DNA from: Ciborinia camelliae
Taxonomy: Eukaryota; Ascomycota; Leotiomycetes; Helotiales; Sclerotiniaceae
Direction of reading: 5' to 3'
Length of the DNA: 64,000 nucleotides
Assembly (NCBI GenBank): GCA_025890175.1
Contig: JANPYM010000009.1
Coordinates: forward strand, 2,100,250-2,164,249
The notes below the pieces were generated by a model. That model made no database searches. It was not told the origin of the DNA and saw nothing but the letters and a program-made list of their open reading frames with translations. Below, one piece after another: positions 1 through 64,000 of the stretch (position 1 is the first letter of the stretch; the number at the start of each line of letters is the position of its first letter). A program made the translations under genes and the position numbers.

Positions 1-2133
1 TCCCGATCCGTGGTGGATGCGAAGTGGGATACGAAACCGTGCGAGAAACCGCCCTTGGGGGGAGGGGTATTAGTTGGGTGTTTGTTTGTTGCTTTGGGGA
101 TTTAGGGGGGGGATGGGAGGGGATGGGAGTGAGGTTNNNNNNNNNNAGGGGGGGGATGGGAGGGGATGGGAGTGAGGTTTTAATGGAAAGAGGGGGAGCT
201 TGTGGGATTTGTTTTGGGGGGGGGGAGTGGTATATAAAGGGCAGGGTGTAACACTACTTGATGACCCTCTGGCGAATTATCTCTCCCGCCAGATGAAGCT
301 TGGATGTACGGTTTCTGGGACTCTGGGTGTATACAGAGGGTTGAGAGGGAAAGCATATGTTTGCATAGCTTTAGATACGTAGTGTCAGCCTATTCATGTG
401 ATCTCATCTTGGGGTCGATGTAGATGGAAATGGAAATGGAAATTGAACGGGAGAAGGGCATTCATACATCATCAATTTGTTCTTTGTGCGTGGTGGGCTT
501 AAATTCAAAGAGCACTATGTGGACGACTGTCATGATTGCGGTGCGATTGAAGGAAGTGGAATTGGAATTGGAATTATTTTTTGAAGGGGATAATTAGTGT
601 GTGTGTAGGAGGTGAAGGATGGGGAATTGGAAACTTGAGTACATTTCCGGAGCAACTCTTACGTCAGTCTTCTGATGGGGTTGGGATTGGTGGGGAAGAA
701 GAGATATGATTGGTTTATATGGTGATTAGTAAGGAAGCTTGGCGGGGTAAATCGTAAAGCAGTTGAATGTCCAACTGCCAAAGATCAAATATATATGTTA
801 CTCAAACACTTCTTCAAGCGGAGAAAGTTCACATTCAACCATTTCTGTTCTATTTTGCCATGTATCAAATGTCCTAGGTTAAAGATCAAATTGACTGAGA
901 AAAACACTTCGGTGACGGATCTTCGCTCTTCTTCATTGTGTACTGCCTGCCTATCATGATATGGAACAAACTAAGCTGCCCTCCGATATATATAATCGTG
1001 GGTGACCGATACCCTGTTGCTTATTTTGAGCGTGCTCACGATTAGTTTGAGCAGTGTACGATACTCTTCGTGTTGTTGAATTGCACACATTAGGTGTTTA
1101 ACTTTACGCTATTTATTTCACTATTGACAGACTGGACATCGAAAGCCTAAGTGGGTTATATAATGGAAGAAGTACTTTTAGATTCTAGGACATTCCTATC
1201 AGGTTCGTGAGTCTAATGTACTGCTGATTTTACTTCTCTTTGGTGTATAACAAGGCCGTTGGGAGGCCGTAGTAGAGGCATATAGAGTGCTGAGGAACTC
1301 AGAGTTGAGATGTAATCTTACAAGGCCTGGGCTGGAAGAGCCGAGAGCTTGAGTAAATTACGAAGTTTGTTCCCTGGAGGGTAATTCGATTGTGAATAAA
1401 TACATGAAATAATGAAAAGTACGATTGCGCTTGTAGGTTGATAATGGAAAATGCGATTGAGCTACTAAATTAGACAAGTGGTTTGATTTTTCATTAATCT
1501 ATACATCAATCAAAACTCACATCAAAGAGCCAAGGAAAGGCCAAATATTTGACATTAATTCAATACCGCAAGAGCCTAGAATTAGTTTCTAGGGCAATAC
1601 ATTGCCATAAAACCCTCAGACCTGTATTTTTGCACATTTCTCCCTTCCGAAGCACAGTAACAAGTTGTCTATCCTCAGTTGATCAACAGAATACAGGGTA
1701 GGAATAAATTCCTTATATACCAACTAACTGGTACAGAGAACTGTGCTGTCCATATAATGATAGTATTTCTTTATCTGGGCGGAACTGTGAGTCGATTCGC
1801 CCGTATTCGAGTTACATTTTCTCGTTATCTAAGATGAGAACTTACCATGCTTTCTAGTTTACGAGACTAATCTACTAGAGTCTATAACACCTGATACAGA
1901 GCTCTAAAGTATCAAGCACTAGGCCTCAATCTTTCAATTTTGCATCAATCCCTCACCCTCCACACAAAAGCTGTCCACAATCCGGCACCAGCTCAGCTCA
2001 ATCACACATCATCCATAAGTCTTTAACTTCAAGTGCCTACACAACAAAGTAAAGAAGATAGATTGTATCAAAAGGGTGGTTATGCCATAAGATACCTCGT
2101 TTACTAGATCATTATGGGATAGTAATCTCTATA
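1..2133. other. gene-free leading region
   Basis: I see no convincing gene here. The first 250 bases are G-rich and hold the N gap; two short open frames there (24-251, spanning the Ns, and 200-382) resemble no protein I know. The remainder is AT-rich with many stops in all frames and no splice-linked coding blocks. Confidence 0.6.
104..179. repeat. 33-bp perfect repeat flanking a 10-N assembly gap
   Basis: Ns occupy 137-146. The 33 bases immediately before the gap (104-136) are identical to the 33 immediately after it (147-179): an A, eight Gs, then ATGGGAGGGGATGGGAGTG and a short tail. Either the gap lies inside a G-rich tandem repeat or two contigs that should overlap were joined with Ns. 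G-runs in the unit could form quadruplexes. Confidence 0.9.
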
Positions 2134-2676
2134 TTTAAAATCAGATATGGGCACCTGTACCCTACCCGGGGTATTTGATCTCTTCGGGTGGTTTACCCTA
2201 CTTTACTGAATTCTACGGGATGGTTACTTTATAAAATCTATGGGTACAAATAAACCCGCGAATATATATTATATGATCGTTTAATATAATCATTCAAAAT
2301 TAAAGCTATTCCTAACTCTATCTCCATCTTCCACCTTCTATTTTCGATCTTCCATTTTCCATTCCTCTAATACTAACCCTAAAAAATCAAAATTAAAATC
2401 AAACACTAACCCTAATATTAACCCTAACTTTCATTTTCCTTTTATTTTCCATTTCTTTAATCTTTTATCCCTTCCACCTTTTCTACCTCTCCTCTTCAAC
2501 TTTGAACGATTACATTAAACAATCATATAATATATATCCGCGAGTTTACCCGTACCCTAAAGCATTTTATAGGGTAGTTACCCTATCCCGTAAAGGAAAA
2601 GTAAAGTAACTATCCGCTGGATTTTACCCCAGGTTACCCCGGGTGTACCCTACCCTATACCCAACCCTATTTAAAA
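2134..2676. mobile_element. MITE-like element with about 150-bp inverted arms
   Basis: About 543 bp whose left arm (roughly 2150-2299) is matched, as reverse complement, by the right arm (roughly 2501-2665). The inner 48 bases (2252-2299 versus 2501-2548) pair except at five positions, all transitions; the outer parts are more diverged. Both boundaries read TTTAAAA (2134-2140 and 2670-2676), which could be a target duplication or part of the ends. The interior has no coding capacity and contains several TAACCCTAA-like strings. I read it as a non-autonomous foldback element; the family is unknown and the exact ends are uncertain. Confidence 0.7.
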
Positions 2677-2748
2677 CATGTGAAAACGTAACGCAGTAAA
2701 AGAGCGTTGATTGATTCATTGAATGCTATTTGAGAAGTTAAACTGCAA

Positions 2749-2988
2749 CTATACTTTCAATAAAGAATGAAATTGGGTATTCAGCCTTGGGAAGCAGCAT
2801 TTTTCGAAACCCAGAAATGAAAGGAAATAGATGAACCTCATATCGTCAATTTGAATAAAGTGGGTAATCCACGTTGTCATCCCAAGATCAAGCCAAACCA
2901 ATCTTTCAAAACTCTCAACAACAATAATTCCAGCACTTTTTTCACATTTCTTGCGCAAACCTAAGACGTCGGCGAATTGAGAGTTCAT
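2749..2988 (-). CDS. small reading frame overlapping the upstream gene by 4 bp (uncertain)
   Basis: A 79-codon frame starting with ATG at 2988 whose first four bases overlap the TGA stop of the preceding minus-strand frame in an ATGA arrangement. Such overlaps are usual between co-translated bacterial genes and meaningless in fungal nuclear genes. The predicted product has hydrophobic patches in its second half but matches nothing I recognise. It may be a chance frame in the 3' flank. I list it because the neighbouring genes look bacterial. Confidence 0.2.
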   Translation of the reverse strand: MNSQFADVLGLRKKCEKSAGIIVVESFERLVWLDLGMTTWITHFIQIDDMRFIYFLSFLGFEKCCFPRLNTQFHSLLKV

Positions 2989-4145
2989 GATTCGATCTCA
3001 GGGGTTTCTTCTTCTGGGGTCACCTCCTCTTGTTCATAGGTGATGGTATCGGAATCTTCAACGAACTTCGTGCCACGATTGTGACAGGAAATCGTGTTGT
3101 ACTCATTAACGGCAAAGCTGAACTGACCCGAATTACCATAGAGATCGTACATTGTGACCCAAGGTGAAAACCACCAGCCTTGTGACCAAATATCCGTAGG
3201 ACCCGAAGTGATCATGCGAGTCAGACATAGAGAATGCGCCTGCTGTCTAATAACGATATCTTTCGTCCACGGTCTGGGATGTACTCTTCCATCGGTGTAG
3301 TGCGTCAGTCCGACCTTCACGGTTGTGCGTGCCCCCATATCCCACATATAATGCAAATGTGGACCTTTGCGATGATAGGCTACGCTATTGCGCATTCCCA
3401 CGACCACATAGTTATCTCCATAGTAGCCATTGCGATTGACTTTCTTGAACGGGTGCACTTTGCTGGTCAGATAATAATTGTCCTGATCCCACCCGCTGCC
3501 CTGAGCCGTATCTTCTCTTCTCCAGTCAGCATTGGATAAGGAATACCGGATTTCTTGTACCCCTCGAAATGCTATGTGGGAATCGTTTGGCGAGGTACGG
3601 GTTGTGATAATTGTGCCGTTGGGTTGTTGAATGCGTGCTCCCACACTTTTGACTTCGGCTCTGGTTGTAGAGACCCAATATCTTTTGTGCTGGTCATCCA
3701 TAAAAGGTTGCACAACAGAGTCTCCCGCAGTAGAGTCCGCTGTAACGGAGTCCTCGGCAACAGAGTCCCCAGCATCGGCGCTGGCGTCCCTGGCGACAGG
3801 CATTGTATGTGAGAAGTCATTCTCTGTAGCGGTATAAGTCCAAGGTCCAGTAAGCTTCTCGTTAGTGTTGTAATAGTCAACTAGCTCAATCCTCGAGAGC
3901 TCTGTCGCTGTCAAGATGTATGGATTATTGTTGGTTGGATTGATCGCTTTGATTAAGATGTTCGCGGCCACCTGCATCTGACCATTGGCAAAGAGGGTAG
4001 TGCCAGCATCACTTGCGTGTATTCTCAACAACGTCACTTCCCAACGTACAGACATGACTCTCGGTTTCACTTGGGTATGAGTAATGTAAGAAGAGTAGTA
4101 TGTTGTGCCGAAGACTGATTTATTGCTTTGGATAAACAGGTCCAA
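2985..4145 (-). CDS. unrecognised protein beside the RHS gene, no ATG for its N-terminus
   Basis: An open frame of 386 codons without introns. The frame opens after a TAA and its first possible codon is TTG at 4145; the first in-frame ATG is codon 31 (4055-4053), which would give 356 residues. The sequence is rich in aromatic residues and beta-type segments. Residues about 120-145 hold a low-complexity run of D/S/A/T (repeats of the kind DSVAEDS, TADSTAGDS), and the C-terminus is acidic (EEVTPEEETPEIES). No signal peptide or membrane helix is evident. It is transcribed away from the RHS/TcC-like gene, 1.4 kb distant. I have a weak impression that similar proteins sit near RHS or Tc-toxin genes in bacteria but cannot confirm it. 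It could be a transferred gene with a non-fungal start, a gene with a short undetected first exon, or a 5'-truncated relic. Confidence 0.5.
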   Translation of the reverse strand: MDLFIQSNKSVFGTTYYSSYITHTQVKPRVMSVRWEVTLLRIHASDAGTTLFANGQMQVAANILIKAINPTNNNPYILTATELSRIELVDYYNTNEKLTGPWTYTATENDFSHTMPVARDASADAGDSVAEDSVTADSTAGDSVVQPFMDDQHKRYWVSTTRAEVKSVGARIQQPNGTIITTRTSPNDSHIAFRGVQEIRYSLSNADWRREDTAQGSGWDQDNYYLTSKVHPFKKVNRNGYYGDNYVVVGMRNSVAYHRKGPHLHYMWDMGARTTVKVGLTHYTDGRVHPRPWTKDIVIRQQAHSLCLTRMITSGPTDIWSQGWWFSPWVTMYDLYGNSGQFSFAVNEYNTISCHNRGTKFVEDSDTITYEQEEVTPEEETPEIES

Positions 4146-5531
4146 GTAAACAGTTTAAATATCAAAGCATTCAACCTCCTTCCTCGGTAGATGCAGTATT
4201 ATATGTATACTTTATCACAACCGTTCCCCGCGTTTTCTCTCTTCTTTTGGATTCTGTTGTGCACCGAGGGGTTACATATGAATCATGCATTCTTCTGCTC
4301 ATTGGGGGTTGTTAATCAAGCTGCAGACACGAAGTGAAGGGCAAAAATATCTTCCTTGTGATACTTAGGCTCACGAGCTTGACCAATCTTGATAGCCCAG
4401 AATGACTCTATCTGATATCAATCAATTTGATTTCCACCTGTATGTCTTGGAGTGATGCAGCCACAATATCGAGAGGGGTTTTGGTAAAGGAATGTGAACC
4501 AATGCGAGATACAGCATACATGCAAAGCAAAGCATTCCGGTCCGACGATCAAATACATGAGTTTGTCAAACTTTCGCAGCTCAACGCATTTTAGATTATA
4601 TTATATGCATCAAGTGACAGCTGTACAGTGCGGATCATGAGTCAATTCAGCATTCATATTGTAAAGGCTTTTGGTGAGAGGTCATGAGCATATATTCCAT
4701 ATTAATGTTTTGCAATTGGGCTTCAACACATAAATGTATGTTCGTTCCGCGTAACAATTAGGCATAGAACTTGTTCAATCTCTGAAAGCCCAAGGTAATC
4801 ATGAGTTGTATTATGCTACTATACACGGGCGGGTATGCAGAGAAGCCTTGGTAGAGAAATGAGGCCATTGAGATTTAAGCTGAAATTTACAATTTGTTCA
4901 GTCCACAAGCAGATGTGCGGGGAAAACTCAATCAACAAAGAGGCTATCGAGGTGTGAGCTGAAGTATACATTTTGAATCATGTTCTCTATGCAAAATGCC
5001 GCATATGAATTGTGAAATACTTGGCACCGAAACGAAGCCCCTTATTGAATGATATGACCAAGCACAACATGCATCCCAAGTAATGCATCCCATCTCGGCA
5101 AATGGAAAAAGAGGGGTATGCACAAACCCCACCTCAATGTATGCAGAGCTCGCATCCGAAAGTCGGAACCCCTCAGCTCGCCAAGTTCATGCATTATCGA
5201 TCGTGATGGATGAGGCGTGTTTGGGCACTTTATGGTCTCATCAAGCTATATAATCGTCCGTTTGTGATACAGCTTCGCTTTTGAATGGGAAAAATTTAGA
5301 CTCCAACTTCTGGTAGGACAATAAAAGCTTTTCACCAATCGTACATGAGCCAAGCTGGATCAGATTAAAAGCCCGAGATGAAAATCTCCATAAATTGAGA
5401 AATATAGAAGATAGCATATTTCCTTGCAACCCATCTTCCCTACAGTCAGCATCTACCTTCACCTCCATATTCCAAATTTGGCATCAAATTGCCGCAATAA
5501 TTTCCCAAGCGATACTTCCTTGACATAAAAA
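4146..5531. other. divergent spacer between the two bacterial-like genes
   Basis: About 1.4 kb separate the divergent frames. Two short minus frames (4944-5132 and 5241-5468) show no family features. On the minus strand an AAGGAGGT string (4181-4174) lies 3 bases before an ATG (4170-4168), but that ATG is followed at once by CTT TGA and is out of frame with the 386-codon gene. I see no intron-linked coding block and no transposase. Confidence 0.5.
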
Positions 5532-8500
5532 ATGTCATCCAATTCTACAATATACTCTCAGGGGTTCAATTTCAGCGACTTCTTGCAGAAGGGCGTCGAT
5601 CCACGTACCGGTCAATATATGTGTACGGTGGATGTATATGAAGCACCAATCCAAGCCCGAAACTGTCCTCCGTTCAAGCTATCCCTAGGGTTCAATCCCC
5701 TGAACACAGGAAACTCGGGATTGGGACAAGGATGGTCGTTCAACCTCCCTTCTTATGAACACCGACAAACGAACCGGATGGTCAGCCTCTCGACCGGCGA
5801 GTCCTATCGCGTTACGGAAACATCGAGCGCCGTTTTCACGGTCGATCAAAAGCTCAAAAGCTCGACCCTGAAGAAGCTAGATGCCAATTCCTATCAGATC
5901 ACTTACAAATCGGGACAGGTGGAGATTTTGTCGAATTTTAGTAATAGATATAATAGGTCTGTTCTGGTTGACTTGTATGCTTCTACCGGTCGCTCGCTAT
6001 CATTCACCTGGTCTGCGTTGGGCGAGATTCCTCGCCTCGAGAAGATCCAACAAGGTTCGGAGGTTCTCCTTGAGGTTAAGTATGGAGCTTCTCAAGTCGA
6101 CATTATCAAAGCTCCGGGGACCCCTGAAGCGACTACATTTACTCTGATCCAAAGGAACAATCAGCTGACCGAGATTCGTTTGCCTTGGGAAGGAGCATCC
6201 TGGAAGTTCACCTATGAGCAACTTGGGCAGATGGTTCATCTCAGACAGGTAGATAGTCCTTCGGGACTTGTGGAGGAGATTCGATACCGAGAACAAGGGC
6301 ATCGTTTACCAACAGGGGCACCTTACCCGGCAATCCCCTATGCCATATCGCATACGTCACGTCCTGGAATCGGACAACCTGCCATCACAACTTCCTACAC
6401 CTATTCCGATTATAATTTTCTTGCATATGGCAGTAGCTCCAACTGGAGAGATGGGGAAGATAACTTGTACCTTACCCGTGATGAATATCAGTACACCTCG
6501 ACTGTTCGAATTGAAGGCGGGACGGAGACGAAACATACTTATAACAAATTCCATCTCCTTGTCAGCACCGAACAACAGAAAGGCTCAAAGCAAGTCATCC
6601 AGAAGATCACTTACCATGCAGTGCCATTCGCAACATTCGAAAACCAGCCTGCGCAATATCAATTGCCTAAAACGGTGGAAATTACCTATCGGGATGCAGC
6701 CAGTCAGGCGGCTCGTCAAGAAACAAGTCATCATGTATTTGATGAATGGGGGAATCCAATTCAGGATATCAAACCCAATGGGATCAGGACAGATCGCATA
6801 TACTATCCAGCAGCAGGTGAAGGAGGAAATTGTCCAGCCGATCCCCATGGCTTCCAAAGATATTTGAAAAGAGAGACGGTGACGCCCACGGGTGCTCCGG
6901 GACCAATTCGTAGCGAGAACTATACGTATGCGCAAATGCCCACGGCGACCGGTGCAAAGACGTCATATCTGGTTGTCGTTCAACAGCGGCAGAATTTGGA
7001 GGGGAGCCGACTTCTCACTAGGTTCGAATATACTTATGTGAACAGTGCTGGAACAAACAACCATACTCGCCTCCAGAAACAGGTCACACGCCTCTTGGAT
7101 CTATATCCCACCACGCAGAACTGGACGTATACGTATCCCAACAACCACCAATTCACACAGACGGTGGCGAGTACGACCTTCGATGGTTCTACCGTGGTGG
7201 AAGAAACGAGCTACTCGAAGTGGTCTGGGATGACGGTGAGTCAGAAGAATGAAGTTGGCATCTCCACACATTTCTACTACGATAGCCTTGGGCGTCCGAT
7301 CCGATCAGTGACCTCTCAAGGGACACCCTACGAAGCCGTTCAACGCCAAGAGTACACTTTCCTTGGAACCAACAACGGGTCCCGCAGGACGGCGACTGAT
7401 GCCAAGGGGATCCAAACTCGCTACATCACCGATGGGTTGGAAAGACTCCGGCGAGTTGAGCAACAAGATCCTGTGAGCCAAGTTTTTCGTCTGATCCAAG
7501 AGGACAGCTATAATGCTCAAGATCAACGCATTACCACATCCGAGATTGATTGGCTGAGAGACGAAAGAGGAGGTTCACCGGTTGAGCAACGGAATACTAA
7601 GTCCCTGCAATATGACGATTGGGGCAAGGTATACAGAGTGATAGAAAGTTCGGGCCTGCGGACCTTGTCCCAAACAGATCCCATCGCCAATACGAAAGTT
7701 GAAGGGATCGAAGGAGAGAGTATGACCCGAACCAAATTGAATCTCTTTGGGGCCCCTACGCAGATCGCACTCCATCACAAGAACAACGCGCTCTACAGCA
7801 AGGTCGACTACACCTACGATGGGTTGAATCGTCTGACGAGTCAAAGGGACAACCTGGGTCGTACAACCGAGTACAAACCCGATTCATTCGACCGTGTAAT
7901 TGAGACCATCTGGCCCAGCAGTCGTGTGGTCAAGACACAATATGCAAGCCAGACCACCGCCGTGCTGCCTACATCAGTAAAGATAAATGAAAAGACGGTT
8001 GGAGAGCAATCTTTTGATGGACTCGGTCGCGTGACGCAGAAAACCATCGCCGCACGAACGACCCGTCAAAGCTATCAAGGGATCTCACCCGACCCATCAC
8101 AAATCACCAATCCCAAGGGCGAACAATACCAGCTCACCTACCAGCCGGCATTAAACGGCGCACTGACCCAGTTGACCAGCAACAATCATACCGATACATA
8201 CCAATACGATGCGAAAACCGCGGCTCCGCTGCAGTTCAAAAGTTCCAATTCCGTGCACGATTTACAATATCAAACGTCCGGGCTGCTCTCGCGGGAAAAC
8301 ATCCATATCACGGGCGGCCAAACATTTTCCACACAGTATACCTATTCGATGGCGGGAAAATTGCAACAGTACACGGATACGAATGGGAAATTACACACGA
8401 CGTATTACGATGCGTTTGGGAGGGCTCAGAGAGTGGTGCAGGGCCGATTGAGCGTATCGTTTGTCTACGACAGCGCGAGTCGCGTGACGCAAAGCCGCGT

Positions 8501-10379
8501 CGAGGATGGGGAGAAGAAGACCAAGATAACCACGCTTCTCACATACGATGATTTTGGTCGGGAAATCAAGCGATCGGTATCCCAAGGAGAATCCACCTTG
8601 CTGTATACTCTCAGCCAGACGTATAATGGGATTGGACTGGTAGCATCGCGCCTTCAGGAGAAGAGCGGGAGCGTGCTGCGAAACGAGACGTTCGAATATG
8701 ATGTGCATAACCGACTCGTCAACTATCAATGTCAGGGAAGTGAGGCCCCTGCTGACCAGCAAGGAAATGTGCTTCGGTCGCAACGCTTCACCTTTGATAA
8801 TTACGATAATATTGTTCAATCCTCGACGGTGTTTCAAGATGGGAGTTCGAATAATTCGACCAATTTCTTCAGCGCGCAAGATCCTACTCAACTCGTTCAG
8901 ATCACCAATACGCACCCGAGTTATCCCTCCCAGGTGATCCTCGAGTATGATCAGAATGGCTGCTTGACGCGCGATGAACAGGGTCGACGACTGCAATACG
9001 ATAGCATGAGTCGCCTCATTGCCGTTCGAGACGCCAACGGTAATCTTCTGGCCCAATACCTGTACGATGCGGCCGGAAAACTGATCTGTCAGAAAGTCCC
9101 CAATGAACCCGACACCAACCTCTTCTATCGGGAATCGCTCATCGCCGTGAAGAAGGGAGATCGCCACGTGAGTTATCTGTCTCACGGATCCGAGTATTGG
9201 GGCGAATCCATCTCGCAAGCAGGTGGGAGCACCGAAACTCAACTGTGGGCCGCGGATTGCAAACAATCGGTTCTCACGACGTTGGATTCGCAAACCCCGA
9301 GTCAGGTTCGTTCGCAGCAGTACACGCCCTATGGATTCTCGGGCTCGGGATCGGAAGCCTCCTTTTCCTCCATCGGCTTCAATGGACAGTGGCGAGATCC
9401 CGTGACCGGGTGGTATCATTTGGGCAATGGGTATCGAGTTTATAATCCCCAGCTTCAGCGCTTCCATACGCCGGATCCGTGGAGTCCATTTGCATCGGGA
9501 GAGATCAATCCTTACGTCTACTGTCTAGGAGATCCCATCAATCGAGTCGATCCGAATGGACATTTCAGCATCTTTGGGTGGAAATTCGGATGGAAAGATC
9601 TCATCATGGTGGTGGTTGGAATTGCCGTGAGCATAGGCGTTGGGATCCTCACCGGCGGAGCCAGCCTCGCGATCCAGATTGGAGTTGGGATTGCGGCCGG
9701 AGTTGCCAGCGACGTGATATCGGGGATGATTGGAGATTTAGCAGAGGGAAACGCGATCACGTGGAGAAGCGTTGGTTTGGATGCTCTGGGTGGACTGATC
9801 GGTGGAGTCGGCGGCGAGCTTGGTGGGGCGGCTCTCAAACAGGGATTCAAAGCTACCAAAGCCTTGCCCGTGGCTCTCAAGAAGACAGTAGGTCGGGCAG
9901 GCTCGTACTCTGTTACCAAAGGCGTGTCGAGTGGGGTCAGCCAGAGTGTATCGGCAACCATCAAGAGTGGACTGAGAGCTTCCGCTCGAGGATTGATTCC
10001 AGGGCAAGTTGCAGCACGCTCGTTGGTACCACTTATCGCCCCGGATCCCAAGGAGGAAAGCGAGCCATCCCAAGAAGGCCCGTCGAATCTATCATCCAAT
10101 AGCAGTAACGATACTTTCTCAACCAATCCGTTGGGACGTTCCGGCCCTGCTCAAGTTGGCAGCCCGTCTTTCTATCTCGACAGAGGATCTTCCATCACGA
10201 GAGATATCATCCGGCCTCTCATGAAAGATGGCGATGATACGGAATTCTCGACACCATTCATGAGCAACTATGGTAACCAGGCTAGCGCTGGACAATCCGC
10301 TGTGGCAATCCTCCTTAATCGGGATGTTAGATTTACCTATGGTCCCCTGACGGATATGCAACCCGAGGCAGATTCTTAG
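5532..10379 (+). CDS. RHS-repeat / TcC-like toxin-family protein
   Basis: A single uninterrupted 1615-codon frame, exceptional for this gene-sparse, intron-containing genome. Residues 1 to about 540 resemble the N-terminal region of large RHS proteins of pseudomonads (opening with a GVDPRTGQY motif near residue 21). From about 590 to 1310 there are many YD repeats (YDSLGR, YDGLNR, FDGLGR, YDAFGR, YDDFGR, YDSMSR, YDAAGK). The RHS core closes with TPDPWSPF (D1315) and GDPINRVDPNGH (D1334, R1338, D1340), the signature before which RHS shells build and after which they release a variable domain in bacterial TcC/RHS proteins. The C-terminal domain (1345-1615) starts with a glycine-rich hydrophobic stretch (about 1355-1400), then a Ser/Asn-rich linker and a polar tail; I cannot assign its activity. 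No signal peptide. In bacteria such proteins encapsulate a toxic C-terminal domain; here the role is unknown. No SpvB/TcdB-type or TcA-type partner is visible. Bacterial origin is inferred. Confidence 0.88.
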   Translation: MSSNSTIYSQGFNFSDFLQKGVDPRTGQYMCTVDVYEAPIQARNCPPFKLSLGFNPLNTGNSGLGQGWSFNLPSYEHRQTNRMVSLSTGESYRVTETSSAVFTVDQKLKSSTLKKLDANSYQITYKSGQVEILSNFSNRYNRSVLVDLYASTGRSLSFTWSALGEIPRLEKIQQGSEVLLEVKYGASQVDIIKAPGTPEATTFTLIQRNNQLTEIRLPWEGASWKFTYEQLGQMVHLRQVDSPSGLVEEIRYREQGHRLPTGAPYPAIPYAISHTSRPGIGQPAITTSYTYSDYNFLAYGSSSNWRDGEDNLYLTRDEYQYTSTVRIEGGTETKHTYNKFHLLVSTEQQKGSKQVIQKITYHAVPFATFENQPAQYQLPKTVEITYRDAASQAARQETSHHVFDEWGNPIQDIKPNGIRTDRIYYPAAGEGGNCPADPHGFQRYLKRETVTPTGAPGPIRSENYTYAQMPTATGAKTSYLVVVQQRQNLEGSRLLTRFEYTYVNSAGTNNHTRLQKQVTRLLDLYPTTQNWTYTYPNNHQFTQTVASTTFDGSTVVEETSYSKWSGMTVSQKNEVGISTHFYYDSLGRPIRSVTSQGTPYEAVQRQEYTFLGTNNGSRRTATDAKGIQTRYITDGLERLRRVEQQDPVSQVFRLIQEDSYNAQDQRITTSEIDWLRDERGGSPVEQRNTKSLQYDDWGKVYRVIESSGLRTLSQTDPIANTKVEGIEGESMTRTKLNLFGAPTQIALHHKNNALYSKVDYTYDGLNRLTSQRDNLGRTTEYKPDSFDRVIETIWPSSRVVKTQYASQTTAVLPTSVKINEKTVGEQSFDGLGRVTQKTIAARTTRQSYQGISPDPSQITNPKGEQYQLTYQPALNGALTQLTSNNHTDTYQYDAKTAAPLQFKSSNSVHDLQYQTSGLLSRENIHITGGQTFSTQYTYSMAGKLQQYTDTNGKLHTTYYDAFGRAQRVVQGRLSVSFVYDSASRVTQSRVEDGEKKTKITTLLTYDDFGREIKRSVSQGESTLLYTLSQTYNGIGLVASRLQEKSGSVLRNETFEYDVHNRLVNYQCQGSEAPADQQGNVLRSQRFTFDNYDNIVQSSTVFQDGSSNNSTNFFSAQDPTQLVQITNTHPSYPSQVILEYDQNGCLTRDEQGRRLQYDSMSRLIAVRDANGNLLAQYLYDAAGKLICQKVPNEPDTNLFYRESLIAVKKGDRHVSYLSHGSEYWGESISQAGGSTETQLWAADCKQSVLTTLDSQTPSQVRSQQYTPYGFSGSGSEASFSSIGFNGQWRDPVTGWYHLGNGYRVYNPQLQRFHTPDPWSPFASGEINPYVYCLGDPINRVDPNGHFSIFGWKFGWKDLIMVVVGIAVSIGVGILTGGASLAIQIGVGIAAGVASDVISGMIGDLAEGNAITWRSVGLDALGGLIGGVGGELGGAALKQGFKATKALPVALKKTVGRAGSYSVTKGVSSGVSQSVSATIKSGLRASARGLIPGQVAARSLVPLIAPDPKEESEPSQEGPSNLSSNSSNDTFSTNPLGRSGPAQVGSPSFYLDRGSSITRDIIRPLMKDGDDTEFSTPFMSNYGNQASAGQSAVAILLNRDVRFTYGPLTDMQPEADS

Positions 10380-13300
10380 GTTTGATTTCTTGACCTGCAA
10401 AATTATCTCGCGTCGAATGGAATTTCTTCTCCTTCTCCTTCGCTATCTTGTTCTTTTAAAAGTCTGTCCCTTGGACTTTATACGTCCGCGAGTCCCCAGT
10501 TCCCAGATTCTCATGAATGGTAACCAACCATCTTGAAATCTGTTCTGGATTCTTAAACTCACCGTTCTCCATTAATTATTTTGCCGATTAATCGATCGAT
10601 TGCATTCTTTCTTTCTTTCCTTCCCTAAAATAAAATTGGCGATTCCTAGCAGTGCCATCCATCCATTCTTTTGCGGGGTGAATAGTGATGATCCGGATCA
10701 TTTGAAGTGGGAAGGAAATGGCGGGGGAAGAAATTATTACGTACTTTTTTCTTCATTACTACAGCCCAGTCCAGTCTGGTACTCTACCCCAAAAAATAAA
10801 AATAAAAATAAAAATCGAATCTAGATTCTTCTTCTTACCTACCTGATAATGAATCTACATATCTTCCTGCAGCCTTCTGGAGAAATCCAATACTCTCCCC
10901 TCCCCTCTCCAAACGGAAATTACCCATCTCCAAATCAGATCAGATTCTCCAGGCAATGACAATATACAATATGCACATTTAAAATCGTAACATGAATATT
11001 AATATCAATATCATATCATGTTATCTTACCTATCTTACATACCTACGATATGATACGATACAATATGATACGATCCCAATCGTACGAAGCGTGACCAGCA
11101 AGCCAAATGGCGTGCTTCAATAGTCGATAGATAATATAGCTTTTGGATCTTGTATGCTCTGGAGTGTGGCGCGAGTAGTTCCGGATTAGATACGACTTTT
11201 ATGCGGATGGCACGGTAATAATTCGCGAGGGATTTCTGGACGAAGGACGGTGGATGGAATCTTCTTCAGGGGAGAGGGAGGAACCGGGAAATGAATGGTT
11301 GCTTGTGGGATGCATAGATTGTGAGATTAGAGTGTGATTAGAGTACTACTTACTTGCTGTATTATGGTACAGGGAGAAATAAGGTTTAGGGGACGGATGT
11401 TTCCTCGGGGTCGCTCGCTACTTTAGGTGCCTAGGTGGATGTGATATGGGTAGTTGGTAGTTGGTAGTTTGTAGCGTGGTCGGCTACCTAGGTAGGTGGG
11501 TGGATAGGTGGATAGGTGGAACTTGAAGTTGGGGCTATACGGAGAGGATTGGGGGAGTTGGGTGGTAATTACAGTACCTATGGTAATCCAAATGGGATAA
11601 TATGGTACCGTATGGATTACTCCGGAGTAGATAGGTATGTATGTATGTATGTATGAAGATTTTACCTATGATGAGGTAGGATCTGGTCTATGAGAACGAA
11701 ATAATGGATGTTTTTAACGGTACAGTACTGTACTGTAATAATAGGTAGAAGTGGAGAGGAGAGAGGAAGTGGAGAGATAGATATACCTAGTACGCTATAG
11801 CGCAGCACAGCACGTGCAACAAGGTAACTAGGCCCCGCGAACTCTCTCTCCGACTCCATTATTTCCACCCGTGACCCATTCATTAATCAAGTGAGGAATT
11901 AGGTATGGGTTGGGATAGATGATGTATCATATACATCATACACATCGACAGCTTATTTGCATACCTAGGTACATATTTGCAGAAAATAGGTAGATGGTTG
12001 GATGAATGAAGAAAGTAGGTATCTGCATCGTATAATTTACGAACTCGTACAGTTGTACTCCTCATATCGCCTGAAAGTCTTAAATTTGGATCACCTAACT
12101 CCTGTTGGTAAGGTAAGGAAGGTAAGGAAGGGAAACCTTGTGCCCAGACGATGAAATGGATGTGCATTATTATGATTATCATTGGGGAATGATTTGCTCC
12201 CCATCAAATGAATCCACATCGCTATCTCCAAAGTCATCCATGCGTAGGTACGTACCTACCTACAGAGTATATCTTCTCCAGAAACTTATATTAGTGGACT
12301 GAGAAATCTAAGGTAACTAATCCCCGTACTACATACTACTACGACAATAATAACCCCTTCATGCTCGGCTGCTCCGAAACGAGCCTCAATAATTCGTCGG
12401 TCCGGGACCGATATTAGTTTGATGCATAGAATGCTTCTAGAAGAAATGAGAGATGCATACATACATATACTTGTATAATAATAAAAATGACAGACAGAAA
12501 GACACACGCCCACTAACGATTTTATGAAGTTTAGTTGGTTAGGTACCTAGTAGTTAGTTTATCTTAGTCGTATAGCTGGTTATGCGCCATCAAATGAAAA
12601 GGACAAGCTCACTCACTCTCTTATCTATCAACTCCATATCAAGGTTTGTGCTTTTTGTGATCCCTCCCGGTCCCTAGGTGCATCTAGGTAGGTATCTGTA
12701 TCTATCTAATCTAGATGCCAAGCTGAGAAAGAGCCGTGATACCTACTTTGTGGTACTAACTTATAAGTGATAGGCACTAATAAGTGAAACTAAAATAAGG
12801 TAAGTGATACCAACAAATGAACCCACGAAAGAAGCTTCGAAAGAAAGTTTGGTGGAATTAATCCCAATGCCATAATTTCATCCGAGCTATTCATCTGAAG
12901 ATACTAGGTATGTACTACCACTGTAAATTGCATCCATCCTATTTCACTACCTAGGTACACCTACCTTACCTACAACCTAACCAACACCAGGAGACTCCAG
13001 GGCTCAACTACATATCTTCGATTCTCAACAAGTAAACGACGGTAAACAGAAATAAACCTTCACAATTTGAATTTCCCACGCCCAAAAAGTATATAGATGT
13101 TTACGCTACAGTACCCGCACAGATTTATTTACATTGTAAATAATCACCATGAGATTGGTCACTGATGGAAATCTAAATGTAAATGTATAATTCCTATCTC
13201 TCTATCTATCTGATCTATACTACTCGAATCTTATCTCAATCTCAATTACAAAGTTACTTTTACTTTTACTTTTACTTATATGGAGTATCTGCCTATCTAC

Positions 13301-13463
13301 CTGACCTGACCTTAGGTACCTATCTAACCAACCTTAATTCCATAATACCTACCTTACCTTATCTATCAATTCTAATTCCAATTCAACTGTAAATTGTAAA
13401 TCTATCAATCCAATCCAATTCAATCCAATCTAAAGCCAAAGCCAAATGTATTATATTATATTA
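10380..13463. other. gene-free spacer with tetranucleotide repeats
   Basis: Three kilobases without a supportable gene. The DNA is AT-rich, with repeated short motifs of the ACCTAGGT/GGTAGGTAGG type (for example 11456-11520 and 12243-12262) and simple runs such as (TATG)n near 11635-11655 and ATAAAAATAAAAA near 10796. Candidate open frames are below 100 codons and of low complexity. Confidence 0.6.
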
Positions 13464-13914
13464 GAGGGATTTAGCAAAATTTCTTAGATTTTCTAAGCTA
13501 GCTAACTCTAGTGGCCCCCAAATAGGTATAGATTTTCGAAGCTAAATTTAAATAGGCATAGCTTTCAAAAGTTTAAATTTTAACCGAAAGTCTAAGCTTT
13601 GAGTTAAACCCTTTTGGGAAAGTAGCTTGTCTATTTGGAAGATAGCAACGTAAGAAACGGCCTTGACAAGTTGTCAAGACCGTTTTTTATATTGCTATCT
13701 TTTTGTGGATCCAATTAATTCTTGCAATTCTTATAAAAATTATGAAAAAAGCAACAATGCGTAACGCTAAAACTAAGCGAAATTTAATTGGATCTTGATT
13801 ATTAATCGATTTCAAAAGCTTTGAATGGTCAGTTCGATCCACAAAATCTCTACAAAATCCATTTTAGGTATAGCTAGCAACTTAAGAAACTTAAGAAATT
13901 TTGCTAAAGACCTC
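13464..13914 (+). mobile_element. TA-flanked MITE, copy 1 (451 bp)
   Basis: The ends are inverted repeats: the left end reads GAGGGATTTAGCAAAATTTC and the right end, reversed, GAGGTCTTTAGCAAAATTTC. Both sides are flanked by TA (13462-13463 and 13915-13916), the target duplication typical of Tc1/mariner elements. No coding capacity. The interior contains a 14-bp-arm hairpin at 13656-13684 (arms begin AACGGCCTTGACAA, one mismatch). An inverted, diverged copy lies at 22641-23012. Tc1/mariner affiliation is inferred only from the TA duplication. Confidence 0.85.
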
Positions 13915-14431
13915 TATTGCATTATATCTAAAATAGCCTTTCCTGTTATCGCCCGGCCGCCTGCCCCAGAATTATAATTCCATATGTCAATGGATAAATA
14001 GATAGATGGGCTTTCATTATCTTTTCCATGGGAGGATTGGGAGATTTACGGGGATCGTGATCGTAGCATTGTACCTATCAATCATAGTTTGGATATAATT
14101 TATTATTAGACCTTGAGGTGAGGATGGATCGGTAGCGCCTATCTATCTATGTATTCTATGCTTGGTTTATCAGATTGGATTGGATTGTCGAGATAAACGC
14201 GATGAATGCATTGGATGCATTGGGTTTAATCTTTGATGGATTGATGGATGCTAAAGTTTGAGTCGGCTTCTCCGTGCTTGGGTTGGGTTGGAGTTATGTA
14301 GGTGGTATGTTTGTATGTATGATGTATTACTTAGGAACTGTATGTAAATGTATAATGAATGTATCACTACAGCGGAATATATACCGAGAAATTAATCTGT
14401 ATACGATATGATTTGATATTATATATCCCTA
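13915..14431. other. spacer between two MITEs
   Basis: About 0.5 kb of AT-rich sequence with GATGGATT/TGTATG-type short repeats. I see no gene or structured element in it. Confidence 0.5.
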
Positions 14432-14433
14432 TA

Positions 14434-14804
14434 CAGCAAAACCGTTTTATAAGGATCCTTTATATAAGGATAACCTTTTTATTAGAATTAAATTTTGAAT
14501 TCTGTTAAATTTTAAATATAAAAAATATTAATATTTTTATATCTTTTTTATAAAAATTATTCTTTATAATTAAAAATTTTAAAATTGAAATCTAGTTTAT
14601 TATAATTTTTTATATAAAAATATTTTTTTAAATATAAAATATTTATAAAAATTATATTAAATTTATACCCGATCGAAATTAATTGATATATATTTAGGCT
14701 AAAATGCTACCCCATCAAAATTAATTGAAATTCTATAAAAGGATATCTCTTTATATCTTTATATTTGGTGCTAAAAAAAACATTTTTATAGAAAGGTTTT
14801 GCTG
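14434..14804. mobile_element. pogo-like MITE (371 bp), very AT-rich
   Basis: Left end CAGCAAAACCGTTTTATAAG, right end in reverse CAGCAAAACCTTTCTATAAA. Both ends are preceded by TA, consistent with the TA duplication of pogo/Tc1 elements, and CAG-AAAACC ends followed by CTATAAA resemble pogo-type termini. The flanks also share an exact 10-bp direct repeat, TATCCCTATA (14424-14433 and 14805-14814), so a longer target duplication cannot be excluded. The interior is almost entirely A and T, as expected from repeat-induced point mutation or old decay, and encodes nothing. Confidence 0.75.
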
Positions 14805-14814
14805 TATCCCTATA

Positions 14815-15832
14815 CCTATCCCAAGTAAAAACCCCCTAGATACCTTAGATACAGTAAACTCCAGCGACTGTATACCAACCCACCACTGGCTCCCCTCATA
14901 ACCCTCCCCCAATGCAAATGCAAATGCAAATGCAAATCCAACACCAGCAGCAAAACCAATAGTTGGGGAAAAAGACACACGGTCGATCAAGGAAGACCGT
15001 CGTGCGTGTCACCTACAGGGATATCAACACCCCACCCGACCCCTACCCTATCGCTCTCTAGTTCGTCCTCCCTATCATCCATCCATTTGATTGGATTTGA
15101 TATAATGGGCATGGGCATCAGCATTGGCATTACCCGTATCATTTACGAAGCCGCCGACACGAGAGGCTGATAACCTGATAGGTGAATGCCTGTCGGTATA
15201 CCGTGGTACCTATCTAATACCTATGAGGTACCAGGTAGGTAGCCATCCACATCCACACATACATACCTTAGGTACATAGGTACATACATACATGTGTGTA
15301 GGTAGGTAGGTATGCATGCGCCCAAGCCAAGAAGATCGCCATTACTAGCATAGACCAGAATGGTAGGTGCGACGATAGCCCCGATAGATAGATAATCAGG
15401 GTAATCAGGGTAATAAGTAAACAGGGTCTGGGTCTGGGTCAGGGTCTGGGTCTGGGTCTCGGTCGAAGGAGGGGACTTGAAAGTTGGGGTACGGGACGCC
15501 GTCTTTTTGTGTATAAGTAGTCACTGTTACGCAAATGTAACTCGAGATTTCTCTTTTCCTGCCAGCTTTGTGTTCAACGTTCTTGTCTTGTCTTGTCTTG
15601 TCCTCTCCTCTCTTGTTTCTCCCTCGGTGCAAGAAGGTGCTCGTATTTCGTCATCCTTCCCTCTTTACTCGGCGAGAGTGAATTCGAATTCAAATTCGAC
15701 TCTTCGTCCCCTCTTCCTCTCCCCCCACTCCCCTCCATCTCTTTGCTTATCCGAAGCAAAGAAGCAAAGAAGCAATTCCACAACACATTTCGAAAACAAA
15801 AAAGGTAGTCGGAATTCCCCCACGAATCCACC
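14815..15832. other. upstream region of the permease gene
   Basis: No gene recognised. Holds simple repeats: AATGCA units near 14911-14937, ACCTAGGTA/GTAGGTAGG-type repeats at 15225-15315, a GGGTCT-type repeat at 15424-15461 and TCTTG repeats at 15582-15600. The pyrimidine-rich 15590-15760 is likely the promoter and 5' leader of the downstream permease. Confidence 0.5.
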
Positions 15833-17586
15833 ATGTCTTTCCACGACAAGGAGGAGAAATACACGGCCGACAAGTCGCCGCCGTCACCCACTCCCGATGC
15901 CGACATCGAAGTGGGCGAGACGGGAAAGCTGAAGCGACAATTGAAGGGGAGACACATGCAGATGATAGCCATCGGTGGATCGATCGGGGCCGGACTCTTC
16001 GTCGGGTCGGGGTCTGCGCTGAATTCCGGTGGGCCGGCTTCGTTGATCATCGATTTCATGATCATCGGTATCATGTTGTTGCTGACGGTGAATGCGTTGG
16101 GAGAATTGGCTGGTGAGTTCTTTCCCATTCCTATCTGATCTGATCTTGATTTTTCTCTCCTGCCGCGATGCGTGCGTGAATGCTCATTTGATTAATGTGT
16201 GATGCAGCTATCTATCCTGTCGAAGGCTCTTTCTATAACTACTCGGTTCGATTCATCGATCCCGGATGGGGTTTCGCCATGGGATGGAATTATGCGATCA
16301 ACTGGCTCGTCATCCTCCCTTTCGAATTAACCGCGGCCGGGGTCACGATTGGGTTTTGGACGGATCCAGAGGTGACGGGTCACCCCACGGTCAATGTTGC
16401 GGTTTGGATTACCCTCTTCCTCGTCTTGGTTACCATTGTCAACATGTTCGGAGTCAAGGGATACGGAGAGGTCGAATTTGTTCTCGGGATGATCAAAGTA
16501 ATCGCCATCATCGGATTCATCATTCTCGGTGTCATCATCGATTGTGGTGGGGTGCCAACCGATAACCGTGGGTACATTGGAGCCAAGTACTGGAGCAACC
16601 CCGGCGCCTTCCGCAACGGGTTCAAGGGATTCTGTTCCGTCTTCGTCACGGCCTCCTTCGCCTTCGGCGGAACCGAACTCGTCGGATTGGCCGCCGCCGA
16701 AGCCGACAACCCACGGAAATCCATCCCCAAAGCCACCAAGCAAGTCTTCTGGCGCATCTCCCTCTTCTACATCATCTCGCTGTTCCTCCTCGGGCTCATC
16801 GTTCCGTCCGACAGTCCTACCCTCTCCAAAGCCTCCGGGGGTCACACTTCGTATTCCCCCTTCGTGCTCTCCTTCCGCCTCGCAGGTATCAAGATCCTCC
16901 CCTCCATCTTCAACGCCGTCATCACCATGTCCGTCATGTCGGTCGCCACCTCATGCACCTTCGCCTCGACGCGAACCATCCAAGCGCTCTGCGCCAAAGG
17001 CATGGGACCATCCTGGGCCGGAGCCGTCGACAAGCGCGGCCGCCCCTACGTAGCCATCACCATCGCGCTAGCCATCGGTCTCCTCGCCTACGTCAACGTG
17101 GCGCCCCAGGGCTCCAAGATCTTCACCTGGCTGCTATCGCTGTCGGGGCTCTCCAACTTCTTCACCTGGGGCTCCATCTGCTTCGCGCACATCCGCTTCC
17201 GCAAGGCCTGGGCCATGAACGGCCGCACCCAGGACGATCTGCCCTTCGCCGCCATGTTCGGCGTCGTCGGCTCGTGGATCGGTCTCGGTCTCGTCGGCCT
17301 CTGTCTCGTCGCCCAGTTCTACGTCGCCCTGTACCCCATCGGCGGCAAGCCCGACGCCCAAGCCTTCTTTGAAGCCTACCTCGCCGCTCCCGTCGTCGCC
17401 CTCTTTTTCATCGGCTACAAGGTCTACTACAAGGAGTGGTCTGTCGGCGTCGATCTCCATCAAATCGATGTGGATGAGGGGAGACGCGAGATCGACTTGG
17501 TGGCATTTAGAGAGGAGTTGGATGAGGAGAGGAGAGTCAAGGCGGCTTGGCCGTGGTGGAAGAGACAGTGGGATTTCTGGATGTAG
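15833..17586 (+). CDS. amino-acid permease (APC superfamily, GAP1/YAT type)
   Basis: Two exons, 15833-16112 and 16208-17586, joined across a 95-nt intron (GTGAGT...GCAG), give 552 residues, the usual length for fungal amino-acid permeases. The start lies in a good context (ccaccATG). After a hydrophilic tail of about 40 residues comes KRQLKGRHMQMIAIGGSIGAG, the conserved beginning of the first membrane segment, then GELAAIYPVEGSF across the splice junction and FIDPGWGFAMGWNYA, all hallmarks of the family. About 12 membrane segments are visible; the C-terminus is a charged cytosolic tail. It should import amino acids at the plasma membrane with protons; the preferred substrate cannot be read from sequence. 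The second exon is strikingly GC-rich at third positions compared with neighbouring genes, suggesting strong expression or a different history. Confidence 0.93.
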
Positions 17587-18401
17587 AGGGGTGATTTTTT
17601 ATTATTAATATCTATGGATGGATGTATGTATGTACGAATGTACGGGATGGGAGTTGCTGGGTTTTGGATTTTTTTAATGAATTGATCTCTTGGGGGATCT
17701 AGAGGATCTTATGGGAAAGTACAACTAGCCAAAGATGCATGGGATAGATCGTTATCTTACTTTTTGATACACATAAATATGAAGACGCTTTGATCGCATA
17801 CCGATATCCTTCCTGCTTGCTTGCTTTTACCATGTGAATTCTAATCTGCCATGCTACATAACATATACATCTAAAATAATTCTAGATTCCTTAGCCTATA
17901 AAGTAAGTCTAGCACAACCCAACACAGGCAAAAGGAGGGAAAGGGATAGAGAAAATCATACGCAATCCTGTGTACGAATAATAATCTTCGATTTGCTCTA
18001 AAGTCATTCATCTACCGAGTAGTATATCCTAATAATCCCATCCGACATTGATCGATCTCTTGTATGCTCTGATATGCGATGTGCCATATGCCATAAACCA
18101 CTCCAGACGATTCATCCATCCAAGCAAGGAAGCAAGCAAGGAAGCAAGCATATTTCATCCCTTCACGCCTTTAGTGTAAATGATTCCCGGAACTCTCCAC
18201 TTGCAGTCTCAAGTCATCCACTCCCAAGAAGAAATCATCATCAAAATCAAGAAGAGAAAAAAGAAAACGCCAGCCGCACCTCACTCCACCCTGCAACCAT
18301 CCCAATTCCCAACCCGACTGAGCACTTCAATGTCGAATGTAAATGATGTGTTTCTTTTCTTCTTCCCCTTTTTACGCCACCTCTCCATACCCAACTCAAA
18401 T
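17587..18401. other. convergent 3' spacer between permease and PSD2
   Basis: About 0.8 kb between two converging genes. AT-rich, presumably with the 3' ends of both transcripts. A GGAAGCAAGCAA-type repeat occurs near 18121-18150. No gene seen. Confidence 0.5.
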
Positions 18402-21400
18402 CTATCCCGCCATACTAGCCCTCGGCGTCTTCCCGGGCACATTTCCCCCCTGAGTCGAGACACTCCCCTCAATTCTCCTCTTCGCCTCCGCTTTCTCCAA
18501 TTCCGTAATATCTTCTTCATTCTTCCGCATATCTGGTGTATGTTGTCCTTGACTTGGATGATGACCTATTGACATACCCACACGGATCTATTTTCACATT
18601 GTCAGTACCTTTCTTTTAATATCCCAGTGCAAAAATGACTTACCAAAGTTTCTAGAGCCTGGCTAGAATTCCCCACCAAATCATCATCATATTTCATAGC
18701 ACCCTCTTCAAACAACAAAAGAATAGTACTACCACCAAATTTGAAGTATCCGAGTTCCTCAGCACGTTTAACATTTTCACCTGCCTTACGAGTGATAACT
18801 GTACTTCCTACCATCATAGCCCCTACACAAATAACCATGACTCTTCCATGCTCAGGAGAATCGATCGGGATGACCACACGAACATTTTCTCCATATACAT
18901 CAAGTGCTGATCGAATGGCCATAGGATTGACTGTATAATATTCTCCTTCAATGGGTTTTGGAGTGCCCATAACACCATCAACTGGAATGTGGAAACGATG
19001 GTAATCTTGTGGAGCAAGACGGAAGATACCCAAAGAACCATTCGTGTATCGTTTTGCATCTTCTGGATATGCATTGCCAAGGAGTCGTTCAATCGAGAAC
19101 TCGCGACCTTTGACCCAAATCTTGGTAGCTTCATCCATTCTATTGAAGACAACTGATCTACAATCGGCAGGTGAAACAATGATACGAGGATTATCTGGTG
19201 CTGAACATGGTCGTGCGTCTGGTTTGAGTTGACGATAGAAGAACTCATTAAAGTTCTTGAATTGTTCCAATGGAAGTAAAACTTCACTCATATCCAATTG
19301 ATGGAAATTAATGAACTTCTGGATCTCTGCTGCTGAAGCAGGATCATCATACTTCACACCCTGTTTAAAACTCAAGCCTCTAAGAAGCTTGCGAACTGGA
19401 TTCATATTAGCAATTGTTCTACTAGGTTTCTCACTAAATATGTAATAAATTCCAAGCATACTTCTCTTCTTTTCCATTTCTTTAGATTTTAATCCTTTAT
19501 ATAGCAGCCTAATTCCCAAACGAACGTAAACACTCATTCTCTCCTCATTAATTTGACCAGTGATACGATCTTGCACAAGAATATTGGCAGAATTTGCACC
19601 GAGTTTATAACCGCCATACGAGATCTTTGTGATGATCTTCGAGTACCATTTACGTTGAGCTTGACTGGATGTGACGAATCCAGCCATGACAAGATTGTCA
19701 ACTTGACGCCAATCTTGACTAGCACAGGTAGCAATATGAGTAATGATATCGGCATCGGAACGTTTGTTAAGACGAGGCTGATGACAGATTGGACATTCTC
19801 TGATCTCAACCACATGCTCCTCGGTCTGATTATTGAGATCGTCTGAATCCAACAATTCACCCTCCTCTCCAGGAGCACCCAACTGATCGACAAATTGGGT
19901 TGATGGGAATGGAGCTTCAGAGCTCTGTGACTGGAACTGACTTAATGTAATCTCTGATGGTGCTGATGGTGGGAAATTAGCTGCATCTGTAGATTCATCT
20001 CCACGGGTTCCACCAAGTTGGCTAGGTATAGCTTGTTTGATCGCTGATTTATCGGGCAACAAATTTCTCATCTTATCCCCAAGGTGAGTCTTGGGCTGCT
20101 TTTGCTGCAATTGATCTTCCAAACAAATGACAGCTTGATCAATGGTCAACTCGAAAAATTGACCATCTCCATTTGGTGATTGAAAGCGTCTAAAGAATCC
20201 ATCGATTGTGGACTCTTTCAAAGTCGAGCCAAGTGTATCCAACATGGTCGTCAGCTCCACCTTACTGATACATCCACTCTCATCACTATCGTATTGTCTA
20301 AGCATTGCTCTCCAAAACTGCTGGCGCAAAGCTGGGTAGGGGGCATATTTAGCCTTGATATACAAGACCGGGCTATGTTTCTCTTCCCACTTTTCCGCAT
20401 TTTTGAGTTTCAATGGAATCTCGAATGAATGTAAATCAGGATCTCCAGATTGCTCGCATGATTCTTCCGGTTCAACAGCTGGAGGTGGTAGTTGAGCGTC
20501 ATTCGGAGAAAGGGCTGCTGGATTGGCCGTTGGATTGGCTGCTGGGACACTGGTAGGAGCGAGAGTTGGTGTAGATTTGACGGAAATTCCACCATTATTT
20601 GTGCTTTGACTTGATGTTTCCTTCTTCAAAATTGGACGTCCCAACATATTCAAACTTTGTGAGGATGCTGATCTGGACATTGGCAACTTAAAACGGGAGC
20701 CTTTTGCTGGGGGTTGTTGTACTGCCAAATTACTGAGATCTGGGGGATCTCTCATGGCATAGAGACCAGTTTCTGGGTCAGCTTCTGGGGCAGTGTCGGT
20801 AATATCCTTAACTGGTAAGACGGTCGAAGCAATAAAGTCATTCCCGGACAACTTATCCCTATCGATAACTGTGAAGGCAAGAGAATACGTTTTCTCATGT
20901 CTGAGAACCTGGAAAATCATCTTCTCATTGAAGATTGGATTCAAATTGTGACGAATAACTCTTGTTCTGTATGTCTTCTTTCCCAAGGATGCAACGACGA
21001 AAGGATCCATGTCGAATGATGTTCTTGTCATATTTCTCTCCGGGGGAAGATCTGTAACTTTGCCGATTTCCAAGAAAACAATTCCAACAACCTCACTGTC
21101 ACCAGAAAACTCATACGCATTCGATTGTTTCTTCTTTCTCAATCCCTTAAGTCGCAATCTCTTTCGTCGTTTTTCGACATTCTCTGGTTTGGACGGATCG
21201 TCGGTTTCGTCACTTGGCTCGGTGCCCTCATCGAAGTATTCATCCTCTGTCATCTCTGTCCCAGGTGTAATTGAATCTTGTTCTCTCAAAGGCGTAACCA
21301 AACCAGGACTATCAGCCCCTACTAAAGTCCTGAACTTCTCCAAGATATGGGTAGAGCTCGCCCCAGGAGTCGCGGAATCATACAAAGTGAATTGAAGCAT

Positions 21401-22119
21401 GACGTCGCCGGAAACATTGCTATCCTTCTTTCCACCAGGTCTCTTGGTTCGCAGAGGGTACCATGTTGGCTCTTGTTCGTGCGAATCGTTGGAGAATATA
21501 TCTTCTAATGCAAGGTCGAATTCACCCAAATAATCCTTTCCAAATCTATCCTTATCCCAACAGACGCAATCGAGAAGCAGGGAGTTTGTGCCAGCAACTG
21601 GCAATTGTAAAGTAACGTTCCATTCTGGATTCAAAGTTTTCTGTATCGTATGAGTTGTGCTCTTTTCATCTCCGAGTGTGAGTACTAGATACTACAATCC
21701 GCATATTAGCTTGTGTGCTCTTCAGCTCGTCAACAACACGATAAGGTGCCATGTACTTACAGGATCAGAGGTTCCGCCCTTATCTTTCGCTGCCAAATTT
21801 CTAGCCTATTCATAAACAATTGTCAATATAGGTATCATCATTGAAAAAATCGTCAGATTCAACATCTGGAGTCCATTTCCCAGCTCACATAAACTGGGAA
21901 CCACAAGTGGATTCATTCCATCCATACCTTGAGAACAACTACTTTCAACATCAATCCATTAACTTTGATACCCGTCCCATCAGGACTTGAATCCATTCCA
22001 CTATTTCTGCTCTTCATATTGATATTGTTGCTGTTTGAATTGGGGCTGGTACTTCGAGATCCGGATTTGTTGTAAGAGTTGTAAGATTTGAGGCGATTTG
22101 GTAAAGAGATGCGAACCAT
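18402..22119 (-). CDS. PSD2: phosphatidylserine decarboxylase, PSD2 type (C2 domains)
   Basis: Four exons on the minus strand: 22119-21928, 21805-21761, 21691-18644 and 18587-18402, all phases agreeing, give 1156 residues, near the 1138 of yeast Psd2. It decarboxylates phosphatidylserine to phosphatidylethanolamine in Golgi/endosomal membranes. Visible in order: a short Ser/Asn-rich N-terminus; a first C2 domain split by two introns (about 50-170); a second C2 domain (about 270-380, with DMDPFV and NPIFNE); an EF-hand-like DSDESGCIS loop; a CPIC...H...C zinc-binding cluster; then the catalytic domain with SPADCRSV, HRFHIPVDG and the self-cleavage motif GGST (1065-1068), in which S1067 becomes the pyruvoyl group. 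GGST instead of LGST is normal for the PSD2 class. The last exon supplies the conserved IRVGMSIG end. Nothing looks damaged. Confidence 0.95.
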
Positions 22120-22640
22120 CGTGAAAGAGTGGTGTGGTGGTAAAACGAGGGGCCAAGACTGTATTCACCCAACCGAGAACGGGATACAAACAGGTAGGTA
22201 ACAGGTAACGTCAGATGTAATGTATGTCGATCAATCGGTTTCTGTTTGCCTCCTGAAATCTATCTTCGTATTCTGTGTTGCTTGAAAAGAGAGTATCAAA
22301 AGTGTCCTAGTACACCAGTACACCAATAACACCAGTACTCCAAATAAAAGCTCAAGATAGATTTGTCTTTGGTGATCGCCTTGGAGTTCTGGAGCTCTGG
22401 AGCTCTTGAAGCTCTGATGTCACTGTCTGTACCGGTATACTTTCGGATGTGAGATACCGATAGAAGTTTAAAAGAGTCCTCAAATATGGAGTAGGTAAGT
22501 AACTCTCTTAAAAAGCACCAATTCCTATGTCTTCATCGCACCTTCCAATTTTCTTAGAATCCACGGGTATAAGTAGAGGTAGTAAGAGTAGGAGTAAGAG
22601 GTAGGAGAATGATACAGTAGGTGAATTCCAAGCTTCAATA
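22120..22640. other. PSD2 promoter region
   Basis: About 0.5 kb upstream of PSD2. Contains short repeats (ACACCAGTAC near 22310-22340, GGAGCTCTGGAGCTC near 22391) but no gene I can support. The inverted-repeat element at 22641 abuts it. Confidence 0.5.
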
Positions 22641-23012
22641 GAGGTCTTTAGCAAAATTTCTTACGTTGCTATCTATTGCTAGCTATGCCTAATATAGTAG
22701 GTTACTTGCCTAATATAGTAAGGTGGATACCGAACTCTGATAAACTTTAAAAAAGAAGCTAAACCCTTTATAATTGCCGAAGTTGCTACGAAGTGGACGT
22801 AAGAAATGGAATTGATAAGTTATCAAGAGTGTTTCTTAAGTTTCTTACGTTGCTATCTCCTAAATAGGCAGGTTACTTTCCGAAAAGGGTTTAACTCAAA
22901 GCTTGGACTTTCGGTTAAAATTTAACCTTTTAAAAGCTATACCTATTTGAATCTAGTTTTGGCACTAGAGTTAGCTAGCTTAGAAAACCTAAGAAATTTT
23001 GCTAAATCCCTC
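22641..23012 (-). mobile_element. TA-flanked MITE, copy 2 (372 bp, inverted)
   Basis: The same family as the element at 13464-13914 but in opposite orientation: the left end reads GAGGTCTTTAGCAAAATTTC, the right end in reverse GAGGGATTTAGCAAAATTTC, with TA at 22639-22640 and 23013-23014. The segment near 22891-22990 (pairing with copy 1 at roughly 13485-13625) is well conserved, the rest diverged or deleted. It encodes nothing. Confidence 0.85.
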
Positions 23013-23014
23013 TA

Positions 23015-26000
23015 ATAGGTAATCTCTCATATGTATGAACAAGCTAGCTGTCTGGTCGTTTTACTGGGCATTTCAGCTAAAACATTACCTTGGCGTACCT
23101 AACTCAGTACTCGTCCCTCCTCTGTGGAACTTCGATGTGATGTTAAAAGTTGAAAGTTGGAACTACTTACTCCGTATTTTCCAAAGGATTAACTCAGGGA
23201 TGATGTCTTTTTTTAACTTGTTTGTTGAAATCAATACCTCCCCCCCTGTTGTATGTAATTTCAGCTTGTTCTTTCGATAGTTCCCTTAAATGGCTAAGCC
23301 TTGGAGGTTCCCAATATCGGTATGCAAGCCCGAAAAGTAAAGAAAAAAACTACCTAGGTAATCTTGGAGATTGGAAGACAGCGGGGGTGAATCGGGGATG
23401 AAGGGGGTTGAGATCTTATGAAGGATAATGCTCCGTCACTACAGGGAGGGAGGAATTTTGATGAGAATTGGAGAATTTGAAATCCAAGCCAGGGGTAAAT
23501 TCAAAAGGTTGTGAGTAAGAACTGGAAAGTATGAGTAGTATGAGCAGTATGAGCAGCATGAGCAGCATGAGTGAGTATAATAAATTTGCATTCGACTTTG
23601 AATCATGGGGTCAATTAATGAGATACATACAGTATGGCAACAGTTTGTACACATACACATACCTACACATACACGATTTAACTCATCAATCATTCAATTA
23701 TCGACCAAGTAGGTAGATGCTGTAGGTATTCCATTAACCAGCAAGGAATAATATATATAGATATATACTTTATCTTGTTTGTTGCTGCACTGCACTGCCA
23801 GAATGCGCCATCAGCTACATCAGATTATCTATCTAGATATACCTAGGTATTCCATAAATTCCATCGACGACCTCTCCTAACAATAGCATACAGTACCTAG
23901 CCATAAGCATCCCTAAAGCAAACAAAACAAAACTCATCCTCCCTCTCCAAACATCCCCAAACATCCTCATCTCATTTGAAGCATCACCGAATTGAATTGA
24001 ATCGAATTCTAGGTCATACCTAAGCTAGCTGGAGGCACCTAGGTAGTACCTCTCTAGGTATTCTCCGTACAATGGATCTTTTTATCCGCGGCCCCTAACC
24101 TCCCTACCTAGGTAACGTTAAGCTTATTAACGATTCACTACCTACCTACATACAACTTGCATTATTATAGAAAAACGGAAAGTAAATAAATCCCTCTGCC
24201 TTGCCGCATATGCATAGGAACCTAGGTAGGTAGTAGGTAGGTAGTACCTAGGTGAGGTGCTAATGTACCTAGCCAAGGTAGGTATGATAATCTCCTGCAC
24301 GATCCGTCCCATGACTCCCTTCCATCAGATCAACCGGTTATTCAACCACAAAGGCAAAAGTAATCCCAATCTCAATCCCAATCCCAATCCCTCACTACTT
24401 TCAGCTGCTTCAGCCACAAAATCATTGATATACCCCGGGCCGGTACAAGTTACCTTACCTTACCGGTACCTAGTGACAACATACTTATCCATCAGATCAG
24501 ACATCCATATCTATATATAGGTACCTACCTATATGAAGAAGAAAAAAGAACATCTTTAATTCCCCCCAAAAATACTTTACCAATCATTGGATGCTATATA
24601 CTTTCTCCCTATATCATCTAGAGTAGGTAGGTAGTAGGTAAGGCTTCAAGCTTCGCTTCCACCCGGCTTTCACTTCCTAGACTCCGTACGTAGTACGGAC
24701 GGACAATTGCGTCCGGGTCACCGGGTACTAAAGAGCTACCTAATGCCAATACGTTCTTTAAATAGTAACAGGAGCAAATAATTTGAATATAAACTAAATT
24801 ATACCTACTATAGATACTGGAATAGGAAATACCGATTCTATTTATTATTAGGTAGATAATGTATTTGAAATATTATAATAAATATAATTAAAAAATATAT
24901 TGTATTTTAAAAAAACAATGATAATGTTTTACAACTATTGCTAAAAGTCTAATATTATATCTATAGATAGAGGAATATTATATAACTTCTCAGCATATGA
25001 TATTTCCCGCACAATGTAGCCTGCAAACAGATAAATATATACAGGATTTATCCCGATCTTAATCCATACATTCCAAGGTTATCTATCTAGATAGATAGAT
25101 ATATTCTCATTAGCATTCTAAGTAAAGACCAGGTATCTAAATACCCATCTAAATAATACCAAAAGAATCCAAGAAAAAGATACTTTATAATAAATAATAC
25201 TCTCTATAGAACCCAGGTTATGACTTATACTTTTGTATTCGGAGAAAGAGATGGGATTTAAAGCTCTCCAGCAATAATTGTTGAAACTTTCAAGATTCAC
25301 TTTCATAGATTTAATTGTAGTAGGTTAGGTATCTATCTATATATGCCTACCCAATAATCGCAGTGCGGGAGAGAAACATGTCATTTCTCTTACCCTTCTT
25401 AACTTCACATCACATCACATACCTTATAACCTAATCTAACCTAACCTAACCTATCCTTTCTTCTATTCATCTCCTATCCATCTCCATCTCCATCTCAATC
25501 TCCATACCTACATCCATATCCCCATACCCCCATACCCCGCTTTTCCTTATACCATACCGTATCCCCCTAGCCCCCCACTTTCCTCCCCACTCCCCTTTCT
25601 TTCGAGTCCAACTTCCCAATAAATTAGAAATTAGAAAACCCTTTTTCTTTCTCTTCAAGATTCTTTTTTACTACACATTTATACACTCATACCCATACAC
25701 TCATTCACTCTCATTTATTCACTCTCACTCATTCATTCATTTATAAATTCATACATCCATATATCCCTACAAGACTCTATTCCGTACTATACATATCATA
25801 CATATCATCCATACATTCGTTCATTTAACTTCTATATCCATCCATTCATCCATCCATCCATCCATTTTGTTCCCTCAAAATCTACATCTACAAAAGAACA
25901 ACCAAGTAGTTACCTACCAATTAATATAATCTCACCAATCTCACAATCGCGAAAAAGATAACCTTCCAAATTTGCAATAGTGCGAATTGTTATTAAAACT

Positions 26001-26244
26001 AGAATAGTTAGTTCTAGATACCTCCAGCTAGGTAGGCATCTATTCGCGATAAAAAGAAAAAACAATTCTATAACCTCATTATTCCGATGGGTAGTTCCCG
26101 AGTCCTTTGAGCCCACCATGTTCCCCAAAAAACGCCGGAGATTTATGCTTATACCTCAACGCCATGTGATTTGAGAAATGAATTAAAAATGCAATGCACA
26201 AAATATGGCCAATGGAAACTGATGATGATTCTCTGTCCTCAATC
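23015..26244. other. long gene-free spacer with microsatellites
   Basis: Over 3 kb without a supportable gene. Contains ATGAGCAGT-type repeats (23531-23570), many ACCTAGGTAGGT-type motifs (24035-24260), an AT-only stretch around 24780-25010 that looks RIP-degraded, GATA repeats near 25090, CCTAA repeats near 25430-25455 and a long pyrimidine-rich block with CATCCATTCA-type repeats at 25440-25870. Confidence 0.6.
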
Positions 26245-27335
26245 CTAGGCATCGAGTTTCTCCTTAATGGTAGGGGGTTGATTTTCCTTAAGTTCAGAGA
26301 AAGATTCGGGCCATAAGAACATTTTCTCCTCCTTGGTTGGAGTAGCAGCGACATATGAAGGAACCTTGAAATGTAATATCAGTATCAAGAAGTCTTGAGC
26401 ATGGAAAACCAGGAAAAACTCACCGCGTTCTTACTCGAAACTCTTCTCCACAAATTAGCCCTAGGATTGAATCTGACCGGCTTACCTGCACCACCCGTCT
26501 TCTTTTGATCTTCCACAGCAATCTTCTCAATCTCCTTCTGAATATCCGCAAAAGTATCAAACGGAATATAAGCAATCCGATGCTCCAAACAATATTCCTC
26601 CAACCGCAGTCCCCTCCTCGCAAACAAGACATCCGCCTGTCTCGCCGCCGGCAAATCAGACACTCCATCCCCAATAAACACAATCAGCGGGACCGTCCCA
26701 TCTTCACATTCCAACCGTGCCAGCTCCCGCGCCTCGCTAATGGAGAGAGCTTTGTCGTGTCCCAACTCGGTATCGTGTCTCCAGACGGGCTTCCATTGAT
26801 TCCCATCCTCACTAATCTCCGCCCCATTCGCCACAATTTGAATGGTCTTACTCTCCTCCTCCCCCAAAAACTTATCCAGCACTCTTCTCAACACCGGCTT
26901 CAACCCCGCACTGATCACATTAAACGGGATGTGGTTCTCCATACAAAACGCATGGAATTTCTGGAAATCGGGATCCATCTCGAGCGATTTTTCCATCATG
27001 GCAAAACCATCTTCGAACGGGACCCGCAGAGATCCCCACATCTCTTCCGATACATCGCGGAAAGAACGTTCCCCGGTTTTGATTTGTTCGTCGAGGATTA
27101 ATCGCCGTTCTTCACCGCAGCCGTGAGCATCAAACAGGACGTGTCCGGTATCTTGCATGAAGATTGTCCCATCGAAATCTGATGGGGATTCATCAGCATG
27201 TAGCTATCTCGCTTGTTCTTATGCTCATATGCATACATGTATGTAGGCACCTATAGAAGAATAGATATTCGGAGAGAAGAAAGAAAGAAAACACATACCC
27301 GAAAAGCAAATAATCTTTCTCTTACACTTTGACAT
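26245..27335 (-). CDS. HAD-family phosphatase (PHOSPHO/MtnX-like)
   Basis: Three minus-strand exons, 27335-27299, 27178-26424 and 26364-26245, in phase, give 303 residues. The first splice joins codons so that the catalytic motif DFDGT appears at 13-17 (nucleophile D13, acid D15). VISAG (100-104) is motif II, a lysine near 155 (GHDKAL) motif III, and GDGVSDLPAA (182-191) motif IV. This order matches the phosphoserine-phosphatase-like branch containing PHOSPHO1/2 and the diketo-methylthio-phosphopentane phosphatases; the real substrate is uncertain. No signal or membrane segment, so probably cytosolic. An in-frame ATG further upstream (27425) would add 30 residues with repeated FTQ units; I prefer 27335 because the catalytic motif then lies at the usual distance from the N-terminus. 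Confidence 0.88.
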
Positions 27336-27627
27336 CTCGCGATCTTGCGTGAAGGGTTGTGTGAGAGCTTGCGTAAAAGCTTGCGTGAAACCGTACTTAT
27401 TTTCTGAAAAATCAACAATCAACAATCAACAGTCGACTCTTGAACCTTAAGTGCCGAGTTTTGCAGCTGGTGTTTTAATTGTAATTGCAGATAGCATTGT
27501 AGGTAGATACAGAGAGAAGGGTACCTTTCTTTACCTTATCAGGGGAAATCACTAGGAAGGTATGTAGGTAGTAGGTAGGTAAGTAGGTACGTTTAGGTTT
27601 CAATGTGAATTTATAGGATCGGAACTT

Positions 27628-27726
27628 AAAGGGAAGGATGGAAGGAAGATGGAAGGATGGAAGGAAGATGGAAGGATGGAAGGAAGATGGAAGGATGGAA
27701 GGTGGAAGGATGGAAGGATGGAAGAT
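27628..27726. repeat. purine-rich minisatellite (GGAAGGATGGAAGGAAGAT)n
   Basis: About five imperfect copies of a 19-20-base purine-rich unit (GGAAGGATGGAAGGAAGAT), decaying at the right into GGAAGGTGGAAGGATGGAAG. Strictly purine on the plus strand, so triplex or slippage structures are possible. No coding role is apparent. Confidence 0.85.
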
Positions 27727-27835
27727 AGAGAACGGGATGGGATGGGTAGATATAGGTAGGTAGGTATCATACGACTTCATACCACATCTATCTATCTACA
27801 TCTATCTCTCTACATGATGTAGGTATGTATGGAAA

Positions 27836-27890
27836 TGCACCTGGAAATGCATCTGGAAATGCATCTGGAAATGCATCTGGAAATGCAGCC
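27836..27890. repeat. 12-bp tandem repeat (CTGGAAATGCAT)n
   Basis: Four to five copies of a 12-base unit, GGAAATGCATCT with small variations, in tandem. Each carries the palindrome ATGCAT. Located in a spacer. Confidence 0.8.
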
Positions 27891-28280
27891 AGCATGCATC
27901 AAGTACATTTTCTCAAGCATGAATCCTCACAAGCAAACGGCTTGAAGATCAAAGAATAAAGAATAAAAATAAAAATCCCAATTCCAGATTCAAGATTCAA
28001 GATTCAAGATTCTCAATTGGGATTGGATTGATTTGGATTGAATTGGATTGAATTGGATAGAATTGGATAGCCCAGAAGCTTGGGAAGGAAAAGGACGGGG
28101 GGGCTATTGCTAGATTGCTGGATTGCTGGATTGATTGGGTTGTTATCTAGATTTATAGATGTTGGGTTGAATTGAATGGAATGGAAAGGAAAGGGATGTT
28201 TTGTATTTTATTTTTCATTGCCTATAATATTGATATTAATATTGAATCTTGATATTAATAAAAAATGTAGAAAATTTAGA

Positions 28281-28368
28281 TAGAAATAGAAATAGAAATA
28301 GAAATAGAAATAGAAATAGAAATAGAAATAGAAATAGAAATAGAAATAGAAATAGAAATAGAAATAGA
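28281..28368. repeat. hexanucleotide microsatellite (GAAATA)n
   Basis: About 14-15 uninterrupted copies of the six-base unit GAAATA. It reads as Ile-Ser repeats on the minus strand, which makes a spurious open frame there. A likely length-polymorphic marker. Confidence 0.95.
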
Positions 28369-29759
28369 GATTTCATATCCAAAGTCCAAACAAAGTACCA
28401 AATTGCGAATCTGCAAATCTGATCGGATTTGCTCTTGGTTACCTATCGATGTTAACGTATGGATGGATGTTTCTTCGAGGTTGGGTGGTTGGGTGGCCCA
28501 CGGGTATGTCATGCAGGTGGGGGTGTATGCAAAGGGAGGGGAAATCATCATGATACCTAGGTAGGTATGATGGTCATGATCATGATCATGACATATATGT
28601 ATGCATGCATACGTGAACAAGTAACTTAAGTGATGAGATTAACTTTTAGGATTATTGGGGAAAGGAGGCAGGAAGGGAAAGGTAGATGAGATGGTTCAAG
28701 GAACAACCCACCCAGTTAACGGTATCATACCTATTCATGAAGATAGATATACAGTATAGATACCTACCTAGGTACTTATAAAAGATCTCAAGTAGTGGAG
28801 TGTTATGTGTGAAAAGGTTGATTAATTTAAGTAGGTACCTACCTAAGTATGCATGTTTTAATAGATATTTAGGTAGCTGGAGATATGTAGGTATGTTTCC
28901 AAGATCTTAACTTGTCCCGTGCTCTTTTTTCAATTGGATTGCATTGGATTGGATGTACCTACGCAGCAGATACCTATATTATAATCGATGATTAATGATT
29001 AATTTAAAATGCATCAATGAATGCATACATACGAAGCATTTACGATACCAAATCCATTAATTCTAGTTCTATGGTGGAATTGGAATTGGAATGGGAATTG
29101 CAAATGAGGGGATGGAATACATATATATAGAGTAATCAATTGACAATTTGACAATTGACAGTCGATACCTAGTTGATACTGTACCTAGTACCTGCTTGAA
29201 TGACATCATAAGATAATCAAGTCTTCAATGTTGACTCTTTACTCGCTACCCCTGTCATGCATGCATGTACGGCGTTGTAATATATGTAGATACTAGGTAC
29301 CTACCTACCGATGTAGGGAATCATAACCAGAAACTTTACTTCCATTCCCAATAGTATCAAAAAAACGTACCGAATCATGATTACCTAAACATACCTTACT
29401 TAATATACGTCCTATACTATCTAGGTAGTATAGGATATGATATATATTCAGAAGACTTACCAAGGTACTACCTTGATGTAAAATCAGATGGTCTGGATAG
29501 ATTGTTGATATTCTTCGCATTTTTCTATTTTTCTCTGCTTGGTACTATTTTATTTATCCACGGTAATGCTACCTGCCACTATTTGGAAGGATACTATATC
29601 CATCAACTCAGCTATTCGATCGTATCAGGAGTGCGAATGCTAATTCGCATAAATCTCTCAACAATCAACAAACAAGAGACTGTTCTCCTAATCCCTCGCT
29701 AAACAATGACATAAATTCCCCCAACGCCCCTAAATATTTTCATTTTCTGCCAAGGAGTA

Positions 29760-30943
29760 TTAAGCGGCGGCGACCTTTGCAGAGTATTTTGTAGCTGCCT
29801 TATCAAATAGTGAGCTCTTCTCCTCCAAGTCTTTCATGAATGTATGTTCTGGGGATGAATCTCCTAATGATCTGAACGATGAATGTTAGTAAGTGTATCT
29901 CAGCAATATATAATGATTTGCGGATCCTTGAGATTGCTATTCCCATAAATCTTGTGAAATAGCACTTTCAAGTGTTCGAGTATAACTTCACACTCAACCC
30001 CTATCATTTAATCGGAATAAGGGTGGTATTTGTGTGACGAAAAACAAACATACCTCAACAAATCACTGGAATCCTTAGCTGATATTGTGTTCAAGACGAT
30101 TTTGTTGGCGAGGACGTCAGCATTTTCTGGGTCCTTGCTGAAAGCTTGTTCTAATGCCGCTTCTGCTTCCTCCAATCTTCCCAAATGGATTTCTGCGATA
30201 GCTTGTGCGACAAGACTTTGAGTCGAAGATGTTGATGGAGCTTGTGCGAGTTCTTCGAAAACATAGAATGCTTGTTGGTATTTCTCTCCGCCCTGTATTT
30301 AATTAGCCGTGGGATATTTGTAGATTGAACTCGATAAGACCTACAACTCGAAGCCCTACCCAGGACTCGGCCAGGTTAACCAGCAGACTATCTTGAGCCC
30401 ATCTTCTAGCTTGTTGAACCTCTTTGATAGCTAAATCGGTACGGTTTTGTTCTAAATGGATTTGGACGATAAGAGCTACAGCCTCAACTAATTCCCATTC
30501 GTTAGTTCTCGTCCGCTGCCATGAAACAACTCATGACTAGATAACATACGATTGCCCTGGTGCAATGCCAATAATTGCAAAGCCTCCTCACTCTTTCCTG
30601 AAGCTTGTAATACTGTTCCACCCAGCACCTGTACCACCGCATTATCACTCGAGTCCTCGGCCAGTTTCTCCACCATCTTTACGGCTTTCTCTTCATCCCC
30701 AGTTGCAAACACAGCTAAAGCTCCCACGGCCTTCAATTCCACATCATCTTCCCCTTGTACATCTGCGAGCACATCTTCAGCTTGTCCGAGTGCGATTTGA
30801 GCTCTGAGTGATATAACGCGCGCTGGGAGTGCATTCTCCGGTGAAAGGGCGCTGGTGTCGAAATCAATGGCTTCTTGGTATTGACCCTGGTGAAAATGGT
30901 TATGCAAGTTGAGAAGCTCGCCCTCTGCTGAAAATGGATCCAT
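29760..30943 (-). CDS. SEC28: coatomer subunit epsilon
   Basis: Four minus-strand exons, 30943-30550, 30487-30345, 30292-30054 and 29871-29760, all in phase, give 295 residues, the standard length of epsilon-COP. The protein starts MDPFSAEGELL, matching the family's DxF...EL...N.F..G.Y beginning, and continues as helical TPR-like repeats, including the conserved RRWAQDSLLVNLAESW and RVGGEKYQQAFY blocks at the exon 2-3 junction. It belongs to the COPI coat, stabilising alpha-COP during Golgi-to-ER retrograde transport. Introns are 62, 52 and 182 nt. No sign of damage. Confidence 0.93.
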
Positions 30944-31141
30944 GATTTGTGATTGTGGTTTGAAGATTTAATGTCGAATATTGAGTATGTTGCGAAAGAT
31001 ACGTGTTGAATTCGGTCGAGGGTGTCGGAACTTACCGAGGCAGTTTCAAGCTAAAATTTCCGGGGTTGTGACCAATTTGATGGAGCGAGGTGGAGGACCT
31101 CTTTATTGATGTCACTGTTGCTCCTTTCCACTTAATAAATC

Positions 31142-31894
31142 TCATCCCACGACGTCCATATATACCTTCTTTATCAATTCCAGAGGACGAAAGCCTTGAC
31201 TTTTTGATTTCACATAATCCTTTACTTCCTTATCTGTAAAGTTTTCGAAAGAAATTCTTGATCTGCTCTCATTAATATCTTCTTCCTCTTCATCAATTTG
31301 AAGCTGCAGTCTAACATTGGCCCAAAATGCTCTGATTTGGATCTCTCCGCGGTTGTTGTCATTGGCCCAAAACTCTCTGATTTCAGCGATTTGGATCTCT
31401 AGATCTCCGAGGTTTTTATCATTTCGTCTTTGTGGCCTTTGTATTCTTAGCACTTCTTCCCGCAGCCGCACCAGGAGTTCGTTTCCCTAGATCATGGACA
31501 TCGAAGTTAGCCACCTTGGCTTAAAGGAGACCTACCTTATCACTCAGAGGAAAACTAGAATGAATTTACCCACCAGTTTTTCGTCAATATCTTTTTTGCC
31601 ATCTGAGCATCTCATCAATGGTACAGTCATGAAAAAGTTTCGATTTTTCTGGAGCAATTGTTCATATGTATATTTTTGATATGGATATACGGCGCGCTGC
31701 TGAATATCTTCATCATTCGAGTGTGTTGATAGAGTCTTTCTGTACTTTTGTATCATTTCTTTCCTTGGTTCTGCAATCATCTCTGGTTCCATGGCCTTCA
31801 ACGGGTTGATGTGAGTAACGATCGGTTGAGACTTGACCTTAATCCTTCTCCTTTTGTAAATCTCGAAAGCACATTTATTCTTTTGAGCCGACAT
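31142..31894 (-). CDS. hypothetical charged protein with internal duplication
   Basis: Two minus-strand exons, 31894-31574 and 31486-31142, give 221 residues if the donor is GTGGGT and the acceptor CTAG; both phases are 0. The start is the first in-frame ATG (31894); codons upstream lack an ATG. The protein is basic at the N-terminus (YKRRRIKVK), strongly charged throughout, and contains a partial duplication (IREFWAND and IRAFWANV, each following a LEIQI/GEIQI-type segment, about residues 139-160). An acidic stretch (DEEEEDINE) precedes the C-terminus. No signal peptide or membrane segment. I recognise no family; the exon structure is inferred and moderately secure. Confidence 0.55.
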
Positions 31895-32197
31895 TTTATT
31901 CTTAGAATGCTGAGGAAAAGGGCGAGCTGGTCTTTGGAATCTGTTAATCACATTTTATTTGGCTTTCAATTGATCACTGGCACAGCTGGAGAGCCCAGGT
32001 TCACAAGTTGGACCTTAGCATTATATATCGTGATTCACACAATCGATTCACCACAACACACTTTCATATTCTAACACTAATCTTCAATATATTTACTTAT
32101 TTTTAACTCCGTCCGTTTCCACACACCGGACATATACTGAAATTATCAAAAGTCTTTTGGGATATCGCCTTTTTCATTCATAGATCATTCTACCAAG
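31895..32197. other. divergent promoter region
   Basis: About 300 bases between the hypothetical minus-strand gene and the kinase on the plus strand. AT-rich; the promoters of both must lie here. No specific motif I can defend. Confidence 0.4.
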
Positions 32198-33694
32198 ATG
32201 ACAAACCCAAACCTTCCAGAAATGACCACTCTACCTCCCGGATGGGTTGGTCAATTTGATCATAACGATCGAGTTTATTTCATTGGCCCTGGGGGGCAGT
32301 CAACGTACGACCATCCAAAGTATGGTGTGATTCCAAAGCCATGGCAGCTTAAGGTTGACCGATCTGTCCCAAACCCTTGTGAATACTACTATAACACCCA
32401 AACCAATGCCAGGTCAACGGAAAATCCACGTCTTAACGAGGAGCTACTAGGCTCCCATCTTCTCAGAATCTCTAGGGTGGTTCGGGAATCCGCGACTGTA
32501 ACCAAGAATTCCCAAGACGCAATGAAGAATAAACGACGTACACACATCAAGAATAGAGACATACGCCATGATTTCGAAATCGTGCATACCATCGACGACG
32601 GCAGTGGCGGTATCGGTGGTATAGGCGGCATGAATGGGGGAGTGCATGTTGTACGATACAGGGGTGCCATGAAGGATAAGCTCTATGTCGAAAAAAGATT
32701 CAAGAAAGATGACTTGCAACACCGAAGAGATGGAAAACCTGGTCTCGGCATAGTCGAGATTCTGATTACTCACAGGGTAATACATGGCGGTCTCGCCAGT
32801 TTTATCGAAGGTTTCATTGCCCCCGACATGATAAACCCAACAAGTGGATCTTTATATCTCGAATTCTGTGATTTGGGCTCTCTCAATGACCTCATCAAGT
32901 GTTATGCTCAACGTCTACACACAAATGAGGAGTCCCACATACCTGAACGTTTTGTCTGGCACGCTATGTCTGGACTCTGCGATGCTCTGGCCTATCTTTG
33001 GGGCGGAAAGAACTTTGTGAGCGATGAAACGGCCAGAGAGACTGGGCCTGAAAAGGGCTGGAAACCCATCTTACATCGTGATATGAAACCTGACAATATA
33101 CTTATAAGATCCAGATCCGACCTCAAATCCAAAAAATATCCTTATCTAGTGATAAGTGACTTTGGTTTGGCTACTGATGATCCTCGTGACATTACAGAAA
33201 CTGGAGGTCCTGCAAACGGGTCGATTCATTACTTCGCACCCGAACTTCTCTGGCCAGCGGTCCCAAGGGACCCTCGACTCCTTAACTATTTTCCCCCCGG
33301 TCAATCACATACGTTCGAAAGCGATCTCTACTCACTCGGAGTATGTATATACAATCTCTGCAGGCCTACGAACGAGAATCAAAATGGTGTTAATTGGGTG
33401 GGAGCATTTTCACATTTCAATCGTCAAACATATAGAAATAATAACGCCAGCTGGTTCTCAATGACAACTTCTCGCAACGAGGTACTGGATATTGGCTCAA
33501 TCTACTCCATCCCTTTAAGACGGATTATGATGAAAGCCACTCATTGGAATCGTAGTCAAAGAGGTGCTGCTCATGAACTGGCAAGGACACTTATTGATAC
33601 CGCAAATGCTGCTGGCTATAATAACGAGGAATTCGGCGAAAGCGAGAGGCTTCCAACTTGGGCGATTAAGGTTCATGACTACAATACTAGGTGA
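32198..33694 (+). CDS. WW-domain serine/threonine protein kinase
   Basis: A single-exon gene of 498 codons. Residues 12-40 (LPPGW...TYDHP) are a WW domain, a proline-motif binder; residues 46 to about 78 (PKPW...YYYNTQTN...NP) look like a second, degenerate one. After a basic linker and a glycine-rich patch (about 138-147) comes a protein kinase domain: VEKRF with K166 as ATP-anchoring lysine, LHRDMKPDN with catalytic D295, DFG at 321-323 and APE at 347-349. The catalytic residues are intact, so activity is expected. It resembles the lineage-specific kinases of filamentous ascomycetes; substrates and location are unknown. No introns, unlike most neighbours. Confidence 0.87.
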   Translation: MTNPNLPEMTTLPPGWVGQFDHNDRVYFIGPGGQSTYDHPKYGVIPKPWQLKVDRSVPNPCEYYYNTQTNARSTENPRLNEELLGSHLLRISRVVRESATVTKNSQDAMKNKRRTHIKNRDIRHDFEIVHTIDDGSGGIGGIGGMNGGVHVVRYRGAMKDKLYVEKRFKKDDLQHRRDGKPGLGIVEILITHRVIHGGLASFIEGFIAPDMINPTSGSLYLEFCDLGSLNDLIKCYAQRLHTNEESHIPERFVWHAMSGLCDALAYLWGGKNFVSDETARETGPEKGWKPILHRDMKPDNILIRSRSDLKSKKYPYLVISDFGLATDDPRDITETGGPANGSIHYFAPELLWPAVPRDPRLLNYFPPGQSHTFESDLYSLGVCIYNLCRPTNENQNGVNWVGAFSHFNRQTYRNNNASWFSMTTSRNEVLDIGSIYSIPLRRIMMKATHWNRSQRGAAHELARTLIDTANAAGYNNEEFGESERLPTWAIKVHDYNTR

Positions 33695-34820
33695 TCTATG
33701 AAACTGAGAAATGAGTGAGCATCCCGACCTGCGCTAGAGATTTGCACTACTTCAAGGTTTAATGCATGGGTTTTTGGTGGTGTTTTGGGTGATATGTCGA
33801 GGAGGATCTTTCTACGTTTCTATTCGAAGAAACCTTATATGGTCATTCCTTTCACTTCTCGTTTCTGAGAAACATCGATTTTCGAGGTCTGGAATACTTA
33901 ATGCCGGAAGAGTAGAACCCTTGATGTTTCATTCAGTCGACACATCAACGTTTTCTTCGACATCGGCACCAAAACTTCCAATGATATTTAATCGAAGCAA
34001 AGAAAACGGAACGGTTCAACAATCAATGCTCGATATTACAATGAAAATATCTGGCTGCTGGGGTAGACAAGAATCAACAATGAATTAAAAAAATACTTCT
34101 TTCGAGGATATTAGTTACCGGTATACAAAGGGAACATTGATAGGTATTAGGTAGGTAGCATCTAGAATAGATAGACACAAGTTATTAACCATCGTTACAT
34201 TTTACTTGGATTCAAAATAACCTTGATATCGAATCATTGACTATTAGATACCTAGGTAGGTATTGTGAGATTGCTTTGATATATCTATAGTTCTATCGGC
34301 ATTGCCTGGGTGAGAAGATATAATATTCTGGGCTAATCAGGTTACCCAACCTCCTCAAGAACATCGTTATATAGAAAAACATCATTTGAATAGAAAAGGC
34401 CCTGGGGGGCTTAAAAAGTAACAAAGATGTCCATCTTGTAGCTATCTCCCTTTTAAATTGACAAAAGTAATCGCATTCACCCAAATATTCTAATTCTATC
34501 CACTGCTGGGCAGCTCATCTCATCATCCATTCGCCAAGACATTTGATCGACCTCAACCTTATATCACGTGCACCACATCCCTCTTCCCTTGCCGCTTTTT
34601 GAATTTAGTCTTCGTGCTCGGCAAAATCAAAGACTTCAGCCTCGAAAAGAGCCTCGTCAGGCTACGAAGCCTTACACAATAACATCTTCCCATCAACATC
34701 ATTCAAAATCACTCAATCAATCATCTCGACCTTGAGATAAACATCAAGAGCTTTGCTTCTCATTTATTGAATTTTTCCAAATCTTCCAAAGCACTTGGTA
34801 TCGCATTGTGCGACGAAGAG
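33695..34820. other. spacer and promoter region
   Basis: About 1.1 kb without a convincing gene. A 108-codon frame at 33762-34088 has no recognisable features and unusual composition, so I leave it out. The pyrimidine-rich 34500-34800 probably holds the promoter and leader of the next gene. Confidence 0.5.
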
Positions 34821-37506
34821 ATGGAGCCTTCCAGCAAGAAACGACGTCTCGCACCCAAAGTCCCGGAGCAATCTACTCAAGAACAAGTAAACAATTCATC
34901 GCAATGTATCTGATGTATCTTGCTAATGTGCAATTCAGTCACCTCAAGCTAGGTACGATTATAAAGCTATGCCGAATCTACAAGAGCCTGCACCTTCGAA
35001 CGAGCGGAGCGACTTCGAATCTTTCGCCCGACATTTACAAGATGCAGCAATGCTTATCTATGCGCAAGCAAACCGATCTCCATATAAGGGTGTTACAGTA
35101 CTTCTATTACGATGGGAAGAAGATTTGAGTGTCGAGCAAGATCTTTTGCTCCTGCAGAAGGTTTTCCACGAACGCTTCAATTTTCGTACCGAGTCTTGGA
35201 ATATTCCCAGTGGCCCAAATCCTAACATTAAACTCGTCAAGCAACTTGCACACCATATTGAGTTGACTGCGCCTAATAATCTTTTAATTGTTTACTATGC
35301 AGGTTATGGGTTTGTGGGTTCGGATCATCAATTATATTGGGCCTGGTAAGATTTGGAGCTTATCGAGCCTTGTGACTTATCGCTGATGCGCAATAGCAAT
35401 TCGCACGAAGAAGCTCCAAAATTCAAGTGGGAAGGTATCAAATATTTACTTGAGGACGCGCAACCCGATGTTCTACTTTTACTTGATTCTTGTGCTACCA
35501 CGGACTCATCCGTCGCAGGAAGTCAAGGAATTAAGCAAGGCATTGCCGCATACAGTCCAGACCAGGCCACACGTGAACCAGGAACACGTTCATTTACCTA
35601 TCACTTGTCGGAAGCTCTTAATAAACTTGGTACTGGCCGTCCTTTCAGTACGCAACGACTCCATGAGGAGATCATTTCACAAAAGCATAATGGATTTCTG
35701 GCACACACTGGACTTACAAATGGAGCAGGCAAAGCGGCTTCGGCCAATGAGCGAATGCCAGTATCTTTCTCTCTAACCCCCGGATCACTGCAAAGTATTT
35801 CATTATCCCCTCTTAGCCAGGCTCCGAGACCAAGTACATCGCTGGGATCGCCAGCAGATTCGCAAGAAAATAATGCCCAAGGATCAAGTACTGATGAACC
35901 AATCAAGGCCAACTCAAATTCTGATCTAACTTTTGAAGAAGTCAGAGCATTGGTATGTACAACTTTCGTTGGAGAGCCGAGTCAAGATATGGCATCTTTT
36001 AAACAGTGGCTCCATAATACTCCTTTGGCGGCATCAAAAATCGCAGTTGAAGGCATGTTTCACGGGCCACCAACCATTCTCCTTGTTTCTATGCCTATTG
36101 CAGTATGGAACGTTCTGGCTGCAGAAGGAATCTGTTTGTTCTTGGGTTACATCAATTCTCACAACATGACAACGGATTATCAACATTTGATTGGAGCGAT
36201 TTCACCCATCAGCAAAGCTGCTACTTCAAAGGAATTAGAAGACGGTAAAATCCTACTTGAAGCTCGAGAGGCTGCAGCATCAACACCTTTGATGACAAGA
36301 CATGAACCAGTTCAACAAGAACCAACCAGACAACAAGAGGTTGTTCATCAAACTCCCTCTCGACAGGAACCTTTAAGACAAGATCCGATCAACTCTACTC
36401 CTCAGCCAATACCACAAGTATTATATCCTGACACTAGTGCTTCGAATATTCCAGAGCATACAGATGACGTCGAAACCTCTGTTGAGATGCATGAAGCTGC
36501 CGAGCAACTAAAGGCTTTAAGTCATGTACGACATGTCAGTCATGATAACCTAACACCAAATGATCGAAACCACTCACATATAACCTCTGAAGATTCTCCT
36601 GGTCTTAGAAGTGGCCGAGAAGAATCTGCATCATCCCAAGACCAAGGTGAATCCGGAACAGAAGATCAAATGTACAACTCAGAATTCAATTCACCTGCTT
36701 CCAGGCCTAAGCCTCGGAGGTCATCACAAAAACAAGGTCCCAAGCAAGATACCCGATGCTCAATGTGTAGCCATGCACCATTTAAAGATTCTTCTTCTTT
36801 AAGAAAACATATAGCTGCAGCACATACAAGACCATTCCCATGCGCTTTCTCATTTGCAGGATGCACAAGCACTTTTGGCTCTAAGAATGAGTGGAAACGC
36901 CACATTGCTTCTCAACATCTCTGCTTAACTTATTATCGCTGCTCTTCTTGTCCTCAAAGCAGTGTTGAAGGCAAAGGCAATGAATTCAATCGCAAAGATC
37001 TTTTTACTCAACATCTCCGACGCATGCATGCGCCATTTGCTATCAAGAAAGCTCTCGCCAAGGGAGACTCGAAACTTCAACTTGAGTGGGAAACTCACGT
37101 TAAGGAAATGCAAGCTTCATGTCTGGTAACTAGAAGACAGCCACCTCAAAGATCCGCATGCCCTAAAGCAGATTGTTCAAATGTGTTTGAGGGTGCGGGT
37201 AGTTGGGATGACTGGACTGAACATGTCGGTAGGCATATGGAGAAAGGAGAAGCAAATAGGTTGGGTGTTGATAAGTTCTTGGCGAAATGGGCACTTGATG
37301 AAGCTATTATTGAACCTAAGGGAGATGGATCTAATGAATATAGGTTGTGTGGTACAGAGAGAGAAGGTGGTGGTGTGTTGACTGGTAATGGAAATGCAAG
37401 TGGTTACTATTCAGATGGTATTGGAAAGAAGGAAATGGATGGCGCCAAAGATGGAATGGAAAGCCTTATGGGCTTGACAGGTGATAGTATGGTCATTGAT
37501 GGTTGA
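34821..37506 (+). CDS. caspase-like / C2H2 zinc-finger fusion protein, His site lost
   Basis: Three exons, 34821-34886, 34939-35345 and 35397-37506, give 860 residues. Splicing the 51-nt second intron (GTAAGA...AATAG) removes an apparent in-frame TAA at 35347. Residues about 45-240 resemble a caspase-type (peptidase C14) fold: LLRWEED, LIVYYAG and LLLLDSC are at the right spacing. The expected catalytic His of the AGHG motif is Tyr145 here (AGYG), while the Cys site (DSC, C190) remains, so the domain is probably catalytically dead. The middle is Gln/Pro/Ser-rich and disordered. The C-terminal part (from C612) carries C2H2-type fingers: CSMC...H...H, a C...C...H...H finger in CAFSFAGCTSTF, a further CSSC finger and CPKADC (746 on). 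This suggests nucleic-acid binding. The function is unknown; the combination is seen in ascomycete hypothetical proteins as far as I recall. Confidence 0.82.
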
Positions 37507-38482
37507 GGAATTTACCATGAAATTCTTTTGGCCAGGATTTGAGGAATCTTCAGGCAAGAAACAAAAGGGTAGTTTCCAAAGGATAGTTTCCAATTTACAT
37601 GTTCTGGGATGGTTTTTTATGTTATTGTTGTCTGAGATCAGATCAAACTTTGGTGGTGGCTTTGTTAGGTTAGCAATGACCTGTTCTCACTTCTGACCTT
37701 TCTCTTGTTATTGCAAGCGTACCTATCCATTTTACTGTACTCGGTGAATGGCGATATTGTTCTTTATATCTAATGTATGGATGGATGCACGGATGGATAT
37801 ATGGATTTCAAGAACAATATCCTTGAGGGTATTTTCTTATTTGGGACGCAAGCAAGGGCGAAGCTATGGATGGGATGGCTGGGTGGAGTTATCTGTTAAT
37901 GCAATAAAAATCTTTCTCTTTCTTTATTGTTGTAATGTATTTTGATTATACTTTGGTGGTTGGTGAGGTTTGAGTGTGTGCAAAGAGTTGATGATATCTT
38001 GGAGATGATTTTGCAGTGACCATTAAATTAATCTTTGGATGGTTTGTTTCTGGTTTTCTTGGTAGCTTTCTAACATACATGATCTTGCCTCTGGATTTCT
38101 ATACCTTCCTTCGCAACAGTATCTCTTCTTCCCCGTTACTTGGGGGTGCAAAATTAACCTACTCTTTGATTACCTAGCTTTCGTATTCTCTTCCTTCTGG
38201 ATCTCTGATTCTTTTGTTTTCTTTTCTTTTCCTCTAAGTAAATACCAATGTATCTGCAAGTGCATCAGCCAACATCTGGAATGGGGCTGTTTTTGAGAGG
38301 GTTGGTAGGGTTGTGAGAGGATTAGTGGACTGACAAGGTCGGATATGATTATAAATCCGATATAATGGTTTTGTAGTTGCGCTTGATTGTTTATTAATAT
38401 ATGATACTTAGCAGTACATATACTTCTAAAGTTATCACTTTATAACCCCCTATCCAGATCTGTACAACACCTCTATTTCTCA
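37507..38482. other. convergent 3' spacer
   Basis: About 1 kb between the converging zinc-finger and MFS genes. AT-rich, T-tract-rich; presumably 3' ends of both transcripts. No gene seen. Confidence 0.5.
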
Positions 38483-40220
38483 TTATGCTTTAATAGTATC
38501 ATATGTACTCCCACTTCTAATTCTCTTTCCCCATATCCACAATACCCATGGTACAGGCAACAAACCTACGACAATAAATGCCAACAAACTTGTTGCCCAC
38601 GCAATCCCCAAATTTTCATACATCTGCAAGGTGAATAGTGGAAATACCGCACCCAAAATATATCTCAAGAGTCCATTTGCTGCAAGTGCCGATGCACCTG
38701 CTAATGCTTGATAAGTATCAATTAGATAGTTTGCCGATGCTATATTATCCTCATCAGTTTCAAGCCATAAACGGAAAAATACAATCAAACCCCACCAATA
38801 AAAACTGATAAGTTCCCCCACGCGAAAGGTACTGCGCCAATCACCGGCACAATCCAATGAACCCCCTCCCTCGCACTCCACGCAAACCAAAATAATCCTA
38901 CTGGCAACCCAAAACTACCCAACATAGCCGGATATAAACGATATTCCGGCGCCACCACGCCGTTTCTCCCCTCTTCGTGAGATCGTTTGACGAGAGGTTG
39001 GTATAAATACATATCGCAGAGAAGAACCGTGATAATGGCAATAAAACATCCCACTCCTATTGCGAGGAATACCAAACCACTTTGTTCGATAGAGAAGTGG
39101 TAGACGGTTTCAAAAACGTAGGGAAATGCGGCGAAGAAACCAAATAGTACGGAGAAATTGAACGCGACGTATAGACTTAGGAATGCTACGATGGGCTCGG
39201 TGAAGAGCATGTGGATTGGACGAAGGAGGGTGACTGTTAGGAGGAATTTTGTTTTTGCTGAGCGGGAGGGGGCTGTTGGGAGTGCTTGATTGAGGGATCT
39301 GGCGCGACGGGTGAGGATAAGGGAGTGCAGCGTTTCGGAGGTGAGGAGGAGGGGTAGGAAGGAGAAGACGGAGAAGAATATTAAGGTCCATTGGGTCCAG
39401 CGCCAGGATTTCTGGACAGTGACGAAGGAACCTATCACCGGTCTAATTGAATATCAGGATTAATATGATTTTTTTACTCCGGCCACAACATTAAAAAAAT
39501 TCACACGAAACCCAAAAGCAAAACGACTTACCCCAGTGCCGGCCCCAAAAACGGACTCATAACATACAAAGCACTGGGCGTGGCCCTTTCCTCGGCACTG
39601 AAACAATCGGCAATACTACCTGCCCCAATCGCCAATGCGGGACTGTACGCCACGCCCGCAAAAAATCGAAGGATACAGAGACTCGATATATTGTGGGAAA
39701 AGCCGCAACCGAGAGTGAAGAGACATCCTAGGGGGACGGAGAGCAGATAGACGGGTTTTCGACCGAGAGATTCGGAGAGCGGGGCTGCGAGGAGTGGACC
39801 CAGTGCGAGCGCTAGTACGTAGGTGGATAGGGGGAGAATGGCGATGGTGGTGGAGGTTTGGAAGATTTGCTTGAGAGCAGGGGTTGCGGGGGTGATGAGC
39901 GAGGATCCGAGGGTTCTGGCATTTGTTAGTTGGATGGATGGGCTGGGTTGGTGATGTCGTATGCGTAGATGTATTACATACGCGGAGAATGATATTAAAG
40001 CGGGTGTCAAGACGTGCAGATTCTTTTTCCATTTGCCCCAATTGAGTGGGTTATCGGGATCCCCTGGACCGTTCCATTTTAGGGACGGTATTGTGATTTT
40101 CTCCTTCTGTCTTTCTACATCCTTTTCTGTGGGATGTGGGATGGGTATGGTTGCTTCTGGTACCACGTTGAGATTTTCCGAGGAGCTCGAGTCTCGGGAT
40201 TTCTTTCCGACGTCGTTCAT
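38483..40220 (-). CDS. MFS transporter, DHA1 drug:H+ antiporter type
   Basis: Four minus-strand exons, 40220-39982, 39915-39532, 39442-38796 and 38739-38483, in phase, give 508 residues. A hydrophilic N-terminal tail ends in WNGPGDPDNPLNW, the usual entry to the first helix in this group. LSESLGRKPVYLLS is the motif-A loop between helices 2 and 3, and LIDTYQALAGASALAANG plus LRYILGAVFPLF are conserved late-helix blocks of DHA1 exporters. Twelve membrane helices are expected. It should expel toxic compounds or metabolites at the plasma membrane; substrates cannot be read from sequence. The third intron uses a GTGGGG donor, weaker than the others, but the join restores the conserved sequence. 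Confidence 0.88.
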
Positions 40221-40854
40221 TCTTTTATTGTTTGCTAGTGTCGTGGTGATACTGTATATATCATGCTAGTTTTGATATGGTGTTCTGCACAGCCTTTAAG
40301 TATGTGTCACTCCAAACTTTTATAAGGGTGATTAGGGATCACGGCTTGGAAATCTTTCGGTACATCCCTTCCTCGATGTTTTCTAATCAACCTCGGAACA
40401 CTCCTATCATGCAGGGGAATATAAACGATAAGATTTCCACACAATGTTCTTTTGAACTCTACAGATTTTGGTTAGATGTGGAGCTGTGAGCTGGTTGGCG
40501 GTTGGCGGTTGACAGATGACAAGTTAGGTTTGATTAGTTATTCGCTCCACATTCTCACTTCTCATTTGCGAACACTATACCTCGAAGCTTATTTGGATGT
40601 TCTATCTCCTTTTTTGCAAGGATAAAAATGCTTTCTGGCGTAATGATTACTGATCACCATGAAGAGATGTGACGAAGCGCTTTTCTCCCTGATTACTGAT
40701 CAAAAGCTCGGCAACGATAGCAACAATTTTCAAACATCGATGAAATCTCGAGCCATAGAAACAAAAACGAACATAAACAAAGAGTTGGTTTGTCAATCAT
40801 CATCCTCTACAATCTAATCAAGTATCGAAATTCCAATTCCAAATCCAAATATAA
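40221..40854. other. spacer between MFS and esterase genes
   Basis: About 0.6 kb: MFS promoter on its right-hand side and 3' end of the esterase. A 70-codon frame at 40277-40489 has no recognisable features. Nothing else seen. Confidence 0.4.
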
Positions 40855-42253
40855 TCAGTCACTTTGACTTTTCAAGAATTTTCCAACTTCCTGGGCCAAA
40901 ATTTCGTGGGTATGATAGGTGATATGTCCAGTATTATACCAGAAATACTCGGGGATGGGTAGACATCCATAAGCTGCATAGTTTGCTATTCGTTCCCATC
41001 AGCTTGCTTGGCTTCTTCTATTCATTTTCATACCTTGAAAGAACTTACTATCGATATCAGGCGCATTGTACTGAGGACAAAAATTCGTGATATTTTTGAT
41101 ACCATAAGGAATCGGATCGTCAAGCACAGACGAAAGATATAAAAAGGTATCGAAGACCATAGCTCTGGTACCCGGGTGTGTGGCTGCGAATTTGAGCGCG
41201 CTCGTATTGAGTATGTGGTTGTAGGAGGTGAGCATGGATATATTTGGGAGGGGACCGGCTGGACGGACGAGGTTGGGTGGCTTTTGGGAGGAGAAAATGT
41301 TCGGTTAGTGGGAATGGGGAATTGGTGGAGATCTTCTTGGATTGGGGGGACGAACAGTGCGTTGGAGTGGGGGTAAATTCATGAATAAGTAATTGCGAAA
41401 TCCAGCTTGGTAGATGGTTTCTATAGCTGCGAATTCGGCGGTGATGATGTTCGTATATAGAGAGGAGAGATCTGTAGAGTTGTGCGAGGGGAAAGTATAG
41501 GAATCGGTGTCACCGATATCATTGATTCCTATCCAGATGGCGACTAGTGTCTTGGATGGATTCATGGGGACTACTGGAAGAGCGTAGATTGACCATTCGA
41601 GGATCTGGTTTTCGAGGGATACAGTGTAGTTATGGTGCAGAGCCGTACTTTTTTGGGATTAGCAAATTTTCAACTCCAAAAGGACTTTTTGGGGAGTTTA
41701 CTAGGTGGTAGAAACATCCGAACCAGCAAAGGCAAAGTTCCAGAGTTGCTTTGTGCATTTTGAGGGGAGCCCGGAGAAACATGATGTGAGGTATTCTACC
41801 CAGTTTGGTCCGCCGGCAGAAGTTCCGATCTGATTTCAGTGTTAACAGTATGCAAGGAGTTAAAATACATGAGATGATTACTTGGTTTTGAATAATCTCA
41901 TTGCTCAAGATTTGAGCAGGAGTATAGGAGAAGTTTATAAAATCTCCAATGAAGGAGTAGTTTTGAAGACCGTATGTTCCTTGGACAAAGGTATAAGAAT
42001 CACCGAATGCGAGACTGCCAGGAAGTTAGTGACTTATATGCAAGCCATTATGATTGCACGTAACGAGGACTTCCTCAATTAGTGCAACAGGCAGGTGGAC
42101 ACCGAAATTCATCCGAAACATATTTTTCTTCACTCACAGGTACTTAGTATCCTCCCAGTTGAAGATAGCTGTGGCATTCGTTAACGTTGTTGGAAGCGCA
42201 CAAACAGAGCCTATTCCAAGAGCAAAACAAGTAGTATTAAATAACTTCATCAT
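40855..42253 (-). CDS. secreted GDSL (SGNH) esterase, CE16-like
   Basis: Six minus-strand exons, 42253-42138, 42014-41882, 41829-41702, 41647-41356, 41280-41034 and 40985-40855, in phase, give 348 residues. The N-terminus (MMKLFNTTCFALGIGSVCA) is a signal peptide. AFGDSYT supplies block I (S45 nucleophile), AGGPNWVEYL block II, IGINDIGD block III, and the C-terminal YFWYNTGHITYHTH the region of the catalytic His. This layout fits carbohydrate-esterase family 16, which deacetylates plant-cell-wall oligosaccharides outside the cell. Intron 4 (41355-41281) has an unusual GTTCGT donor but a perfect CTAAC branch site, and its removal is needed to skip an in-frame TAA at 41307-41305; if that intron is not spliced the gene would be truncated. 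Confidence 0.83.
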
Positions 42254-42755
42254 GAAGACTCGAACAACATCATTATCTGCCAAAACATCGAATTAATCCA
42301 CAATCGCGGCGTTCTGAGTACTTATGAGAATGACAGCAGGTCTTAACACAACACACGTGTCTCTCATACACATCCACCATTTGGAAAGATATAATTACCA
42401 TCTTCCTCGCTGAAACTATTTCCGAGATGCATATATCGCTATATTATGCATACTCCGCTAAACTCCCGATTGGTTTGGAAAAGAGGGGTTGCGGGGAGGG
42501 GAGACGGAGAAAAGTATCCCGAATTAATGGAATATATATATGCCCCTCGAAAGAACGATTTCATTGTTTCCCCTTTGAGATAGAATGAGTACTAGGTAGC
42601 TTTTTGCATCCCTTTCACTAGATTTGTTAATCTTATCAATGGTCTAGGGGTATCTCGATGTAGCAAGAAAAGAAATGAATGTAAAGAAGAAAAAGATAAA
42701 AGATAGATGATAAATTGATGTTATTTTCCTGCCCCCCTATCGTCAATCTCGTTTA
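42254..42755. other. esterase promoter region
   Basis: About 0.5 kb, AT-rich, upstream of the esterase. TATATATA at 42532-42541 could be a TATA-like element. No gene seen. Confidence 0.4.
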
Positions 42756-44158
42756 CTATCCCGATTGATTATGTTGGATATTTTTCTCCTTTTCACCATA
42801 TCTATTAGCCAACCAGTTTTTCACTAGCCCGTCGAGTTTCATCCCGAATCGTTGTCTGGCCCCCACCCAGTTTTCCACCCCAATCTTCCAACCCCTAGCA
42901 TCTTGCGCCTGACCAGATCCAAGTGCAGTACTAAGATACTGCACATTGCTTTCTCCCAACGAGGGCCCTAATACATCTTGGTTAGAAAACAAGTTCGTCA
43001 CCATACACAATAAATGATGAAATACTTACCATTATCATGGCTTCCATATCCTTCAAGTTCTCCCACCCCGTCACAAATCCCGTGATAATATTAACACCAC
43101 CTTTTACAGGAATAGAAGCCTCTGTGAAATAAAGAAGCAGTTTATCCAAGTCCAGTCTATCACGTTTCAACCCCAACCTCTCATCATCCCACTTTGCTTC
43201 CTTGCGCTGCTGTTCTGTGACATTCCCAGGCCAGAGGAATTGAAAAATACGCCTCTCTCGCCTCTTATTACCATTCCCCTTGAATGCGTCTTCCAGAACC
43301 GTGATGTTCATCAGGCCTTCTCGTGTATCTTCCTTAATTTCTGCAATAATATCTTGGATCCCTTTTATTTGATCTAAAACTTTCTTTCCCGAAGTGATAG
43401 TCAACGTCGACTTTTCGCTCATCTCGCGGACATGTGCAAAACGAAAAGCATCGATATCTGAAAAATAACTGCGCGCCTGCGTTTCCACATTTTGGGCATC
43501 CCATTTGCAATTATTCGAGAAAATTCGCTGGTTCTGTCTTGGGAGAACACCGAAGATGTTGTAAAGAAATAGTTGCCAAAAGGTTGGTTCTTTTAAAGAA
43601 GTCAAATATGGATAACACTCAGTTACATGTTCAAAAGATTTTTCAAGAACTTCAAGCTTAAGGTTAATTTACATTCCAACGCACGCGTCTACTGGTATGT
43701 GAAAGTGATTTTGTATTTTCCAACCACTTATTGGCGAAATGGCTATAACTCTGGCCGAATGGATTCAGCTCCTTATGTAGTGTGGTGAGAGATTAGATGA
43801 TTGGTTTCATGGAAAGCTCATTTTTGGAATATCTTCGTGATATATAGATGATGTTATTTATAATAGACGAGATTTCGGCCGATACAGAAATTAGATTGGT
43901 ATCAAGATGGCGCCTGGGAACGAAGGAGCCCATAGTTTGATTTTGGTGACTTTTGTAGTCGGGACTTTCGTCGATTGGCGAGGAGAAAAGTGGTTCTGTC
44001 ATCATCCGCGACCATTCAGTATAGAAAGACTCATGGGGATTTTTGGTTGGCATTGGTGGTAGTGGCTGCATAGGTATTTGCGTATCCCACCTTGCGAGTT
44101 GTAAAAGGATAAAACAACATGGAATAGTAAGAACCTCAGTGAACGCTAATCCAGCCAT
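42756..44158 (-). pseudogene. probably decayed gene of unknown family
   Basis: Coding-like pieces on the minus strand fail to join. Piece 1 starts with ATG at 44158 and runs to a TAA just below 43795; the same frame continues after the stop with plausible protein (LHKELNPFGQSYSHFANKWL) to about 43665. A shift of one frame is then needed within about 15 bases, too little for an intron, to enter piece 2 (KLEVLEKSFEHV... to 43030). A good GTAAGT donor (43029) pairs with CCAAG (42978-42977), but the phase is wrong for piece 3 (42976-42756, from VLGPSLGESNV), the frame that looks coding. Piece 2 is rich in charged helical segments. The arrangement vaguely recalls HeLo-type or NLR N-terminal regions, but I do not claim that. 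Alternatives are sequence errors or unusual splicing. Confidence 0.45.
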
Positions 44159-44654
44159 TCCATAGGGGAGGACGGATATCTGCCTTGGTGATGATTGCGT
44201 TGCTGATGACTGCGTTGCTGATGATTTTGCTGCTGTTTTACAGGTTGTTGATCATTTCTCGTAATATGTGATCGACTTTCTTTATCGGTAGTCAGACTGA
44301 TTTCTGTTCTAGTAATGGTGGGTGTCCCTTGAGCTAGCTGAAGCTCATTGCAGCGTGAGCTTACTCAAAACAAAGCGGAAGTAGGGCCAACTACGATTAG
44401 CTGCGTTTAGCAAAGGAAAGAAATGTAAAGGAAAGAAATGTAAAGGAAAGAAATGTAAAGGAAAGAAATGTAAAGGAAAGAAAATAAAAATAAAAATAAA
44501 AACAACTTGAATTGATATTTATATTTATATTTATCTTATTCTTCATTTTTACTCTTCTCATATCAAGTTAAACTAATTACTATTATGATAATCGTCAATA
44601 AAAACATTATTCATTCGTTGCTTATTATCTATCAACTATATTAACTATTCAATT
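44159..44654. other. spacer with AAAGGAAAGAAATGT repeat
   Basis: About 0.5 kb. A GTTGCTGATGATTGCGTTGCTGATGA-type short repeat lies near 44195-44235, and four to five tandem copies of the 15-base unit AAAGGAAAGAAATGT occur at 44413-44480. No gene seen. Confidence 0.6.
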
Positions 44655-46260
44655 ATGACAGAGGCAGCAAAACGAACACCATATACACCATTATTTCATT
44701 CACCAAGAGGTTCCCAACCCAAAGGCCCCCCACGATGTGACTATAGATTTATACCTCATTACTATAACCTTCGTCTTCACCTCCCCCTTCCAATCAATTC
44801 TACAACCATTCCTACGTTTACACCGCGTCAAATTAAAAATCAATATCGACAGCTAGGGTTACTATTACATCCTGACAAATTACCGAACCTTCATGATCCT
44901 CAGAGACAGAAAGAGAATGGGAAAATGCCGAAAGAGCTTGTGAGTTGTTATGCAATATAATTAGTCGAGATGGTTGATACACCCCAACTGACAATCTTCA
45001 TCAATAGTTGACCTCATAACCCGATCATCCAATATTCTTTCCGATGAAACTACCCAATTTGATTACTCAAGACACTGTCGTCACGGGCAAGAGTACAAAT
45101 GTAGTGATCGACCTCCGGGGCAAGAGAAATGGGAAGTGCAGAGACGCCGATACGCTGTCACGCATGGAATTGACGAGATGCCATCCGAATACCGGTTGAT
45201 GGATGATTTTTTTCGTGATTTCTCGATGCGGGGCGCAAACGAAGAAGTCCGAAAAGCATATGAAGAATCGAAGAGGTTAAAAGAGGAGGAAGCAAGAAGG
45301 GTCGAAAAAAAAGAATATGTTCAGGATGATTGGAAGGTGAAGTATGAGGTTAAAGAGTGGGCTGAATGGTTTCATAACATTGAAGAGCGTGATAAAGAGG
45401 ATGTTGGTACGTGGGTTTTGCGAAAACCGTGGCCTTGGGCTTATGATTTTGCCCTCCCAAAACCTGGGCAAGAGCGGCCATTTTGGTGTGTGATGACTTA
45501 TGTAAATGCTGCACATATGGCTGTGGACAATCTGTTACCGACGACGTTCAGCGATTGGTTTTGGGATATTGTGGGTGGTCAAGGTGGATGGTTATATATC
45601 GTGGATGAGGAGAAGCTCCAAATTCGAATGGATACGCAAAAGAGACCGACAACTAATTTGACCTTTTTTGATCAAGGTTGTGAGGAGATTGTGGTTGAGG
45701 TTGGAAGAAGAGGTCCATTGTTCTCATTCCCTTCTAGTGATCCACCGGGACCTTTGGTTTTGGATGATAAACAACATGTGGCGAAAGATCAAAAGAAGAT
45801 ACCTTGGTCCTATTTTCATAATGTATCGAATACGAATTGGCAACGTATTATGAATTGGGAAGTAGAACCTGAGGAGGTTTTCTGTCAAGATATTCGAGTT
45901 CTGGTCGTTATGGCTGCTTTGATGATGGTAGCGTGGATTTTGGGATTTGGGTGGCTACTTTGGAAAACAGTAGATGGATGGAGAAGAAGAGCTCGAGAGA
46001 GTTGGGCAGAGGAAACGAAGAGAGGAAAAGGGGAGATTCAAAGGCTGCTGAGAGAGGAAAGAAGGGTGATGGAGGCGATTGAAGATTTGGAGCGGAAGAC
46101 GTCGTCACTTAGACGGATGAGTGATATGACAGAAGAACGAGCAACCGATTTGGTGATGATGAAAAAGTTGAAAGAATTGAGTAGAAGAAGAGAGGATTTT
46201 ATTCGTGCTCAGTGGCGGACAATACATGAGGAGATTCAAAGTGCGTATAGAGCAAGGTAG
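44655..46260 (+). CDS. divergent J-domain membrane protein
   Basis: Two exons, 44655-44943 and 45008-46260, give 513 residues. The first exon ends inside a J-domain: YRQLGLLLHPDK includes the diagnostic HPD (H72-P73-D74), and the second exon continues with SSNILSDETTQFDYS, the usual helix IV. The phase requires the donor GTTGTT at 44944; a stronger-looking GTGAGT at 44940 would lead directly into a stop. A single hydrophobic segment (about 394-417) is followed by a charged coiled-coil tail (about 425-500), placing the J-domain and the middle region on one side of a membrane and the coiled coil on the other. J-domains stimulate Hsp70 chaperones; the compartment (ER or mitochondria) is not evident because no clear N-terminal signal is seen. 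Confidence 0.72.
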
Positions 46261-47024
46261 ATATGGGTGGGCATTTGGGGAAACAATTAGAGGTGAAGCT
46301 GGTGAAGCCGCTGAAGATAAATGAAGGAGGGGGGAGGGGGGATATAAAATATAAAGTAGTTTAGAGCGAGATAGGACCGTTGATATTGCTTCGGATATCC
46401 ATTACTCGAATACTACAAGTGAGATAATCAATCTCACCTTAACTATTCGTTTCCACTCACAATTTTATTCTTCTTCTTATAATATTGTTATAAGAACACA
46501 TAAATGTTATACATTCACCGTGTGAGGTATATGCTGCTGTATATAGTTTAACCTTATGTACGAAAAGGGTAAGTAATGTAAGACATAATTTTGCTGTTTT
46601 CTTAAGTTTTAATATTATTTTTTTATTTTTATTATAAGAACACGTGAATATTATATATTCACGTTCACGTGTTCTTCCAACAATATTATTTATTTATTTG
46701 TTCATTCCCTCCCTCATGACCAGGTAAAGGCATAAAATGTATAAACCTTCTTTATATCCTCCAGTTATTCCGTACACCCTGTATACCAGTACCTAGGTAT
46801 ACCTATACCTATACCTATACCAGTACCAGTAGCTCCAGCTCCAGCTCCAGCTCCAGCTCCACCCAATCCATGCAATCCCAATGCAAACCAAAGACCCAAC
46901 CTATTTATTATTCCATCACTATCATACAAATGCACCCGTAATCCTATGGTTGATTAAATAAATACACCTTCAGAGACCCTTCTTTATCTCCCCATCCATC
47001 TCCCCAGCCCATTCAAACCCCGGA
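46261..47024. other. convergent spacer with hairpin and simple repeats
   Basis: About 0.76 kb between converging genes. Contains the CACGTG hairpin (46636-46676), a CCTATA repeat (46800-46822) and five CTCCAG units (46832-46860). No gene seen. Confidence 0.5.
46636..46676. repeat. hairpin with CACGTG in both arms
   Basis: The 13-base arms AAGAACACGTGAA (46636-46648) and TTCACGTGTTCTT (46664-46676) are exact reverse complements around a 15-base AT-rich loop. Each arm carries CACGTG, the palindromic E-box bound by bHLH factors. A diverged relative lies upstream at about 46493-46525 (AAGAACACATAAATGTTATA). It may be a transcript 3' structure or an element remnant. Confidence 0.7.
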
Positions 47025-50000
47025 TTAATCATCATCATCATCATCCACCTCATCATCCACCTCTTCCTCCACACTCTCATCCGCATCCCCATCCCCAAGC
47101 TCAAAATACCGCGACCTCAACCCCGTCTCACCAACTCTCTTCGCATTCCTCCCTGGCGTCTTCCTGATCGTTGGGGTAGAAGTCACAGGTATAGAAACGG
47201 TAACTCTTCCTTTAGCAGCTGGTGTTTTAACTTTGGACTTTTTGGACGGTGGTGGTGGTGGTGGAATATCATCATCATCATCATCATCATATTCTTCTTC
47301 TTCAAAATCTTCCTTTTCTTCATCCATTTCGATATCAGAAAGTGAAGATGACTCATCTTCCGAATCTTCCGAATCCGGAATGCGGTTTCGTTTTCCGAAA
47401 GTTCTTGATACCGGATCGGGGAGTTTGGCGGGAGTTCTTGGTTTTGGTTGTGATTTTGATGGTGCAGTTTTGGCTTTGGCTTTGGCTTTTGTTGGATTTT
47501 TGTTTGTTGAGCCTGCTGGTCTGCCTCTGCGGCGGGGGGTTAGAGTTGGTATGATGACTTGAGGCTTTTTATTGGGCATTTCTTCTTCTTCTTCTTCTGA
47601 TGCTTCTTCTGATTCTGCTTGTTCGTCTGAAGTTATATTGGATTCGGTTTTCTCGTTCTCAATGAATTGGAATGTTTGAGATGTGATAGATGATGCATTT
47701 CCATTGGTCTCGTTGGTTGTATCTTGTTCGTCGTCCTCCACAATAAATCCACCACCATCATTTTCTTCATCCCCATCTTCTTGCGACGCAACAACAGGGA
47801 AGAAACTGGTTGAATGATGAACTTCTGTTTCTTCTTCATCGTGGCCTTCGGGAAAGAAACCGCCAGCCATTTCTTCATCCTGTTGTTGCATCTCGATTGC
47901 ATGTTCTTCGGAATTCGAGTCTCGATCCACTTGCTTTCCTTTACTCCTCTTGTTATTGAAAGGATTAACGACTTCTAATTCAGTTCTATCATAACTTCCA
48001 TATTCCTCCGTCATCCTTTCAATGATTCGAAGTCCCATTAACATCTTCCTCCACATAGAAATGGCCGCTTTGGTTTTCTTCTCATCCTCCTTCCTAACTC
48101 TCTCAGCTTCTTCCTTTTCCCATTCCTCTATAACAAGCTCTAGATTCTCCTCAGCAACTACAACTCCAGTAATGATTGGTACAGCCATCCTAGAACCGAA
48201 TTCAAACCCGGTCACAGCTTCAGCATAATCAATTCCTAGCCGCGTACAGATTCTCTTGGTACCTCTCCTCGGAATGTGTACTGCGCCCACAGGTACCATA
48301 CTTTGAACATAAACATCCATATTTCCATAGTTGTTCTTCGGTATAATACCATTCTCAATAGGTGGAGGAATGATCCACTCAGTTTGATCACGACTATAGA
48401 GACCCTGTAACATTTTCTCTCCACTCTCAAGCTCTGCTTCCGCAAGCTCACGCCTTCGATTTGTTGTCGCTGCTCGATAAGGAACACGTTTTCGAGGTAT
48501 TGCACCGGGAAGAGGTGCTCGACCCTCCTTGTGCCATGTTTCCAAACTTTTGCAATTGACAACATCTTTTCGAAGGAATACTTTCTCTTCTGTGGGATTG
48601 TCACCTTTAGCTTTTACAGTGAACATTTTCACATGTTTCGCTGTATCAAGGATGGCTTCCTCTCGTCTGAGGTGCCGTTCCAGAACAAATTCAGAAGAAG
48701 ACTTGTAAGATTGGAGAGTTTCCTCCCCTTCTTTTACCTCCTTTTTCTTTGGTTGGACAGCTTTAAGATCAGTGGCTTCTTCATGATCGTCAATCTCTGT
48801 TCTCGGACATTTCTTACTGCCTCGTACATAACCCCTCATGACTGTTTTGAACCAATCAAACTGCTCATAGCGCTTGATTTTACCTCTAGAATTGTAGATG
48901 GGTACTTTTTCGACAGGGATGCGATTACCTTTTGTTCGACCGGGTAACATATGACCTTTCAGATATCGTATGGTGACATCTTTGGCCGTACCATCTGGTG
49001 AATGTCCCACAATATAAGCAGTAACTTGTTTAGCTTTATCAGCTTTCGCTCCGCGGGTCTCAAACTTTTGAAGAAGCTCAGAATTGGTTGCAAGAATGTT
49101 AAGGACGAGTGGATCAATAGGGGTATAGGTATTCGTTACTGGTGATAAAACTTCCGTCCAGTAATGTGGAAAGAGGAGATCCTTATCATACGATTTTGAA
49201 GACTGTACCCGGGGGTTGGCTGGGGTGATATCAATCACAGATTCGTCATCATCTTCATTACTGGCCATGGAAAGTTCTTCGGATTCTGAAAGATCAATAG
49301 GGGCATCTTTTAGTCCATTTGCTCGCGAACTTCGTCTCGCCTGTTTACTGGCAGACTTTGTGGGTTTCTTTGGTACCTGGGCTGTTTTCCCTTTCCCATT
49401 TGCTTTCTTCGGGGCAGATTTCGGGGCGGGTCTCTCTTCTTCACTACTCTCAGTATCCGAGGCGTCATCATCTGGAGTGACTTCCTTTATTTTCTTATCC
49501 TTTCTCTCTGCCGCATCTTCATTCTTGTTCCAACCAAATCCTACGGGTTGAAGACTGGCAATCATTCTTGATTCAATACCGATTCCTCTTAATAAAGCCG
49601 TGAACAACTGAGCACCGACATCTCGACTTCCTTCTAAAGCTTTGGCACATTTTCTAAATTCATGTATATTGACTATCCTTTCGCCGTGTCGTTCAACATC
49701 GTGTTCGTCCTTATGGAAGCTCTTAATTTCCTGGTCGAGTCTATCGAGAGACATATAACCAATCTTTCGCAAGCCTGGTGCGACAATCCTAAACCTCTGT
49801 TTCCAGTAATTCATCAATAATTTTAGAAGGCGAAACATAGGATCCCCACGACTCATATTGACTTGACCGGCCTCCTGTCTTTCTGCGGGCTCTCCCCAAT
49901 CTCGTTGACTCCTAACATCGACCATTTTTCCTTTTGTAGCCTTGCCTTTGCCTTTCCCATTCGACTTCGGAGTATCTTCCACCCTTATTTGTAGACCACT

Positions 50001-50624
50001 ATCCTTCCTCCATTTTTCAATCTCCCTCAAAACTGTTTCCGGCAATTGTCCCACTAGAATTTCCTGTAACTCCTTGTCACAGAGCCAAGAATTCCTAATC
50101 GCATTATGCCACATTAACATTTGCACATGAAACTGATGTGTTGCCGTTCTAATACCCCTCTCAACTTTGCTAGGCCCTTTCTTTGTCCCGAGTGGATTTG
50201 TGAGTGAGATCCTCGTTTCTCTCGTCAATGTGAGCTCGAGATCGCCAGTAGGTATGTTGGAAGATGGTTTATCTGCTATGTTGATATCGACATCCTCGAA
50301 TTCGATATCTTCATCCTCATCATCCGTCGCCTCATCTACCGCCTGTCTCTTTGTATTTGGGACATCTTCGAATTCGTCATCTGAAAGAGACGATAGGGAG
50401 CTCTCATCGTCACCATCATCGGTAGCTTGAATTTTACGAAGAATGGCTTCAGTATCTTCAGGACTTTTTGCGCCAGCATCGAGATCATCAAATAATGTAG
50501 CTTTTCGTGGAGTGGTTTTCGATGATTTGCTTTTTTTGCCTTCCCGATTTTGCTGCCTTGAAGGACCTGGTTCTGGCTCTGGTGATGAAGAACGTAGACG
50601 TTTGCGCGGAAAGAATGGAGGCAT
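47025..50624 (-). CDS. RAD4: DNA repair protein Rad4 (XPC homologue)
   Basis: An intronless minus-strand gene of 1199 residues from the ATG at 50624 (MPPFFPRKRLRSSSP); the open frame extends 31 codons further upstream but that part looks like leader. Rad4/XPC recognises helix-distorting damage in nucleotide excision repair. Visible: basic N-terminal nuclear-localisation stretch; a degenerate transglutaminase fold (about 330-520, with RDVGAQLFTALLRGIG and FPHYWTEV, lacking an active protease-like triad as in the family); and beta-hairpin domains BHD1-3 (about 645-830), with LPGAIPRKRVPY and RRGTKRICTRLGIDYAEAV. The C-terminal third is disordered and acidic with a GRPAGS AT-hook-like site and ends in an Asp run. 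It is longer than yeast Rad4 (754) because of these extensions. Confidence 0.95.
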   Translation of the reverse strand: MPPFFPRKRLRSSSPEPEPGPSRQQNREGKKSKSSKTTPRKATLFDDLDAGAKSPEDTEAILRKIQATDDGDDESSLSSLSDDEFEDVPNTKRQAVDEATDDEDEDIEFEDVDINIADKPSSNIPTGDLELTLTRETRISLTNPLGTKKGPSKVERGIRTATHQFHVQMLMWHNAIRNSWLCDKELQEILVGQLPETVLREIEKWRKDSGLQIRVEDTPKSNGKGKGKATKGKMVDVRSQRDWGEPAERQEAGQVNMSRGDPMFRLLKLLMNYWKQRFRIVAPGLRKIGYMSLDRLDQEIKSFHKDEHDVERHGERIVNIHEFRKCAKALEGSRDVGAQLFTALLRGIGIESRMIASLQPVGFGWNKNEDAAERKDKKIKEVTPDDDASDTESSEEERPAPKSAPKKANGKGKTAQVPKKPTKSASKQARRSSRANGLKDAPIDLSESEELSMASNEDDDESVIDITPANPRVQSSKSYDKDLLFPHYWTEVLSPVTNTYTPIDPLVLNILATNSELLQKFETRGAKADKAKQVTAYIVGHSPDGTAKDVTIRYLKGHMLPGRTKGNRIPVEKVPIYNSRGKIKRYEQFDWFKTVMRGYVRGSKKCPRTEIDDHEEATDLKAVQPKKKEVKEGEETLQSYKSSSEFVLERHLRREEAILDTAKHVKMFTVKAKGDNPTEEKVFLRKDVVNCKSLETWHKEGRAPLPGAIPRKRVPYRAATTNRRRELAEAELESGEKMLQGLYSRDQTEWIIPPPIENGIIPKNNYGNMDVYVQSMVPVGAVHIPRRGTKRICTRLGIDYAEAVTGFEFGSRMAVPIITGVVVAEENLELVIEEWEKEEAERVRKEDEKKTKAAISMWRKMLMGLRIIERMTEEYGSYDRTELEVVNPFNNKRSKGKQVDRDSNSEEHAIEMQQQDEEMAGGFFPEGHDEEETEVHHSTSFFPVVASQEDGDEENDGGGFIVEDDEQDTTNETNGNASSITSQTFQFIENEKTESNITSDEQAESEEASEEEEEEMPNKKPQVIIPTLTPRRRGRPAGSTNKNPTKAKAKAKTAPSKSQPKPRTPAKLPDPVSRTFGKRNRIPDSEDSEDESSSLSDIEMDEEKEDFEEEEYDDDDDDDIPPPPPPSKKSKVKTPAAKGRVTVSIPVTSTPTIRKTPGRNAKRVGETGLRSRYFELGDGDADESVEEEVDDEVDDDDDD

Positions 50625-51280
50625 ATTGACAATTGTCACGGAAACATGATCATGAAAGGAATTGAATTGAGTTGAGTTGAAGGTTGAGTCGAAGTTGATG
50701 AAATGGAAAATCAACACGAAATCAACACGAAGTCAGGTGTCAAGTGGAAATAAATTTGACACGCTAGAAATGCCTATCACAGACTCGCAGTCTCTCCAAT
50801 TGATGAGGATGAGGTCATCAATATTCTTGATAGGCTGTCTTTTATTACGTAAGGTACCCACCTTCCAGGGACCAACAGGGGTATAAAGAACCAATTGTTT
50901 TGTTTTGTTTGATTATGTCAGGAATTCATTCATTCGGATTGTAAGGTCAATGGATCAATCAATCAATCAATCAATCTTCATTTTCTTTTGTGTGTGTATA
51001 TATATAATATACACACCTATATATATGTGCATTTCTATTTACATGACTGTATTGCTAAATAGTAGGTAATGTCGTAAAATTTCTATCATCTATATATTTA
51101 TATCCATTCATATCAGTCACCTCCTTCATATACAAGTATTTCCAATTGCCTCGACTACCCCTCCAGTTCTACTTGTCGACGTACCTACCTTACCTACCTA
51201 GGTAGATATCGCAATGTCCCACAACTCCAAAAACAATGCCCAACCAATAATTCCATATCAAATCTAATATAATCTTCTAT
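50625..51280. other. spacer between RAD4 and the phosphatase gene
   Basis: RAD4 leader and promoter, then AT-rich spacer with (AATC)n at 50960-50982, TATATA runs at 50995-51015 and an ACCTACCTAGGTA block at 51182-51206. No gene seen. Confidence 0.5.
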
Positions 51281-52003
51281 TTATTCTTTAGCATCCGTCC
51301 CATCGTTCTCATTCTCATTATGTGCAGTAGAGGAGTTGACAGCCTTATCTGCAGTAGAGGGGTTGACAGCCTTATCTGCAGATTCCGATGACTTCGACTT
51401 CGTTTCATGACCATGCATTTGTCTCCATTCCTTGATCCCTCGATTTATCTCTGCCTTATTCACACCATCTCTCACCAAACACATCTTGACCCCCAAAGAT
51501 TCCACATTCCTATTCCTAGCCTCATCATCAAAGAAGAGCATATCTTGATATGCGATCCCCGTCCCCTTCTGTAATTTGGTAAAATGTGTAATCTTGCTTC
51601 CGGGGTAGATCTCCAGCTGATCGAAGAACTCAATCGCCTTTTTCTTCCTTCCATCAACATCCACCACATGAAGTAATCTCAACATCTCTCTCCCTAGTTC
51701 CGGAGCCGATGTGCGAGATGCGGCTCCAACCATTATGCCATGATTTTTGAGCTGTGCGAGAATCGAAGGTACTTCATGGTAGAAGGCAAAACTCTCCCCC
51801 CATCGATCGGTAGTGGCTGAATGTTCCGAGTTGGCTTTGATCGGAGTTGTGACGTGTGTATCGACCCAGAAAGGCCATAATGTATAATCGAGATCGAAAA
51901 CGATGAGTTTCGGGAGGGTGAGGGAATCTGTAAAGGTGGATGGCGGGGTATCGATTGGAGAGATTGGGGAAGCATTATTGGTTTTCTTAAGTTTCTTGAC
52001 CAT
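51281..52003 (-). CDS. magnesium-dependent phosphatase-1-like (HAD)
   Basis: A single-exon gene of 240 residues from the ATG at 52003 (MVKKLKKTN); an upstream non-preferred frame adds 26 residues. Motif I is DLDYTLW (D37, D39), motif II GAASRTSAPE, and motif IV-like FFDDEARN. These are typical of MDP-1, a small cytosolic HAD phosphatase proposed to act on glycated or tyrosine-phosphorylated protein. The C-terminal 40 residues are disordered and contain a duplicated ADKAVNPST/ADKAVNSST unit, encoded by a 27-base tandem repeat at about 51323-51376. Intact. Confidence 0.9.
   Translation of the reverse strand: MVKKLKKTNNASPISPIDTPPSTFTDSLTLPKLIVFDLDYTLWPFWVDTHVTTPIKANSEHSATTDRWGESFAFYHEVPSILAQLKNHGIMVGAASRTSAPELGREMLRLLHVVDVDGRKKKAIEFFDQLEIYPGSKITHFTKLQKGTGIAYQDMLFFDDEARNRNVESLGVKMCLVRDGVNKAEINRGIKEWRQMHGHETKSKSSESADKAVNPSTADKAVNSSTAHNENENDGTDAKE
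51323..51376. repeat. 27-bp tandem duplication inside a coding region
   Basis: Two nearly identical 27-base units, one difference (GCAGTAGAGGAGTTGACA versus GCAGTAGAGGGGTTGACA and onwards). In frame, so the phosphatase tail gains nine residues without a frameshift. Confidence 0.85.
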
Positions 52004-53251
52004 TGTAGCGAATAAAATGTCGAGGAGAAATATGAAGAAATTGGTATTGCTCGGAAGGAGATTTTTTTTTATAGAGTACAAGGTAATGTAATATAGCAGC
52101 GCGGAAGTTTATTGAAGTTGAGCAGGTACAAGAGAGAGACCTGGAGCTGATGTTAAATGGTACTGGTCCAGGGCTGTATTTCCTTCCAGTCTGTTAGTCT
52201 ACCGAGGCCTTAAAAGTTCAAAAATAGATATCTTCTTTATACCGTCTTTATTTGTTTATTTCTCTATTTATTTATTTTCTTTCTTCTTTCTTCTTTATTT
52301 CTTTATATCTTTCTATCTTTATTCGTTTCTCTTTTTCTTAATTTATTTTTATTGAAACTTACTACTTATAGTACCTGTATTATATTAAGCCAAAGATTAT
52401 TGTAAGCTTAACTGTTACGCTAGTACTAGCTTCACGGACATAACAAGTACATAGCCATTCTAGATACCTAGCATAATGATAACTTCGTGCTTACACTCTT
52501 TCATTGTACCATTAACGTTATTTTTCTATTTAATGTCAGGCACGTCACCAAGGGCATATGAAATGGAATATAGGATACGTAGTATAATAAAAGAACTATG
52601 CTGAAAAGGAAAGAATCCTCTTCGAAAGATTCCAGGTTATCATCTACATATAAAGAGTGATTGATTACGTAACTAGCTACAAGGCATTTACTAGACAGAG
52701 GCCTAGACATAACATTTAATATCTTAATTACTTTATTTAAACTTGAATAAATTAATCTTTTTTTGATTCTTTACTTAATTCAATATGTAGTTTGATTTAA
52801 AGTAGAAACATATTATATATTTTTAAATAAAAGAATTGTTATCGGTCTCGTAATACAAGTAAAGTTTTAACGAAGCAAAGCCAAGCCGAAGCCTTGTTCA
52901 ATTTCAGATCAGATCCGATCCGATCAGATCAGATTAGATATTCAAAATTCATCTAAATTTATTAATATCTTCTAATCTTTACTACCTAATACCTAAGTTA
53001 CATATTCCACGATAGCGTCTACATTGCACGACTTGCAGATTTGCAGATTTGTATCAGTAGAAGAAGAAGAAGAGGCCCATCTAACATTTTTCATTTACAA
53101 CTGCAATTACAATCCCTCATTTGAGCTTCGGTCTCACTCTTCCCGACAGATATAAAATTGTCTCACCCTTTCCGTTGGCCAAACTTCCAAACTTTTCGAT
53201 ACAATATCTTCAAGAGGCAAGCACATTTGTTTGATGGTACGATGAACCACC
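52004..53251. other. AT-rich gene-free spacer
   Basis: About 1.2 kb with T-rich repeats (TTTATT/TTTCTT, 52250-52350) and a GATCAGATCCGATCCGATCAGATCAG repeat near 52912-52935. No supportable gene. Confidence 0.55.
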
Positions 53252-53798
53252 ATGTCAGAGGTACATGCACAACCAAAGGTTACAGAATCTCGTCATCATA
53301 CTGTGCGTGAAGCACGACACGAGGATATTCCTTTACTAACAGACGTTGAGAGGTCATCAGCTGAATTGTTCATATGTTTCAACGTTGCCGTTGGTGATTC
53401 CGTCTTGGATCCGTTATCATTATTAAACATCCTGAAAGACCATCATCTTTGGGTTGCTGTCAACAGTGAAGACAAACCCCGTGGGATTTATTGAGGTCTT
53501 AGAGCTGATGGTAATTTCCATGTGGCCGAAGTCTCGGTTGGTAGGGATAACCAGCGACAAGGAATTGGGAATAACTTGATGTACAGAATGATGACAGATA
53601 TAAAAGAAGAAGGATTTCCAACAATTAGTCTTACGACTAACATGATCTTTCCTTTCCAACCGTCCTTGGTATCAGAGTCTGGGACATGTTGAAATTGAAG
53701 TTGAAGATATTGGCAATGAATTGACCATTTTGATTGATGAAGAATCATATTATCTTGATAATAAGACTAGGTGTGCCATGAGAAAGATTATCTCATAA
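53252..53798 (+). pseudogene. GNAT acetyltransferase pseudogene
   Basis: Starts at an ATG in good context (accATG). The first frame (80 codons, to the TGA at 53492-53494) has an N-acetyltransferase beginning (REARHEDIPLLTDVERS). The same frame continues after the stop with FHVAEVSVGRDNQRQGIG, the acetyl-CoA-binding motif (Q-x-x-G-x-G). Around 53650-53665 the frame must shift by one to continue with RPWYQSLGHVEIEVEDIG, the usual final strand region, ending at TAA 53796-53798. So one nonsense codon and one frameshift break a gene of about 180 codons. The lesions could be sequence errors, but two in 550 bases suggest a real pseudogene. Confidence 0.82.
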
Positions 53799-54989
53799 AC
53801 CTAGGGTAGAACAAAGATTTTCTCTTTCGAGAACGCCACCCGCAATAGACGGGTGGGTTCTGAGGGACGGTACGAGAATGTCTCTGAAAATATGGTACAT
53901 CAGTGTTGATGATTTTTCGAAGCAATTCTTCATCTAACACAAACAAACAATTCCTGGGGAAAAACGCGGCACTTGAGTTATCTTTCAAGGATCAGCTGAA
54001 CTGATCACGACAGTACCATGCTATTAGAGGTCGTAGAACCTGAAATCTTACTGTCCGAAGTCAGGGGAACTTACAGATTCCACGCGGATGTCCGCGTCAA
54101 GGAACAATTACGAACTCAATTTCAAGAACAGAAAGAGTGGCGCATTTCTCTCCCCCAACCAGTAGCTTTCCGTTGAGCTGGTCAAATGGTCACACCAAGA
54201 CAAGTAACACGATTTATCGGAGTTTTCAATACAATCGATAATGGGATATAACATTTGAGATATCAATTGTGTTACCTTTTACGTATGGGCAAAGTTTTGG
54301 TTCGATATGTTCTTATCGATGGGTCAAGCTGATCTGACCTCCCCACGTATAGACCATTCAAGAACCATGCTCTCATGCAAGCCAATCTTCCCACAGAATT
54401 CCCCCACCTTTGAACTCAACTTACATGTCAGGCTGGGGTATTATATTGTCTATTAATATCTGCAGGATCTTCGGTATGAGTGGGTAATGTTACTTTTTCC
54501 CACATCCACCATGGCCAACCTGGCAGGGTCGACATGTTTTGCGGTAAGATGCATGATCTTGGTGGGTCTCATCCATTGAATATGGCTAAGTCTACCGAGG
54601 CTGATAGGACGGACAAGAAGTGGCACTTTCCTCAGTACTACTAATCCTGTTCACTCATGTTGTTTGATATCATCTTGGATAAGATATTGAAGATGGGGAT
54701 ATGGTTCTCGAAGACATACAAAGTAAAGGCTGAGTACCTTCATCCTTATTGTCTACTGTGTTATATTACCATTAAACTCAATACTTTCTAATTTCTACTT
54801 TCTACTTCCTCCTTCCTGCTTTCAACTTCCTGCTTCCTGCTGCCTACTTTTTCCTGTTGATTGATGCTTGCCATTCCTTCCGGTCTTAGTTTGCTTATCT
54901 TCATTGGAACTGCCTCATATTTTCTGGAAATTTCTAGTAGATGAGATACAGCAGCGAAGGTTCTCTATTTTCACTACGGTTAACCGAGG
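53799..54989. other. spacer upstream of the transporter
   Basis: About 1.2 kb with no recognisable gene. The CTTCCTGCTTCCTGCTGCC-type pyrimidine stretch at 54790-54850 may be promoter-proximal. Several short frames (for example 53788-53988 minus) have no features. Confidence 0.5.
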
Positions 54990-56948
54990 ATGGCTCAAAC
55001 TATAATTGATCGGAAGAATCCTTCAGTCTGTGATTTTTCCCCAAATCCATCAACTTACAATTCAGAGAAAGCAACAATGGCCGATAAAGAGAATCATTCC
55101 GAATTGGCGGAGGTCAATGAAACTGGGCATGTACAAGAAGTCGAACGTAATTTCTCTCTACTTTCTATATGCTCAGTTGGTCTTGTTACTGGAAATACTT
55201 GGGCTGCTTTGGGTGGAAGTATTGCTACAGCAATTTAGTAAGATACATTTTCCATGCAAACCAAAGTCAAAAGACTAACATGTTTAATAGTAATGGAGGT
55301 CCACCAGGTGTCTTATATGAGTTTATTGTTGTTTCAATGTTCTATTGGCTTGTCGCAGCTTCTTTGGCCGAACTAGCTTCATCAATGCCTAGTAGTGCTG
55401 GAGTTTATCACTGGGCATCAATTACTCCTGGTCCTAAATATGGTAGAATTTGTGGTTGGTTCGCTGGTTGGTGGAATACATTCGCTTGGATTTGTGGTAC
55501 AGGTAAGTTGATCCTATTGGCTTGATGGCTTTATCTGATATTCGAAAGCAACTATGTCATCTATTGCCTCAAATGTTGTGGTCGCAATGTATGGTCTCTA
55601 TCACCCTGACTATGTAGTGGCTAGATGGCACATTTTTATCGGTTACATTATCGTAACTTGGATCGCCTGCTCTATAGTCTTATTTGCAAATCGAGTTCTT
55701 CCAATGATCAACAATGTTGGACTTGTTTTCATGCTGAGTGGTGTTGTGTAAGTCTTCATCTTCTAATCATTTTGCAACATATGGCTAACCTTGTACGTTA
55801 AAGTATCACCATCGTGGTTTGTGCAGTGATGCCATCTGGAACAGGTCATGCCACCTATTCTTTCGTCTGGGCCGACTGGGCTAACGCTACTGGATACTCG
55901 AGCAACGGATTCGTTTTTCTCGCAGGCATGTTGAATGGGGCTTATGCTGTTGGTGTACCTGATTGTGTCTCTCATCTGGCAGAAGAAATTCCAAACCCTA
56001 AGCGTAACATACCTCTCGCAATTGGTGCACAAATGACAATTGGTTTTGTTACCGCCTTTGCATATATGATAGCTATCTGTGAGTATCTTATCTTTTTGCA
56101 TCTTGCTTCAATCTTTACGCTAATGTCATACTTTTCTTGCTTAAAATACTAACTCATCACTAGTTTACGCAATCACGGATCTTGATAGTGTATTGGCTGC
56201 GCCTTTTTTTCCACTCACTCAAATATATCTACAGGCCACAGGCTCCACTGCCGGAACTACTGGCCTTCTTTTCGTCATCTTCTTTCCGATTTTTTGTACC
56301 CTCATCGGAACATACATTACTGCAGGAAGATGTCTTTGGACCCTTGCTCGTGACGATGCAGTACCATTCTCTCGTTGGCTACATGTAATTGATCCACGTC
56401 ACAAGAATCCATTTAACGCAACCATGGCTTGTGGAATCTGGAGTACTATCCTAGGTGCTATATACGTGGGTTCATCAGCAGCTTTCAACGCCTTTGTTGG
56501 ATCCTTCGTCGTTCTTCTCACCCTGTCATACCTCGCCTCGATCCTTCCATTTATCTTTACAGGTCGTTTCACTCGCTCTACTCAAACACCAGGTCCTTAT
56601 AATAATAGGATGGTTCCGGGTTGGTTTCAAATGAACAATGTTGTGGGTTACATTGTCAATATTATCAGTTGTCTTTACATCCTTGTGTTTGTGGTCATCT
56701 ATTGCTTTCCTTATGCAATGCCATTTGATGCTGCAAGCATGAATTATTCTTCCTTGATCGCCGGCGCTTTATCAATCGCAGCAGGTATTTGGTGGTTAGT
56801 CAAAGGCGGGGATTATATAGGTCCACTAGCAGGAAATCATGGTCAGCCTGAGCAGGATGCTGATAGCGGTCGAGATGTGACGACATTTATTTCCACCGGA
56901 GAAGTTAATAATCTTCGAAATCCTCTCGACATGCAACCCAAATCATGA
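54990..56948 (+). CDS. amino-acid/choline transporter (APC, GABA-permease/Hnm1 type)
   Basis: Five exons, 54990-55237, 55291-55502, 55549-55747, 55804-56078 and 56164-56948, all in phase, give 572 residues. The membrane part opens with FSLLSICSVGLVTGNTWAALG; YNGGPPGVLYEF and LAELASSMPSSAGVYHW are hallmarks of the amino acid/choline transporter branch. EEIPNPKRNIP and TAGRCLWTLARDDAVPFS are the conserved loops. About 12 helices are expected; the C-terminus is a short hydrophilic tail. Likely substrates are choline, GABA or related amines at the plasma membrane; the exact one is not determinable. An ATG 29 codons downstream (55077) is an alternative start. Intact, between two broken genes. Confidence 0.92.
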
Positions 56949-58341
56949 CCAGAGGTTTAGATCCAATTGTCCCTTTTCGGAATTTTGTTTCGGTAAATTT
57001 GAAGATTTGAGTTTTACTCGGGCATCGAAAGAAAATTGCTCTAGGAGTTCAAGTTCTCTTGGCGAGGGCTGTTCATTTGGAGGAAGAGGAATCTGGATTT
57101 CATTTTGGGAATGCTCACCTTCCATGCCTTACCTTATCTTGCTTCTTCATCTTCCGGGCAGCGACATTCGGATTTTTGGTCTCAATCTCATTCTGCAACA
57201 TCCTGACAGGCCCTGGTATTGGTAGAGGGATTGAATGGTAAGATTACATTCATTCATCGATTCTAATCGCATATCAGATATAGTCCTATTAGATAGGTAA
57301 TCCAATATATTTATATTTATCTCGCCGCATTTGGTGACTGTAATTGCCATCTTACATTCGAGATTAATTTCCCTCGTGTTAAATAAATATCGATTGGGAG
57401 ATTCATTAAATGAGGGAGAGGAAGGCCTTGTGGTGGTTTAATGTCGTGAACTTTTATGGTTTTGCTTTGCTTTGTATTGTATTGTATTGTGTTCATAGAG
57501 GTATGGGATATTTTTTTTGGTGTTTTGGTTTTTTTTGGGGGGGGTGGGGATAGGGGGATAGGGGGATAGGCGGGAGGGGTAGGCGGGAGGGGTAGGCGGG
57601 AGGAATAGGGGGATAGGGCGTTAGGAGGTTAGGGGGATAGGGGTGCTTGATTTTCGCTTATTCTGGGGGGGATTTGGTTTTGGTGGGGGGAGGAGGGAGA
57701 GATTAATGGGGAGAGAGGGGGGAGAAAAAGGGAAAAAGAGAAACCCGATTTGATTTAATCGGACAAGAATAAATAGGAATCGATCTCCAATTAACCCATA
57801 CCCTTCTTCTACGAAAAAACACAACGGCCATTGCAAATAAACACAGCGTTTCTATGTTATTTCTACTTCCGATGCCGATCTCGAAAGTTTTCCCAAAGCG
57901 CAAAATTGTCGGCTTCTCGTCATACTGTGACACCCGGACTTTTCGTATGCTGGGGAATGGTCATGGGAATAGGCATATGGTTGAGGGCCTAGTGGTCAGA
58001 TTGAGAGATCAGGGAGTAGAAAGAATTGATACATTAATTCCTCAATGCTGGGGCAGCTACGTCTTTCGAATCCGCACTCGATACTCCGATCTGTAAATTA
58101 CAGGTATATTTTGATATTAATACGTTGTGATTGGTTTGATTTGTTAAGTTCTGAGACCGATTCTTCTTAATCCATTCTTCTCAAGAAAATCCGCACAGAG
58201 AAGATAAGAAAAATGGAAATGGAAACGTATATGCGGGAACGGGCCACGGAACTGGAAATGAGAAAATAATTATCTAGATGTCTAGTTTCCTCGGTTTGAT
58301 AGAGGCGGTGGATACTGATATTTACTGATACAAAAGCATGT
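56949..58341. other. spacer with G-rich tract
   Basis: About 1.4 kb. A very G-rich plus strand at 57536-57725 contains repeated AGGGGGATAGG and GGCGGGAGGGGTA units. An 80-codon plus frame at 57854-58096 (starting MLFLLPMPISK) has no recognisable family and is not listed as a gene. No splice-linked coding seen. Confidence 0.5.
57536..57725 (+). repeat. G-rich tract with quadruplex potential
   Basis: Runs of four or more G recur every few bases, with units GGGGGATAGG and GGCGGGAGGGGTA in tandem. Enough G-runs for several intramolecular G-quadruplexes. Non-coding. Confidence 0.75.
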
Positions 58342-58718
58342 CTTACTTATGGAGTGTAAGAAGGGCGTGAATTATTTTGTTAAGAAGGTGCATTTTGAGG
58401 AGGGAGCGAGGGGGAGTGGGATTTTGGCGCTTGCGGTGCATCCTAGGTGAGTTAAGGTTTACTTACTATACTTGTACAAGTATTTGGTGGGGAGTTTGTT
58501 TTTGGTAATTGGGATTGTTTATAGAAGGGATTGGGAATTGAGGGAATTGGTGAAGAAATGCTAACTTATTTGATATGGGATATAGATGGGTGAAAATGCC
58601 CAACGGACAAACTTTTGCCGATAGTGTGGGCGTGAAGGAACCGCCTAGTAGTTTGGAGGAGAGTGTGGATGGAGTTTTCAAGCAGTTATGTGGTGATATT
58701 CTTCGTTCTCGTTGGTAA
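58342..58718 (+). pseudogene. short-chain dehydrogenase C-terminal relic
   Basis: Only the C-terminal half of an SDR can be seen. TYGV, then a frame break at 58357, then KKGVNYFVKKVHFEE: inserting the two apparently missing bases would recreate the YxxxK catalytic motif (Tyr codon 58348-58350, Lys codon 58358-58360). It continues as ILALAVHP, a usual HPG block reading HPR here, across a preserved intron (58447-58585, GTGAGT...TATAG) to VGVKEPPSSLEESVDGVF and a TAA at 58716-58718. The N-terminal NAD-binding half with its TGxxxGIG motif is not found upstream. I call it a truncated, frameshifted pseudogene. Confidence 0.68.
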
Positions 58719-59031
58719 AATGAGATTGTGTTGTTGGGATACAGTATAGGCTAATAGTACTTACCTAATCCATTTGTTCGGTAACGGAAAATTTAGTCGA
58801 GGAAAGTGCGATCGGCAAGTTTAGCCATCAGCCATCAGCCGTCCGCCGTCAGCCGTCAGCCGTCAGCCACCTTCAACTTCCGCAAGCACTCTTCCATCGT
58901 CTCAAATGGCGTGCTCTCACGTCTCATCTATCGTGAAGATCAATAATTACCTACTACAAATGAAGATTATTTTATTTCATCTTATGTCGATTGTTCTTTC
59001 ATGAGCCCAAAAGTATTGTCCTGACTGAGCC

Positions 59032-60130
59032 ATGTCAGCCAACTTCTCCAAAATACCCATCTTGGATCTTAGTCTGGCAGATGATCCATCCACGAAGCCA
59101 CAGCTTCTGAAAGAGCTTCGACATATTCTCTTAAACGTTGGTTTCCTCTATGTGAAGAATCATAAAGTATCTTCAGATATTATTGATGCACTTGTAAAAT
59201 CTCTTTCAGATTTGTTCAACATTTCTACAGAGGAAAGGAACTCGATAGCCTTGGACAAGTCACCACATTTTTTAGGATACAGTGGTATAGGAGCCGAAAA
59301 GACAGCCCAAGTATCAGATCAGAGAGAACAGTTTGAGTTTGCGACAGAGTTGGAGACAACATGGGTTGAAGGAGATCCATTGTACAAAAAACTCGTTGGG
59401 CCAAATCAGGTGAATATCACATACCTATATTTTCCCGCGGATTTTTCTGACACCGTGATAGTGGCCCCCATCACTTCCCTCAATTCGTCCTGTGATTGAA
59501 AACTATATTCAATCACTATTCGAACTTTCAACAAGATTTCTTACGCTGGTTGAGGAAGCATTGAATATTTCTACTTCATCTTTCCATACCTTTCTTTCAC
59601 CTCAGCACCGACTAAAACTTGTTCATTATAGCCCTATCGTCTCACCTGATAATAATCAAGGTGTAGGGCCACATAAAGATTCATCAGGATGGTGGACTTT
59701 CCTTTTACAAGCTTCCCCGCCCCATATTAGTGGTCTCCAAGCCATGAATCGCTCGGGACAATGGATTGATGTCCCAAGTATACCCGGAACATTTGTTGTC
59801 AACATCGGCCAAGCGTTTGAAGTTGCTACTAATGGATTATGTCCAGCTACGACACATAGGGTATTATCTAGCGAATATGATAGATATAGCATACCTTTTT
59901 TCCAAGGGGTGCGTGGTGATGCTACTAAAAAGGATTTTGAGGCTTTGTGGCCACAATTGGTGGGACAAGGAACTGAAGAATCGAAGGAGAGCAAGAGTAT
60001 TGAATTCCCATTCTTAAGTGGAAAGTATGAGACTTGGGGCGAATCTCAATTGAGAACTAAGGTTCGAAGTCACCCAGAAGCGGGAAAGAAATTCTATGCC
60101 TCGGTTTACGAAAAGTACATTATTGAGTAA
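59032..60130 (+). CDS. 2-oxoglutarate/Fe(II)-dependent oxygenase (isopenicillin-N-synthase family)
   Basis: Two exons, 59032-59409 and 59462-60130, in phase, give 348 residues. The N-terminal DIOX_N-type domain begins IPILDLSLADD and includes VGFLYVKNH. The catalytic core shows HKD (H197, D199) in GPHKDSSGWWTFLLQ, the distal His258 in TTHRV and R267-Y-S269 for 2-oxoglutarate binding, all expected metal and cosubstrate ligands. The join restores NQWPPSLPSIRPVIE, the conserved stretch between the two parts. These enzymes hydroxylate, desaturate or close rings in secondary metabolism; no clustered biosynthetic gene is evident here, so the substrate is unknown. Cytosolic; intact. Confidence 0.92.
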
Positions 60131-61467
60131 TCCGTCGCTCACAATGCAGTTCTTTCAATTCTACCATGGGGATCTTGTTGCTTCGTCGTCATGTTTTTCC
60201 TTTGCTGTTATTATGTTTGAGATTTTCTGGGGGGGTAAACTTCTAAGATGACGGATATTTCATTCTTTTCGGAGCATAACTCTCATCTCAGCTTCTGATA
60301 TTCGCCAATTCTGCAGCTCTCATAATGAGATATGTGCATTTTTGTTATTACGTGAGGTTGTCCTAGTGAATTAATCTTTACATTTTTCCAAAGTCATTTG
60401 TTACGCTTCCCCCCATTGATCAGATTTAAGTTCAATATACTATTGAGCCCTTCCAAAGAATTCGAAGACTACTCTTCCATTAAATGAGGCACAATAATAC
60501 GATAAAGTATATCTCATTCCAATTTTGGCAATTATAACATAAATTTCAATCAACCTGATGGCATGAATCTTGGTGTTGTTGACAATGTCAGCCGATGCAG
60601 CCAGATTCTCCGCAGAAGAGAGATCCTCCCATCACGATTCCGGGATTGGCGAGATATGTATTTTTCTTGTATAATTCTGATAGCATCCATTCATACTTTT
60701 GGCGATACTATTGATACTTGGTCGGATAGTACTCTAGTCGCTGCTTTTGGTCAATTGATCCAGGATGAAATAACTAAGGTCCGCAATTCCAACAATGATG
60801 TAGAAGCCATCAAAAAAAGCCACTGCAAACCAAACCAGTGTTATCAAAATGGTTCCATTATTGTAAACCGGAATAATTATAATTCCAATGTTACCTCCTC
60901 CGCCCATATACATCCGTAGCAATTGAAATATACAATTGGAACAACTCCCGCTTTTCGCTCAATCTCACCAACTAGATGTAGACAGGCATCTCAGAGCGAG
61001 GTATGGTGGTGTATAATCCACGATACACAATCTCTCTACAGATAATCATGTATATTGGGAAGATGCTCCTTGATTCGATTGTCACTATTATTCATTCTCA
61101 ATATAATCACTCGAAGGTTATCAATCCTGCATTCCATTGTTTCACTTTCGTTCTCGGTAGACGATTTACTTGGTCTGTTGGGTCGAGTTTCAAGGTTGCC
61201 ATTTTCTGGGTCTTGCTGCGCGTTCCAGCATGCTTTTTGGGATTTTGGTTGCATTGGATTTTTGAACCATGCAAGATTTTTCACTTGTATTTGGGTCTCG
61301 TAGTACTCGTACCGTTAAATCAGCATTTAGAGTGACCAGTCCCGAATTTGAAAGGTTCTAGCGAATGCATGATTGCCTAGTGGTCAAATTCATCTGCTAT
61401 ATTCTATATTCTGTCGTATATGTGTAAGTCAGCACATCATATTTTCTATATTTCCTAAAAGCTAGGT
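60131..61467. other. spacer, possible small unidentified frames
   Basis: About 1.3 kb. A plus frame at 60563-60919 (118 codons) and a minus frame at 60734-60922 (hydrophobic, MYMGGGGNIGIIII) overlap; neither extends through acceptable splice sites or matches a family. A minus frame at 61036-61284 starts MKNLAWFKNPMQ with no features. I list none as genes. Confidence 0.4.
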
Positions 61468-62725
61468 CTAAAGGAAATATTCAACGGGTTCAGATCCATA
61501 ATCTGCCCCTTGAAAAACCGCCCACTTCAGTCTTTTCGCGAATGCAAACCACCAGAAGCTTCCTCGTACTATTCTCTCCTTTCTCCAAAACAGCTGAGTT
61601 CCTCTCATGCCGTCGCATTTACCAATCTTAGGAACTTTCTCCACATGATAGGCTTCACTGATCATTGCAATTTTCTTTTTGTCCTCACACCAAATCCTAA
61701 CTTCCTGGGTCAAAGTGTTCTTGCTGGCAATGTTTTCATCGGATAAATCGCAGGCTACACTCCTTTTTCCCATTAGACTGTATATGTACCAGTTTTTGAT
61801 TCCCTTCCTAACTTTGCTCTTATTGGGTATTATCTTGCCTTCGTTGCAAGAATCTCCCCACATATTGATGAACATCGCAGGCCAAGGTCGATCCATAATT
61901 CGTCGGTCTATATCGTCGTAGCCACCAACGTGAAAGACTAATGTATTTTCATCAACAGCGTTGATGCCTTCGGGGTCTTTTAAGGTTTGAAATCCGTGTC
62001 TTTCAAAGAATCTCGCATCTCCAGGTGAGAACCCAGGGTCTTGCATAACTTTCCTGGCGTTCTGAGGAATTTCTGTAGAGTTGGTTAGCCAGCAATATCC
62101 TTTCACTTGAGTTCATGTTGTGAGTTCATACCGAGAAGTTCCATAACTTCCAAAAGCACTGCCAATTGCTCAAAGGATCTTTCTTTCTCTCCAACAAAAT
62201 GCAGAGATCCCAATGCAAAACAAGCCACATTTGTCGGCTTTACTTTTTCTGCACTCATGCTATCCAAAAGTCCTTTGAGGGTTGTCTCATCTTCATGCTG
62301 GATCTTGTATTTTTCGAATTCTGCATCCAATTCCTGCTCGTCCCATCGGATATATCCATTGTAACCGTCGGAAATATTAAAATCCTTTCTGTATCCAGAC
62401 GGATGATCATTCAATCTAGAAGTTCATCTAATTAGAAATTTTTTATTACTATGGGCTGAACTTGGGGGTATACATACCTAAAAAACTCTGCTTCTTGCCA
62501 ATTGCAGAATTTTATGATGGAATCTTCAGGACCCTCTCCTTCATGCCATTCTTGATCATTTCCTAGAATCATCCATTTATCTTTTCCATGTCGAATGATA
62601 TCTCCAACGTCGCAAGAACCTGCGGGGGGAGAAAATGGAGTAGTGCTTGTCGACGCGTTTGTTGTATTTGCGACTATCTCTATCTCCATGTCGTTGGAAT
62701 TTACGTTGTCCGTTGAAGAAGCCAT
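61468..62725 (-). CDS. SRR1-like domain protein, tandem copy 1
   Basis: Three minus-strand exons, 62725-62478, 62415-62132 and 62072-61468, in phase, give 378 residues from the ATG at 62725 (MASSTDNVNSND). The SRR1-like domain covers about 140-280: VKPTNVACFALGSLH, then QDPGFSPGDARFFERHGF and AVDENTLVFHVGG. SRR1 proteins were first linked to circadian and light signalling in plants; in fungi they form multigene families of unknown function. The C-terminal 100 residues are basic and aromatic. Intron positions and phases match the next gene, so both arose by tandem duplication. No signal peptide. Confidence 0.83.
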
Positions 62726-63118
62726 AATGAAGATCTTGACTTTGTTGTCGTGATTATTCAAGTTCAGAAATAGCGACCATGTCAAACTGTTCTGTAGATA
62801 ACTTATATATGGTGTTAGTGACTTCTGCTAGTAATGCCATGCCATGCCATATCAGAAGAACCGAAAATAAACGAGATGGGTACGGCAAATCCCACGATAT
62901 TATAAGTACGCCTCTGCTATTCACTCACCTTCTACATTATGAGGAGCATGCAACCTCGATTCACTTCACTTGATTGGACTGTATATGGTGGTATTGTAAA
63001 GTCTCGCATTGCTAGTGTAAACTGTGTAAACTGGTAGATGGCAGTAAGCCTAGTTGGCTAACTGGTTGCCCATTCCACCAAAGTTTATTGTCCTCCATAT
63101 TCTCCAACAACATATTCC
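62726..63118. other. spacer between tandem SRR1-like genes
   Basis: About 0.4 kb holding the promoter of copy 1 and the 3' end of copy 2. ATGCCATGCCAT near 62837-62849 is a short repeat. No gene. Confidence 0.4.
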
Positions 63119-64000
63119 TCATGTGCTTGATCCCGAGACAGGGTCAGCACCATCGTTACGATCTTCTGTAACCTCGTTCTTACTAAGATCCTTTCTCCAG
63201 TACAATTTGGTCTCCTTCATACCTTCCCCTTTGCCAATCGAAGGGATCTCCTGTGAATCATAGAGTCTAATCTTGTTGGCACTTTCCTCGTCCTTCCCCT
63301 CGCCCATCCCAACCTTTCCCTCGCCCATCCCAACCTTCATCTTGCCATTAGTGATAAGAATTACCGGTTGATGATCATTCATAAATCTCTTGTACCTTGA
63401 GGCGGTCCCATCAAGATAAAACAGTAACGTTTCTCTATTAATCGCATTGGCATCATTCGGATCTTCCTCGACTTGGAACCCATATTTCTTCAAAAATCTT
63501 TCGTCTCCTGGGGTGAGAAATGGATCTTGGATGACTTTTCTTGCATTCTTGGGGACATCTAAGCCACGGGTTAGTCTATAAATGTCTTTCGTTTGCATAT
63601 TATGCAGTGTTATAGCATGCTTACCTAAGAGCTCGATGAATTTCAAAAGCGCCATCATTTTGCCGAAGGATTTCTCTCTTTCCCAATCATTACAATCATG
63701 CAAGCTTCCAAGTGCGATACAAACCACATTTTTAGGCTGTACTTTATCTTCCTTCATTCTCTTCACCATAGTTCTTAGTTGAGTCTCATCTTCATGGCTA
63801 AGTTGGAACTTGTCGAATTCTGCAGCTAGTTTCGACTCCTCCCAACGAACGTATCCATGGAAAGTAGGGGGGAGATCGGAGAAATCTTGATTCTTCCTAA
63901 AATACTTCTCAATGATCAAATTTCATAGAACTTAATGCAAGGTTGGATATACCTCAAAAACTCTGTATCCGGCCAAAAGTAATTCGAGATCTCCTCGGTA
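63119..64000 (-). CDS. SRR1-like domain protein, tandem copy 2 (5' end outside window)
   Basis: Minus-strand exons 63558-63119 and 63896-63625, plus 63953 to beyond 64000, so the N-terminus is missing. Conserved blocks parallel copy 1: VQPKNVVCIALGSLH, NARKVIQDPFLTPGDERFLKKYGF and AINRETLLFYLDG. Intron positions are the same as in copy 1 (phase 2 after the FLR/FFR motif, phase 1 after ELLG). A duplicated KVGMGEG unit (63301-63350) lies near the C-terminus. The exon 2 acceptor is TTTTAG at 63898-63897. Confidence 0.82.

Follow-up and report, generated by a model that had tools for sequence, protein, structure and literature searches.

The 64,000-nucleotide stretch of Ciborinia camelliae DNA analysed here (hereafter the window) contains two divergently oriented genes. 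The larger, an RHS/TcC-like gene recognised from its reading frame, Pfam and NCBIfam matches and homologues, occupies positions 5532–10379 of the + strand; the ORF list gives it as a single ATG-started frame of 1615 amino acids with no interruption and no intron, just as the initial annotation had described it (an uninterrupted, intronless frame of 4.8 kb), and a frame of such length is not a chance product. The second gene, absent from that annotation, lies on the − strand at 2985–4055 and encodes 356 amino acids from an ATG at 4055 (the frame is open to 4145); we delimited it from the ORF list, its homologues and a model, and refer to it as the partner gene. Judging by the coordinates, the intergenic stretch between the two genes (4056–5531) is probably a bidirectional promoter. 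Just downstream of the partner gene is a MITE-like element (2130–2690) with imperfect inverted arms (2242–2305 and 2494–2557; 84% complementary). This element has 99 matches in the genome at E ≤ 0.001 (40 of 84 candidates scored, some matching arm to arm), and its long copies are mostly 67–74% identical. At 137–146, ten N separate identical 33-nucleotide G-rich direct repeats (104–136 and 147–179), marking an assembly gap or a collapsed tandem repeat. Two proteins encoded elsewhere in the same genome show 100% identity to C. camelliae records (NHQ30_003285 over 1624 amino acids and NHQ30_009293 over 334), which places the host in this species or very close to it.

The RHS protein begins with an N-terminal shell region (residues 1–430; 5532–6821), delimited by comparison with bacterial proteins and with Sclerotinia borealis, and continues with a YD-repeat β-barrel (residues 431–1263; 6822–9320), predicted to be the wall of a cage from Pfam, modelling and Foldseek. 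There follows an RHS-associated core (residues 1264–1343; 9321–9560), a probable aspartyl autoprotease and plug according to NCBIfam and the alignment. The YD/RHS repeats match Pfam RHS_repeat PF05593 (E 4.3e-18), and the Rhs core model TIGR03696 of NCBIfam matches residues 1264–1344 (E 2.9e-21; 75.7 bits against a cut-off of 32.5), so that both the repeats and the closing core named in the initial annotation were recovered. Residue 1344 is the last of the closing core, GDPINRVDPNGH, which leaves 271 residues beyond it. Beyond the core lie a Gly-rich hydrophobic segment (residues 1344–1450; 9561–9881) seen in the alignment and in hydropathy, a variable linker (residues 1451–1545; 9882–10166) delimited by alignment, and a conserved tail (residues 1546–1615; 10167–10376) delimited by profile comparison and alignment. 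We found no signal peptide in this protein by eye and no secretion route for it.

A 1187-residue model of residues 429–1615 shows a continuous barrel of β-strands (pLDDT about 88), and its best fold match in the PDB by Foldseek is Tse5 (E 1.4e-38, probability 1.00), which is also the only PDB match of the protein by sequence. Further fold matches include RhsA, other Rhs effectors, teneurins and TcdB2–TccC3. We therefore predict that the protein forms a hollow β-barrel cage of the Rhs/TcC/teneurin kind; domain and fold matches agree on the bacterial-type RHS identity first proposed for it. From about residue 1317 on, the pLDDT falls below 50, so that of the separate C-terminal domain first described, the 271 residues after the core stand but a confidently folded domain does not. 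In the structure of Rhs1, the densities of the caged toxin end are likewise described as poorly resolved (PMC8636562). The core is the most conserved part of the protein (89% identity to S. borealis); its D1334 and D1340 are invariant in 41 fungal rows, and D1315 is present in at least 90% of them. By motif comparison with a structural report (PMC8636562), these aspartates are candidates for the catalytic residues of the RHS aspartyl autoprotease.

Homology searches returned 322 RHS matches, and among the 120 of these that were listed every row with an organism name is fungal. The nearest listed matches are from Sclerotinia borealis (80%) and Botrytis (76–78%), the latter also having more distant paralogues; further listed genera include Monilinia, Metarhizium, Beauveria, Trichoderma, Aspergillus, Penicillium, Peltigera, Choiromyces, Mycena and others. 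Two listed records, P0098 (Aspergillus awamori) and P0049 (Hypoxylon), are fused to or named after unrelated products of the K+/H+ antiporter or replication protein psf2 type, probably because the public records contain mistakes in gene models or names. Our tree of 52 shells comprised 40 of the 120 listed fungal rows, eight of the 15 bacterial loci described below (L005, L006, L008, L009 and L011, all of which are cut, and L015 and L016 were left out), L031, L036 and two outgroup rows. All 40 fungal rows lie on one side of a single branch (SH-aLRT 100), and the window protein groups there with close relatives, among them those of S. borealis and Botrytis. Identity to S. borealis is 76–89% over the N-terminal region, barrel and core and 81% over the last 70 residues, a constraint consistent with the view already advanced that selection probably still acts on the frame.

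The initial annotation had held that nesting among widely inherited fungal proteins, or evidence of contamination or misassembly, would speak against its proposal of a transfer. The homologue list and the tree show precisely such nesting, which makes any transfer old. An intronless frame, bacterial-type domains and a GC content of 0.51, against 0.43–0.46 in four flanking ORFs, would suit a recent, private horizontal transfer into one fungus or a contaminant or misassembly. However, two other flanking ORFs have GC contents of 0.59 and 0.53, and the orthologues in Sclerotinia and Botrytis (76–80%), together with the single clade of 40 fungal rows, contradict a recent event. As to contamination, the window lies on a 2.56-Mb contig (C27, positions 2100250–2164249) of a 46.2-Mb assembly in 27 contigs; the flanking ORFs include eukaryotic genes (for an amino acid permease, a C2-domain phosphatidylserine decarboxylase, a protein kinase and a Rad4 protein); the gene pair recurs in other fungal assemblies; and the second RHS gene of this genome carries an intron. 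This paralogue (C21:2778000–2787999, 2003–7053, − strand; 45–52% identical to the window RHS) ends in a RelE/YoeB-like domain and is interrupted by a GT-AG intron of 179 bases, a sign that it has resided in a eukaryote. We thus consider both a recent transfer and an artefact exceedingly improbable, and take the gene to be an old member of a fungal family. We found no partner gene beside the paralogue; conversely, a second partner copy (C4:1464000–1473999, 5143–6147, + strand; about 41–47% identical to the window partner) is an orphan, in that no RHS gene of this genome was found near it.

The partner itself has no significant relative in Pfam, NCBIfam or the PDB sequences. Its model is almost all-β and Ig-like, with a fold resembling the Ig-like domains of invasin and intimin, and we predict that it is an Ig-like member of an orphan family linked to RHS. 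We identified 46 partner homologues, of which all those with an organism name are fungal; one, P0166, is 61% identical to the partner of the bacterium Tistrella and is thus probably bacterial. Nineteen of the 46 matches (window included) share a contig with a listed RHS match, a shared contig in the fungal pairs being taken from contigs of equal size, and the remaining 27 have no listed RHS contig. Because the pairing draws on the 120 of 322 RHS matches that were listed, the number of pairs is a lower bound, and bacterial matches may sit among the rest. Nine of the 19 fungal pairs have consecutive locus tags (SBOR_4104/4105, DID88_006787/006788, BPAE_0398g00060/00070, BBP40_007492/007493, KXW10_000404/000405, N7471_009135/009136, FQN57_001623/001624, HK57_00533/00534 and MMC31_004479/004480); the tags of the Aspergillus turcosus pair (107687/107810) are 123 apart, which speaks against adjacency there. 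Across the 19 pairs, RHS and partner distances correlate with r 0.84, a value reached in none of 5000 permutations, as would be expected under joint inheritance. In a partner tree built from 40 of the 46 matches (without P0128–P0131, P0136 and P0161) and six bacterial partner ORFs, without the partners of two bacterial genomes introduced below (G300 and G290), the fungi require two changes, Tistrella and P0166 standing among the fungi on a branch of length 2.

We scanned one genome per bacterial or archaeal species with an alignment of the partner only, using two peptide patterns. The scan found 15 loci, 14 in Pseudomonas and one in Tistrella mobilis, a lower bound given that two patterns were used, and in all 15 a related RHS gene adjoins the partner. 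These bacterial RHS proteins are 31–35% identical to that of the window over 1156–1473 aligned columns (five are cut by the end of the locus), in agreement with the pseudomonad-like N terminus noted at the outset. The two genes lie on the same strand, 24–257 bp apart or overlapping by 85 bp. In Tistrella the RHS gene precedes the partner; in the Pseudomonas loci (L005–L018) one to four diverged partner copies precede the RHS gene, and most of these loci encode between partner and RHS a protein of about 500–845 amino acids, which in the one case tested is a leucine-rich repeat (LRR) protein by Pfam and weakly resembles type III LRR effectors. Among 398 evenly drawn genomes of Pseudomonadota, four contained the partner (one of them as a weak frame of 77 amino acids) and six contained RHS at E ≤ 1e-30. 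Both genes stand side by side in three of the 398 (G001, G300 and G290), and these provide the three best full-length RHS matches of the draw (36, 36 and 32%). One of them, G001, is the Tistrella already found by the partner-only scan; the partner match in G290 is a weak one, with E 1.4e-4 within the draw and 2.5e-8 for its own frame, and tblastn with the window partner protein gave no match to it.

The non-fungal relatives that we found thus belong to Pseudomonas, Tistrella and a few other Pseudomonadota, and they share the neighbouring gene. Given the weak root of the shell tree (42) and its long outgroup branches, the direction from bacteria to fungi is drawn from this distribution and not from the root. 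On that distribution, the pair is best explained by an origin in bacteria, and the acquisition from bacteria originally proposed appears sound. Most simply, the two genes would have arrived from bacteria as one unit and have turned divergent afterwards, the arrangement seen in the window.

The regions beyond the core differ among members of the family. Nearly all fungal C termini open with the Gly-rich hydrophobic segment, and we sorted what follows with two profiles, whose seeds were 18 and 19 rows taken from these 120 listed matches themselves (where the core motif was missing, the C terminus was taken from residue 1341 on). Among the 120 listed fungal RHS proteins, 27 have a RelE-like end, 22 have what we call a His...Cys domain and 71, the window protein among them, have neither. 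This last class is a remainder: truncated or odd records (for example P0016, P0098 and P0113) fall into it, as does one additional type of end or more. One such type is seen in P0065 and in Trichoderma P0104, which have a motif around NNRRLYVF/DNRRLRVF and fit neither profile. A profile of six fungal and two Pseudomonas RelE-like ends matches PDB entry 7xbj, a '40kDa insecticidal toxin' (8.2e-13), and YoeB (5.1e-4), and an all-fungal RelE-like profile matches the ends of all nine Pseudomonas RHS proteins of the family that are full-length, with domain E values from 1.1e-3 to 1.6e-11. The His...Cys domain has its His in a ...THG motif and its Cys in ...[AS]C...G; it has no sequence match in Pfam or the PDB, but its motif order fits the His-Gly and Cys of caspase-like (clan CD) peptidases, which it may resemble in fold. 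In bacteria, the RHS ends of Tistrella and G300 fit neither fungal profile, and G378, another genome of the draw, has a His...Cys-like end by eye, with a weak 10-bit match. The family as a whole thus bears the trait of polymorphic toxins, namely a conserved shell with C-terminal domains exchangeable across relatives.

The tail of the window protein is homologous to the His...Cys domain: in hhalign, tails of the window type match that domain with a probability of 98.7 (E 3.1e-16) and the RelE-like end with a probability of 0.2. However, the His segment is missing from the window tail and the Cys position is replaced, such that the domain has probably been disarmed or repurposed. No RelE-like match was found past the hydrophobic segment either, and with no catalytic C-terminal domain found in the window protein by any of these three signs, we have filed it as an RHS protein and not as a toxin; an enclosed active toxin of the kind first suggested appears doubtful here. 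All 16 rows of the tree clade that holds the window protein fall into the class with neither end, indicating that the loss is old. Loss of His and Cys, together with the 71 of 120 listed fungal matches with neither end, some of them truncated, might suggest a decaying relic drifting since toxin activity was lost. We think this very unlikely, because the loss is old and yet the frame is intact, and because in each of the 13 relatives compared identity is higher over the tail than over the linker (in S. borealis, 81% and 73%, respectively). Our preferred reading is that the tail is conserved but probably non-enzymatic.

Alternatively, the window protein may have kept its toxicity and act on competitors or incompatible hyphae; its poison would then be the hydrophobic segment, as a pore former, and not the tail. 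The end of Tse5 is pore-forming, Tse5 is both the only PDB sequence match and the best fold match of the window protein, and the ends are exchangeable among the fungal members, a trait of polymorphic toxins; moreover, residues 1344–1450 are the only stretch of the protein with a 19-residue hydropathy above 1.6 and are 88% identical to S. borealis. The same segment, however, is also present in members that carry a RelE-like or a His...Cys domain, which makes it look like a translocation aid and not a toxin, and we regard a pore-forming toxin as unlikely. Nothing observed here points specifically to the insect interaction first proposed.

Returning to the reading that we prefer, we consider it likely that the window holds a two-gene RHS module that came from bacteria as a pair and whose RHS protein has lost its active site, a judgement that leaves the mechanism aside. 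According to this proposal, a TcC/Rhs-type cage and an Ig-like partner would have been received together from a proteobacterial lineage, would be old in fungi and would have been inherited since. Several observations weigh against it: the weak root and long outgroup branches of the shell tree, the two changes that fungi need in the partner tree, the 27 partner matches without a listed RHS contig, the locus tags of A. turcosus, the unlinked second copies of both genes in this genome, the ends of Tistrella and G300 that fit neither profile, and the failure to find a signal peptide by eye or a secretion route. The YD-repeat barrel would enclose the C-terminal part, the core would cleave behind ...DPNG, and the hydrophobic segment may aid the released end in crossing a membrane or lodging in one. 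The tail, lacking His and Cys and yet conserved, would probably work without that activity, as a membrane-active segment, as a decoy or in a structural or recognition role.

One conceivable role of the partner is that of an immunity or antitoxin protein guarding the fungus against its own RHS product. Linked immunity genes are common among polymorphic toxins, and the partner is co-inherited with RHS. Immunity proteins track the toxin domain, however, whereas one partner family accompanies RelE-like, His...Cys and degenerate ends alike (among RHS genes linked to a partner, 13 have neither end, three a RelE-like and three a His...Cys end), there are one to four partner copies per bacterial locus, and the predicted fold of the partner resembles that of invasin/intimin Ig-like domains. 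Toxin–immunity gene pairs are listed in PMC3482391. An immunity function is on these grounds decidedly unlikely. Since the partner accompanies the shell and not any one toxin domain, it may more plausibly cap or plug the cage, or serve it as a binding subunit, an assignment that we put forward tentatively.

The RHS cages of fungi have been annotated but little studied. An unnamed second gene that stands beside RHS in both bacteria and fungi offers a first handle on how the cage works, because the partner must serve some need of the shell, whatever the toxin end. Furthermore, members with RelE-like ends, members with His...Cys ends and an old clade with neither form a natural series for studying the loss, and possible reuse, of a toxin. 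Teneurins have been traced to a bacterial toxin, and toxin loss and reuse have been a question since then. A broader scenario, which we think quite unlikely as it stands, is that fungi inherit an RHS toxin system (a bacterial cage and Ig-like pair, transferred and retained together, with swapped ends, used between fungi or against others) and that in the window clade the toxin has been disarmed and the cage with its Ig-like partner turned into a recognition or adhesion device.

RHS-repeat proteins of Sclerotiniaceae are known already; on the partner, its pairing with RHS and the kinds of fungal RHS end, our searches of a collection of open-access papers showed no publication. A Monilinia transcript of 5479 nucleotides, T9520, has Bcin14g04460 as its best Botrytis match and shows homology of up to 74% to fungal RHS proteins and 32–35% identity to those of Pseudomonas (PMC5987419). 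Matched by this description and not by sequence, T9520/Bcin14g04460 is probably the orthologue of the window RHS; the available part of that report mentions neither the neighbouring gene nor the kinds of C terminus. Ss-Rhs1 of Sclerotinia sclerotiorum is an RHS-repeat protein whose RNAi lines are less virulent (reviewed in PMC7168625; described also in PMC7065775). We liken it to the window protein by description only. It is reported to be secreted and to occur in no genera other than Sclerotinia and Botrytis, and it belongs to a different class according to PMC5987419.

Comparison with known systems brings out what is particular to the window pair. The Pseudomonas and Tistrella loci, for which we found no family name, share with it the shell (31–35%), the adjoining partner and, by eye, the hydrophobic segment, and Pseudomonas also the RelE-like ends found in some fungal members. 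They differ in being same-strand and operon-like, often with several partners and a further protein (LRR by Pfam in the one tested) in Pseudomonas, whereas in the window a single partner stands divergent to RHS and the RHS tail bears no enzyme signature. With the TcC component of Tc toxins (TccC3), the window RHS shares the YD barrel, a variable C-terminal region and a core ending that we take to be in TcC style (TM 0.54 to TcdB2–TccC3); we found no ORF of TcA or TcB size within the 64-kb window, and the partner, at about 350 amino acids, is unlike these in being, by prediction, almost all-β and Ig-like. The type VI secretion Rhs effectors (Tse5, RhsA and Rhs1) have the same cage fold (E 1.4e-38 to Tse5), but the host here is a fungus, the N terminus starts, by sequence, directly in the shell, and the predicted Ig-like domains are on a separate gene; Rhs1, in contrast, has an Ig-like plug at its N terminus (PMC8636562). 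The plug of teneurins contains two Ig-like domains (PMC8636562), and fungi are reported to lack teneurins (PMC6428715); they differ from the window RHS, which shows no EGF repeats or transmembrane receptor part, and resemble it in that both are eukaryotic proteins with a YD shell derived from bacteria. If the window clade has indeed become a recognition or adhesion device, it would be a second RHS toxin turned eukaryotic contact protein, beside the teneurins of animals.
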